The notes under the pieces: generated by a model
Database searches by the model: none
What the model was told of the DNA's origin: nothing
The model's input: only the letters and a program-made list of their open reading frames with translations
DNA from: Diphasiastrum complanatum
Taxonomy: Eukaryota; Streptophyta; Lycopodiopsida; Lycopodiales; Lycopodiaceae
Length of the DNA: 64,000 nt
Assembly: GCA_029204225.1 (NCBI GenBank)
Contig: CM055095.1
Location: forward strand, 24,647,190 to 24,711,189
Direction of reading: 5' to 3'
Translations under genes and position numbers: made by a program
Shown: positions 1 to 64,000 of the stretch, one piece after another
Layout of the letters: each line of letters starts with the position of its first letter
Position numbering within the stretch: position 1 is the first letter of the stretch

Positions 1-1400
1 CTCCATGATGGCTTGCTTGATATAGTGCCATTGAATTCATATGGCATAGTCTCCTATGCCATAGAACATCTGACAAATCATCATGGGTTTGATGCACTTG
101 ATCTGCAGGTAGGTGTACCTTCAAGTGATATAGGTTGTCTTTTCTTCTACCTTGAATGATCAGTGTACAGGTGCTTGCTCAATAACATTACATGTTTTGT
201 CTGAGAACATTACACGCATCCCTGCATCATCTATTCTTGCCACTGATAGCAAGTCCTACTACAGTGTAGGCATGAGCAAAACATCTTCGAGTCGTCTGTC
301 TCTGCCATTAGTGTTAAGCCATAGTGAACCAATACCATTCACTTGATGCCTTGATCCATCTCCAAGAATGATAAATCTTGATGGTTCTGCACTTCGAAAA
401 TCAAACATGATCCGTCTTGATATAACAAAGTGTGAGGTAGCTTCTGAGTCAAGGATTACCTCATGTGTGTCAAGTGGTGATACTATACACATGTCTGCAC
501 ATATGTAGGCGGTCGAATTTTTGTGATTCAATATTTCTTCGTCCATTTTTGAGCTCTTTGGCTCCTCGACATAGGATGAACTATTATTGTTCTCCTGTCT
601 GCTTTGAGCTTGTTGTTTTTCGGATTTTGGCAGCAGTCCATGGCTGGCTCCCTCTTAGGCTTAAGTTGCTTCTTTGTCTTCTCTTTGTCGCTGTAGAGGG
701 CTTGGTCAGAAGCATCCTTGTGATCAAGGTGATCTCGGGCTTTGACTTTTTCTCGAATCTCGACAACTATCTTTTTGAGTGTCATTCTTTGCTACCAGCA
801 ATGTAGTTGTCTGGAAGGATCTTGGTAAGGCTCTCAACAGATAGGTAAGTTGCTTCTCTACTGATATTGCATTTTCTATTCTAGAATTGTGTAATGAAAA
901 GAACAGATCTTTCATCTTCCTGATAAAGGAAGTGAGTTCTTTGCCATCCCATTGCAGATTTGTCAACTGATCTTCGAGTAACATGATCTAACTACGTGAT
1001 TTCATTTGAAATCTTGTGGCTAAAGTATCCCAAATCTCTTCTGCTTTAAAGACTGTAGCTAGGTCAAGAGTTAGGCTATCCTCAATGGATGATGATAACA
1101 CGGCTACTACTTTGTCATTCTTTTTTCTCCATTCACGTAGCTCCTTGTCTATTGTTGTAGGCATCTCCTCGGTGCCATCTACCCAAGGAAATAATCCTTC
1201 TCCCTATAGTATAAGCGAGGTCTTAACTTTCCATGCTAGGAAGTTAGATCCTGATGAGTCAAGGATTGTACAGATCTTCGATTGTATACTGCTTATTGAA
1301 GCCATTGCCATGAATTGTGTTCTCACTTATTAATGGTTCTTTGTCTTGAATGCTTAGCCACATGAATCTGATAGCCTTGTGGCTATGTCAGACTATGATA
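1..1400 (-). pseudogene. Ty1/copia gag and protease fragment, decayed
   Basis: Reading on the minus strand from about 1305, a gag start (MASISS...SNFLAWK) runs into a UBN2-type gag, with LTNLQWDGKELTSFIRKMK visible near 930-984. A copia aspartic protease follows at 259-546 (VILDSEATSHF, where the usual core is LDSGATSH, so the catalytic motif has Gly replaced by Glu). The sequence continues degenerately into pre-integrase at the window edge. Several frameshifts and stops separate the blocks, so this is a dead copy. Its 5' LTR and primer-binding site lie just to the right (1403 onward). Integrase and reverse transcriptase would lie left of base 1 and are not visible. The same gag start occurs in plus orientation at 23776-23853. 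Confidence 0.85.
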
Positions 1401-1402
1401 GT

Positions 1403-1462
1403 GCTCTGATACCACTGATGAAAAATTATGGATTCAGAAACATCAAGAACGCTCTGATACCA
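1403..1462 (-). other. Duplicated initiator tRNA-Met primer-binding site
   Basis: The 12-mer GCTCTGATACCA, complement of the plant copia PBS TGGTATCAGAGC, occurs at 1403-1414 and again at 1451-1462. The first copy has the correct position between LTR end and gag with a one-base spacer. The second lies inside the LTR terminus. The related LTR at 23215-23658 carries a decayed second copy at the same relative place. Confidence 0.8.
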
Positions 1463-2070
1463 CTAATGAGAAAAATGCAAAGATCAATCAGGCTCTGTAA
1501 CGAAACGAAACGAAACAAAACTAGACGAAACGAAACGAAGTGAAGTGAAACTTGAATGAGCTCTGATATTGCTGAAGCAAAAAACACATTAATCGCTAAT
1601 GAAATCAATTCAGATGGATTTCGGATATGATTGCTGGTCACTGCCTGCTATATCATTTCTACAATCCTCCAGAAAGTAGACAAACACTACTGATCTATGT
1701 TGTAAATTAATTCAACATTCAATGAAATTGAACCAATATGCAGAATGAATAAAACAATTAAATAAACACATGAGCAATTATAACAAACAACAATTCATTC
1801 GAGATCAGACAAGATTTAGAATGATATGCACATTACAGTTGCATCATCATCTACTGATTCTCTTTGTTTCAAGCACTGTGTGACAGACCCACACAGCGCA
1901 TTGGCATGAGAGAAAAATGTCCTCTCACGAGTAGCATCTTGCTTACTATCGGACTCCTTGGATCTCTGTGGATCCTGCTACAAAATTGTCTCACTCATGG
2001 GCAGACTGTATTCTGTATATATTTTATACATCTAGTAATTGCATATATTCAGAGTAGCATCTCTGATTAA
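1416..2070 (-). mobile_element. Copia LTR, family C, minus orientation
   Basis: This begins with TG immediately after the PBS complement and shares long blocks, in inverted orientation, with 23215-23658 (for example around CTGATCTCGAATG and GCAGGCAGTG). A CGAAA pentamer run sits at about 1500-1550. The outer boundary is uncertain because similarity fades. It is the 5' LTR of the minus-strand copia fragment at the left window edge. From about 2070 to 2380 I see nothing recognisable. Confidence 0.65.
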
Positions 2071-2381
2071 ATAGATTAAACAATCTATAACTAATCATGG
2101 ATTACAAGAGTGGTGGGTTAGGCACGTCCTAACGTTCTTCTGCTAACGTCATCATATCAGATCAGGGATTTTGTACTCATGGTACTTGTATGATCTTCCT
2201 GATCCTTTGGAGCATGAAGGTGGAAAAGTGTCGCGAATATTTTCGTGTCGCTTCGAGGTGTTTGACCTTCGTGTCATCTAACTTTCTCCTGTTGTGTCAT
2301 GAACATTTTCTTGGTGTCTTTTTGTCAGGTTGGGAGTTGAAAGCTAGCAAAGCTTTGGTAATAGAAATGTTTTGTTTCTTC

Positions 2382-2455
2382 AGCTGATATCTTGACTAAG
2401 CCATTGTCAAGAGAACAATATCTTGACTAAGCCATTGTTGCCCGAGAACAATATC
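2382..2455 (+). repeat. Copia RNase H terminal scrap, tandemly duplicated
   Basis: Plus-strand codons read ADILTKPLSREQYLD then stop, the standard C-terminal signature of copia polyproteins. The block ATATCTTGACTAAGCCATTG is repeated directly about 37 bp on. It is an isolated scrap between a copia LTR and a gypsy gag. Confidence 0.6.
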
Positions 2456-2459
2456 TACA

Positions 2460-3669
2460 TTAGCTAATGCAACAACATTTTTTAGAGTAATCTTGTATGT
2501 GTAACTCTACATCAAGAATAACATAATCCATAAACTCGGAATTGCTTTCCGATGCCATTGTCACACAATATTTTTTCTCACTTTTTCGGGTAGGAAGGTT
2601 TAGCATCTGCACCAAATTTATATTAATAAAGTTATGCGTGTCAAAAAGGACATTAACAACTTGATCTTTAACTTTACCTTTAATGCAAATAAGGTCATTA
2701 GGTCCAAAAACTAAAGAGCTAAGAAAACATACATCCGTCTCATTATTTCGAGATAGACTACCTGAGGTGGAAGCTGGTTTTTCTATGCAATCTTGTGCAA
2801 GGTGACCCTCGCCATTGCACTTAAAGCACATGTTCTTCTTATGAGCTTCAGTTATATCTTTGCCACCCTGATGGTTTTTAAAGTTTTTCTTGGTTTTCTT
2901 AGGATTGTTGGAATTGGGATGTGTTTCATTAACAGCTTTCCTATCCTTCCTCTTGAATTGAAAACCTTTCTTTGGCTCATTAGGATGATGACCCCTAGAT
3001 GGCTTAGGTGTGTCATCAAAATACTTTGTAGCCCTAATAGCATCCTCTAGGATTTTTGGATGGTTCCTACGAACATCCACTTGGTAAATATCTTTTGGTA
3101 ACCCATCAATAATTATTAACATTTGTACCTTTGGTGGAATGTCACTATAAAGTGGATTCAGGTCTCATAAAAATCTTGAATAAATTGTTCCAAACCTTTA
3201 TTCATTGTTAAATGACTCAACTTTTGAAAGTGTTCATAGTCATCTAATAATGGTAGAAAGTATTCCCTAAAAACTATGCAAAATCATCCCATGTACAAGG
3301 TTGATTGCCTTTTGCAACTAGGTCATCCCACCATACTAAGGCTCTTCCTTCAAGGAACATAGTTATAGTGGACAACTTTTCACATTCAGGGAATTGGTTC
3401 ATGCCAAAGTATTCGTTTCATACATCAAGCCATAAACTTACCACTTGCAAGTTCCTATCTTTCTTCTCTCCCTTAAACAATTTTACGGGAGGTGAAACTA
3501 CATGCTTTTTCTGGTTGGCTAACGTAGATTCTAAGTCTTGGTTCCTTTGATTAGTTTCAAGAAGCTTTTTATTAGTGTCTTGAATTTGTTGGTATAAAAG
3601 TTCAAGATCTTGTGCCACAATGGATGGGTTTGATAGATCAAATAATGAGTTTTCATTGGTTTGATCCAT
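2460..3669 (-). pseudogene. Ty3/gypsy gag and protease remnant
   Basis: The gag starts at 3669 (MDQTNENSLFDLSN) and holds a coiled segment (LELLYQQIQDTNKKLLETNQ) and a retrotransposon gag core (KLFKGEKKDRNLQVVSLWLD, then ...RALVWWDDLVAKGNQ). From 3122 a second block contains a lysine-rich stretch and the zinc knuckle CFKCNGEGHLAQDC at about 2790-2830. After it comes a retropepsin-like segment (VNVLFDTHNFININ) in which the DSGAS core appears shortened to DT, which should abolish activity. Stops and a frameshift lie between the blocks. Reverse transcriptase and integrase are missing; the element is cut at about 2460. Its 5' LTR/leader is at 3700-4668. Confidence 0.85.
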
Positions 3670-3699
3670 TGGAGTTGCTTGTGTGTTTTCCTATTGTGC

Positions 3700-4668
3700 A
3701 AATACAACAACAAGTAATTCTAATTAGAATTATAGAAATGCTTCAATTCTTAAATAATACAATAAAAGCATTTGCTTCTACTCATTCAATACTTATTGTT
3801 TGTAAGCTCAATCCAAGCCTACTTTTTGCAAGCTCAATCCAAGCTTAAGAGAAAACTACACCAAGCAATTTCCTACTTTTGCCTCAATCCAAAGCAAAAA
3901 TCAAAACTAATCTTTATGTACACTTCAATTAACTACTTCAAGCTAATGTTTAAATAAAGTTCCCATTCCAATTTCATTTCCATTTGTCATTTCAAATTCA
4001 ACACAAATTTTTCACATTTCTCACTTTCCTAGTTCAAATCCATGAAACTAGTGACTAGAAATGGAAAACTAATGAAGTTCTATGAAAACTTCACTTTTCA
4101 GATCTGTTTTTCAGATTTACAAGTATGAATATCAGAACTTCAAAATGACAAAAAATAGAAGTTCAAAACCTTTTTTATACATAAAGTTACACTACATTTT
4201 CCTTCCTACATTGCCATTTTCATGAAACTAGTAGGTAGAAAGGTGTAACTAATGAAGTTTTTATGAAAACTTCACTTTTCAGATCTAATTTTCAGATTTA
4301 TAGGTCTAAACAGAACTTGAAAATGAAAATCAGAAGTTTAAACACTTCATTTATGCAAAAAAAAAAAAAAAAACACTAGTTTTGATCAAAACACATAGTT
4401 AAATTCAATCTTTTTGCAAAAAAAAAATTGTGAATGTAGAGGAAGACTTCCTCTAACCAATCCACAAAATTCTTTTTCAAAAAGATTTATTGCCAAAAGC
4501 CCACTTTTAAACTTCTCTAACATAATAAAAAATCAGCCCCTAAACAATTTTATAAGCATTACTACTCTTTATCAAGAGAACTGGATTCATTGGGTACTTC
4601 AACTACAAGCTTTCTATTACTAGAAAAGCCAATAATCTTTCCCAAAAAAAATTTTGTTTGTGATTTTT
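3700..4668 (-). mobile_element. Gypsy LTR/leader, family D, minus orientation
   Basis: Nearly the whole interval is repeated in inverted orientation at 15238-16190, and in both copies the same gag start follows, which identifies it as the 5' LTR plus leader. Both copies contain an internal tandem duplication of roughly 180-200 bp, marked by repeated AACTTCACTTTTCAGATCT at about 4087 and 4268. An A-run at about 4355-4372 separates sub-blocks. I cannot place the exact LTR/leader boundary or a clear PBS. From 4669 to about 5135 no gene is evident. Confidence 0.7.
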
Positions 4669-5137
4669 ATAATTTTTTTGAAAATTGTTTGAGTTTGTTG
4701 GAGTTGTTGTGAAACTAGACTTTTCAAATGATATTGCTCCTATGTTTAATCTAATTGTTCTCCTTTTTTCAATATGATTCTTCAGCGATCTAGTCTACAC
4801 TGCATCTCTTATCAAGAGCCATTTTTTAGTTGTTTGGTCACTATGAGAAATGCCTCCTTTGACTCGCAGGTTGTAGGACCTCTATATTGTCGACTCTGGC
4901 TTGCTGTTGACTTTGGCTACCCTCACGATTTGGGTTGTACAACTACACGATCATTCTTGCATTTACTGAGTTATATCATAATACTTCGAACCAGTTTTCA
5001 ATTATGGATGTGAATATCTATAGGCCTCCAACTATATGTTAGCACGAGTAATTTAGCATATTGTTATCCAATTTTGTGGAGAATCTGTATGGGTCATCAT
5101 CTTTTAACTACTGTCATTTGTATTGTAGCATCTTTGC

Positions 5138-7140
5138 TAGCCTTTGAACCTGCACAAGAATCAATCATGAGAGGAAACAAAGTAGCCAAAGTTCAAAATA
5201 ATCTATCTAGTCACCTACAGGTTTGTTTTTGAGTACTCATTGCAAGTGTACTTGATAGTTTACTAAAAACTATTTTTCTAACTTTATTGAAATGATGTAT
5301 GCAGCAATTCAAGAGGGGCGAGAGTGTGTGCTTGCTCCATGAAGACAAGATCATTGCTGAAGGTGAGGTTATACAATCTACTACTGGCGAATCGCTTCAT
5401 GGTAGACCATTGCCTGCAGGCCATGTAGGTGTAATGGTTCACAATTGCACCAATACAATGGTGGAACTTCCAATTCCAAATGACATTGCTAATATGTATG
5501 TTCTTGCAATACATAGTGTTGTAGCCTGGCCAGTAATTTTTCTAGTGAGATATATCTTTGATCACTATTGTGCAAATAAAATGCAAACAATCATATTCAT
5601 GTTGTTGAAAACAAGATTTATTAAACATTACTCTCCCGTAGGGACCACATGGGACTACGGGACCACGTGAGACTGTTGCAGCAGGTACAAGTTCACAAGT
5701 GAACACAAAATCTCAACAAGTAGTATCATCAAGCGTTGCACTTGGGAGTAGCGCCATAATTCAGGTATTACATTGCATTGTCCAAATTGCTATTTAAACA
5801 CACTAATCCTCCTTGGTTTAGGCGTCGATTTTGAGTGTGATAACTCTCAAATCAATCACTTTTTTATATTTATTAGATTCCACCATCAATTGTGTTCAAA
5901 TTTGTATTGTATATGTGAAAAATGTTACACTTATTGTTAATGTTTTGTGTGTAGAGCTCTTACGTTGTGGTGGACAATGACGATGATGAGGACGATGAAA
6001 TAGGACAGATTGTCTTGACCTACTACAAGAAGTAATGGAGAGATTGCAGGTAACAATGACTAATCCAAGTATTTTATTTTGTTTTTTTTTTTTTTGTGTG
6101 TATTGGACTTCAAATTTTTGTCTTTTTTGCATATTCCTTTCTCTTTGCAGATTCATCGAATCACCCCCCCTCCTGCAATTCCATTGTGTCGTTTGATGCC
6201 CAACATGTCAATTCGACAACTGGGGGATCGTTACAAGTGACTTTGTAATGAATTTTCCATGTATGGCTACGTGTCAGACAAAAGGGCCAATTTGTGTGCT
6301 CTTTAAAGACACCCACGTCTGAGAAAAGACATGCTGATCCCATGATCAAATCGCAATGGGATCCCATATGGTGCAATATAAATACAGATTTTGAGAATAA
6401 GCTCCAACACAACACTAATTGGAGATTTCTAAGACACAAGATGCTATACACATGAAATGGGAATCATCGCCTTCTTGCGTTCATGGAGGAAATTGGCAGA
6501 AGTAAGCATACTATATAAACTGTAGACATTTCATTAGTCTCTTGTACTTGCAATTGGTACTTTGACATTATATGTTTGCAGGTGTTGCAACTAATGCTGC
6601 AAGACATCCACGTGTGGAGGTGACTATTTTGGAGGTGGGTGAAGGAGACGAGGGTGAACTTTTGACCGCCCTAGCCAGAATGAATCGGTAAAACATTTTT
6701 CCATTTTCTATTTTTTTACTCACAAGATTGGTATCTTTGACATTTTGATTTCTGGTCTTTTGTCATATGATTCGGTCTCTTGGAAAATCAAAGAAAAAAG
6801 AGCATGTCCCCGATGAAGATAGACAATGGATGGCTGATGAGAACAGTTGAGTCTTGAAACAAAAAAAGGGTGGATATCATCCTTGGTACACCTGTCCATT
6901 GGCGATTTTGAGCCAGGTGGTGTTTCAGGTATAAATGTGGACCGATTTATTTATTCATGCTATATTTATAATGTTGCCAGCATACACTTGTGAATGTCGT
7001 CGATGAAATACAATTTTTGTTTCCTATTTACTCAGGATGAATATAAAAATGAATTGAGGCCGTTGGAAGAAAAGAAGGCAGTGCTACCGAAAGACGTTTA
7101 CAAAGTCGAATGGTACAATGCCTTCCACACTGTCGATGTT
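5138..7140 (+). pseudogene. CACTA-associated accessory gene remnant (DUF8039-like), multi-exon
   Basis: Plausible exons with GT-AG borders lie at about 5138-5220 (ends NNLSSHLQ), 5304-5560, 5665-5764, 5955-6035, 6583-6690, 6840-6928 and 7036-7140. The main exon reads QFKRGESVCLLHEDKIIAEG, then HGRPLPAGHVGVMVHN, LPIPNDIAN and VVAWPVIFLV. This layout (value phrase, G-x-PL, LP-x-P, then A-x-x-VAWP) matches the DUF8039 domain found beside plant En/Spm transposases; that match is from memory of the family. Stops in other stretches suggest decay. The 3' end is cut at about 7140 by an LTR fragment. Function beyond association with CACTA elements is unknown. Confidence 0.5.
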
Positions 7141-7159
7141 AAGTGTCGGCACACCACAC

Positions 7160-7515
7160 GGAAGTATGCATGAGAGAGGGAGAGAGAGAATGCCTAGTTG
7201 AGAAAGGCTTTGGGGGCTCGAGCGCCTACCCAAAGCTATTCTATCCCAATGTAGGGAGAGAGGGAGAAGAGAGTGAGAGAGGAGAAAGAGAGAGAGAGAG
7301 ATGGAGATGGAGAAACCAAGAGAGTTTTATTAGAATGAGAATGGAATATGATACAATACAAAGGAAATGGCTCTCTCTTATAGATTTTAGAGGTGAGCCT
7401 CCTTCACTCTCATTGGCCACTTCATTGGGACAAGGATTCTAATCCAAGCCTTTAAAATAAACACAACTTGAATCTATTGGTGCTAAGAAAGCACAAGGGC
7501 ACTCACATGATTCCA
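7160..7515 (-). mobile_element. Truncated gypsy LTR, same family as 8649-9369
   Basis: About 350 bp match 8745-9090 in the same orientation (shared GCCTAGTTGAGAAAGGCTTT and the block ending ACTCACATGATTC). Both ends are missing: the left side joins the CACTA-type exon and the right side joins a copia gag in mid-codon context at 7516. GA-rich runs make up the first 150 bp. Confidence 0.7.
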
Positions 7516-7821
7516 CAAAAGAACCAAAATTGCTCTTCATTTTATAAAAATGAATGTTTTTAATGAAGTGTTAAGAGAAATCAATACATGCACCACTGCC
7601 AAGGAAGCTTGGGATACTCTAAAAACAATCTATGAAATCAAAAATATTTCTAGATTGCTTACACTTAGAAACCAAATATTTCTAAGTTATCAGAGAGTAG
7701 ATGAGAGTGCTTCATCATATGTCATGAGAGTTAAGGATCTTCATCAAGAGTTAGTTGGTATTGGTGATGCTCTAAAAAACACTGAACTTGTTCAAGTATG
7801 TTGTGTCGTCAATGAAATATA

Positions 7822-8699
7822 GAGGTTGCTGCTCCCAGCGACGAACTTCTATACTACATTGACGACACAATAGTGGCGCCGTTGCCGGGAAGCGCCACAC
7901 ACTCGCTTCGCCGCATAGTTTTCTTAATCTCTTCCTCTCTCTCCCTCTCTCTTTTCTTCTCTCTCACCATTCACTTTCACCAAAAAATCAGATTTTAGGG
8001 GTAGCATAGAGTGAGTAGTGTTAGTTTTTGCCGTTTTTTTGTGATTTTGTTTTGTTTGTTTCAACTGTAGGGAGAGATTGTGGGGTGAGAGGATCAGATC
8101 CAAGCACCCAATCCCTTTGTTAATCCATACAATCCATAAAAATCAGAAAAAAAGCTCAAAATCTGTTTAGGAGAGAAAAAAGAGAGCCAAAATCTCATCA
8201 AATTTTGATTTCTCAAAAATCAGCAAGAACTAACCTTTGCAAGCTTCTACGCAGGTCTGGGACAGTACCCTGGAGCTGCTGCCAGTCATGCGGAGGTTAG
8301 TTCTTGCTGGTTTTTGAGAAATCAAAATCTGATGAGATTTTGGCTCTCTTTTTTCCCTCCAAAAACAGATTTTGAGCTTTTTTTTCTGATTTTTATGAAT
8401 TGTATGGATTAAAAAAGGGATTGGGTGCTTGGATCTGATCCTCTCACCCCACAATCTCTCCCTACAGTTGAAACAAATAAAAAAAATCACAAAAAAATGG
8501 CAAAAACTAACACTACTCACCCTATTCTACCCCTAAAATTTGATTTTTTGGTGAAAATGAATGGTGAGAGAGAAAAAAAGAGAGAGGGAGAGAGAATAAG
8601 AAAACTATGCAGCGAAGTGTGTGTGGCGCTCCCTGGCAATGGCGCCACTGTTGTGTTGTCGATGTAGCATAGGGGTCCATCGCTGGGAGCGACAACCTC
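7822..8699. repeat. Long inverted repeat, arms about 410 bp, loop 57 nt
   Basis: The left arm (7822-8236) is the reverse complement of the right arm (8294-8699) along its full length with scattered mismatches and small indels. The outer ends are GAGGTTGCTGCTCCCAGCGA and its complement; the inner ends are CAGCAAGAACTAACCT and its complement. Transcribed, it would fold into a near-continuous hairpin of about 400 bp. Confidence 0.9.
7874..7890 (+). other. tRNA-Asp-type primer-binding site (left arm)
   Basis: TGGCGCCGTTGCCGGG is complementary to the 3' end of plant tRNA-Asp, the primer of Athila/Tat-type gypsy elements. It sits one base after the LTR terminus (ACACAATA). Its inverted partner, slightly mutated, is at 8631-8647 next to the full LTR. 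Confidence 0.8.
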
Positions 8700-9369
8700 G
8701 CCTTCACTTGCATAGCAAGAAGAGAGAGGGGGAGGAGAGAGAGGAGAAAGAGAGAGAGAACGCCTAGTTGAGAAAGGCTTTGGGGGCTCGAGCGCCTACC
8801 CCAAGCTATTCTATCCCAACGTAGGGAGAGAGGGAGAAGAGAGAGAGAGAAGAGAGTGAGAGAGGAGAAAGAGAGAGACAGATGGAAATGGAGAAACCAA
8901 GAGAGTTTTATTTGAATGAGAATGGAATATGATACAATACAAAGGAAATGGCTCCCTCTTATAGATTTTAGAGGTGAGCCTCCTTCACTCTCATTGGCCA
9001 CTTCATTGGGACAAGGATTCTATTCCAAGCCTTTAAATTAAACACAACTTAAATCTATTGGTGCTAAGAAAGCACAAGGGGACTCACATGATTCATGTGA
9101 GTTTTAAGTTGAGCCCTTTTAGCTTTTTTAATTGCAACTTGACTTAGGGCCTCTAATGTCATTTTAGAGTTTTAAGCCCCTAGTCTCTTATTCCTAGGAA
9201 TTACAACTTGCTACTTGTGCTCATTGGTGGCTGGGCTTATACACACAGGACGCCAGTGCCTTGCACTTATTATTCTACTGTACTATGGCGAGGCCCACTA
9301 GGCAAGGCCTGCAGTAATTTAAGTGGTGGGACCCACTTATTTATTTGTATACATGAAATACCCACAACA
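8649..9369 (-). mobile_element. Full gypsy LTR (721 bp), minus orientation
   Basis: It is bounded by TG at 8649 (one base from the inverted PBS) and CA at 9369 (next to the TSD). GA microsatellite runs occupy 8715-8880. It is the 5' LTR of the palindromic element; a truncated second copy lies at 7160-7515. Confidence 0.8.
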
Positions 9370-10555
9370 AAGTAGTCATAAATGGACTTAGAGATGAGTA
9401 TGACATATTGTGCAGACTTATGCTGTCAGGGAGGATCTTCCATCCTTGGAGACATTGCAAGGTGTAGAAAGTAGGCAAGAGAACAAGATACTGAGGATCA
9501 ATAGACTTTCATTGAAAGATGGTGGAAATGACAAAGCACTCTTCATTAGAGACAAGTCAAGAGGCAAGGGCAAAGGACAACAACACTTCAAGAAGGACAA
9601 AGCCAAAGAAGGTGGTGAGGATCAGTCCTCACAAGCTGCAACATCCAATGGCAGAAAGAAGCTGTCAAAGATCAAGTGTTTTTCTGTGGCAAGAAAGGAC
9701 ACTATGCATCAAACTATTTCAAGAAGAAAAACCAATCTAAGCAAGCTAACCTTACTAATGAGGATGAGTGTGAGGGTGTAGAGAGTGAAAGAGAGAATTC
9801 ACTAATGATGTCTACTTTTTCATCTTTTTTTTTTAAGAATGAAGAAGTCTGGTGGATAGATAGTGGGGCTAGTTTCCATATGTCTAGTTCTAGGAACTCT
9901 TTCACTAATCTCATGCCATATCTAGGTGCAAAAAGATCAATCTATACTGCTAATGATGTTGAGTGTAGGATTGAAGGAATAGGAAGCATTCCATTACATG
10001 CATCATCATCTTTTTGCTTACATGATGTATTGTATGTACCTAGATTGGCCAAGAATCTCATTAGTGTAGGACAGTTTTTTGATAGTGGATTGGATGTCAA
10101 GTTTCAAGTTGACAAGTGTATAATCTCAAGAGAAAATGAAGTTATTGCTAGAGGATCTAGAATTGGTAAGTTGTACAAACTAGATTCTAGGGAGAGTGCT
10201 AACATTTCAGATATTGCTTATGAGACCAAGGTTCTACAGGAGGATCTGTGGCACAAGAGATTGGATCATCCCAATTTCAAAGCCATGCAATCTATGGTCA
10301 AAGAAGGAAAAGTTGTTGGTCTACCAAAGACACTGTCAAAGGAGCTTCTACCTTGTGAAGCTTGTGTGCTGGCAAAGTCACACAGAAGGCCTTTTCCTAG
10401 ATCAAGTATCAAGACAAAACAACCATTTGAACTTGTACACTCTGATGTTCATTTCTCATCAACTAAGAGCAAAGGAAGATCCAACTGCTTTGTCTCTTTT
10501 GTAGATGATTATACAAGATATTCTTGGATCTATATGTCGTCAAGTTAAAAGCTTT

Positions 10556-10635
10556 AAGAAGTGATATAGTGAAGAGTTAGATTTTTTCATCTGATGTATG
10601 CCATTTTGCTCTTGCCTTGGATTTTTCAAGCATAT
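10556..10635 (+). mobile_element. Copia family E LTR scrap
   Basis: GAGTTAGATTTTTTCATC and the following 60 bp match, in inverted orientation, the LTR at 45250-45553. The broken integrase therefore joins directly to LTR sequence, implying an internal deletion in this copia before LTR A landed at 10636. Confidence 0.65.
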
Positions 10636-11412
10636 TGTTTTTTTATCTCCAGAATTCACACGTGTGGGGAAGATCCACAAGTATGATAGACCTAATTAAG
10701 CTTTATGATTAGCACAATAACCTGATTCTAGATTGATTAGCAAGATCTAGTACAAAAATTATGGCTTAACCACAATCTAGCATGCTAAGTATCAGAGAAT
10801 GATAGCAATGAATCATAAATGAGAAAAAGTACAAGACATCAGTGTATTAGCATTAGCCTCAACATGAGTTGGAGAGAGAAAGATAGAGAGATAACAAGCA
10901 AAATTTGTGTGGATCCAAAATGGCAAGAAATAGCTACAAAGCTTTGGTTCTTCATCAAAATTTATGAGGAGAGCTACACATATTTATGGAGTTTGAGGTA
11001 GCTCGAGGTAGAACCACATCCATCCATCATTTAATGACATCTAAAGTGAAAACTAGAGTCATCTCATGCATGAATTTCTACCAACTTTTTCCAAGTGTCC
11101 TAGTTCTAACTAGAAATGTACAAATCATCATGCATGTGTCCATTACACTTTGTGCATGCCTTGCATATCACTATGGATCACTTACAATTAATGCATGTGA
11201 ATTGCCACGAGTTTCTACTAGCATAATCTTGCTAATTCTATGTCTACAATCTATATGCAAGTTGTACTCATCATTCTAGATATGACATATCCATGTAGCT
11301 CGAGTTCTATCTAGGCCAAAATTGGCATTTTGCATTTATAAACAACATACTTGCATGGTACAATATTTGTAGCAAGCCTAAAGTCAAGATGGATTATTTT
11401 TCCATTTCAACA
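10636..11412 (-). mobile_element. Copia LTR, family A, minus orientation (solo or truncated)
   Basis: This is the reverse complement of 24781-25574 over almost its full 777 bp, from TG at 10636 to the complement of TGTTGAAATGG at 11412. It contains the palindrome CACACGTGTG at 10657-10666. I find neither a PBS nor a PPT beside it and no matching 5-bp duplication (flanks ...AGCATA and ACTGC...), so it may be a remnant left by recombination. Confidence 0.8.
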
Positions 11413-14400
11413 ACTGCTCCCAAGGGCCAATGTTAGGGAGGGTGCATGTATAGTTAGGATATGGCATTGGGTTAAAGGGTAGAAAATCATGAACAAGGTT
11501 AGATGGAGATGAATGAAAGGTAGGTGGAGGTGATTGAGGGATGATGGGTGAAAGAGGTGGAGAGATACTATGTGGCAGAGATGTGTGGAGTGGGTTAGTG
11601 ATGACAGTGGTTGATGGAATTCTGGTTACTAATTGTAATGCAAAATCATCTACATTGACTGTAGAGTCAAGTAGGGTGGATATTTGTATAGGTGAGGGCT
11701 TTTGTGGAAGTGTGGAATCAAAGACCGTGTTGAGAGTGAGTGATGGTGTGGAGGTAGTAGTAAATGGTGGTGGTGGTGGTGGAAGTGTGAGAGCAAGTGA
11801 GAGAGTTGGGGTTGTGGAGGGTGCCGATGTGGACAGAACCACGCCCATAGGATCAGAACCAGAAGTGTCTGTCTCAATTGAGTCGCCTGCTACTACCGCT
11901 ACTACTTGTCTGCGTTGTTGGGCCTGGTGGAGTAAGGCCTCCTGTTGTGCTAGGACCTCCTTTGGGACCTGAAAGGGTTTAAGGCTCCCTTTGGATTCAA
12001 CATACTCAGGCCCGATGTCATTGGATAAAATGTCATGAGGGACATCAGCTTCTTTGTTGATCGCCTTCCCTTTCTGCTTCCCACAAAAATTTTTGAAAGG
12101 AGGTCTGCTATGACAGAGTTAAAAAAATGTATATCCCTATCATTGATAAGTTCTAGAGGATAGTCAAAACGAACTATAACTTGTTCATAGAGAAATTTTG
12201 TGGTAGAACAAGCCTCAACATTGCGAATAGCTCTTGCTTCAGCCCATTTGGTGCAATAGTCCATAGCTACTATGATGTAACGAGATTGTGTGTGTCGAGC
12301 AATGGGACTAATGGGTACGACATAATCAATCCCCCATTTTTGGAGAGCTTCATTAGTGGTTACAGGGTGTAAAGCATGTAGTCGGTCTTTTGAAAGTGTT
12401 TTGTGTGTTGGCAAACATCACAGGCCTTAGTGTAATTGTGCATATCCTTGAAGAGTGTTGGCCACCAAAAACCGGCCAAGAAAATTTTCTTAGCAGTCGT
12501 TTCAGAAGAGAAATGGCTTGCACCAATACCTTCATGAGTGAGGGAAATTACAGAGGGTATTTCACCTTCCAATAAGACATCGTCAGATGATTCCATCTAA
12601 CCCTTGCTTGTAGAGTTGTCCTGCAATTAACGTATAAGGTTTGGTTTTGAGGACCAACGCACATTGTTCAGTTTTAGACAAGGAAGGATCCATCTGTTCT
12701 GAAGTTAAATATTCTGTGATTTCCACCCATACGGGTGTAGAGTTAACTTGGAAAAGGATGGCATATGGTAAATCATCGTTGACGCCTTGATCAGGGGTGG
12801 GAAGGTTAGGGATTCGGGACCGATGATTTTCTAGAAAATGTTGAACTCCCTTACAAACCACGATCCTAAACTCAAATTCTCATAGTAATAGGATCCATCT
12901 AGTAATATGGCCTGTGGTGCAAGTCTTGTTGATGAGATACAACAGTGCTTGATGATCAGTGAAGAATGCAAAACTTTTTTCAGAAGATAATGGGGAAACT
13001 TTTGAACCGCATATACCATTGCCAAGGCTTCACGTTCGGTAGTGGTATAATTGACTTCAGCAGACATCAATTGTCTACTAAGAAAATGGATTGAATAATC
13101 CTTTTTGAATTCTCTCGGTTGGGTGAGCACTGTTCCAATGGCATACTTGGACACATCGGTATGCACATGGAATTCTTTAGAATAATCAAAAGCCCGAACG
13201 ATAGGTGCATTGGTAAGGGCTTCTTTGAGTTGATTAAATGTGAGCGTTGTTCATCTGTCCATTTGGGAACTACAACTACTTTGTAGATTAAGTGTGCTTT
13301 GTTAGTGAAATAAAAAATAAAGCACCGATAGTAGTTGGCGTGGCCAAGAAAGAGTAAACTTCATGTATCGTACGCGGTTCCGGTAGATTTTGATAAGGAT
13401 CTTTTCGAGGTCAGTAGCAATACCATTTTGGGAAATAATATGTCCTAACACAATACCATGTGTTACCCAAATCTGACATTTTTCAGGATTAAGGGAGATG
13501 CCAAAGCGTTGACATTGGATAGATTTTTTTTGAGCACAGACAGATGGCGTTTCTTCTGAATGTGCACTTAAATTGTCCAAGTAAACCTCTAGGATATCGC
13601 CCATCTACTGAGAAAACGCAGCTTGCATAACGGCTCATGTTGAGCTTGGGATAATTGGATTGTGACATCCTCGATCGTATAGTCCTTAAAGTATGCAGAG
13701 ACATCATGGGCTAGAGATTCGAGGGGGTCCTTGCCTTTCACCTGCAGGGATGGTGATTGGGGATGTTCGGGGGTTGGTGTAGGAACAGAGGCAATCTCAG
13801 GAACTTCTCTAACAGTTGTCAAGTCGCCAGACGGTTGAATTTGAAGCGATTTTTTCATCTTCTCTTTCATAGCTTGCCCACTTGGTTGAGGCTTTGGCTG
13901 TGGGGAGGTGTGTGGATGAGGAACGGGTGGTATGTCATGGAGGATCTTGTCATCAATTTGAAAGATGGTCTCCTCCTCGCAGAAATCCCATGGATAGTTT
14001 GGGTGTTTGGCATGGTAGAATTTTATATCAGGCTTTTCAACTGTAACCTTGGCAATCGGTTCCACCTTGGAAGCATGTTGCGGATAGGCCCCAAGTGGAA
14101 GTGCCTCCATGTAATTGAGGATCTGAATATTAGAAAATTCCAAATCTTCTAGGCAATTCTGAATTCGTAAGGGTATTTCAGGCAACTCATCAGGGCTAGT
14201 GATGTCATTGGATTAGATCTGGTGTTTCCATTTGCCAGCATGCTTCCAGAGAATATGGAAAGAAAGAGTGATATTGGCTTGTAGTAAATCTCCCCAGACT
14301 TCGGTACCTTCAAGGGTTTTGCTTTCAAAGCCAAATTTCTTCAGATGGGTGAGAATAAACTATCGGGATTGAATCTTTACTTGGAGGGATAGACTACTGC

Positions 14401-15237
14401 TGAGTTTTGCTGGGTACAAGTGTAGGGGCTTGGCATTGGGTTTGTGCCTGAGTCAAGACCCAAGCCTATTTGGATCAAGATAATGGATAGCTTGTTGTGG
14501 GGCAGGTTGATTAACGACAAACTGTTGACGTGGTGATTGGTATTGATTTGGTGCAGTTGGTCGTGGTTGGTAGACCCCTGGATGTGGCATAGGCTGTTGT
14601 GGAGGGTAGGGGCAGTATGCTTGATAGATGGTGGGTCTGGTTGCTGCTGGAAAATGGTTTCGCAGTTGAGGGCATTAATATGATGATGTGAGCAGATTGG
14701 ACACCAGACATTTTCTCTTGTTGGAAAATATTTCTCAGCAATTTGTTTCATGGGGGTTTGGAAATCGGCAGTGAGCTTATCCATATGAGATTGTTGAGCT
14801 TTTTGCTAGGTTTTCATTTGATGTAGAAGTTCAGAAGATTGGCAATATTGTCAGACTTCGGGTGATTAGGACGGTCCAAACTCTTAGATTTCTTTTCACG
14901 ATGGTCAAAGTCATCGTCAGAACCTTCGTCTTTCTCACAGATAGCATCAATCATCACATCTTTAAGTTGATCATAAAGGTCAACTGGTTTGAGGTCACGG
15001 CGGATGTTTTTTGGCAATCCATCCAAGAACAATTTTATGGCCATAAGTTTGGTGATATTTTCATCAACACATTCTACTTTGAAACGTTTGAAACGCTCAA
15101 TGTAGTTTCAAACAGACTCTTCGTGACGCATCTTAATATGGGTAATTTGGATGAATGGGCTCTGAGTCAGTTTAGATGGTTTGAAACGCTTAGACAAAGG
15201 ATGGTAATCTTTCTAACCTTCTTCAAGTTCTATTAAG
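11413..15237 (-). pseudogene. Ty3/gypsy gag-pol remnant (F)
   Basis: Domains read right to left. Gag core at 14814-15180 (IERFKRF...LFLDGLPKNIRRDL). Cys/His-rich segment near 14700 (CPICSHHH). Proline-rich linker at 13700-14185. Reverse transcriptase at 13302-13604, where the catalytic box reads VYLDNLSAHS, so the second Asp of YLDD is Asn. RNase H at 12900-13166 (TDVSKYAIGTVLTQ, NYTTTEREALAMVYAVQKF). Integrase zinc-binding motif at 12360-12596 (H-x4-H...CDVCQ). Integrase core at 11990-12414 (GIDYVVPISP, DRDIHFFN). A proline/serine/threonine-rich tail follows at 11430-11848. Many frameshifts. The 5' side is cut at about 15237 by an LTR in opposite orientation; the 3' side is cut by copia LTR A. 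Confidence 0.85.
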
Positions 15238-16336
15238 ATCACCAACTAAATTTTTTTTGGGGAAGATTATAGGCTTTTCTAGTTGTAGGAAGCTTGTAGT
15301 TGAAGTACCCAATGAATTCAGTTCTCTTTGGAAGAGAGTAGTGATGCTTATAGAATTGTTTAGGGGCTGATTTTTTATCATGTTAGAGAAGTTTTAAAGT
15401 GGGCTTTGGGTTTTTAAAAGTTCTGAAAAAAGATTTGTGGGGTGGGTAGAGGAAGTCTTCCTCTACATACACAAAAATTTTTTGGCAAAAAGATTGATTC
15501 TAGCTTTTTGTTTTGATCAAAACTAGTGTTTTTTTTTTTTTGCATAAATGAAGTGTTTGAAGTTCTGTTTTTCAAACCTGTAAATCTGAAAATTTGATCT
15601 AAAAAGTGCACTTTTCATTCAAACTTCATTAGTTACACCTTTCTATCTCCTAGTTTCATGAAGATGGCAATGTAGGATGCATAAAACAAGTTTTGAAGTT
15701 CTGTTTTTTTGTCATTATGAAGTTCTGATTTTTAGACCTGTAAATCTGAAAATCAGATCTGAAAATTGAATTTTTCATAAAGCTTCATTAGTTATCCATT
15801 TCTAGACACTAATTTCTTGGTTTCGGAAATCTAGAATAGTGAGAAATGTGAAAACTTTGGTTTGCTTTTGAAATGACAAATGGAATTGGAATTGGAATGG
15901 GAACTTTATGTAAACATTAGCTTGGAATAGTTAATTGAAATTTACATAAAGATTTGGTTTTCATTCTTGCTTTTGATTAAGGCAAATGTAGCTTATTGTT
16001 GTTTTCCTCTTAAGCTTGGATTAAGCTTGCAAATAGTAGGCTTGGATTGAGCTTACAAACAATAAGATTGAATGAATAGAAGTAAATGCCTTTTATTTGC
16101 ATTGGATGTAACAATAGAAGCATTTCTATCATTCTAATTTGAGCACTTGTTGTTGTATTTGCATAATAGAAAAACACACAAGCAACAACCCAACATTTGA
16201 TCTATCAAACCCATCCAATGTGGCGCAAGCTCTTGAACTTTATACCAACAAATTCAAGCCACTAATAAGCAGCTTCTTGAAACTAATCAAAGAAACCAAG
16301 ACTTAGAGTCTAGGTTAGCCAATCAGAAGAAGCATG
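15238..16336 (+). mobile_element. Gypsy LTR/leader family D plus gag start, plus orientation
   Basis: This is the inverted partner of 3418-4668: the same LTR with the same internal tandem duplication, then the same gag start region (LYTNKFK..., LLETNQRNQDLES-like codons) at 16195-16336. It breaks off at 16336 against copia B. It faces the opposite way from the gypsy pol immediately to its left, so the junction at about 15237 joins two elements 5' end to 5' end. Confidence 0.75.
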
Positions 16337-16597
16337 AACAAATACTTTTGTCATTTTTCAAACTCCATTCTTTGCCAGGAGTAATTGGCTTCTCTTATGT
16401 TGGTTCTACCCATTGCCAAAGACCTTCGCCCTTCAGTATGAGTGAAGTCTTTAACTTCCAGATTAAATAATTCGAACCTTCTGTATCCAAGATCGTACTG
16501 ATCTTAGACTGAATGCTGCTGATCGAAGACATGTTCTAATCTTCCGAATAAGTTCCAGATATGGCTGTTGATGGATGTGAAGATGCTTTGATACCAC
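16337..16597 (-). pseudogene. Copia family B gag start and PBS
   Basis: Minus-strand sequence left of LTR B encodes a short decayed copia gag N-terminus (a start near 16532; LWRWVEPT-type codons near 16400). The PBS complement GCTTTGATACCA (one mismatch to GCTCTGATACCA) lies at 16585-16596, one base from the LTR. It is truncated on the left by the gypsy D fragment. Confidence 0.6.
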
Positions 16598-17297
16598 TGT
16601 AAGAAAAATACTAAGAATTCTCCTTCAAAGAATACGATAAAAGTTTGAATAAATCAAACTAATATCGGTGTCTTCAATCGTGTCTGATTTTAGTCTATTA
16701 TGCTAATAGAGCAATTTCTACTTTGATTGAATAAAGCGTGCAGATTTAAAAGATATATGCGTGAGTGTGATAGACAATTTTAGACAATCAAAACAATTGA
16801 GAAAAATCATATGTTGAGAAACTTTGATCAGTCGAATTTTTATAATTTTGATTCTGATTCATCTGTATACATCTCTTGCTGCCTTGTTGGTTTACAATGA
16901 GTAAGTGTACATGTATTTATAAGTTTACAATGAGTAAGTGTACATGTATTTATATTGTCACATGATAGGTCTGTTGGTCTTCTTCCTTATATAATAGTCG
17001 ATCTAACCATTAAAACGGTTGATATTCAAAAAACGTTCTGTTTCCATACTCGAAAGATTTTAATCCGCGATAGTATATCTGTCGAATTCATTTCTTGATC
17101 GCGACAGTTTATCTATTCATGACAGTTTGTTGTTCGTGACAATTTATTGTTCGCGATAGTTTCGAGTTCAAGTTTCGAGTTTGAACAAGAATAAGAATGT
17201 TTCGAGTTTTGCGACAGTTTCAAGTTCTCAGTCTTTTGTCAATTAGTGTGTGCACTTTGTTGGTAGAACCAAGATTTGTCTGTTGAGGAGTTCTACA
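16598..17297 (-). mobile_element. Copia LTR, family B, minus orientation
   Basis: TG at 16598 to CA at 17297, about 700 bp. It is repeated inverted at 25994-26643. It is marked by many GCGACAGTTT/TCGAGTTT-like short repeats at 17095-17225 and a direct duplication of AGTAAGTGTACATGTATTTAT at 16900-16955. Between 17298 and 17568 I see nothing recognisable. Confidence 0.8.
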
Positions 17298-17567
17298 ATT
17301 TACATAATGTAGCTCATTGGGACTAGCAAATTAATTTATAATTTTTGAATTTTTTAAATAGTCGTCAAGTAGCTCTCATGTGTATCGTTGGCTGGCTTGT
17401 AATCCCGTAGAGTACAATGTTGCCCAGAATCAACTTCATCCAGTTAAAATACTAATCATAATAGTCAAAGTCGTAGGTTATACACAACTACTATTACAGA
17501 CCACTTTGGTTTAAGCATTATGATCACAATAATCTAACATGTTATCAAATTTCTTACAATTTCAAAG

Positions 17568-17569
<2 letters not shown>

Positions 17570-17648
<79 letters not shown>

Positions 17649-17669
17649 CGTGCGTGTGAGTGTGTGTGT
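17570..17669. repeat. (GT)n microsatellite
   Basis: About 36 uninterrupted GT units, then GCGT-type variants and a further short GT run. Length variation between individuals is likely. Confidence 0.95.
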
Positions 17670-17740
17670 TGAAGATATTTTAGAGAGAGAGTTCACGCTG
17701 CTGTAACCTGGTGTACTTCCCTATATGTCACGCATGGATC

Positions 17741-20355
17741 CTATGTCATGCCCTCATGAGAGAGTAAATATTTAGTAAACAAATCAGCCAAACAACTTGA
17801 TGATGACACGTGTTGGAGCTTGATCTCTTTGGCTTGCACTTTCTCCCTCACAAAATGATGAGCAATCTCGATGTGTTTGCCCCTTGCATGGAATGTAGGA
17901 TTAGTTGCAAGTGATTGGGTTGATTGGTTGTCACAATAGATGATAATAGGGATCTCCTCCTCCATGACATGAAGCTCCACCAATAGCCTTTTGAGCCACA
18001 ATACCTCCTTGCATGTTGATGTCAAGGCCTTGTACTTGGATTCTGTGGAAGATAAGGAGATGGTATCTTGCTTTTTGGAAAGCCATGATACTACTCCATC
18101 ACATAGAAAGGTGGCAAAAGCACTTGCTGATCTTCTATCCACTTTGTCACCTGCAAAATCCGAGTCACTATAGGCTCTTAAGCCAAGATTAGTCCCTCTA
18201 TACAAAATGCCAAAATTCTTAGTGAATGAAATGTATCTAAGAACTCTTTTGGCCATCTTCCAATGTGAAACTAGAGGACTTTGCATGAATTGGCTTGATT
18301 TTCCAACACTATAACTAAGATCAGGTCTAGTTATAGTTAAATAAATCAAGGAGCCAATAAGCCTTCTATATAATGTGATGTCCTCAAAAGATGCTTCATC
18401 ACCATCAATAGATGCTTTTACATGTTGCTCCTTTGGTGTCTCAATGCCTTTATAATTCTTCATTCCAAATCTATCTAGGATGGATGTAGCATATTCTGAT
18501 TGAAAAATAAAGCTGAAATCACATCCTCTAATAACCTCTATTCCAAGAATGAAGCTTAATAGGCCGAGATCTACCATTTTAAACTCTTTTGCCAAAGCAA
18601 TTTTTACATCTCTAATCCCATCTAGATCATTACCACTCAAGATAATGTCATCTACATACAAAACAAGAATAATGATCATGCCATCATGAAATCTTATATA
18701 CAATGATGGATCATAGGCACTCATTACAAAATTGATGGAAATGAGAAAAGAGTTTAGCCTAGAGTACCAAGCTCTAGGTGCTTGCTTGAGCCCATAAAGG
18801 CTCTTCTTCAAGAAACATATCTTTCCTTCATGCTTTGTCTTGATGAAGCCCTTGGGTTGCCTCATGTAGATCTCTTCCTCCAAATAACCATTGAGGAAAG
18901 CATTTGTGAAATCAAGTTGGAATAGCTCCCAATTGAAGGTTGTAGTGAGACTAATGATCAACCTGATAGTAACAAGCTTAGCCACATGAGCAAAAGTCTC
19001 ATCATAATCAATGCCTTTGGTTTGTAAAAAACCTTTGGCTACAAGCCTATCTTTATGCTTACTTATTGATCCATCTTGATTATACTTCAATCTAAACACC
19101 CACTTGAAATCAAGTGGTTTCTTCCCTTGAGAAAGATTTACAAGATCCCAAGTATGATTCTTGATGAGAGCATCATACTCTACTTGCATAGCATCCATCC
19201 AACTCTTAGATTTACAAGCATTTTGACCATCATAGGTGAGCCTCAATGGCTCGGTCCTTGCCCTTGTAGATCTTCTTGGAGTTCTTGGAGTTCTTGCATC
19301 TTGTGGTGGATCCTCAAGTTCTTCTTAATTTGGAAGCTCATCCTCTGTCCTAGCATGATCCATGGCATTAAGATGATTAGTAGCATTATTATCCAAATCA
19401 CAAGCATGTCCTTCATAAAAAATAACATCCCTACTCACTATCACCTTGCTAGTGATGGGATTGAAGACTCTATATCCTTTGCTATTCTCACCATATCCCA
19501 CAAAGATGCCTTTGATGGAGGTAACATCATCCTAAGTTCCTTGTGTCCAAGGATTGGTGTACGTAGCAAGTGGATCCAAACACTTTGAGATCCTTGAGAT
19601 TGGGCTTCTCTCCAAATAGAAGCCCAATCTCAAGGATTCCTCCAATCGCTTGGTTAGGCAATTTATTGCACAAATAATTAGCACAAGTTATTGCCTCACC
19701 CCAAAATGGTTTGGATAGAGAAGCATCTAGCCTTAAGGCCTTAGAACACTTGCCAAGAGATCTATTTCTCCTCTCACTCACTCCATTTTGTTGAAGGGTG
19801 TATGGACATGACAACTCCCTCTTTATACCATTAGAACTACAAAAGTCAATCAACTTATTGGAGATATATTCACCTCCATTATCACTCCTTAATACCTTAA
19901 TCTTGGCACCAAGTTGATTTTCTACCAAAGTCTTGAACTTTACAAAATAATCAAACACCATAGCTTTGCTAGACAAGAGGTACATCCAACAATATCTAGA
20001 ATAGACATCAATGAAGATTACATAATATCTGGCACCACCATTAGACTCATGTGAAAAGCTATGAACATCCGAGTGGATGAGTTCAAGAGGAGAGCTTGAT
20101 CTTCATGTAAATCTTGAGAAGGGTAGTTTGTGAGCCTTTGAGAGACTGCATGCTTCACATATCTTCCCACACTTTGACAAATGCTTGGGGAGTCCAACTA
20201 CGAGCTCCTTTGCACACATAGATTCCATGGCTTTGAAGTTGGGGTGGCCCAACCTTTTGTGCCATAGTTCCACCTTTGATAACTCCACCTTTGCCAAGTT
20301 AACACTCTCCATTGCAATATATGCATCAAGCTTAATAACCTTCAAATATAGAGAA
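17741..20355 (-). pseudogene. Copia family G integrase, reverse transcriptase, RNase H; 5' truncated
   Basis: From 19246 to 17741 a continuous 501-codon frame carries a complete copia reverse transcriptase (WVFRLKYNQDGS, FAHVAKLVTIR, LDFTNAFLNGYLEEEIYMRQ, LVLYVDDIILSG) and RNase H (AYSDSDFAGD, SSTESKYKAL, HIEIAHHFVREK, ADLFTKYLL). Upstream, broken by stops and frameshifts, are integrase pieces at 19527-19985 (LRSDNGGEYISN, QQNGVSERRNRSL) and the GAG-pre-integrase motif (LWHKRLGHPNFKAM) at 20103-20366. Gag and protease are absent. Homology stops near 20355, where an unrelated decayed reading frame begins. No LTR is evident at either end. Confidence 0.9.
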
Positions 20356-20366
20356 CCTGATGTCAT

Positions 20367-23110
20367 GCATTGACTTTAGACTCTCTTTTACCCCCTCTTT
20401 GATATTTTTCTCCAAAAATAATACAATGATGCAAACTTTATGTTTGTCTGTTAGGGTCTTTAGACAGTGGCGCACCATTGGTGTGATGTAGCTTGAGCTC
20501 AAGGAATCGATGTTGTCGAATATATACAATGTTGGACTATCCCAAGCGGATGCATGAACGGCCATAAAATTGGACCCATCAACTCCGCAACCGATCGCTT
20601 CATTGCCCTGTGAGGTCTTCACTTTACAAAAAAACTGCCATCCAAGTGTCGGCGGTGCTAGCGGTGCTCCCATGTCAACCTGTCGAATGCTTTGCATATG
20701 TTTTTCTTTTATTTTTTCTACACATTGTCTCAAAGTAGGCGGTATTTTATTTTGAAGTATAGATGAAATACTTCTTGTACTACTTGTCCCCGCTCTAATT
20801 CAATCACAAGCAAATTTTTTATTAATGGTTGTGGACATCCATTTTATTGTATCTCTATCATACACCAAGTTCTGTGGCAAATCAGCATCCAACGAAATAA
20901 AAAATTTTACAATGTGCAAGGAAGACATTTCTTTCACAATGTTAGCTGCTCTCACCTCGATATTTTTTTTTTTGTTCCTTTTACCGAAGTACAACTCGCC
21001 TTCCAAAAGTTTCTTCAGAACACGATTACATATCGGATCTAGAAGGAACCACAATACTCTGAACCATCGAATAACCAATGGCATGCTCTTCACTTTATGC
21101 ACAGTGAAGTCTGGTTCATCGTATGGCAAGGACCCGGCTACATAACGTTTCATAACCTCCAAGAAGCTATTAAATACTTCATCGAAACAAATAAGATTAA
21201 AGTATACTCATCAAATTTTTTGTAGAGATTTTTTAATGGCAATTTTTTGTTTAAGGCTCCAACGTTTACACTCCTCACAACGCCACTGAGACTTTGGTAG
21301 AACAAGGCCATACGATTATCCATATTCACTCCTTTGATGTAAGTGGGTCGTCTCAAGAAGATCCATATCTCACGTGCATGTTCCATAATAATAGGCAGGG
21401 TTGTTTTCTTCTGCATTGCATGTGGTTGGAAACTCAAGTGGTCTGATTCCAAAATGTAACGCGCCTCGTCTTTGAATATGCATATAAAACAATGCACATA
21501 GGCGAATAACAAATTATACAATGGTTTTGCAAGCCTCGTGTCTCTCGCAGCTATTTCAGTACATGCATAACAGAAGTGTTGGCCATCTATAGGCTTAAAT
21601 GTGCAATGTGACAAAAGTCTATTTTTGCACAAGCCATCCATTCTTGAGCCCTCATTAGTGTCCACCTCCATTGGATAGAGTTCTTTGTATTTGGTGATTG
21701 CCTCCACCATATCTTTTCTTTTGAACTCGCGGTAGGTCGCCGCGAATTTTTGAGGTCTATCAAAGACTATGACAGGGTCATCTCCTTTTTGGAACATCAT
21801 TGGTCTTAGACACACATTTATTAATGATGGTGGTGGGCCATTTTGCATGCACACTGCTTTATACAATTGCTATGTGAATGAGTAATCAAGGGCTCGTTGG
21901 TTGGTGAAAGGGAGGCTGTAGACATATTCCTAGAATCTACCCTATACATGTTTCTTCCCCAAATATAGCCGACATCATCCGTAGAGTATGCATCAAGATT
22001 GACATTTGTATCACCCTCGAAGTTCTCCAACACATCTTCGGGATCAGATTATGATACAAGGTCCTCATAAGTTGATATTCTCATGTCAGATATATCAAGC
22101 CTTGGTCGGATTGCTCATTTGCCCGCAGTTCCAAGGCGCTTAGCTATCCTTCTTCCAACTACAATGTCATCCTCAACAAGATCCTCACTTACATGTTTGG
22201 CTATTTTTTTTCTACGCCCCTGTTTTGCAGCATGAGCTAGAGTGGAAGAAATTGCCAGTTGCGGATCAGTGGTATCTTCAGCATCCACGAGAGTGGATAT
22301 TTCCGCCACCACTCCCAAGATTCCTTGTTCTTCCTCTGTGTCTTTTAACATGGCATGGATATAAGAAAGGGCAATCATGCCTTCAACAAGATTGCCTTCG
22401 TAAATGTGCAAGGCACCTTCTGAGTCGTAAATATCTGGTGACTCAGTGAAGTGAACAGTATTTGCACATGAACGAACAACATGGCATTCTTCTCCATTAG
22501 GCCCCTTAGTCATGAATTCCACCTTATCAACAAGGACACCTTCAGGCATTAAAATGGCACGAATCAAGCCAACAATCTCAACATCATGCATTGTAAACCC
22601 AGGCTTGCCCACTGAAACCTTAGAAACAACCACAAATGCTTTCATGTGTAAGTTGTTTAAACTCGGCTTCTGCTAAACTTTCCAAGCTCTTGTTAAGAAA
22701 ACCGGGGAGCCATCACCAACGTGTCTCATAATTTCTACATCAACGTAGAATGTCTGCCATCACACAAAGGAGGTTATAAGTAGTCCGCGACGGTTGGGGG
22801 AGGCATCAAAATAAAAAAAAACAAATTTAACTATTGCATTCCCACCCGTCGCAAGCAAATAGACATATGTAATTGTGAAATGAGCAACACAAACAAGCTA
22901 AAAGGAAAAATGGTGAAACATAATAGCAACAAGTAATGTTCGTTACCAGAAGGTATGTGGTGCTGACGTCTATACTCATCACTCTCTTTTGACAAAGCAA
23001 AAGCAATAGCTGCCTTTTGTGTTTCCGACAACTTTGCACATGCAATGTTGTATAGTCTTTCTTCAGTGACTGAGTGGGGTCTATGTTCCCAACAATTTTA
23101 AGCACAGTAC
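20367..23110 (-). pseudogene. Unrecognised decayed protein-coding region
   Basis: One long minus-strand coding stretch can be followed from about 22645 to 20367. Blocks include VGKPGFTMHDVEIVGLIRA (22600), DVGYIWGRNMYRVD (21950), FAATYREFKRKDMVEAI (21740), YILESDHLSFQPHA (21450), LLEGELYFGKRNKKKNIEV (21010) and LGWQFFCKVKTSQGNEAIG (20640). Three in-frame stops (near 22116, 22050 and 20801) and frameshifts (near 21860 and 21190) interrupt it. A possible upstream exon at about 22984-23080 (LSETQKAAIAFALSKE) ends at a GT donor. I recognise no domain. It could be a host gene or a cargo/accessory gene of a large transposon. It is truncated at 20366 by copia G, and copia LTR C lies just upstream. 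Confidence 0.5.
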
Positions 23111-23214
23111 TACAAAAATATAAAAATAAGATGAGTGGTGATGACTAGCATCAACATTTTGAAATAACAATTCAATCCAAGACAAAGCTAAAAAATAAGA
23201 AGTACATACTTAAA

Positions 23215-23658
23215 AATGTGTCTCCATTTGATGGATTGGCTACTGTCCACTAGTAAAGTGAGACGATTACTCGTGAGAGAACCACGTTTCTCCCATGCCA
23301 ACGCACTGCGTGAATTTGCATGCAGTGCTTGAAGAATCAGAGAAAGATCAATATAGATGATTTTCTTGTTGTGTCTGATCTCGAATGCGAATGTGTCTGC
23401 TGTCATTTGTGTGACTGAATTCTCTTATTCATTTTAATTCTGCATCTTGGTTGAAACTATGTTGAATGCTGCATTAATTTTATAAATGTAAATCAGCAGT
23501 GTCTGGCTACGCTCTGGAGGACCGTAGGAGCGATTCAGCAGGCAGTGTCCAGCGATCGCATCTGAACTCCATCCGAGTCGCAAAAGAGTCGCCATTGATT
23601 CGCCTTCGCAAAAGCTTCTATTTCTCATCGGTGGAATCAAAGCATCTCACACTCTTCA
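23215..23658 (+). mobile_element. Copia LTR, family C, plus orientation
   Basis: Inverted similarity to 1416-1990 and a terminal CA at 23658, one base before a PBS, define the 3' end. The 5' end is approximate. A decayed second PBS (GGTGGAATCAAAGC) lies 37 bp upstream of the real one. Confidence 0.7.
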
Positions 23659-23659
23659 G

Positions 23660-23853
23660 TGGTATCAGAGCCTACCTATCTTATTATAATCTGACATAGC
23701 CAAGAAGCTATCAGATCCACGATGCCAAGCATTCAGACAATCAACCATTAACAAGGGAACAAACTCCAAGAAGCAATGGCTTCAATCAGCAACATGTAGA
23801 GCAAGATTTGCACATTACTTGATTCTTCGGGATCTAACTTTTTAGCCTGGAAA
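23660..23853 (+). pseudogene. Copia family C PBS and gag start
   Basis: The PBS TGGTATCAGAGC is at 23660-23671. A gag start at 23776 reads MASISN, then a stop, then SKICTLLDSSGSNFLAW, matching the minus-strand copy at the left edge. The sequence switches abruptly at 23854 to the reverse transcriptase of another copia. Confidence 0.8.
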
Positions 23854-24780
23854 GATTGCACTTGGAAAAGAGTTCAAGATGCAAGATCTTGGAAAAGTTC
23901 ACTACATACTAGGATTAGAGATTGACTTTCTTAAAGATAAGGCTTTTGTATGTCAGTCCAAGTATGCTCTTTAAATGTTAAAAAAATTCAATATGTTAGA
24001 TTGTAAGAGTATAGAAACTCCTATGGAGCAAAATGTAAAAGCCCTAACAAAGGTGATGAAAGATCGTTCGTGGACATCACACTTTTTAGGAGTCTTATAG
24101 GCTCCTTAATTTGGGTCACAATAACTAGACCTGACATAAGCTTTAGTGTTCATGAGTTGAGCCAGGCTATGCAAAATCCTACTATTTATCATTGGAAAAT
24201 GGCCAAGAGAGTGATTAGATATATATCTTCAACTTTTGATTATGGTTTATTGTATAAAAGTGAAGATCTTTCTATTGTTGGTTATTCTGACTTGGATTTT
24301 GCAAGTGATAGAGCAGATAGAAAATCTACAAGTGCTTATGTCATTTATCTTGGAGGAAACTTGATATCTTGGCTTTCCAAAAAGCAAGATATTGTATCAC
24401 TCTCATAATGCGAAGCTGAGTATAAGGCACTCACTACAACAACAAAGGAAGTGCTTTGGATCAAGAGGTTGCTAGTGGAGCTAAAGATAATCATGGAAGA
24501 GGATCTACCTATGATCATGTGCGACAGCATTTCAGCCCAAGCTCTTGCCAACAACCCGATATTCCATGCAAGGAGCAAGCATATCGAAGTTGCACATCAC
24601 TTCGTGAGAGAGAAGCTCATTGGAGGGGGAAATCTACTTGGAGCACATCGACAGATCATCTTGTATTGTTGATATGCTCACCAAACCTTTGAGCAAAAGT
24701 TCCTTCATCAAGCATAGAGCCAATCTTGGAGTAATACCAAGATCCATGTTCTAGTCAATATAGATTGTTTTTAGGAGGAG
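23854..24780 (+). pseudogene. Copia family A reverse transcriptase end and RNase H
   Basis: Starts in mid reverse transcriptase (EFKMQDLGKVHYILGLEIDF) and continues with PMEQ, RSLIGSLIWVTITRPDISF, HWKMAKRVIRYISS, SDLDFASDRADRKS and LANNPIFHARSKHIEVAHHF. Stops (SLS-stop-CEAEY near 24407) and frameshifts near 24045 and 24630 disable it. A polypurine tract (TTTTTAGGAGGAG) at 24768-24780 directly precedes the 3' LTR. Closely similar in protein to the intact element at 30935-37171. Confidence 0.9.
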
Positions 24781-25574
24781 TGTTGAAATGGAAAAATAAT
24801 CCATCTTGATTTTAGGCTTGCTACAAATATTGTACTATGCAAGTATGTTGTTCATAAATGCAAAATGCCAAGTTTGGCCTAGATAGAACTCGAGCTACAT
24901 GGATATGTCATACCTAGAATGATGAGTACAACTTGCATATAGATTGTAGACATAGAATTAGCAAGATTATGCTAGTAGAAACTCGTGGCAATTCACATGC
25001 ATTAATTGTAAGTGATCCATAGTGACATGCAAGGCATGCACAAAGTGTAATGGACACATGCATGATGATTTGTACATTTCTAGTTAGAACTAGGACACTT
25101 GGAAAAAGTTGGTAGAAATTTATGCATGAGATGTGACAAATGTCACATAGACTCTAGTTTTCACTTTAGATGTCATTAAATGATGGATGGATGTGGTTCT
25201 ACCTCGAGCTACCTCAAACTCCATAAATATGTGTAGCTCTCCTCATAATTTTTTATGAAGAACCAAAGCTTTGTAGCTATTTCTTGCCATTTTGGATCCA
25301 CACAAATTTTGCTTGTTATCTCTCTATCTTTCTCTCTCTAACTCGTTTTGAGGCTAATGCTAATACACTGATGTCTTGTACTTTTGCTCATTTATGATTC
25401 ATTGCTATCATTCTCTGATGCTTAGCATGCTAGATTGTGGTTAAGCCATAACTTCTATACTAGATCTTGCTAATCAATCTAGAATCAGGTTATTGTGCTA
25501 ATCATAAAGCTTAATTAGATCTATCATACTTGTGGATCTTTCCCACACGTGTGAATTCTAAAAATTTTGTCAAC
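24781..25574 (+). mobile_element. Copia 3' LTR, family A
   Basis: 794 bp from TGTTGAAATGG to GTCAACA, after a polypurine tract. It carries CACACGTGTG at 25544-25553. An inverted partner lies at 10636-11412. Confidence 0.85.
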
Positions 25575-25885
25575 AGTTATCCCTTGCAAATATGGTTGGT
25601 AAATGAGCTCGAATACAATCTATTCGGCACCCTAGGGGGACAATATACCATGCGGCAATTCGACGATGGCGCTATGGCGAACCTTCAGAAAGAAAAAGCA
25701 AGGCTGGAAGTGGAAAACAAGCAACAGCAGCTAGAGATCCAAAATCTCACCACTTATTTCGCCTGTTGAAAACTGCATGTAAAATTGTAGTGTCGGATTT
25801 TTCGCCTGTGTAGAAACCCGTATAGAACTGCAGTGTCGCCTGTCAGAAGCTATATGTAAAAATGCAGTGTCGCATCTTCATACCT
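25575..25885 (+). other. Short coiled-coil-like reading frame and degenerate tandem repeats
   Basis: A frame open from before 25575 to 25769 encodes NELEYNLFGTLGGQYTMRQF followed by a charged heptad-like segment (LQKEKARLEVENKQQQLEIQ). Immediately after, three degenerate copies of a roughly 38-44-bp unit (CGCCTGT...GTAAAA-TGCAGTGTCG) span about 25758-25880. Origin unknown; it lies between two copia elements. Confidence 0.35.
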
Positions 25886-25887
25886 AC

Positions 25888-25993
25888 AAAGGAAATGACA
25901 GTTGATATCTTTACAAAGCCACACAGTAAAGCTTTGTTTGAGAAGTAGCGAAGAAGATTGGGGTTAATCCAATTGCCCACTTAAAGAGAGAGT
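25888..25993 (+). pseudogene. Copia family B C-terminus and PPT region
   Basis: Codons read KEMTVDIFTKPHSKALFEK then stop, the terminal copia signature. A purine-rich AAAGAGAGAG tract precedes the LTR at 25994. Confidence 0.7.
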
Positions 25994-26643
25994 TGTAGAA
26001 CACCTCAACAGACAAATCTCGGTTCTACTAACAAAGTGCACAGTCTAATTGACAAAGGATGAGAACTTAAAATTGTCGCGAAACTCGAAACATGCTTATT
26101 GTTGTTCAAACTCGAAACTTGAACTCGAAACCGTCACGAACAATAAATTGTCGCGAATAACAAATTGTTGCGAACAGATAAACTGTCGCAAACAAGAAAC
26201 GAACTTGACAGATAAACTATCGTGAACAAAAATCTTTCGAGTCTAGAAACGTAACGTTTTTTGAATACCAACCGTTTTAACGGTTAGATCGATTATTACA
26301 GAAGGAAAAAGGCCAAAAGACTTATCTTGTGACAATATAAATACATGTACACTTACTCATTGTAAACCAACAAGACAACAAGAGATGTATACAGATGTTT
26401 CAAAATCAGAGGTCATCAAAGTTTCTCAACAGATGATTTTTCTCTTTTGTTCTGATTGCTAAAATTGTCTATTACACTCACGCATATATCTCTTAAATCT
26501 GCATGCTTTATTCAATCAAAGTAGAAACTGCTCTATTAGTACATAGACCAAAATCAGACACGATTGAAGACAATAATATTAGTTTGATTTTTTCAAACTT
26601 TCATCGTGTTCTCTGAAGGAGAATTCTTAGTATTTTTCCTACA
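25994..26643 (+). mobile_element. Copia 3' LTR, family B
   Basis: TGTAGAA at 25994 to CCTACA at 26643. Inverted partner of 16598-17297, with the same GTCGCGAA/CTCGAAAC short repeats. Confidence 0.8.
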
Positions 26644-26689
26644 TAGATTTCATTTTCAGGTCTTTCTACTGGTCCTTGTGGAAGTGAAT

Positions 26690-27129
26690 GTTTTTTTCGT
26701 AAAAAAACATCTTTTGAAAGACTCTTTCCAAGTTTCGAATTCATGTAAAGTGAGGTGGGGCTATCATGCCCTGTGAATGCAAGATGGATTTTTTTTTTCG
26801 GAGCGTTCATAAAATTTCTAAAAGATGTTATTTGCCAAAAAGCACGTGTAGAAGGAAGTATGGTTGAAGATTGGATGACACAAGAGTCTTCGTTTTACAT
26901 TAGGGTACTTGACACAATCATATCCAAGGGCTCCAAGATTGTGGCAAGTGATGAGGAGAGGAACAAATTAGAAAATATTCCACAAGGAAAAGGAATGTAT
27001 GTGAGATTTTTCGAGTGTATGAGAGACAATGTTTGCACTTATACAACACACAAGAATGATCACCTTGGATTGATTTATATGATAGAAGGCGGTGGTGTTG
27101 ATCACATAGGGCCTAGGCTAAGCCTCTAG
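26690..27129 (+). pseudogene. CACTA (En/Spm) transposase, DUF4218 segment
   Basis: The frame reads FERLFPSFEFM, stop, SEVGLSCPVNARWIFFFGAF, then FIKFLKDVICQKARVEGSMV and EDWMTQESSFYIRV. This is the DUF4218 hallmark of plant CACTA transposases (FPPSFF...GGPV..RWM...ER.MK.LK..V...ARPEGS.AE.....E). Only this portion is present; the Transposase_21 catalytic core is not visible nearby. The frame stops at 27129. The C-terminal DUF4216 domain of a CACTA transposase is on the same strand at 45975-46705. Confidence 0.75.
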
Positions 27130-27267
27130 ATCAATGCAACATTTCATGGCTATATGAAGCCATGAATGATACTTGTGCAAGTGGAAAATAAATATCAAAT
27201 TCAATGGGAGATATTGCACATGGTTATAGTTGTCATGTTTGTCTCTAAATCAAACTCATCATTATGT

Positions 27268-27880
27268 ATATATATATATATATATATAAACTTACGTACA
27301 GTTTTGCGCATGTGTATGGGTGCACCATGCATGCTCCTCCCCTCACCCATGCATGAGCTTTTTTTGAACTAAAAACTTAAAAAAATAGGATGCATGTATG
27401 GGGAAGGAGCATGAATACTAAAACTTATATATATTTAAATTTATGTACAGTTTTGCGCATGGGTGAGGGACCCCATGCATCTTCCTCCCCTCACCCATGC
27501 ATACACATGATGGGAGGGGATGCATGTATGAGAAACAGGATGCATGGCCATGCATATACAATTGTGAATTGCAATTTATCATTGACCATTGTACTCCTCC
27601 AAGTAGAAGTTCATATTAAGTGGATTTTTAAGTTGGCCACTTTATAATTAATGAATGATCATTGGCCTTCAAGTTTTATAATTATTTGTAACGGCATAGT
27701 CGTTCTCTCTCTCTCTCGCGCGCGTTTGAAAATTAGACGGCTAATATCTCTCTCATTCGTTTGGAAATTTGGAAATTGGGCGGCTAATCTCTCTCTCTCT
27801 CTCTCTCGATACCTCTATTGCGCGTTTTGGAGGATTTCTGGATCGTGATTATCTCTCTCTCTCTCTCTTGCGTCATTTTA
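27268..27880. repeat. TA microsatellite, GCATG-rich repeats and CT/GA runs
   Basis: TA run at 27268-27288. Two related blocks with TTTTGCGCATG and CCCCTCACCCATGCAT are at 27300-27358 and 27451-27500. From 27700 to 27870 three CT-dinucleotide runs alternate with short blocks ending GGCTAAT. No gene is supported. A short frame at 27885-28050 contains an imperfect internal duplication (GTATGATAGGC) but has no recognisable product. Confidence 0.7.
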
Positions 27881-28483
27881 GGAAGCACTACTACCTGGAA
27901 ACAACGGATCACGCCAGCTGTCTGCGATACATTTGATTTCAAAGAAAGGCTTGATGATAGAATCCGTATGATAGGCCTGCAACGGGCATTAGAAGAGGCT
28001 GCATTTGCACTACGAACGTATGATAGGCTGCCACGGGCGTTGGAATAGTCTTCATTTGCATTTGCACTACGAACAGCAGCGCCTCTATCAAGGAATGCTA
28101 AGAACAGCAACACCAACTACCAGAGTTGGAAGATCATCTGAGTCTGCATTTGTAGTTCGAACATCAGCGCCTCTATCAAGTCCTATCAAGTCTGCATTTG
28201 TGCAATGGAAAAGTATTAACCCATGTATGTTGTCTTTTCTTTTGGGTCATGTGATATATAAATAATCTGACATCAACCCACACAGAATCAGACCAAAGAT
28301 GAGAAGCTACAGCCTGAGGCCACGTTTCACCTATCAAGAACTTCATGAACTTGAATAGTAACGACTTCAAGAACTATAAAAAACAAGCAGAATAGTAATG
28401 ACCTTCAAGAACTATCCATGGACTGAGCATAATTCCAAAATCTAGGATAGCAATTGCAAAGTATTAACCCATGTATGATGCCT

Positions 28484-28830
28484 TGAGTTGAAAAGTGCAG
28501 TGCTCAGCACCACTGCGCTGGTTCCATAGCCGGTGTTGTAAAGATTTCCATAACCACATACACCGCCTGCCAAATGCACGCAGTTTAAGATAACTTCCAA
28601 CATCTAAGGACACAGAGCATTCAAGCTAAGGTGATCGCTGGGAGCATATGCAACTGAAGTGCTTCTAACAAATAGGGCAGCTTAATATAAATGAAGATAA
28701 AGAATCAGCAACTCACCCATAGTCCCAGACGCATCACCACCTCCGTGGCCTCCATGGACATGGACCTGAACATGATCTCACGACTACCGCAAATGCGATG
28801 ATTCTCACAACTAAGACAACCGCTTTTATT
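28484..28830 (-). pseudogene. Alpha-expansin fragment (two partial exons)
   Basis: Minus strand. Exon 1 ends at 28717 with GGGDASGTMG followed by GTGAGT. Exon 2 begins at 28566 after a CAG acceptor and reads [20 protein letters not shown] then STALFN. Spliced, this gives the DASGTMGG-CGYGNLY core of the expansin GH45-like domain, with the intron at the position conserved in plant expansins. Expansins loosen cell walls. The gene is broken: the frame is lost after LFNSR at about 28484, the Cys-rich remainder and the C-terminal CBM63 domain are missing, and a hydrophobic signal-peptide-like run upstream (28770-28830) is in another frame. Presumed pseudogene. Confidence 0.7.
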
Positions 28831-29228
28831 CCTGCAGAAAAGTCGTCATGAGATTTCATTGGTCATATGCACGGTAGCAAAATACTGATATTTACATTAC
28901 AGGAAAAAAATAATGGATAAATGGATTATGAGAAACCTAGGCATTACAAAGCAAGTCGTTCCAACAATGTCAGAGGACGTTACTTTCTGTCACTCATGCT
29001 CACAACATCATTCAGAGTATAACAGAAAAATGCCTCACCTCACTTCACTTCTTTACTCAGTGAGTCATCCAACAATGTCTCACCCACTTTCCTTTTTCAG
29101 TCACTCAAATCCACAATGCAGAACAGCACAACTAAAACTACAAAGGTTTTTTTGAGGATTCTAAGCAAAAGATAACAACACTATAACAAAACCAAAACCA
29201 TTGCTTTTTTGGTCAGACTTCATTCAAA

Positions 29229-29582
29229 GTAGACAAAGGATCGAATTTTCAAATGACTTGAATTTTTCCAGCGACTCGATTTTCAAATGATGGCTCGAAT
29301 TTTTCGAAAGATCGAATTTTTTTGAAGACTCGAATTTTTCCAAAGACTTGAATTTTTGAAACGACTCGAATGTTTTTTCAAAGACTCGAATTTTTTTGAA
29401 GACTCGAATTGGATTGAATTTTTCCAAAACTCGAATTTTTTTAAAAGGTCGAATTTTTCCGAAGGGTCAAAGAACTTTTCATACTGTCAAGTCGGGGCTC
29501 AAATTTTTTCGAAGACTTTAATTTTTACAAGGACTCGAATGTTTTCAAAGACTCAAATTTTTCCAAAGACTCAAATGTTAGA
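29229..29582. repeat. Minisatellite, about 18-bp unit
   Basis: About 18 degenerate copies of AAGACTCGAATTTTTCC and variants, interrupted once around 29475-29500. The interval 28831-29228 holds nothing I recognise. Confidence 0.85.
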
Positions 29583-29714
29583 TATTCGAGATACGAGATT
29601 TGCGAGATCGGCCATCATCCAAATCATCGGCCGCCAAACGACATACTGAAGTTCCAAATCATCGGCTGTCATCTAGATCGGCCACCATTGCCCATCAACG
29701 ACGGGCACTCTTTA

Positions 29715-29960
29715 CTATATATATATATATATATATATATATCATAGTGGCACGTGGTACCGCCATTATGGTATTTTTGCGAAAAAAAAAAAGTTTTTTT
29801 TTTTTGGGTACCGCGGATCAGTATGAATCCACGGTACCACAGTGGATCCTCGGTACCGGGATCCGCGGATCCTGGATCTATGATATATATATATATATAT
29901 ATATATATCATAGTTGCACGTGATACCGCCATTATAGTGCAGCCCAAAAATCCGCGGTAC
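29715..29960. repeat. (TA)n-bordered GGTACC/CCGCGG repeat cassettes
   Basis: TA runs at 29715-29742 and 29882-29908 are each followed by a near-identical block (CATAGTGGCACGTGGTACCG and CATAGTTGCACGTGATACCG). Between and after them are clustered GGTACC, GGATCC and CCGCGG palindromes. A third such cassette is at 30600-30721. Confidence 0.75.
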
Positions 29961-30028
29961 CAGGGCGGCACCATGTTTTAATATTTTTTTTCTTTTTTTA
30001 AAAAAAAACAATTTTTGTAAAAAAAAAT

Positions 30029-30561
30029 AGTGGGCAATATGGGTATCATCTTGAAGCTCTTGATGAGAGCAGTGCATTTATGCAGATTGCTGGTGCTTTA
30101 GCTACAAAATGTGTTAGACAACTAAATAATGCACCTCTCAGTTTAATAGTCACTAGTTAACCGTGAGCTCAGATCTGTAAGGCCCCCGTTATGAGGAGAA
30201 GCCATTACTGAACACGATTGTTAGTATAGGGTCTATTGTGAGACCATGATGGTTATGAGATGACTAGATTACAATTTTTATGTAGCAGCAAGTCTTGGGG
30301 GATTCGAGGGGTGGTAGCCCCCGGAGAAAAGCGGAGTCCGGGGGATGGTAGCCCCCTAGCGGGGGGTTTGGGGGGCAGAGCCCCGCAACGGCGGTACGAC
30401 CTCTTCATGATTTGGCCTTCCGACTCCCTGAGCAAAAACACACTTTTTAGTGTTTTGCATCCCCTTGGTCCTTTGGCTGTTCGCTCTCGTCAGAACCAGC
30501 AACCTACATAAACGCACTGCTCTCGTCAACAACTTCAAGCTGATACCCATATTTGCCCACT
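30029..30561. mobile_element. Non-autonomous TIR element with GC-rich core
   Basis: About 70-bp imperfect terminal inverted repeats: AGTGGGCAATATGGGTATCA at 30029 and its complement TGATACCCATATTTGCCCACT ending at 30561, extending inward past GAGAGCAGTGC. The interior at 30295-30400 is strikingly G-rich in an AT-rich setting (repeated GGTAGCCCCC, GGGGGGCAGAGCCCC). No transposase. Flanks are homopolymer A and T runs, so a TSD cannot be read. Confidence 0.7.
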
Positions 30562-30599
30562 TAATTTTATTTTTTTTTTAAAAAAAAATTTAAAAAATA

Positions 30600-30672
30600 T
30601 ATTATATATCATGGTACCGTGGATCAGTATGGAACCGCGGTACCGGGATCTGCGATCCTGGTACCCTAGATC

Positions 30673-30721
<49 letters not shown>
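30600..30721. repeat. Third GGTACC cassette and (TA)n
   Basis: ATCATGGTACCGTGGATCAG, then GGTACCGGGATC and CTGGTACCCTAGATCC, followed by a TA run of about 45 bp (30677-30721). It shares its layout with the cassettes at 29715-29960. Confidence 0.7.
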
Positions 30722-30724
<3 letters not shown>

Positions 30725-30753
30725 ATATTTGTGTGTCACATTTGTGCCTATGT

Positions 30754-30803
30754 ATGGGGTAGGAGGATGCATGGGTCTTAACCCATGCATCCTCCTACCC
30801 CAT
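30754..30803. repeat. Perfect 23-bp inverted repeat with 4-nt loop
   Basis: The arm at 30754-30776 (ATGGGGTAGGAGGATGCATG...) is an exact reverse complement of 30781-30803, with loop CTTA. Related GCATG-rich sequence continues to about 30890. Confidence 0.9.
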
Positions 30804-30934
30804 GTACTTTTTCAAAAAAACTAACTAAAATTCTTACATGCATGCATGGGGAAGAGGATGTATGCATGCTGCCCCATGCATACACCTTGCCACATCATCA
30901 ATTTGCAATAGGAGTGTACCCCTCGCATCAGGAT

Positions 30935-31671
30935 TGTGAAGAATTGAAAAAGATTATCTATGTTAGATATAGGGATCTTATGTTTTTTACATCAAGCATC
31001 TAGGTGTAGGATGTTGATAGGAATAAATTTGGCATAGATGGCAAATTATGCATTTCCACTTGTAATGCCACTATTGAGCCAAAATAGAGTAAGAGGCTAA
31101 ACACTTGCTAATTAGAGTGTAGACAAGTGTAAAGTTTTTGTTTGATGAATTCCAAGAGGTCCAATAGGATATAGAGGTGGAACCTTGTGAGGTCCAATAG
31201 GAAATTGAGGTGTGCTTGAATATAGTCCAATAGAATTAAGAGGTGCATAGATCAATGATCCAATAGGATCAAGAGGTGACAAAATGTGGTCCAATCATAG
31301 TTAAGCATAGTGGTAGCTCGTGGACCTACTAGTATCATTGTACTCCTCATTTTGAAATTAATTGATTTGGTGATTTTATGAATTTTGTGAGTTATTGGAT
31401 TTCTAGCTTTCTCTCTCTACCCGAGAGCTCTTGATGCATTTTCTCTCTCTACCCCAGGAGAGCAGCTTGTTTTTACTTAGATTATTTTTTGAATACTTCC
31501 CACACGTGTGAGTGAGAGTTGGAAGTGATTGAATGCATGTAGTAGTGTGTTTTTGCCATAGGATTCAAGATTGATCTTGAATCTCAATCTAGTCTTGATC
31601 TTGGTGCATCTACACACCTTAGGAGATCACAAGTACATGTAGTGGACAGTCCACACGTGTGAAATTCAACA
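30935..31671 (+). mobile_element. 5' LTR of element H
   Basis: Contains four degenerate repeats of a GTCCAATAGGA-type motif (31155-31265) alternating with GAGGTG, and two copies of the palindrome CACACGTGTG (31501-31510 and 31652-31661), a G-box-type core. CTCTCTCTACCC is repeated near 31410-31455. Confidence 0.95.
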
Positions 31672-31683
31672 TGGTATCAGAGC
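31672..31683 (+). other. Primer-binding site, initiator tRNA-Met
   Basis: TGGTATCAGAGC abuts the LTR with no spacer. The leader from here to 32427 is non-coding. Confidence 0.95.
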
Positions 31684-32427
31684 CTACCTAAGGTTACCAT
31701 GCATTTTGATCCATCTAAGTGAAAAATTTTCATCAATCTTGAGCTAGAAATTGTCAAGGCCCATTTTCCTAGCTATCTTGTTCAATCTTGGATCAAAAGA
31801 GATCAAAAGGACATTGATTGGGTCTGACCTGGTACTGTACGGAATCAGGTGCTCAGACACGTGTGAGGAACATCCAATTTCAGTTTGGAAGTTCTCTCTC
31901 ATGTTTGATCCATTTATCTTGCTTGATAACTTCTTTTGAAGCTATTTTTGTCTAGTTTCTGTTGCAATCAGTTTCATTCCATTTGGTTGAGCCAATCAAA
32001 AGTTATAAGCTTTTGAAGAGGGTTAGGTAGGGCACCTAGACCTGGGTGGACACATTTGGTTTGGTCAAGAGATTGCTTGGTTGATCCAAGATCACAGTTG
32101 TATGCTTGCCAATCTCATCTATATGTGATCTAGGCACTGTTTTGAGATCTTAGCCATTTTGTTTCATGCAATATCATTGTATTTGAGTCAAATTTGGTTT
32201 CTTAGTGTATTTCACACGTGCTAAGAGTGTTGGATCCTAACTTTGCCTATACTCCATCATTTGATGTGAAATAGATCTTGTTTTAGAGAGATTTGTGTAG
32301 CTAGTGAGAATCAATTCACAAATTGTTGTAAGATCTTTCATAGGAGGAGATAGTACTCAATTATTGGATCCTATTGAAAGTGTGTAACAACATTTATTGT
32401 TCATCATCTGAGTTTTCTTCACTTCAA

Positions 32428-34125
32428 ATGTCTTCAATGGGTTCATCCTTGTTGGAACCAAGTGAAAGATTGACCACTTCAAATTATTCAATTTGGAAAA
32501 TGAGGATGGAGTCCATCTTGATCCTTCAAGACGTGATGGACATAGTTCTTGGCCTTGAAGAAGAACCACAAGTTCTTCAAGAGGTTCGAAAATACAAAAA
32601 GAGAGCTAGGATGGCTCTCCACTACATTAAGATGAATGTCTCTAATGAGATATTGAGGGAGATTGGTACTTGTACAGCAGCCAAAGAAGCTTGGGATTGT
32701 CTCAAGACTATCTATGAGGCTAAGAATACCTCTAGGCTTCTCACTCTTAGGAATCAAATCTTTCAAAGTAGCCAAAAGAGTGATGAGAGTGCATCTAGTT
32801 ATGTTTTGAGAGTAAAAGATATTCATAGAGAGCTTGCTTGTATTGGTGATTCCATCAATCAAAATGAGCTAGTTCAAGTCATTCTCAATGGCTTGAGAAG
32901 TGAATTTGATAATCTTGTCCAATCCTATGCCATTAAGGAGGAGCTACCAAGTTTGGAGGCTCTCCAAAGTGTGCTAATTTCAGAAGAATCAAGACAAGAG
33001 TATAAGCTCTTGAGGATGGACAAGCTTTCTCTCACTCATAATGATGGCAAAGCTCTTTTTGCCAAGGATAAGCACAAAGAGAGGAGCAAGAACCAACATC
33101 AACAATCCTCAAGCAAGGACAAAGTCAAATCCAAAGACAAAGATGAGGAGGAAGATGATTCCTCTAATGCTTCATCATCCAAGCTCAAGAAGAAGAAGAA
33201 GATCAAGTGCTTTTATTGTGGCAAGAAAGGTCATTATGCCACCAATTGCTTCAAAAAGAAGAATCAACTCAAGCAAGCCAATATTACCAATGAGAAGGAA
33301 GACACTATTGCAAGTGATGGAGAGGGATCTCTTATGGTCTCTAGTTTCTCATCTACTCCTTTCAAGAAGAACGGCCTATGGTATATTGATAGTGGAGCCT
33401 CTTCACATATGTGTAGCTCCAAGGACTCTTTCTCTTCTATTGCACCTTATGATGGAGTGAAGAAATCAATATACACTGCAAATGATTTTGAATGTCCTAT
33501 TGAAGGCATAGGGAACATTCCCTTGAAGCTTGCATCCTCTAAAGTTCTTTCTCTCTCTAGAGTTCTTTATGTACCTAAGCTTACCAAGAATCTTATTAGT
33601 GTTGGCCAATTGCTTGATAATGGCCTTGATGTAAAATTCAATGTTGATACTTGCACTATCAAGAAGAATGATGAGATACTTGCATTAGGATCTAGATTTG
33701 GTGGCATCTATAAACTAGATCCAAATGAGTATGTGAATGCTTGTAATGTTGCTCTTGTGAACAAGCTCTCTATGGAGGAATTATGGCATAGGAGGTTGGG
33801 ACATCCCAACTACAAATCCATGCTCTCTATGATCAAAGAATCCAAAACTATTGGCTTGCCAAAGTCATTCTCCAAGAAGATCAAGCCTTGTGAGGCTTGT
33901 GCTATTGCTAAATCTCACAAAAAGCCATTTACAAGATCTTCTATCAAAAGCAAGCATCCTTTGGAGTTAATCCACTCGAATGTGCATTTCTCATCAACTA
34001 CAAGCAAGGGAAGAGCCACTTGTTTTGTTACTTTCATTGATGATTACACAAGATCACTTGGATATATCTTCTTGCTTCAAAATCTATGGTGTTTGATCAT
34101 TTCCTTATTTTCAAAGCTTATGTAG
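32428..34125 (+). CDS. Element H gag-protease-integrase N-terminal part (frameshifted)
   Basis: The Met at 32428 (MSSMGSSLLEPSERL) aligns with gag starts of related elements here; an upstream Met at 32374 is in frame but probably leader. Order: UBN2 gag; acidic/lysine-rich linker; zinc knuckle CFYCGKKGHYATNC (33208-33249); protease WYIDSGASSHM (33379); GAG-pre-integrase LWHRRLGHPNYKSM with paired CEAC; integrase start. At 33979-33981 the first catalytic Asp codon is AAT, giving HSNV where related copies have HSDV. A one-base loss near 34054 shifts the frame, so translation runs into unrelated codons and stops at 34125. An intact copia polyprotein would run on into the next frame. Confidence 0.9.
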   Translation: MSSMGSSLLEPSERLTTSNYSIWKMRMESILILQDVMDIVLGLEEEPQVLQEVRKYKKRARMALHYIKMNVSNEILREIGTCTAAKEAWDCLKTIYEAKNTSRLLTLRNQIFQSSQKSDESASSYVLRVKDIHRELACIGDSINQNELVQVILNGLRSEFDNLVQSYAIKEELPSLEALQSVLISEESRQEYKLLRMDKLSLTHNDGKALFAKDKHKERSKNQHQQSSSKDKVKSKDKDEEEDDSSNASSSKLKKKKKIKCFYCGKKGHYATNCFKKKNQLKQANITNEKEDTIASDGEGSLMVSSFSSTPFKKNGLWYIDSGASSHMCSSKDSFSSIAPYDGVKKSIYTANDFECPIEGIGNIPLKLASSKVLSLSRVLYVPKLTKNLISVGQLLDNGLDVKFNVDTCTIKKNDEILALGSRFGGIYKLDPNEYVNACNVALVNKLSMEELWHRRLGHPNYKSMLSMIKESKTIGLPKSFSKKIKPCEACAIAKSHKKPFTRSSIKSKHPLELIHSNVHFSSTTSKGRATCFVTFIDDYTRSLGYIFLLQNLWCLIISLFSKLM

Positions 34126-36416
34126 AGAAGCAATTCTCATTCAAGATTAAAGCTCTTAGAAGTGATGGAGGTGGTGAATATATCTCCAATAAATTTCAAG
34201 ACTTTTGTGAGCTTGAAGGCATTAAAAGAGAGTTTTCTTGTGCCTACTCTCCATCTCAAAATGGAGTGGCCGAGAGAAAGAATAGATCTCTATGTGAATG
34301 TGCAAAATCTATGATAATTGAGGCATCTTTGCCCAAAGATTTTTGGGGAGAAGCCATTAATTGTGCAAATTATCTTTGCAATAGGCTCCCACATATAGCT
34401 CTTGGAGGAAAGTCACCATATGAAATCTTATTTTTGAAGAAGCCTAAGGTTGATCACCTTAGAATTTTTGGATGCTTATGCTTTGTCCATATGCCCTTGG
34501 AAACAAGGAAGAAGGAAGATCCTAGTGCATGCAAAGGGATCATGGTTGGATACTCATCCACCAAGAAGGCCTATAGAGTCTTTATACTCTCTACTTCTCA
34601 AGTTATTGAAAGTAGAGATGTTGTCTTTCATGAAGATCAACACTCATCATTTGAAGAGGCCGAGATCAAGAAATCTATGGATGCATCATCAATTATTGAT
34701 TTTGAAGACAATCATGATGTGATGGGGTCGAGATTTGAAGAAGACTCTCCTCGGATTTTTTCACCAAGAAGATCCATGAGAGATAGATCCGAGCCTAAGA
34801 GGCTCTCATATGTTGACAAAGGCAAACAAGTGGATCTTGATTCCACTAATTATGTTTTTTATGTCTCTCATGAAGAGCCAAAGAATGTACAAGAGGCACT
34901 TAATACCAAAGAGTGGTATGATGCCATGAAGCAAGAGTATGATGCATTGATCACCAACAATACTTGGGAACTTGTGGATCCTCCTTCCAACAAGCATGTG
35001 ATTGGTTGCAAGTGGGTATTTCGGATCAAGTTCAATCATGACGGCACCATCAACAAGCATAAAGCAAGATTATGTGCCAAAGGATTTGCTCAAATCCATG
35101 GTCTTGATTATGAGGAAACCTTTGCACCCGTTGCAAAGATGGTGACAATAAGAATTCTTATTTCTCTTGCTTGTTTTTTCAAGTGGAAGGTGTTCCAATT
35201 AGATGTATCCAATGCTTTTCTAAATGGTTATCTTGAGGAGGAGATCTATATGGAACAACCTCAAGGATTCATCAAGGATGAGTCCAAAGTGTGCTTGCTC
35301 TTCAAAAGTCTTTATGGACTCAAGCAAGCACCAAGATCATGGTATTCAAGACTTAACTCTTTCCTTATCTCACTAGGATTTACTCTTAGTGACTATGATC
35401 CTTCCATGTATCTAAAGTTTGTTGATAGCAATATTGTCATTCTTCTAATTTATGTTGATGACATTATTCTTTGTGGAAGTTGTATCAAGCTAGTTGATGA
35501 AACCAAGCTAGCACTTGGATGTGAGTTTAAAATGCAAGATCTAGGAGAGATACATTACATCCTAGGCCTAGAAATTGATTTTTATGAAAATCATGTCTTT
35601 ATATGCCAATCTAGATATGCTCACTCTATGTTGAAAAAATTCCATATGGAAAATTCTAAGAACATAGATACTCCAATGGAGCAAATTGTAAAAGATCCTA
35701 ATAAAGGTGATGAAATATTCTTTGAGGACATCACACTTTTTAGGAGTCTTGTAGGCTCCTTGATTTGGCTTACCATTACTAGGCCCGATCTTAGTTTTTG
35801 TGTGCACAAATTGAGTCAATTTATGCAAGAACCTAAGATCCATCATTGGAAGATGGCCAAGAGGATTTTAAGATATGTATCTTCATCTTGTGATTATGGT
35901 CTACTCTATAAAAGTGAAGATCTATCCATTATTGGCTACTCGGATTCGGACTTTGCAAGTGACAAAATGGATCGAAAGTCTATTAGTGCATACACTATCT
36001 TTCTTGGAGGCAATCTAATATCTTGGCTTTCCAAAAAGCAAGATACTATATCTCTCTCTTCATGTGAGGCCGAGTACAAAGCACTCACTACAACTACCAA
36101 AGAAGTGCTTTGGATCAAGAGGTTATTAATGGAACTAAAGTGCATCAAGGAGGATGATCTACCAATGATCAAGTGTGATAACATCTCGGCCCAAGCTCTT
36201 GCCAATAATCCCATATTTCATGCAAGAAGCAAGCACATAGAAGTGGCACACCATTTTGTGAGAGAAAAGCTTATTGGAGGAGAAATCTATTTGGAGCATG
36301 TCAACTCGTCCTCTTGTATTGCCGATCTACTCACCAAGCCTTTGAGCAAAAGTGCTTTCATCAAGCATAGATCTAATCTTGGAGTTATATCAAGATCAAT
36401 GCTCAAATCTTCATAG
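34054..36416 (+). CDS. Element H integrase remainder, reverse transcriptase, RNase H
   Basis: The sister frame picks up exactly at the shift (TWIYLLASKSMVFDHF); the first Met in it is at 34086. Integrase residues follow: LRSDGGGEYISNK (second Asp) and NGVAERKNRSL (catalytic Glu). The reverse transcriptase has CKWVFRIKFNHDG, FAPVAKMVTIR, LDVSNAFLNGYLEEEIYMEQ and the LIYVDDIILCG catalytic box. RNase H has GYSDSDFASDKMDRKS, SSCEAEYKAL and HIEVAHHFVREK, and the C-terminus is ADLLTKPLSK. No internal stop. The polypurine tract is 5 bases after the stop. Confidence 0.93.
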
Positions 36417-36420
36417 ATAA

Positions 36421-36434
36421 TTTTTTAGGAGGAG
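36421..36434 (+). other. Polypurine tract of element H
   Basis: TTTTTTAGGAGGAG directly before the 3' LTR, the same motif as at 24768-24780. Confidence 0.9.
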
Positions 36435-37171
36435 TGTGAAGAATTGAAAACGATTATCTATGTTAGATATAGGGGTCTTATGTTTTTTACATCAAGCATC
36501 TAGGTGTAGGATGTTGATAGGAATAAATTTGGCATAGATGGCAAATTATGCATTTCCACTTGTAATGCCACTATTGAGCCAAAATAGAGTAAGAGGCTAA
36601 ACACTTGCTAATTAGAGTGTAGACAAGTGTAAAGTTTTTGTTTGATGAATTCCAAGAGGTCCAATAGGATATAGAGGTGGAACCTTGTGAGGTCCAATAG
36701 GAAATTGAGGTGTGCTTGAATATAGTCCAATAGAATTAAGAGGTGCATAGATCAATGATCCAATAGGATCAAGAGGTGACAAAATGTGGTCCAATCATAG
36801 TTAAGCATAGTGGTAGCTCGTGGACCTACTAGTATCATTGTACTCCTCATTTTGAAATTAATTGATTTGGTGATTTTATGGATTTTGTGAGTTATTGGAT
36901 TTCTAGCTTTCTCTCTCTACCCGAGAGCTCTTGATGCATTTTCTCTCTCTACCCGAGGAGAGCAGCTTGTTTTTACTTAGATTATTTTTTGAATACTTCC
37001 CACACGTGTGAGTGAGAGTTGGAAGTGATTGAATGCATGTAGTAGTGTGTTTTTGCCATAGGATTCAAGATTGATCTTGAATCTCAATCTAGTCTTGATC
37101 TTGGTGCATCTACACACCTTAGGAGATCACAAGTACATGTAGTGGACAGTCCACACGTGTGAAATTCAACA
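36435..37171 (+). mobile_element. 3' LTR of element H
   Basis: Same length as the 5' LTR with four substitutions. It is followed by the AGGAT duplication. Confidence 0.95.
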
Positions 37172-37473
37172 AGGATCACCACATGGCGCAACATTATTGA
37201 TCTAGATCAAAAGATCCAACGAGGTGGATTCATTCTAGCTCGCACGCGGTCTTCTCCTCTTTCAGCCCGCTCAAAGCACTTCAAATAGCCCACCTCTCCG
37301 TTTTTCCCCCTTCCCCCTTCCCCCATCGTCGCTTGCCTACCATATCCAACAAGCTTTCATCCCACTCGCGATCGGGAGATCACACTGTGGCAGGATCAGG
37401 TGACCTACGATCGGGAGGTCGCACTGTGGCAGGATGCGGTCTTGGCTAAAATTAAAAACAAGAGCCCGCAATC

Positions 37474-37806
37474 TTGATTGAAGCTTCTGGAGGTGCCGCA
37501 TTTGCTCCTGAAGACACTCAGATAGATGCGAGATTGGCTATGTTGTTTCTACAAGAAAGAAACAGAAGCTATTGTGGACAAGGCCGATATTCAAAGCTCT
37601 TTCATAATGGCGTAACAAATTTTGTACTCTCATCTGCGGATAGACACATCATAGGCGTGCAAACTTCTCAAGGGTATACCTCCAGCAGAAGAAGAAAGAG
37701 CATGAGGAAGTCTAGGTCCATGGAGCATCACCAGTGGTCTTCTACCAACAGCATAGGTGAAAGAGATGATCCACATCTGCGAGTAAGCTCTAAGGTGGGG
37801 ACATAA
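37474..37806 (+). CDS. Hypothetical reading frame in unique DNA
   Basis: A 110-codon frame (MIEASGGAAFAPEDTQIDAR..., basic patch SSRRRKSMRKSRS) in a stretch of higher GC than the neighbouring transposons. A second possible exon (MATSNILLGTEVGQQQARRN, then CCHC) lies at about 37908-38030. I recognise neither. Upstream at 37365-37437 a 39-bp unit beginning CGATCGGGAG is tandemly duplicated. This unique block is the pre-insertion site of element H and may be a host gene fragment; the coding status is uncertain. Confidence 0.3.
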   Translation: MIEASGGAAFAPEDTQIDARLAMLFLQERNRSYCGQGRYSKLFHNGVTNFVLSSADRHIIGVQTSQGYTSSRRRKSMRKSRSMEHHQWSSTNSIGERDDPHLRVSSKVGT

Positions 37807-38040
37807 ATTGTTGTTGGGGTAAAATCCAGCGTCATGGAAGCTTTTCTTCTGCCTCAGAAACATGGCGCAGTGCAAGAAGCACTAGTACTGATTTGGGGCA
37901 TTTGTCTATGGCAACATCAAACATCTTACTTGGCACTGAGGTGGGGCAGCAGCAAGCCAGAAGGAACGAGAATAGAGAATGGATGAGCATCGATCTTGAT
38001 GCCGGGCTGAAATGTTGTCATTGTAGAGAGTTGGAACAAC

Positions 38041-41000
38041 ATCTAAACTCATGACTTTTAGCTCCACAAGTAGCCTTTTGATCCATCATAGCTCCTTTGT
38101 TGTAGTGGTGAGAGCTTTATACTCGGCTTTGGTTGAAGAAAGTGAGACGGTTTCTTGTTTTTTTGACAACCAAGAAACTACTCCTCCACCAATGAATGTT
38201 GCATAGGCACTTGTGGACTTCCCATCCCTTTTGTCACCTGCAAAATCCAAGTCACTAAAGGCATGCAAATCAACGACATCTCCTCTATAGAGAATTCCAT
38301 GATCTAGAGTACCCGAGATGTATCTCAAAATCCTTTTAGCATTTTTCCAATGTATCACTAATGGATCTTGCATAGAAAGACTTAGCCTACACACACTAAA
38401 GCATAGATCAGGCCTAGTTATGGGGATCCACATTAAGGAGCCTATAAGTTTCCTATAAAGAGTGATGTCCATAAAGGATGCTTCATCGCTTTTATTGAGC
38501 ACTTTTACATCTTGCTCCATTGGTGTTTCCACATGCTTGCAATCTTGCATCTTGAATCTATTGATCAAACTTTGAGCATACTTAGTTTGACTAATGAAGA
38601 TGAAATCTGAATCTCTAAGTACTTCTATGCCCAATATAAAGTGAAATTGACCAAGATCTACCATCTTAAATTCTAGTGATAGATTTTTCTTGGTTTTCTC
38701 AATACCATCAATGTTATCACCATTAAGGATGATGTCATCTACATAAATCAATAAAAGTACAATGCCATTTACATAATTTATTATGTACAAAGTTGGATCA
38801 TATTCACTTTGAGTGAATCCAATAGAAACTAAGAAATCATGAAGTCTTGAATTCCAAGATCTTGATGTTTGCTTCAAACCATATAAGTTCCTCTGAAGAT
38901 GACATACTTTCCCTTCCATCCCAAGCTTGATGAAGCCTTGGGGCTGCTCCATGAAGATGTCTTCTTTCAAATAACCATTTAAGAATGCATTAGAAACATC
39001 CATTTGAAAGAGCATCCAAACCAAATGTGAAGCAAGTGCAAGAAGTAAGCCCTTTGCTCGAGAATATCCTTTGGAAACTAACCTCGCCTTGTGTTTGCTT
39101 ACACTTCCATCCATATTGAGTTTTAGCTTAAAAACCCATTTACATCCAATCACATTCTTAAGAGGTCTAGGATCCATGTGCCATTCTCCATCAAAGCATT
39201 ATATTCATCTATCACAGCTTGAAACCATTCCTTTGAACTCAATTCATCTTCTACACATGAAGGTTCTTCAAAACTTGAAATAAGTGCAAAGGATGAAGAT
39301 GGATTACCCTCGGCTTGCTTCCTCTTGTCTTGGTATGTGAGCCTCAATGGCTCCATTCTTACCCTTGATGATCTTCTTGGAGTAATTGGTTCACTTGGCT
39401 CTAGCTCCTCCTCAAGATCTATGACATCTTGATCCTCGGCCACCTCCCTCTTGATAGGTGATTTGATTGAGCCATCAATACGTTTATGCATATTATCCTC
39501 ATCAAAAATGATATCTCTAGAAACCACAAACTTGTTTGAAGATGGAATGTATACCTTATATCCCTTGCTTGCTTTGCCATACCCGAGCATAATACCTTTG
39601 ATTGATGATGGATATTCCTTGGTCCTTTTCTCCAAAGGTGTATGCACATAGCAAATGCATCCAAACACCTTTAAGTCCTTGAGATTTGGCTTCCTCCCAT
39701 ACAAGACTTCAAAGGGTGTTTTGCCTTCAATAGGGCTACATGGAACTCTATTCATCAAATGGTTAGCACAAGTGAGATCTTCTCCCCAACTTTTTTTTGG
39801 TATACATGCATCAATCCTTAAGGCTTGAGAACATTCACACAATGTCCTATTCTTCCTCTCGGCTACCCCATTTTGTTGAGGGGTGTAGGGACAAGATAAT
39901 TCTTTTTTAATTCCTTCTTGATCACAAAACACTTTAAAAGCATTGGAGATATATTCTCCACCATTATCACTTCTAAAAGTTTTGATCTTGTGATCAAGAT
40001 GCTTCTCAACAAATGCTTTGAACTTAAAAAAGCTTTCAAATACTTGTGCTTTAGATGAAAGTAATAATACTCAACAAAACCTTGAGTTATCATCTATGAA
40101 TGTAACAAACATGGTGGCACCTCCATTTGACATTGTACTTGCAAAGTGTACACCGAGTGGATCAACGCAAGTTGATGAGTTGTCTTTGTGATTGAACTTG
40201 AAAAGGGCTTCTTATGTGCTTTTGAAAGAGCACATGCTTCACATACTTTCTCCTCTTTTGCCAAGGATCTTGGAAGTCCTAAGGCAAGCTCCTTCTTGCA
40301 CATGACCTCCATGGACTTTGAGTTGATGTGACCAAGTCTTTTGTGCCAAAGACTATGGTTGGATAGTTTGGTCTCCTCGGCTAGCATTACAATATTAGCA
40401 TCCACATAGGCATCTAATTTGAATAATCTTCCAAATCTTATGCCTCTAGCAATGATCTTGTCATCCTTCTTGATGTTAAATGAATTTGTGGCGAACTCCA
40501 CAATCAAACCATTGTCAAGCAATTGTCCTACACTAAGCAAGTTCTTAGTGATACTAGGAATGTAAAGTACTCCATCAATCTTGACCTTCCTTAAAGATCC
40601 CAAGCATAAAGGTATGGATCCTATGCCTTCTACCTTACAAGCATAATCATTTGCTGTAAAAATTGACTTGATAAGTCCATCATAGGTAGATAAGTTTGAA
40701 AAAAACTCCCTCTTACTTGTCATGTGGAAGCTAGTCCCACTATCTATCCACCAAGGGTCTTCACCTCTTATGCTTGAAGATGAGAAACTTGACATCATGA
40801 GAGAATCTTCATGAGAGCTCTCCTCTTCCTCTTGGCCTAGGTTTGCTTGACTTTGAGATTGCTTCTTCTTGAAGCACTCCGAGGCATAGTGCCCCATCTT
40901 GCCACAAAAGTAGCATTTGATCTTCGACTTATCCTTCTTTGGCTTGTTTGAGCTTGGACTTGAAGATCCTTCTTGATCTTCACCTTTGACTTGGTTCTTC

Positions 41001-41678
41001 TTGAATGCAACACCCTTGACTTTGGATTTGCTCTTGCTCTTGGTGAAAAGAGCCTTGTCATCTCCATCATTGAGGGAGAGCTTCTCCATCCTTGACCTGA
41101 TGTGAGTTCTCCTACTCTCCCTGGCCATGAGGACTCCTTGGAGATCTTCAAGTGAAGGCAACTTGCCCATAATTGCATAGCCTTGCACTAGGTTAGCGAA
41201 ATCCACACTCAAACCATTCAAGATTAGTTGAACAAGTTCACTTTCCTTAATGGAATCTCCTATGTAAGCAAGCTCCTTGTTTAAGTCCTTAACTCTCAAC
41301 ACATATGAATGTCCACTCTCTCCTTTAGCTTGAAAACATTTAAGGATTTGATTCTTCAAGGATATAAACCTTGAAGTATTCTTGGATTCATATATCTTTT
41401 GAAGAGTTTTTCTTGATTCTTAAGCCGAGATGCAAGCACCTACCTCCTTAAGAAGCTCATTAGCTACATTCATTTTTATACAATGGAGAGCAACCTTGCA
41501 CCTCCTTTTGTATTTTGTAGCTTCTTGAGGGTGAATGGGCTCATCCTCTTGACCACTCACTATATCCATTACATTTTGTTAAATAAGAATTGATTCCATT
41601 CTTAGCTTCCAAATTGAATAATTAGAAGCATTCAATCTGTCATGTGAATCCAAAAGATATGCATTCATTGAAGCCATC
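38041..41678 (-). pseudogene. Copia family I polyprotein, 3' truncated
   Basis: Gag starts near 41678 (MASMNAYLLDSHDRL) with two stops before 41359. Then come the zinc knuckle CYFCGKMGHYASEC, protease WWIDSGTSFHM (Gly-Ala changed to Gly-Thr), GAG-pre-integrase LWHKRLGHINSKSM, integrase (SDNGGEYISN near 39960, QQNGVAERKNRTL) and reverse transcriptase/RNase H from 39177 to 38086 with LLIYVDDIILNG. A stop interrupts KEL-stop-WIKRLLVELK and homology ends at about 38041, so the C-terminus, PPT and 3' LTR are lost. A deletion removes part of the reverse transcriptase N-terminal region near 39030. The element abuts unique sequence. Confidence 0.9.
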
Positions 41679-42468
41679 TACCTTTAAACAAGATCTTGAT
41701 CACAAGAATAGATGCAAAATAGAAATGATTGAAAGACTAGCTATCCCACTACCTACGGACTTGAGAAAGCTCAAAACTTGACCTCTCAATGAGATCCTAC
41801 CTGATCTTAAGCCAAATCAAATCTATGAATGTCAACAAGAATGGAAACCAGCTTGAATTTGCATAAAAAATGGATCTAGAATTGCCTCCTCCTTGATCTT
41901 GACTTCACAAGGATATAAGATTCACCTAACACAAAAGGAATCATATGCACATAAATGCCTCTTCAAATCATTCCTACAAGATCAGGTTGAATCATCATGC
42001 AATAATCAATCCAAACTATCTCACAAATCAAGCAAAAAATGAACATAATCTTGATTAGAATTGCATTCCTTGATGAGCACTTATCAAAGTATTTGGGCTG
42101 ACCCAAAAATTGAATTTCTAAGATCTCAATAAGTCTAAGAACGACCTATTACAGTACCAAAGATAAGAATCTACTTTCCTTTTGATTCATTGAAAACTAT
42201 TCCTTGTGATAGACTACACAAATTGAGTAGCATCAATATGATGAAAGTGCAAAATACTTGTTATTTTGATCCAATTGATAAGAGATTACCACAACTCGGA
42301 TTTTGAAGCTAAAAATCTTGTAAATCAAAAACCATTAGACCCCTCTTCACTCAAATTGATCAAGAATTGAAGGTAGTGACTCATAGATTATGTCTAGATA
42401 GCAATCAATGCTTGAATTGCACCAAAATCTATGATTCTAGCATGAAGTGAAGCTCCTTTCTTGGAATG

Positions 42469-43156
42469 GCTCTGATACCATGATAAAAATACAGCAAAAT
42501 AATCCCATTTGATCCTAGAAATGATGGAGAAAGCACCTTAAGATCCAAACAAGATCTAGAAGCTAGATTACTAATCAATGCATTGATTCCTGATTTATCT
42601 TGGTTTGACTCCATGAATTAGCTCCAAAACTCTTCTCACGTGTGAAAGTACGACCTGCTATTGCCTGTGTACTGTACCTGCAACTAAAAACTCATTCAAT
42701 CATCACAAAAAATTATATGCCAATAGCATTCATCAATCAAATCATAGACTCAAACTAGTCAAGACTCGAAAATCTCAATTTTGCTCATAATTGGATGGAA
42801 ATCCCATCACATATTTAAACATGTAGAGCTCGGATCTGAGCATATTAGGGCTTCTATGTATTCATCATAACCTAACCCTAACATATAACCTAAAGATCCA
42901 GTTGATCCACCCTATTTAAGGTCAATGCCTCGAGATCCAAAAACAATAAAAAAAATGCTATTTTTAGCTCCTACTTTTTCTCTACCCTGTCTATGCACTC
43001 TATGGACATATCCCAAAGGTACCATTCCAAAGCTAGGTTAATGATTTGACTTAGAATAAGGTATCCTATGCTTTTGGCACGTGTGACATCTCACAACATG
43101 GCCTGAGAGTCATTTACAAGTGGTAATTGTGCAAACTAGCTTGTGTGAATCTAACA
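42469..43156 (-). mobile_element. PBS and 5' LTR of copia family I
   Basis: PBS complement GCTCTGATACCA at 42469-42480 touches TG of the LTR at 42481. The LTR ends CTAACA at 43156 (676 bp). CACGTGTGA cores occur at 42638 and 43079. The 41679-42468 leader has no gene. Confidence 0.75.
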
Positions 43157-43258
43157 CTTATCAAGCAGATCGTTCACAACCAGAAAGTATTGTAGTTAGC
43201 TCTCTATCAGCTCGGTCTTTTAGAGATTTATTTTAGAGTTGCTATTGCGCTACTGCTT

Positions 43259-44475
43259 ATTTGAAACTTGACATCCAATCCACTATCAAACAACTGTCCT
43301 ACACTAATGAGGTAGTGGAATACAGTGGAATTCTTAGTCAATCTAGGTACATACAATACATCATGTAAGCAAAAATATTTTGATGATGATGCATACAGTG
43401 GAATACTACCTATTCCTTCAATCCTACACTCTACTTCATTAGCAGTATAGATTGATCTTTTTGCACCTAGATAAGGCATGAGATTAGTGAAAGAATTCCT
43501 AGAACCAGACATATGGGAACTAGGCCCGCTATCTATCCACCAGACTTCTTCATTCTTAAAAGGAAAAGATAAAAAAGTAGACATCATTAATGAATCCTCT
43601 CTTTTACTTTCAACACCCTCACACTCATCCTCATTAGTAGGGTTAGCTTGCCTAGATTGGTTCTTCTTCTTGAGACAGTTTGATGCATAATGTCCTCTCT
43701 TGCCATAGAAAAAACACTTGATCTTTGACAACTTCTTCTTGCCACTAGATGTTGTAGTTTGATCCTCACCACCTTCTTTCGCTTTGTCCTTCTTGAAGTG
43801 TTGTTGTCCTTTGACCTTGCCTCTTGACTTGTCTCTAATGAAGAGTGCTTTGTCATCTCCACTATCTTTCAATGAAAGTCTATTGATCCTCAACATCTTG
43901 TTCTCTTGCCTGCTTTCTTCAGCAATGAGAACACCTTTGCAATGTCTCCAAGGATGGAAGATCCTCCCTGACAGCATAAGTCTGCACAATATTGTCATAC
44001 TCATCTCTAAGTCCATTTAGGACTACTTGAACAAGTTCAGTGTTCTTAAGAGCATCACCAATACCAGCTAACTCTTGATGAAGATCCTTAACTCTCATGA
44101 CATATGATGAAGCACTCTCATTACTCTTTGATAACTTAGAAAGATTTGGTTTCTGCGTGTAAGCAATCTAGAAGTATTCTTGATTTCATAGATTGTTTTT
44201 AGAGTATCCCAATCTTCCTTCGCAGTGGTGCATGTACTGATCTCTCTTAACACTTCATTGGTTACATTAATTTTTATAAAATAAAGGGCTATTCTGGTTC
44301 TTTTGTGAAATGCTACAGCTTCATTAGGTGCAGCAGGTTCTTCTTCAGCTCCACTCACAATATCCATTACATCCTGTAGAATCAATAATGATTCCATTCT
44401 GATCTTCCACATTGCATAATTGGAAGATGTTAATCTCTCACTGTGCTCCAAGAAATGTGAAATTGATGAAGACAT
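43259..44475 (-). pseudogene. Copia family E gag-protease fragment, minus strand
   Basis: Gag begins at 44475 (MSSSISHFLEHSERL) with UBN2 similarity to the plus-strand copy at 7516. A frameshift near 44100 separates the second part (zinc knuckle CFFYGKRGHYASNC with one Cys changed to Tyr; protease WWIDSGPSSHM, where the SGAS Ala is Pro). A short insertion with a frameshift near 43315 precedes LISVGQLFDSGLDVKFQ, where the copy ends. The leader at 44476-45237 is non-coding and includes CACACGTGTG at 45054-45063. Confidence 0.85.
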
Positions 44476-45237
44476 CTTCTCAATGAGAAATTCTAGTAAT
44501 GATAAAAAAGTGGAGTTGAAAAGATGTTGCTTGCTATCTCAATCTAGGATCTAACACTGATGTTGATCCAATCTATGAAATCTAGCTGCAGATGTGAGAA
44601 CAAATTCTCAACACAGAAAATCAATCTATCTTGAATTTGGATCTTGCTTCAGTCACAAAAAAGAAGCACATGCAAGCAAGAAGTCTATCTCTCCCACGAG
44701 TGTCAAAATACTGATAAACTCTCTAGGAACTTGCTTTCAACTCAAACACAGTAATATGTGTGAAATGAAAAGTCTAAGACCTTAGAATACTCACTTCTAT
44801 CCAATTCTACTTGATTGATAGTGAAAAATGATGAAATTGGTGAAAAAGACAAATGTGTGCTCACTTTGGCATATCCCACGAGTTGAGTACCCTCTCAAAC
44901 TCTCTGATTGCCTAAAACTCTTCTAAAAACAAATCAAATTGGTTCAGAAACTCAAGCAACACATTCTACTCTTCAATACCTATCCAACAAGCTATAGAAC
45001 ATCAAATTTGGATCATTCCTTGGGAAGTAGCACTCATAAATGAGGGCTGATTTCACACGTGTGAGCTCTCTGTCCATACAGAGCTCCTCTAGATCAGATC
45101 AGCCTTGATTTGATCCACTTACGATCCACAGATTGCTTGTTTCTCAGCGAGTTTGAATCCCTCTTCCAAATCCGAGTTCCTGCAAGCAAAAACACTGATG
45201 ATCTGATGTATACACCCTCACCTCTTCAAAGCATGAA

Positions 45238-45553
45238 GCTCTGATACCATGTGAAGTTTTTAGCACATGTGAGCTTCACCGCACACCCTACAGGATCTTA
45301 CTGAGGTGTTGTGATTGCACAAGATTGATCAGAGAACACTATACTTGAAAAATCTATGACAAGAGCACAATGGCATACATCTGATGAAAAAATCTAACTC
45401 CTCACTATGAGAAATGAATGTCAGAAATAATTCTAAGTGTTCAGTATGGGAAAAACAGTCTGCTCTCGGATAGAGAGAGAAAATCAATGATGGAAAACTC
45501 GGGTAGAGAGAGAATGAGTCCAAAACACCAAAATCTCAATTTGGCAAGTTCAA
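45238..45553 (-). mobile_element. PBS and partial 5' LTR of copia family E
   Basis: GCTCTGATACCA at 45238-45249 touches TGTGAAG at 45250. The LTR is followed for about 300 bp and then lost. Part of it matches 10556-10635 in inverted orientation. Confidence 0.75.
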
Positions 45554-45802
45554 TTTTTGATAGGCGTAGTCATGCATTGGAAGTAGGAAGTTTCCGCTAT
45601 TCCATTACTCACCTATTTCCGACATATATATATATATATCCGGAGTTTGATCGCCGAGAATGTAGTGTGAGTCTTTGCAAGGGCTAGAATACTATCTACA
45701 AATATCTTCTAAAGCAAGATAAAGAAGAAACTTTGCATTGGGGGGAAAGAACGGTTTGAAAGTAAAAAGAGTGAGTAGATTTAACCATAATAGAGTGGAA
45801 AG

Positions 45803-45804
<2 letters not shown>

Positions 45805-45877
<73 letters not shown>
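45805..45877. repeat. (TA)n microsatellite
   Basis: About 36 TA units. Confidence 0.97.
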
Positions 45878-45878
<1 letters not shown>

Positions 45879-45974
45879 CCTTGTTATTGTAGTACATTTT
45901 TCTATCTGGTAGTATAGACAATATACCGTTGTTTAGTTTGGTGGATAACACTTTTGCATTGAACACATTGACAA

Positions 45975-46705
45975 AAAAAGAACGACACTCGATTGTGGGG
46001 TGATGACAAGGTTTCATCAGGCCAATTGCAACAATGCAAGGGATACCAATTTGGTTGAAAGTGACGTTGATTACGTTGGAACCATACAAGAGATATTGGA
46101 AGTTGACTATAGATCTTTCAAGATTTTTTTGTTCGATTTAAATGGTTTCCAATAGTACGTCGAGGGCCACATGCAATTGTACGATTGGATTCAAATGGAC
46201 TATTTGCTCTTGTTCAACAAAGACTCTTTTCTCTTGCAATGAAACTTTGATCTTACCAAATCATTGTGAGCAAGTAATAATCGTTGGTACTTCAAATCAG
46301 TTGAGCACACTAGATTCAAATCTCCAGCTCATTTATATTGTTTGTATGTACACAGATAGTCGTTTATCCTGATCTGTCCAATACGAGGTGGCTATGTGTC
46401 AAGCAAACCAAGACAAGAAAAAATAAAATTTCCGAAAATATCGAGCTCAAAGATGCAACAACAACCAACCATGATGGAAAAGATAAAAGCGATCGTGATG
46501 AGGAAAATCATATAGAAGAGAATCCACATAATGAAGAAAATGAAACAATTAATCATTTCATGGAGCCAAACGAGCATGATGATTGGGATGTCAATGACAA
46601 TGACAATGGCGGAAGAGTTGAAAGTGAAATCAATGAAAATATTAATGATGTTACTAATAATCTTCTAACAAGAGTAGACCATTTGTTTGAAATCCGTGAA
46701 GAATA
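45975..46705 (+). pseudogene. CACTA transposase C-terminal DUF4216 domain
   Basis: Frames read GVMTRFHQANCNNARDTNLV, then DVDYVGTIQEILEVDYRSFK and IFLFDLN, the DUF4216 core (V-x-YYG-x-I-x-x-I-x-EL-x-Y-x...LF-x-C-x-W). After a frameshift comes LDSNGLFALVQQ, then ETLILPNHCEQ, a GT-AG intron (about 46276-46357) and IVVYPDLSNTRWLCVKQTK, matching the ...SQ-x-QVFY-x-D-x..W-x-VV end of the family. A very acidic Asn/Glu/Asp-rich tail runs to a stop at 46705. Stops and frameshifts upstream show decay. It could be the lost C-terminus of the DUF4218 fragment at 26690-27129. Confidence 0.7.
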
Positions 46706-47219
46706 AGACTAGATGAGTGTGAACGTGGAAAAATGATCAAGACGATGAACTAGAGGTGCCTATCTGCATTCCAAGATGTATACGTAAACTTGAACTACAT
46801 TTAGACCTTGCCTCAAATGAATGGCAAGATATCAATAATGATATAAATGAAGAATTGTCTACAAAGGATATCAATTGAATTGTGTTAAACATTTTATTTA
46901 ATTTTGGTTTGTAAAGATAGTTTGTATTCATGTCTCAACATTATGTACAATGTAAACGAGTTCATGTTTGATTATTTTAAAATATGCCAAGCAACGTTTT
47001 CCATTGCAATGCATTATTTTTTCAATTATAATCAATTGATCAGTGCCAAATATTTTTCACTCTCCTCTTCTTTTTTATTCTAACAAATTTTCTCAACTAA
47101 ATCAATTTCATTCTCTTTGCTTTTCATGTTAAAAAAGAAATTTGAAACTTGTGTCACAATTTGTGTTAATACAAATTGCGACAAAACTATAAGAAATATA
47201 CAATCTAAGAATTCGCCGT

Positions 47220-47350
47220 TTCTCGAATTTTTTACTGCTAAAAAACATAGCATCCCCTAGCAACACTAATTGTGAACGTCACTAAACTTTATATAGCATC
47301 ACCCAGCGACGTTAATGTACAATCATTGTTGAAACGTTGTTGGGTTAAGT
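47220..47350. repeat. Subterminal-type short repeats, probable CACTA end region
   Basis: Related units TAGCATCCCCTAGCAACACT and TAGCATCACCCAGCGACGTT, then AACGTTGTTGGGTTAAG, sit 0.5 kb beyond the DUF4216 domain. CACTA elements carry such subterminal repeats; I could not identify the CACTA terminus itself. The stretch 47351-48150 has no supported gene. Confidence 0.4.
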
Positions 47351-48157
47351 GTTCCGAGCACAATGACGATGTCAAAAGCTCAATATGATGACCTTCTTAA
47401 TTTTACAAAGCACCCTTGCTGCTGAAGTGGCGAAACCAAAGCCAAGTTCACTTCAGAACGTGAAATGCCTTCTACCACACACCCCCAACTACATGCTCCT
47501 TGCAAATGACTTATGGCATCCACGGTGTGGTTTTGGCATTCCCCCACATTCCCCATTCAAGGTGTTCTATCTACCATTTGTTGCTACCAAAAAGAAACTT
47601 CAAAAGATCATGACCATAACAAGGACTATCAATTTTCCCACAATGAAAACTCTTTGAACCCTGATGCTAAGCTTTGAACCATATGCAAAAGTTCCATCTA
47701 AAACATATTTTTCTTTCTAGAAGTTAAAGTGTTTCATACTATCAATGCATCATGGCTACCATAGCACAAATGGATGGGTCCACCCATGTGCACATCCCAT
47801 GCAACTTGTAGAAGATTTATCACTAACATGTTGGATCATCTTGGGTTTACATTTTTGACATGCTCATTTAATCTTCTTGCCAAAATAATAACTAAACCTA
47901 GATAAATCAAATCTTGTGTTTCATACAAGACTGCAAAAATGCATGTTTCAAAACTGAAAACCCAAATGTTTTTATCTTTGTGTGTGATGTTCCCACACAT
48001 GGTGCGTTGGTGTACCATGCTTGAGCTTGCATCGCCCCCCCAAGTTTGATCCTATATGACTCCACAGGTTGATAATACTAAGAAGCATTTTTGTGTGTTG
48101 CATCACCCAACATGAGAGACTTGTTGAGCTACTTTTCTTGCAAGTCTAATAATCACT

Positions 48158-48541
48158 ACAAATAGATAACTAAAATCTAGAGATTAGTACAGGACTTGTG
48201 TTTTAAATAGCATATTAGTACAAATAGATAACTAGAATCTAGAGATTAGTACAGGACTTGTGTTTTAAATAGCCTTAAGCAGTTGTTCAAAGGCCAGAAC
48301 CTATACCAAAATTCACCATGAGATATGTACATATAATTGTCTCTAACCTCAGAATATATTCACTTGCAAAAAAGGATGTGAAACCATGCTCTATGCCTCA
48401 TGTTGTCGCTACCGCATGCTAATCTGACAGGCGGCGGGGCACATCACCATTATGCTGCAAGCCATAGGATTGAGAACAGAAGCAGATGGGTGCAATCCTA
48501 TGTTGGTGCAATCCATAGGATTGAGAACAGAAGCAGGTGGG
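48158..48541. repeat. Two short tandem duplications downstream of the coiled-coil gene
   Basis: A 62-bp unit (ACAAATAGATAACTA...) is duplicated at 48158-48272 with very few changes. A 51-bp-period repeat (CCATAGGATTGAGAACAGAA) occurs at 48462 and 48513. Both lie just 3' of the stop codon at 48565, probably in or near the 3' UTR. Confidence 0.85.
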
Positions 48542-48564
48542 CTCGTGTCGGTTAGGACGCACTG

Positions 48565-51500
48565 CTAAAAGTTGCTCAGTGTTCTTGAAAAGAATCTGGT
48601 GAATGTTGAGTTCGCTTTTTCGGAGGAAGTTGGGCTCATTATTGCAGAAGTCAATGGCATTGACAAGTCACTCAAGCTTGTTCCCCTTCTCTTGACAGGG
48701 CGAACTTGAATATCCAATCTTGCTGGAGATGAAGATCTTGCTTCTAGGGGCGTAGTAGGCACAAAAACCACAGCTTCAGAGCAATCTGCTCCTTCAGATG
48801 AAAGATAGCTGCTGTTATCTTCAGATTTGACGCATGGTGCAGGGATTTCATCCTCGCCCTGCGTTGGTTTTGAATTGAGCATCTTTGTGGGCTGCAGGCT
48901 TTTAGGAGGACTATGCAAAACAATCTGCTCCAAGATCTGCAATGGTTCTGCCTTTAGCCGGCCTGATCCACTGCTGGATGTACCACTATTAGAGTCCTTT
49001 ACTTGAAAACGTGCATCTTCAAGTTGAAGATCAGAAGACTTCACTGTTTGGAGCACCTCAGATACCGGAACATAGTCATTTTCTTGAAAAGAGTTGGTCA
49101 ATGAGAGAGCTCGTAGCTGTTTTCCTAAAAGAGTGATTGTTCGCTGACACTCAGCTAGCTTTTCTGTAGCAGTGGCAACTTCTTGTTCCTGCAGAACATT
49201 AGATCAAACCCGTGAAAATGACAACAGCAAAACTTCACATTCAGTTCCCAGTTCAGAGTTTTGGAGGAAATTACAGTCCAGGTGATGGGTGGGGTATCTT
49301 ATTGCATTTGATGCAACATGACGTATTTGACCTAGCAACATCAAAGCTACCCGAAGACACTGTTAAAATATTGACTAACCTAACTCGAGTTATCTAAATT
49401 GCCTCTGTTCTTGCAGTTATAGCATCAGAATTATCTTCCAGTAACGGATTCTTGAAGAACCATAAGCAGTTCGTGATACGGACACCAGAGAACAAGAAAT
49501 TAGTTAGCAGAAAAAACTCTTCTTGGTCCATGAAGCTTAAGATTACCTTTTGAACCCTTGTTTCTTCAGTAAATAAATCTAGTAGTGTGCCCTTCTCAAC
49601 TTCCACTGGGGAGCTCTGAGCCACGCTTGCACTTTCAGAATTTTTCCTGCATGCCGCCAGTCACTGAACATCAGACACGGAAAACAACACCTGGACTTGT
49701 GTCTTTCCAGAAAGTCATAAATCTTTAAGAATATCAGTACTAAAAAAGCAGACTTTAAACTTGAATGCGTTTCTGCTTTCTAAAATGATAGAACACCCTC
49801 TGCTACTCCATGCAGGCTAAACGTTATAAAACTCTTTAAACTGCAAACGATATTGACTATCTTCTCATAATCTCACTTACAACGAAGTGCAACGCAACTG
49901 ATGCTGCAAACTTGCGATTTCATCTTTGTGGCACCTATGCTCTTCTTGAAGTTTCCATTGCAACGCTGTTAGTCTCTCTTGTAACTGAGTAACCTCAGAG
50001 TTTGCAACCTTGATTTGAGATTGCAATTTCTCATTGGAAGAAGCCACGTCTGCAAGCTGATCTTCTGCAAGCTGCATTGAGCTTTGTGTGGAAGCCAACT
50101 GCAGTTGTAGTTTTGAAACAAAAAATTCTGCCTCAGAAAGTTGTTGCTGTGAGTTTTGCAGTTTTATAGCATCTTCTTCATGCTGTCTATGTTCAATTTG
50201 AAGCTCTGATTGTAGTTCCGCCAGCTTTTCCTGTAAATGATTCCTGTCAACCTCAGCTGCTTTGATTTCAGCTTCCAAGCTAGATTGAGATGATACAAAT
50301 GTAGCCATCTTATCTTCTGTAAGCTGCCTTGCTTCCTTTGCAGAAGCTAACTTTAGGTTCAGATCTGCATTTACTTTCTCTGTTTCCGAAAGTTGCTGCT
50401 GGAAGTTTTGACATTCCAACCTAACTTTCAGGTTGTCTTCGTGTGTTCTGTGAAGTTCCGACTCCAGTGTCACGATCCTTTCTTGAAGTTGATTCACCTG
50501 GGCCTCTGTAGCTTGGACATGAGATTCCAGCACCGATTTTGAAGAAACCATGGCCTGTATCTGGTCTTCGGCAGATCCAATTGCTCTTTGTGTGGATCCT
50601 AGTTGTACACGCAATGTTGATATAAGCTGATCTGCATCATCAAGTTGTGTTTGAAGATCCTTGACTTCTGCCACTGCATTTAAATGCTGGTTGCGCTCCT
50701 CATGAACTTCTAAAACTAGAGCTTCCAATTTTTCGTGAAGCTCTTTCACCTCTTCCAATTTTCTCATGATCTGAGATTCCAATTCTACTTTTGAAGAAGC
50801 CATTGTCGCCAGCTGATCTTCTGCAAGTTGCCTCGATCTTTCGGCAGATGCTAGCTGCATATGCAAATTGGAACTCGTATGTTCTTGCTCATAGAGCTGA
50901 GCCTTCAAGTGATCAATTTTTTCATGTGCAATGTCCAAGTCATTCTCAATCTCTGCCTTGCCTATTTTCAGGTGAACCAGTTCTTCTTCTAGAGCAGCAA
51001 ATTTATCAAACTCTGTCTTTAGGAAAGAATCCTTGATTGAATTCGTACCAGATTTTGTCAATTGAATATCTTCATCCTGCTTGGGATTACCAGATGTTTG
51101 GATCCCACCAGTTACTGCAGTACTATTTTCTGCAGATTGAAGCGGGGTCAACATATTTTTGGTTTCTTCCTCCATCTCTTCAGCTTTGTAACCAGAACCA
51201 GATTGTATGAGACGTTGGCTCCAATCGACTGACGGCATGAGGTTCTTACGACTCCGGAATCCATCAAATCGCCTACAAACCAAAGCCACAACAAACTCCA
51301 AAACTATTGCCAACTCTGAGATGAAGGAGAAAGCATCCACTGTACCCTGTAAGAAATCATTACTCAGACAACCCAATTTACGAATCTTGAAGTCCAAATC
51401 TGCGTTATCCCAATGCAGCCCTAATATAAGTTCTCCATCTATGATGATAGGATCTATAGCAGTCTCTGAAGTGGTCTCATAACTAGCTTTTCTAGGTGAA

Positions 51501-54500
51501 TGGTCTGGGGGAGAAAGCCCATGTCCTGCACCTGTCTCCTGGGCTAGACATCCCACAAGTCTGATGATCTTGCAAACCGATGATTTCGATTCGAGTATCG
51601 AGTTGACATGAGATGGTTCCAAAGGGGTTTTCATAGAATTGTAACACGGCTGATTTTGAGATTTATGTGAAAGACTTTTTGCAGTGGTTCCAGATGATAC
51701 TTCTGCGATGGCCTTCTTGAGTCCTTTGTGCAGTGTGGTACCTTCATTTTGCTCCTCCAGCATAGAATCTATTTTTTCTTGCAAATGGATCAAAGCTGCT
51801 TCATTTGCAGCATTTCTTGACAGCAAAGCACCGATCTTTTCCTCAGCAGAAGCTAGCTTCCTACTCAGATCCGAGCAATTTTGCGTGGCCCCTTCAAGCT
51901 CCCTTTCACGCCTCAACAGACGATCCTCCAAGGAAATGGTTTGATCTTGAACACAGTCAACGCTATCAAATTCGTTCTTGTACAACTCAGTTGTTTGAGA
52001 ACCTACGTGGGCATTCTTTGGTTTTTGGGTTGAAGGCACTGTTGATGCTAACCTTTCCATTTCAGCAAAATCATCCATCAAATCACATTTCAAGGAGGTG
52101 ACATTTTTGTCCTTCTTAAAGTGTGCAAGTTCAGCAATCAGTGCAGAAGCCCAAGCGTCTGCAGAGCTCAGCTGATCGCCATTTAAACTCTCCTCAGACA
52201 TTGAAACGAGACTAGGAGCTTTCTCCACTCCCAAAGTCATTGATGCGTCTCCACGCCCATCTGGAACTTTCAGGGAGGATTTGGACATTGCTTTGAAGGC
52301 CTCTAAATGTTCCTCCACGTGGGATAGTCTGCTTGCTGTCTTTGCACACATAAGCCTTGCTGATTGAAGTTCTTTTTCTTTCTTTGCCAAATTATCTTTA
52401 AGAACTTTGATTTCTTCCTCCAGAGGAGAGGACCTCTCAGAGAGAACGTCAGCCTCTTTGCTGCCAGTTTGAGATTTCGCATCTGCAGCTTCTCGTGGGC
52501 TGTGCTGTCTTGGGGATCCATCTTTCTTAGCAGGATGTATCTTCTTTTTCTTCTCACCAGGTTCTTTACCCAAAGCGTCAGCTTCTAGCTTCATTTGAGC
52601 CAGAGCAGCCGGCCCTGGCAGCTTTTTCCGCATCAGCATCCGCAGTCTTTGGCATTCTGCCTCCAATTTGGCGATCTGCTTCACACTTTCCAAATGCTGT
52701 TTGTTTGCAGCATCAGCTGCTTTTCTGGTGTACTCTCTCTCATCATGCCTTATAGCAATTTCTTTATTCAACACGTGCATGTCGAACTTCATGGACGAAC
52801 TCTCCTTTTCCAGCATTTCCACTCTCACCTGAAGCACTTTGGCTTGAGCCTCTGCAGCAGATTTGGCATCATCCAGTTCAGATAAGGCTCTTGTGCGCTC
52901 TTGGAGTGATTTGAACAGGGAGTTTTTCTCCGCTCTTGCCTCAAGCAGCTGGTGGCTCAAATCCGAGAGCTTGGCATCAAATTCTGACCTGACTTTGTCC
53001 CACTCCCTTGTCTTCCTGACAATTGCTTCACGAACCTTCTCTTCCTGCTCTTGACGGACATGACGAAGCTCTCTCATGCACTCCTTTAAAGCTCCATCCA
53101 AGTGAGCAGCTCGATTGTCCGAAGCGATTTTTTGCTGAACTGCCACATCCACTTCATTCTTTATAGCCACAGCTTCTGCTTCTGCTTTTTCCCAGCCTGA
53201 AAGAAACATCCATGAAGTTAATTTTGTCTGCAGCATCCAGCCTGACAAAGGCGATCAGAACATTTTACATAGGCGATCAGAACATTTTACATAATTTCCA
53301 GCGATCCACATCATGCCACATGCTACCTGAGACGGCTTCTTCAGCCACTTTTGCATGCTGCTTCACCAGTTTATCCTTTGCTGTGATGTCCGAAAGAGCA
53401 GCTGATAACTTCTCGCTCAAGTCCCTCACTTTCTCCCCTGTTTGATGCCATTGGGTGGTTGCCTCATCTGAACTGCGGGCATGTTCTGCCAGGACTCTTT
53501 GTAGATCCTGCTAATGCACAAGCAGACATCAGAGACTCAAGGATCTACACATATACGTATGAGACCATTACGCCAAACTACGAGCATGGAGGTTGTCAAA
53601 TCCATATTCACAAAGAAATCGTGCGAGAAGCAGCACAAAGGCAGTACCAGGAACATCAACCAACTTTAAGATATCTCATGCTTGTGATCGTGTCCAGATA
53701 CCCAGACACTAGTTGAGATCTTTAATTTGATTTGGAAAAATTCTGAGAAGGATTATTAGAATATGTGAATTAATTACACAGATTGTAGGTTCCTGCTCTA
53801 TAAATTGCAACCTTGAAATTGGTATGCTGCAGCTATTGATTGCAGATAATGCAAAAGAAAGAGAAACAATATAATGACGTAACAGTGGGATTGTCATTCA
53901 GTGACGAAGATCTTGTGAATACCTTGAAGAATGTACATTTCTTTAGAGCAGAAAATTTGGCATTACATTTTTTTATTATTAGAAAACAGTAGGAAGAACT
54001 CAGGACAAGAAAGAATATTAATGAGGGTTACGACTCGCTGTTTTTCGCAAAATTTAATATTCAATAATTTAATGCAGGTAAGTCATGGTAGGATTGAAAG
54101 ATCGGAAACTAATGAACACCAAGGACAGTCGAGTAAAGATGTAAGGTTCAAACGAAATTCTCACCAGGTTTGTTATTATTGCAGGATGACTCACAATCCT
54201 GCAAGCAAAAATTATAAGAGGGTTCTCAGATAAAGAGAGGAAGCCAATCATCCTTTTTATTGCCTCAACCTCACAACAGTGTAGCAATCGACCCTAATTA
54301 TTGAATAAGAGAAACTCACAGGACCCATATGGGAAATGACAGAATACACTGATTGGAATCGGTACAGAACCAATGATTATACAAAACTGTAACCAAAGCA
54401 ATAATCAAAGGTATCCTCCACATTCCAGATTGCAAGAAATCTTAGTATCAGTAAGGAAGATATCTGATGCAGGGCTGGAATCACACTTGAACAAAGATCA

Positions 54501-57500
54501 TTGAGTGGTCAGAATATCATTTGCATGGGACAAAGAGTCGGTGATATCCACCAAATCAGAGCTTTAGACAAGGTTAAACCTTAAGCTCCACCATTGAAGA
54601 AGATTTGGCAACCTTTCGCATGAAAGATTTGGACACCCAAGTCTACCAGGAGTAAAGATACGACAAGAACAGGAGGATTGTATTTGGATTAGATTGAAAA
54701 TTGGGTCCGTGAAGTGAAAGCCTTTGCAAAGAAAGCCAAGTATACCCAGGAAGATACTAGAAATTATAGACTTCATTATCTAGGATCCCATAAAAGATGA
54801 TATCTTTGGAGGCACAGAATATTTTATAGCCTTCATAGACCATGCTTCAATGTTACAGTAGGTTACATACTCAAAGGAAGATCTGAAGCTCTAGGGGAAT
54901 TCCTAGAATTTAACGCTATGGGAGAGAAAAAGACATGACATCAAACCATGGCATTGAGTAGTGACAATAGTGATTGAATATCTTTAAATTGTGGACTATG
55001 GTGAGGATTGGAACAACAAATTCTCTCGCAATAATGCTAGCACAGAGAGCTGAACATTGATGGAGATGGCACTGGTGAAAGCAGTACATATGCAGAGACA
55101 TGTAAGGACCAAAAAACTTGAGGAGTTTGAAGAGGCAGAAAGCTATATGTATCCAATCCAAAGCATAAAATTTTCTTCAGTTTTAGAAACCAAAGCCTAC
55201 TTTTGTTTGATCCCATTAAAAGGAAATATGAGCAGGGATATGAGATATTATGATAACTCATCCATATAAATAGGAAAATCAATATTGATTCTTGAAGAAG
55301 ACCTTGCTAAATAGAAAATATTAGCGAAGGAGGAAGAGACCTAATAAAATAAGATAATGAGGCTCATATTCTAAGAAGATCTGAGAGAATCAGAAGAAAA
55401 CCCACCGGTTTGAGGAATTAAGTTTATTGATGCACACAGAAAAACTGAATCTATTTTTTGATTTGGGCAGGTTTTTGCTTATTTTTGAAACTGTAGATCT
55501 AGAACCATTGTAGTGATTTCTCTATGTTTTCAAATGTATGCATTAACAGTAAACTAGCATGCCTGCCATGTAAGATTGTATTTTACGTGCAAGCAGTTGA
55601 CAAGCTCATCTATTGGGTGTGTAAGTAATTATGTGTTGTGTTACTTAGTGTAGTCAAAGGACCAATTACACAAACAGATGAATGTGTATTGTTCTGGCAA
55701 ACAAATGTACTGTTCAGTTTTCAGGACACCATATCATTGAATCTACTGATGATTAAGTGTTATTAGGGAGACACCTGGGGACCATAGTTGGCATTTTTGC
55801 AGTAAGAGCGTGCGCCATAGAGCATGAAGAAAAATGTCTTTGGGCATCAACCATCAAATATTATATGATCAGAATGGGCCAGAGCTTGTTGGGAAGAGAG
55901 GCTCAAGAGCTTTCTGATGGTGTCTTTGCATGTGACACTCAAGATCAGATATGAAAATACTAGTAGAAGAATAATCTTCTCCAAACGATACTGCAATCAG
56001 CTTGATTTCAGAAAATCAGGGGATCGTAGCAGTTACTAAGTTCAATGTATTTCATATAAGAAGAAAACATACACACATAGAATAGCATTTGGAAAAAGAA
56101 GTAGAAATTTGTGAAGACTGGTAGACCTGTTGTATAGAAGAAATTATTGCAGACTTATTGTTAGAAAGGCTTGGAAAGGAAAAACAGGATCTTCTTTCAC
56201 TGGAAGGGGAGCAGACCAAGCTGGATATCACTCTTGAGTGGCAGTGCTGTATGAGTAAGCAGCGGTGATTTCCAGAGTTAGTGATCCACTACTCCACTAA
56301 ATGGAAAAAAGTTTACTTGATTAATAGAAATGCTAAAAATGTCACTATGCATATCACCAGCGCCAAAGAGCAGGTGCATATCACATCCATAAGAATATGT
56401 CTCATCCGCTTACATTCGTATAGATACCAACGTGCCAAGTTTACATCACTTCTCTGAAGCCACTCATCCATTATGAAGGGTAGCAGTAAAAGATAGCACA
56501 TCAATTCAGGTACCTAAATCCTCATAAAAAATCTCGTGTATCAGCCTCCAATAGCAGAAAAGTTATTGCTAAGAAATAAGTTCTAAAGACTATTGATAAT
56601 ATGCACAAATGTTTACAGTTGTTTGTAGAACCTTTGTGGACTTCTTGAGAAGATTGTTACTTAGGTGATATTATACACACTACTCCATCATGGCCACTGC
56701 TCATAGACCCATGTGGAATTTAGTTATTTTCAGGGCTTGTTAAATTCTACTCAATGAAGGATGAGGACAGTGAACTACATTTAATGCCCTGTATGACTCA
56801 GGCAGCTTAAGAGGGTTTTTTACAGAGAGCTACTTAAACTGCTAGATTTACAAGAGATATCCGAGGTTCAAAGTTGAAAGCTATGATGGTTCACAAGCAC
56901 CTTGTTACACATTCCAAAACTTATGAGATGGGTGGTCACGGTAAGTAGGGGACATTGGCCGGAGACTCTCTATCTTTTTCTCTCTGTTGCCAGGGAAGAG
57001 GTTGTTCACTGACCGAACTTACAGAACAGTTACTATCATCCACAATGGTTTTTAACTAGCCCCTCGTAAGTTTCTTCATGTTCCATCTCGCTCACAGCTT
57101 GCTCTTAGACCAAAGATATGCGCACATTTCTTTTTCAAGTTAGCCTTGCTAACTTCTCAATGCACCTACGGCAATGCTTTGCTTATAATCATGCAAGTTT
57201 TGTTTCCTTGTAACCAGACAGACATGGTTGAAAGAGGAGACGAGACATGCCTTACATAATTGGACTCAGATCAAATATGCCTAAACCCACCAGTGTTAAG
57301 TGGCATGCAATTCTCAGTTGTGAAGGGGGATGGGCACTTCATGCATCCAAGTATTGCAATTGAAACAGTTTATGGTTGTGGAACAGCAAAAAACATTACG
57401 CAAAACTTAACCTAGGAACCTTAATTAAGCACACATAACAAAAATGGCCATGATTGCAAAAGGCAGTACACCTTCGGACAGACTTAACATATCATAATGC

Positions 57501-58014
57501 ATGTGAAAAGTCCAACAGAGTGGCTCATCTATTAAAACTATGCAAACACCTTCCATCTTTAATGACTACTTACAGCCCCGTAACATCCGTAATATTCTAG
57601 TCTTTGAAGCAAAACGGAGAGCATAATAGTTTAAAATATACCCATTTAAGAATCATATTTCACAAATCCTTCTTTGTCGTAGATCACACTTTTGTTATCA
57701 GAGCTAACCCCTTCATGACATAAATAAATATATAATGAAGAAAAGCGCCTAAGAAAGACACGAAATGCTGAAATGCTTATATGAGACTTGGTCTTGCATA
57801 ATCCTCAGATAATGCAGAAAGTGCACTTTCTTGGAAAAAGCTGCTGCTCTGGAGCAAACTCAGCATGTAGAAAAAGCATTCCACTAATCTAAAATACAAC
57901 CACCTGTTCATGGTTTAGTCTTGCAGAGTGAGCTGGAGAAGAATCTGCTGAACTTGGCATTGTTGAGCTTTTGTCGAATGCTTTTTTCTTCCAGGGCCAG
58001 CTTCTGCGATCCAT
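48565..58014 (-). CDS. Filament-like plant protein (FPP, long coiled-coil, DUF869 family)
   Basis: Five coding exons with consistent phases: 58014-57904, 53507-53327, 53196-49881, 49646-49547 and 49188-48565, giving 1443 residues. The start MDRRSWPWKKKAFDKSS is the FPP N-terminal signature, with an in-frame TGA seven codons upstream. Residues 70-97 (LSDITAKDKLVKQHAKVAEE), 98-145 (GWEKAEAEA..., HLDGALKECMRELRHVR) and 288-300 (KKLPGPAALAQMK) are the conserved FPP blocks. Most of the rest is predicted coiled coil with repeated LQLQLASTQSS-AEDQLA-like segments at 1000-1230. The C-terminus (VATATEKLAECQRTITLLGK) is also FPP-like. These proteins are thought to be cytoskeleton- or trafficking-associated scaffolds; the exact role here is unknown. 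It is longer than the usual 600-1100 residues. No inactivating change seen; the only intact host gene in the window. Confidence 0.93.
53508..57903 (-). other. First coding intron of the FPP gene (4396 bp)
   Basis: The donor at 57903-57902 (CAG|GTGGTTG) and an acceptor before 53507 (TTAGCAG|GATC) keep phase 0. It joins LNHEQ to DLQRVLAEH. A transcript would confirm that no further small exon lies inside. It contains a decayed copia. Confidence 0.75.
53990..56280 (+). pseudogene. Heavily decayed Ty1/copia inside the FPP intron, antisense to the gene
   Basis: Plus-strand scraps in copia order: degenerate zinc knuckle VCYYCRMTHNPASKNYKR (54166-54220); pre-integrase/integrase codons KPLQRKPSIPRKILEI (54715-54765); FIAFIDHASM (54815) and SEALGEFLEF (54880); EMALVKAVHMQRHV (55060); and a possible C-terminal IADLLLERLGKEK (56150). 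Stops are frequent and no LTRs are recognisable, so this is much older than element H. Confidence 0.6.
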
Positions 58015-61000
58015 TTCAGCTTTAAATCTTCAAGCAGCACCTACTCAAGACAAACCTTTTGACGGATCTGCATTCCCCATCCGTTGAAGGTTAGGCAATA
58101 AGCTTCTTGAACTGAAAATTTTAGGATTATGTCCTGCATTTGTAGTGGTTCACAAGAATTCAGTACAGAACACAAGTTTAAGAATTTCAATGGATAAGTC
58201 CTTTCACAAATGATTCGCTTTCTGTGGAGAATTTAAAAGGTTGCACTGGGGAGATAGTTGTTTGTTTAGATGCGCTACAATGGTTCACAGCAAAATGTTC
58301 ATGTAGCTTTTGCAATGTAGACCAGAAAGCACCATCATTAATCTTAAAGGTTCATCGTCAAAGAAAAGCAGGAAACAACCAGACCGGTTGTCTTACCAAA
58401 CATCCGGCTATGACATGACAGATTTTCCAAGATACTGTATGACCGGTCCCTATGATTTACAGATCTTCGATCGTAGATTAACTTGCCGAGACAAATATTT
58501 AAGGCGGTAGAGATGAAGACTTGCAGTCTTGCAGTAAATAGGCCTATGCTTAAAAAGTAGAACGGCTAAGATTCGGCAGCATTGCAGACTGCAATGCCTT
58601 TGACAAGAAACGGAGACAAAATGCAGCAATTTTTTATGCTCAAACTTTAATTTCAAAATCTCACACTGGCATCTTCAACTGAAATCAAGATAAGCTTCTA
58701 TTGCAAAGGAATAGAAAAGCATGCTCTCGCACTATTGATGTCAACAGTCAACATCCAACTTGAGCCTATTACTTACAAGCCCAATTTATTAGAAGAACTA
58801 GTCAGGACTTAGTAATCCATTCTACTTAAACAGATTTTCCTTGAAATAACTACTCAGACATAATGACGACCCTCTGGGCCATAGTCTAATTCTGAGGAGG
58901 AAGGGAAGAAGGTAAAGGATCTTAAATTGCATGAACTGATTACAGGATCCCTGGTCAATTCTTTTGGTTAGATGTTATAGATATGTTAAAGCAACGATCC
59001 AATGAAGGAACCGGTATAATGGCTTGAGACTTCAGAAGAGCTGCTTGAGGTAATGCATCATGAATCCCACACCAGTTACGTAGGCTGGCAGCAATTTAAG
59101 TATAACTTGTTCAAACTTTCCTTCGCACGTGCGATTTCGAAGCTCCAGCTTGCTCAAAGCCTTTGAACTGTAGCGACAAATGAGATATACATTCATATTG
59201 TTAATTGGTCAGTGCGAAAGTGCATAACAGATGCCAGATTCAAGATTGTACTCCAATAAGTGGCATGCTGGCAAATAATTCCTTGATACCTTTCCTCTAC
59301 ATGAGGTAGGAGCTTGACTTCGATTAGTTAGACCAATGCGGACACACTGATGCCAGATTCAAGATGCGATAAAGAGCATTCACGAAAAGGAAAACATTGA
59401 TGCTAGATTCAAGATGAATCAATTCAGATTCTTGTAAGAAACTGTCTGCCTGTTAGACCAATCTCATTCACAAAATAATTCTTCACAATGAACATTTAGT
59501 CGATGAAGTTATTATTACTTAAGTGATTCCTGATGTTATTTTGAGCTTCTTCAAGATAATCCATTAGCCTAGGGGTATATTAGGCTCCTTTTAGAAAATG
59601 AAACCATTACAGTGAAGTACGTGCTCCTCTCGTTTTCCTTAAAAAAATTGAGCATCACTTATAACGTATTGACTCCCCGACGAGACACACCATGAATGCA
59701 AAGATTTATAGAGCTTCAATAGCATTATCTGATGAATGATATTTATCCAAGATTGCATCAGATTGATCCACCTTTGTATTTAGAGCTCTAAGTTTACAGA
59801 TCTGGTAATATTCCAATTACCTTGATTCAAGAACGAGCTGAAAATCAACTGAATGAATCGAAGAAGATAGGCCTGAAGTGGCTATTCTACATAATCATAA
59901 ACTGAACTACCATGCATGAATGCTTGTTAAGGGCTGCTCGGTGGCCAAAATATGTATGATTTCTGACCTTTGGAGACCAATCGCGAGGCCTTCTTTGCAG
60001 AATTCCGGATAAATACTTAAATGATGCAGTTCTGTAGCCAAAATGTGAAGAGTTTTTAGCTTTTGGGACCAATCGCAAAGCCTTCTTAGCAGAAACCTGA
60101 ATCAGTAGATGATGCAGTTGTGTGGCTAAAATGTGAATAGTTTTTCACCTTCAAAGACTTCTACGTAGAACATGAATAAATAAACAATGCAGCTCCGAGA
60201 CACAAATTTCCACCTACAACCTTCCTTATCAGCGGTTTCTAAATTCTCATCACCCTCTTGCTCAAATCACAAGCAAAACAGGCCTCTCAAATGTAGCATC
60301 CACTATGCTCCAATTCACACATCTCACATCAGAGGCCTAGAGATCCTCCAATCCATCTAATATGACACCAAGGTAATTGTAGCTCCAGTGAAGTGGCCGC
60401 AAGCGTTTGCATCCCACCTACACTCTGCCATGGGAATGCGGCCTTTTAAAGCTACAATGCCAAGCCGAAATGTAGCAATGATTACATGGAACAACAACTG
60501 TGACCAGCGCCTGGTGGCGAGGCAGTAACTGCTCTCAGCCACGCATCTGGATCGCGATTTCTGCACAAAAATGCAAAGCATGAGACAAAAGGGAAGATTG
60601 ATCCAGACTCTTCTCCCTTCTCCATATCTTCTATGCAAAAAGAAGAAGACAGGAAATCGATAATCCAATGATTAGTCTTAGTTAATCTTTATTTAATGAA
60701 GTCTCCTCTTTACCTCCCACCTAATCACCCTGGTTTATTAGTAATTAATGGTTTATTAATAGTATCTCTCTTCGGTCATGCGCGCAGCCAAAAGGTTATC
60801 TGCCATGTGCCTTGTGGCCATCCACCAATGGTAGAGGGAGTGGGGCCCCCCTCACCTCCTAGGGTTGGTTTTTAGACTGGTGAGCAAGGGGGCAAGTTTG
60901 CGGCATCACTCGGGAGTCGGAGCGATGAGAAGGTCGTGCTAAATTTGGGTGGACTCAAGGATTCTTAGGGTGGTTTCAGATTCAGAGCATGGCAAATGTC

Positions 61001-64000
61001 TATTGCCATGGATCTCACTCTTACGACGGATTTAGACTAGCGACAAGTCCCTTTTGCTGGGCCATTTCACTTGTTGCAAACTTTTGGAATCTTGGTAAGT
61101 GAGTTGCCGAGCAATGGACCACCCCCCTTTTCAAATCTGTCTGGCCCGTTTGAATCCCTAGCATACCATTGGTCCAATTTTTTGGAAGTTGCCCCATACA
61201 ACTCAACATGCCAAGCAATGTCCGTAGATCCAAAGAATGGGTTTGCCCCTACATGGCAAGTGTCTCATGTCACCTCATCTGCCACATGGTGACGACTTAG
61301 CTTAAGCATGAAAGGGGGAGACCCATTTTTCTTCCCAAAACTAGTGAAATAAACTCCATTTTAAGTTTGAGACTTGCTAGGCAATGAAATGAAGTGTGAA
61401 ACCACCTTTAAAAGATGGGACATAATAAAGAATAGTGACATCCTTGTTTTAGACTAACTCCCTAGCTTCCTCTACTCCATAGAAAGATTCTCTCTTCGAT
61501 TGGTTAAATTTGCAAATGGCTCTTTGTCTGGGGCCATTGAAGTTTGTCGAGCAATAAGGCCATGTATATAGAAGCCAACTTTTGCATAACTAATGTCCCT
61601 ACCAACCAATGTCACACATGGTAAGAACACAAGCTCAATGTGAAAGGAGAGAGGTCCTAATAACTCTGAATTAATGGCCCTCCATTTTCAATATGGGACA
61701 AAAGGGAACGATCTACCAGATCCGGAAATCACAATCATACTAGGATGGATAAAAATTTCGCGCATTACATTACAAGGCTATGCACTTGGTGTCCCCATCT
61801 AATACACAATTATCACAACATACAAGCACCTACTACCAAATAGTGAAGTAGACACCCATGGGAGTTAGTTGAAACTTAGCTATTCGACCCTTTAAAGCTT
61901 TTTAAAAAAAATTGGAAGCTACTATCGTGATGTGACGTAATTTTTTTTTTGTCTTGTCTTTTCAAGGGCTAGTAGTTGAAACTTTCGATACTTTATAGAA
62001 CTTTTGTTTCTAAAAGGCCAGAGGCCAAACTTTCCACATCCTCCAACTCGATGCATCCTACTTATTCAATCAATTTCACTAAGATCAACCCAAATGAGTC
62101 CTTAGAATGTTTATTTTGGTTTCGCTTTCTTATTATGTTAGGCCACTGGGTGTGCTTGGACATTAAGCATTGGTAAAGCCATGTGTATCTCAAGTCATAA
62201 ATAGAGGGTCTCACCTTTCTTGAAAAACGAGAATGGAAGCATCTAAATGTCATAATACTTGTAACCATGGACCAAACAACCAAAGCCTCTCCCAATGGTG
62301 AGAGAGAAAAGTCTACCACAGTGTATTCATCCATCTAAGCATGGACCAAACCCTTGTGAGGTCTATCACTTTGTTTGAATGGTGGAGAGAGTGGGTCCCC
62401 AGCCACATGGTTTGGCATTTAAACTTGTTTAAACTTATCAACTACTAAAGTGTAGTTGATAAGGGCTTTTGATAAAGATATACGTGACAAGGTAAATGAG
62501 ATACTTGTTGGATAAATTCTCATATCAAACTGATTATAATATATTGACACATCTTCTAGTATTCTTATCGTATTATTGACAAGTGTAGGTATGAAATTCT
62601 TGTTTTTCCTTCCTAACTAGATTCAATCTACATTGGCATTGTAGTCATCCCTCTACATGGGCAACTTCTTTGTCTTCTCACTTGGGATCTAACATAAGTC
62701 ATCCTTTTGGGAATGGAAGTTCTTAAAATTTTCAAATGGACTATAGTGATCAAACACATTTTCTCTTCTTGCCTTGCCTTCTCTCTCCTCATTCATATGC
62801 TCCAAGGCCTTCCCTTCCATGATTAAGCATCTCAAATGCTTCCTCTGGATTAGCAAATAAATTACTTTCCCTTACTACTCCCATAAGCACTTGTGGTCTA
62901 GTATACTCATAACTTAGAGAACCACTCGATATTAATTGAAATATCCAGCTCTTCTTGTAAACACTTCTTTGCTTCAATTCAACATATGTATAACTTGTCT
63001 CTTTCTTTTTAACCACAAGATACTCCAATCCTAGACATCATAGCTTAGCATTTGATTATCTACGCAAGTAAATACACAAGTTACAAAAAGTGACAATTAA
63101 CAAAACTGGACAGATGCAAGTTGGTGACCAGAAGCTCTTCGAGCTATACCAAGAAGCAAGCTAACTCTCATCAAACTTGACAATTGTATTTCTCAATTAC
63201 CACATCAAAGCAATAATTATAGATCATGTACAAGTTAGGGCTTAGTAGACACAAAACCCACCAGTCTAGGAATCTAGGAGTGAGAGACAAAAAGAACCGT
63301 AAAAGAAATGGTTAAAAATTGCAATTCTAATTCTCTCTCAATCATTAACGTTTCTAAAAAAGAAATAGTAGCAACATTCATGGAACATGGCTCCATGATA
63401 GCATGATAACATAATACAACAATATATTACATTTCAAAACGTCATGAGTGTAGAAAAAGGATTGTTGGAAGAAGGAAAGAATGCCTAGATAATAAAGAAA
63501 TGCATTTGATAGATGCCTCTATCGGGCTTTGAGGAATGATCATTTCTTCAATATATGACTACGCCTATCAAATTTGAACAATACTATCGCGATAGTTGCC
63601 ACATTCGATTTTACTTGATTCTAACTTTGAAATCATCAAAATCTTTGAGATTGATTTCGTAGACAAACACAAATAGAGATAAGATTGCTAGGTAGAAGTA
63701 TTTGATTGATTAGAAAAAAAATTGTAAGAGAACGTAATCAGATTATAGAGAAGCATACATTCATTTTGACATAATACTAAATGCAATAAAACTTTATGAT
63801 TGATTCAGAAATTAGCATGTACAAATTAGATGAATAAAGAGCACAAGAAAATAACGGATGTAGTTGTTGGAATTCATGCTCAAGCATTAGGTAATGAGCA
63901 TCCTGAAACTTGTTCATACTTATTCTAAAAAACTACACAAAAAATATGAAGGCTCAAAATTTTAACAAAGGGGCTCAAAATTTTAGCAAAGAATCAAATT
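58015..64000. other. FPP 5' flank and intergenic DNA without supported genes
   Basis: 58015-58080 is probably 5' UTR. A candidate upstream non-coding exon on the minus strand ends near 60565 or starts there (CTTTGCATTTTTGTGCAG followed by AAATCGCGATCC), unproven. From 60670 to 64000 I see only short frames; the minus-strand frame at 62789-63028 (79 codons, ending NPEEAFEMLNHGREGLGAYE) has no family I recognise. A 31-bp segment at 63549-63579 matches 45548-45580 in inverted orientation. Confidence 0.6.
59944..60202. repeat. Triple tandem repeat, about 90-bp unit, upstream of the FPP gene
   Basis: Three degenerate units start at 59944, 60037 and 60125. Each contains GCCAAAATGTGAA-like, GACCAATCGC (units 1-2), GCCTTCTT-GCAGAA and ATGATGCAGTTCTGT-like blocks. 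They lie about 1.9 kb upstream of the ATG, possibly in a promoter or 5' UTR intron. Confidence 0.8.

Follow-up and report, generated by a model that had tools for sequence, protein, structure and literature searches.

A 64,000-nucleotide stretch of the Diphasiastrum complanatum genome (contig CM055095.1, hereafter the window) carries an LTR element of 1571 bp at positions 7799-9369 that is a palindrome of its own 5' end. The element lies in minus orientation inside the gag of a copia element and is flanked by a 5-bp target-site duplication (TSD), AAGTA. On balance we consider it a one-off derivative that arose by fold-back from an LTR retrotransposon of non-autonomous appearance and would have been made during reverse transcription and then integrated.

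Overall structure of the palindromic element

Read in its own sense, the element starts with a complete LTR of 721 nt (TGTTGTGGG...ACAACACAACA; 8649-9369, minus strand), with a TATA-like CTATAAGAGG at LTR position 406. The LTR is followed by a putative primer-binding site (PBS; 8630-8647, minus strand) at sense position 723, one base past the LTR, by the sense leader that forms the right arm (8289-8629, minus strand) and by a loop of 47 nt (8242-8288, minus strand). Beyond the loop the sequence turns back through an inverted leader, which forms most of the left arm (7892-8241, plus strand), and an inverted copy of the putative PBS (7874-7891, plus strand), assigned by its position after the LTR. 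The element closes with two pieces of the LTR end: the last 51 nt in inverted orientation (7822-7872, plus strand), where the left arm starts, and then the last 23 nt in sense orientation (7799-7821, minus strand), which form the 3' terminus. No coding region is present. Alignment of the two arms (7822-8241 against 8289-8699), at a similarity far above chance, together with the order of LTR, PBS and leader, confirmed the palindrome that had been predicted from the sequence. The junction between the 23-nt and 51-nt LTR pieces in opposite orientations, also predicted, is exact (7799-7821 against 7822-7872). A unique spacer of 57 nt between the arms was not recovered, as the distance between them is 47 nt and the sequence is normal leader of family members. 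The TG...CA ends, the PBS adjoining the LTR and the short TSD are those of an LTR retrotransposon insertion, but in place of two full LTRs the second is reduced to 23 nt. The element is thus a deletion derivative of an LTR retrotransposon.

The two copies of the TSD lie at 7794-7798 and 9370-9374. A second copia in the window (minus strand, 43,261-44,311) provides an unoccupied paralogous site with a single AAGTA near 44,026, bearing out the earlier claim of a clean insertion by one integration event. The host copia (7514-10548, plus strand, outer limits approximate) consists of a gag part followed by Pol_BBD and gag_pre-integrs, and is split by the insertion. Its gag had been described as restored in perfect frame; the flanks are in phase across the site, but the frame shifts about 10 codons later at a 1-nt deletion of the host's own. 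Upstream, an LTR fragment of the same family in the same orientation (7174-7513) meets the host copia gag with a 4-nt overlap, indicating that the host copia lost its 5' part. In the LTR tree this fragment grouped loosely with the LTR of the palindrome and with member L026 (support 85). A share of this fragment in the palindrome event is not supported; L026 is nearer to the palindrome's LTR than the fragment is (support 89).

Elsewhere in the window, a copia at 30930-37178 has terminal repeats of 750 bp that are 99% identical and long gag and pol open reading frames (ORFs), on which grounds it is probably a young insertion. A long minus-strand ORF at 49877-53248 matches a plant filament-like coiled-coil protein family and is apparently an ordinary host gene.

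The central junction lies at a natural hairpin of the leader

Normal members of the family run from the leader straight through the loop sequence of the palindrome, which is the family's ordinary leader sequence (87-94% identity in the six normal members L003-L008). The possibility that the spacer was the start of gag was dismissed, as the relatives show leader and then non-coding-looking sequence. The loop is flanked by a natural inverted repeat that matches at 12-13 of 15 nt in 11 of the 13 scored members of the palindrome's leader type. Eight of these 11 score 13/15, the remaining two of the 13 score 11 and 7, and the loop of the stem-bearing members measures 45-47 nt. The count left out L026, one of 37 members, which is without the ATG motif. 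Among 1903 control positions in the leaders, which overlap between relatives and are not independent, none reached 13 and eight reached 12. The stem is weaker in the other leader type, with 8-12 of 15 nt where it could be aligned at the same place.

In the palindrome, the first half of the stem lies at the end of the leader (8289-8303, minus strand) and the second half at the start of the fold-back (8227-8241, minus strand), and the latter is the half with a matching counterpart in 11 of the 13 scored normal members. Where the second stem half ends, or close by, the palindrome leaves the normal sequence, which is the signature of a sense-strand end that folds back and primes itself. A junction at a pre-existing short inverted repeat with a loop, as expected of a foldback inversion, is therefore found for the palindrome's leader type. 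Judged from these sequences, the palindrome most likely formed when the 3' end of the sense strand folded back at the leader hairpin and then copied itself.

The leaders of L003-L041 are of two types that differ at the hairpin stem. By eye, 9 nt of a stem half in one type are the reverse complement of the second half in the other type, as though the stem had once been rewritten by a hairpin-templated correction.

Age of the palindrome

The palindrome was found on two contigs (see below), and the age comparison was made on changes common to both. Outside CpG sites, 18 of 763 positions changed in the arms versus 20 of 729 in the host copia; by these counts the ages of the palindrome and of the insertion are not distinguishable. 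The left arm carries 12 changes in 386 positions and the right arm 6 in 377, an imbalance that is not significant (p 0.24). An earlier count against the 44-kb paralogue gave a ratio of half the arm divergence to the host branch of 0.82 (0.47-1.39) at non-CpG sites and 1.12 (0.68-1.83) at all sites. The first join of the host copia contained both copies of the TSD, and the later host tree took only the part to the right of the insertion. With CpG sites included, the tree branches are 0.039 and 0.035 for the arms versus 0.020 for the host copia, and masking of CpG sites lowers the arm branches to 0.029 and 0.016. Equal rates with CpG sites included would make the palindrome older than its own host. 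We attribute the longer branches to faster change at CpG sites, but they would also be expected if the arms were already different when inserted.

Outside CpG sites, therefore, the palindrome seems close to the greatest age that the host copia permits, and an early age is supported. The insertion can be no older than its host copia, so the fold-back would have occurred at integration or shortly afterwards, unless the two arms were different from the start. The age of the palindrome thus weighs against a late rearrangement but is compatible with both reverse transcription and early break repair.

Proposed mechanism

We propose the following course of events for the fold-back derivative. Synthesis of a sense strand comprising the LTR, PBS and leader would end at the second half of the leader's short natural inverted repeat. 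The strand end would then fold back on the first half of the stem, leaving the 47-nt loop, and the folded end would prime the copying of its own strand through the leader, the PBS and the last 51 nt of the LTR. At this point the growing end would switch to the terminal 23 nt of the element and run to its exact end, so that all sequence between would be deleted. The resulting linear DNA, bounded by a good LTR start and a good LTR end, would finally be integrated, making the AAGTA duplication. We infer the polymerase, the order of the steps and their timing before integration. Like the normal member L080/L081, the element has an intact LTR end on each side and a 5-bp TSD; a second U3-R is absent. 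An LTR element without a second U3-R cannot pass through another normal cycle, so an origin before integration must fall in the last cycle. The original prediction had offered self-priming, template switching and autointegration as routes. Self-priming is the best supported of them, and autointegration was rejected, as neither internal junction joins an LTR terminus to a target.

Break repair after integration is the main rival explanation, less probable than reverse transcription but credible. A normal element would have been cut in the leader, and the 3' end would have folded back at the same hairpin and been extended by about 420 nt before end joining 23 nt from the other end of the element, with loss of the interior and of almost the entire 3' LTR. 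The TSD would be kept automatically. The second junction shows 1 nt of certain shared sequence, or about 4 of 5 nt imperfectly, and with so little shared sequence end joining fits it equally well. The geometry is also closely similar to that at yeast double-strand breaks, for which one study describes a 10-bp imperfect inverted microhomology with a 41-nt loop, extension by a polymerase and joining to the other end through 0-5 bp of microhomology (PMC11724301). The yeast foldback inversions share with our element a short imperfect inverted repeat, self-copying and second-end capture with little microhomology, and the loop lengths are 41 and 47 nt, respectively (PMC11724301). They differ, as described there, in that they span 2 to about 150 bp and follow an induced break, whereas the palindromic element involves about 420 nt of an LTR element with intact ends (PMC11724301). 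Break repair would, however, require that the other breakpoint fell by chance within the 23 nt that end a multi-kb element and that the left arm stopped inside the same 51 nt. The event would also have to be early, given the apparent age of the palindrome, near the limit set by the host copia. Reverse transcription is therefore modestly favoured over early break repair, on account of the age, the retention of exactly one good start and one good end of the LTR, and the location of both sides of the second junction in the last 51 nt of the LTR, which would be rare for a random break in an element of several kb.

Retroviral precedents make the reverse-transcription route plausible: self-priming of HIV-1 cDNA at a hairpin (PMC4668388) and inverted proviruses (PMC9278108). 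Similar to our element, the minus-strand strong-stop DNA of HIV-1 is described as folding its end on the TAR hairpin and copying itself during reverse transcription, but there the minus-strand end at R is involved, whereas here it is the sense-strand leader end and the product was integrated (PMC4668388). Among defective HIV-1 proviruses, one study lists one (1.3%) with an inversion plus deletion and one (1.3%) with an inversion, corresponding to about 78 in total by our arithmetic (PMC9278108). These are likewise integrated retroelement DNAs with an inverted internal segment; they are retroviral inversions, and the passages on them describe no leader-hairpin palindrome (PMC9278108). Twin priming of LINE-1 also yields an inverted retroelement copy within an intact TSD, but it is target-primed and concerns a non-LTR element, and is inapplicable to an LTR element inserted by an integrase (PMC2837659).

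Probable common source of the arms

In the window copy, the arms differ at 31 of 409 aligned sites. Of these differences 28 are transitions, and those with G/C in one arm against A/T in the other are balanced between the arms (16 to 14). Small gaps occur in the arms, with an 8-nt deletion on the right arm. In a tree with 37 other members, the four arms from the two contigs group in a single clade (UFBoot 97; 95 in a second tree, with SH-aLRT 87) and have three rare states in common, two of which occur in none of the 37 members. After the split, 14 substitutions common to both contigs arose in the left arm and 11 in the right arm; 23 of the 25 are C to T or G to A relative to the family majority. 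A common source of the arms is thus supported at 95-97 in the trees, and the second arm was probably copied from the first; two very close templates for the arms are less probable. The idea that the arms are too divergent for one event arose from the 87% gapped identity and was abandoned, as the count of 31 of 409 sites and the non-CpG comparison weaken it; the branch lengths over all sites do not.

The 23-nt end (7799-7822) shares two derived states with the left arm (7849-7872) that are absent from the right arm. By our own weighting the chance of parallel change at both is about 0.06, and exchange within the small end hairpin or a second template would also explain them. Template switching between two different co-packaged or neighbouring copies, in which case the arms were never identical, would be consistent with these two states, with the short stem of 0.011 that unites the arms in the tree and with the seemingly greater age of the arms than of the host copia when CpG sites are included. 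We nevertheless regard it as unlikely, because the arms form one clade with rare states in common and their differences are mostly symmetric transitions.

The family and its other copies

The left arm was searched against the genome of 1.745 Gb, and the best 40 of 1891 candidates were scored, yielding 44 entries, of which 6 belong to the two palindrome copies and 38 are other places. Further palindromic copies with different TSDs had been anticipated. In this limited survey, no independent second palindrome was found in 37 of the 38 other family places, none of which has an inverted partner within flanks of 1-1.5 kb. The 37 places read are all but C2483:25-448, and L022 includes 750 masked bases. 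A family of palindromic elements that transposes, foldback- or miniature-like, of which this is one copy, would account for the proper ends and the TSD, but it is highly improbable: without a second U3-R there is no normal replication, the flanks retrieved for the 37 other places show no inverted partner, and the best 40 of 1891 candidates contain a single further palindrome, which occupies the same site on a colinear contig.

In three normal members, the LTRs enclose 3.0, 3.9 and 5.1 kb of internal sequence. The normal member L080/L081 has the same ends as the palindromic element and a perfect 5-bp TSD, AGCTA, and in a second member the TSD is a near match. The original prediction called the element gypsy, a tentative name that goes by the look of the PBS. 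The Ty3/gypsy superfamily is marked by a gypsy-type RT and a pol in which integrase follows RNase H. No Pfam match at an E value of 0.01 was obtained for 11 sense-strand ORFs of at least 90 aa of the three normal members; these are the 11 of 34 listed ORFs that lie on the sense strand and start before the 3' LTR in the stretches read. In addition, no sense ORF of 80 aa was found in the 1.5 kb past the leader in four members. The family therefore looks non-autonomous. Pattern scans of viral and prokaryote collections gave no match. Among the best 40 of 1891 candidates, four members of the LTR family lie about 9 kb apart on C8. One interval read there (L072, C8:42968500-42973500) contains an ORF matching glycosyl hydrolase family 18. 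A tandem array of LTRs was rejected for this region, since the glycosyl hydrolase 18 ORF in the unit read suggests a gene cluster.

A second contig carries the same insertion

The genome search with the left arm revealed a second palindrome at C4:24261875-24262778 on the same chromosome, 393 kb upstream, with the same TSD and the same flanks as the window copy. In the stretches compared, this contig is colinear with window positions 1-22133 and 50864-60758 at 97.7-99.6% identity, with indels. At position 10566, about 2.7 kb extra is present on the partner contig, much of it matching copia, as a deletion or insertion that differs between the copies. Both contigs begin at gaps of 5000 N (window position 1 and C4:24254141), suggesting that unpurged haplotype contigs were placed in one scaffold. 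The second contig is probably the other haplotype, and a segmental duplication would also fit. Under either reading the two palindromes would be a single insertion seen twice.

Palindromes are error-prone in assembly, and an error at 8240-8290 had been named as a possible refutation, but it is excluded in practice and of negligible probability, as the palindrome, its TSD and its flanks recur on a second contig that differs in sequence along its length.

Potential hairpin transcript and significance

If the full LTR drove a transcript, its computed fold would pair 344 of 400 nt in one arm with the opposite arm. A hairpin transcript is therefore plausible on paper, and a role of any small RNAs from it against the family is speculation. 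The maize Mu killer is likewise an inverted transposon duplication and a proposed source of hairpin RNA; it silences MuDR/Mu lines (PMC3440606), whereas any such effect of the palindromic element would be speculative. We think it very improbable that the leader hairpin repeatedly traps plus-strand DNA and that palindromic cDNAs with both LTR ends integrate and become dispersed small-RNA hairpin loci against the family.

The element most likely records a copying accident in well-preserved form, and nothing in it points to a new function. Among the open-access matches listed, judged by title and the start of the abstract, none concerns the formation of a palindromic LTR element at a hairpin in the leader. 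The present case links the palindrome of a retroelement to one particular hairpin of that element's leader, with the product inside a clean TSD. Inverted retroelement copies are natural candidates for triggers of hairpin-RNA silencing, and the element provides one roughly dated case for the question of how often they are made by reverse transcription or by later break repair.
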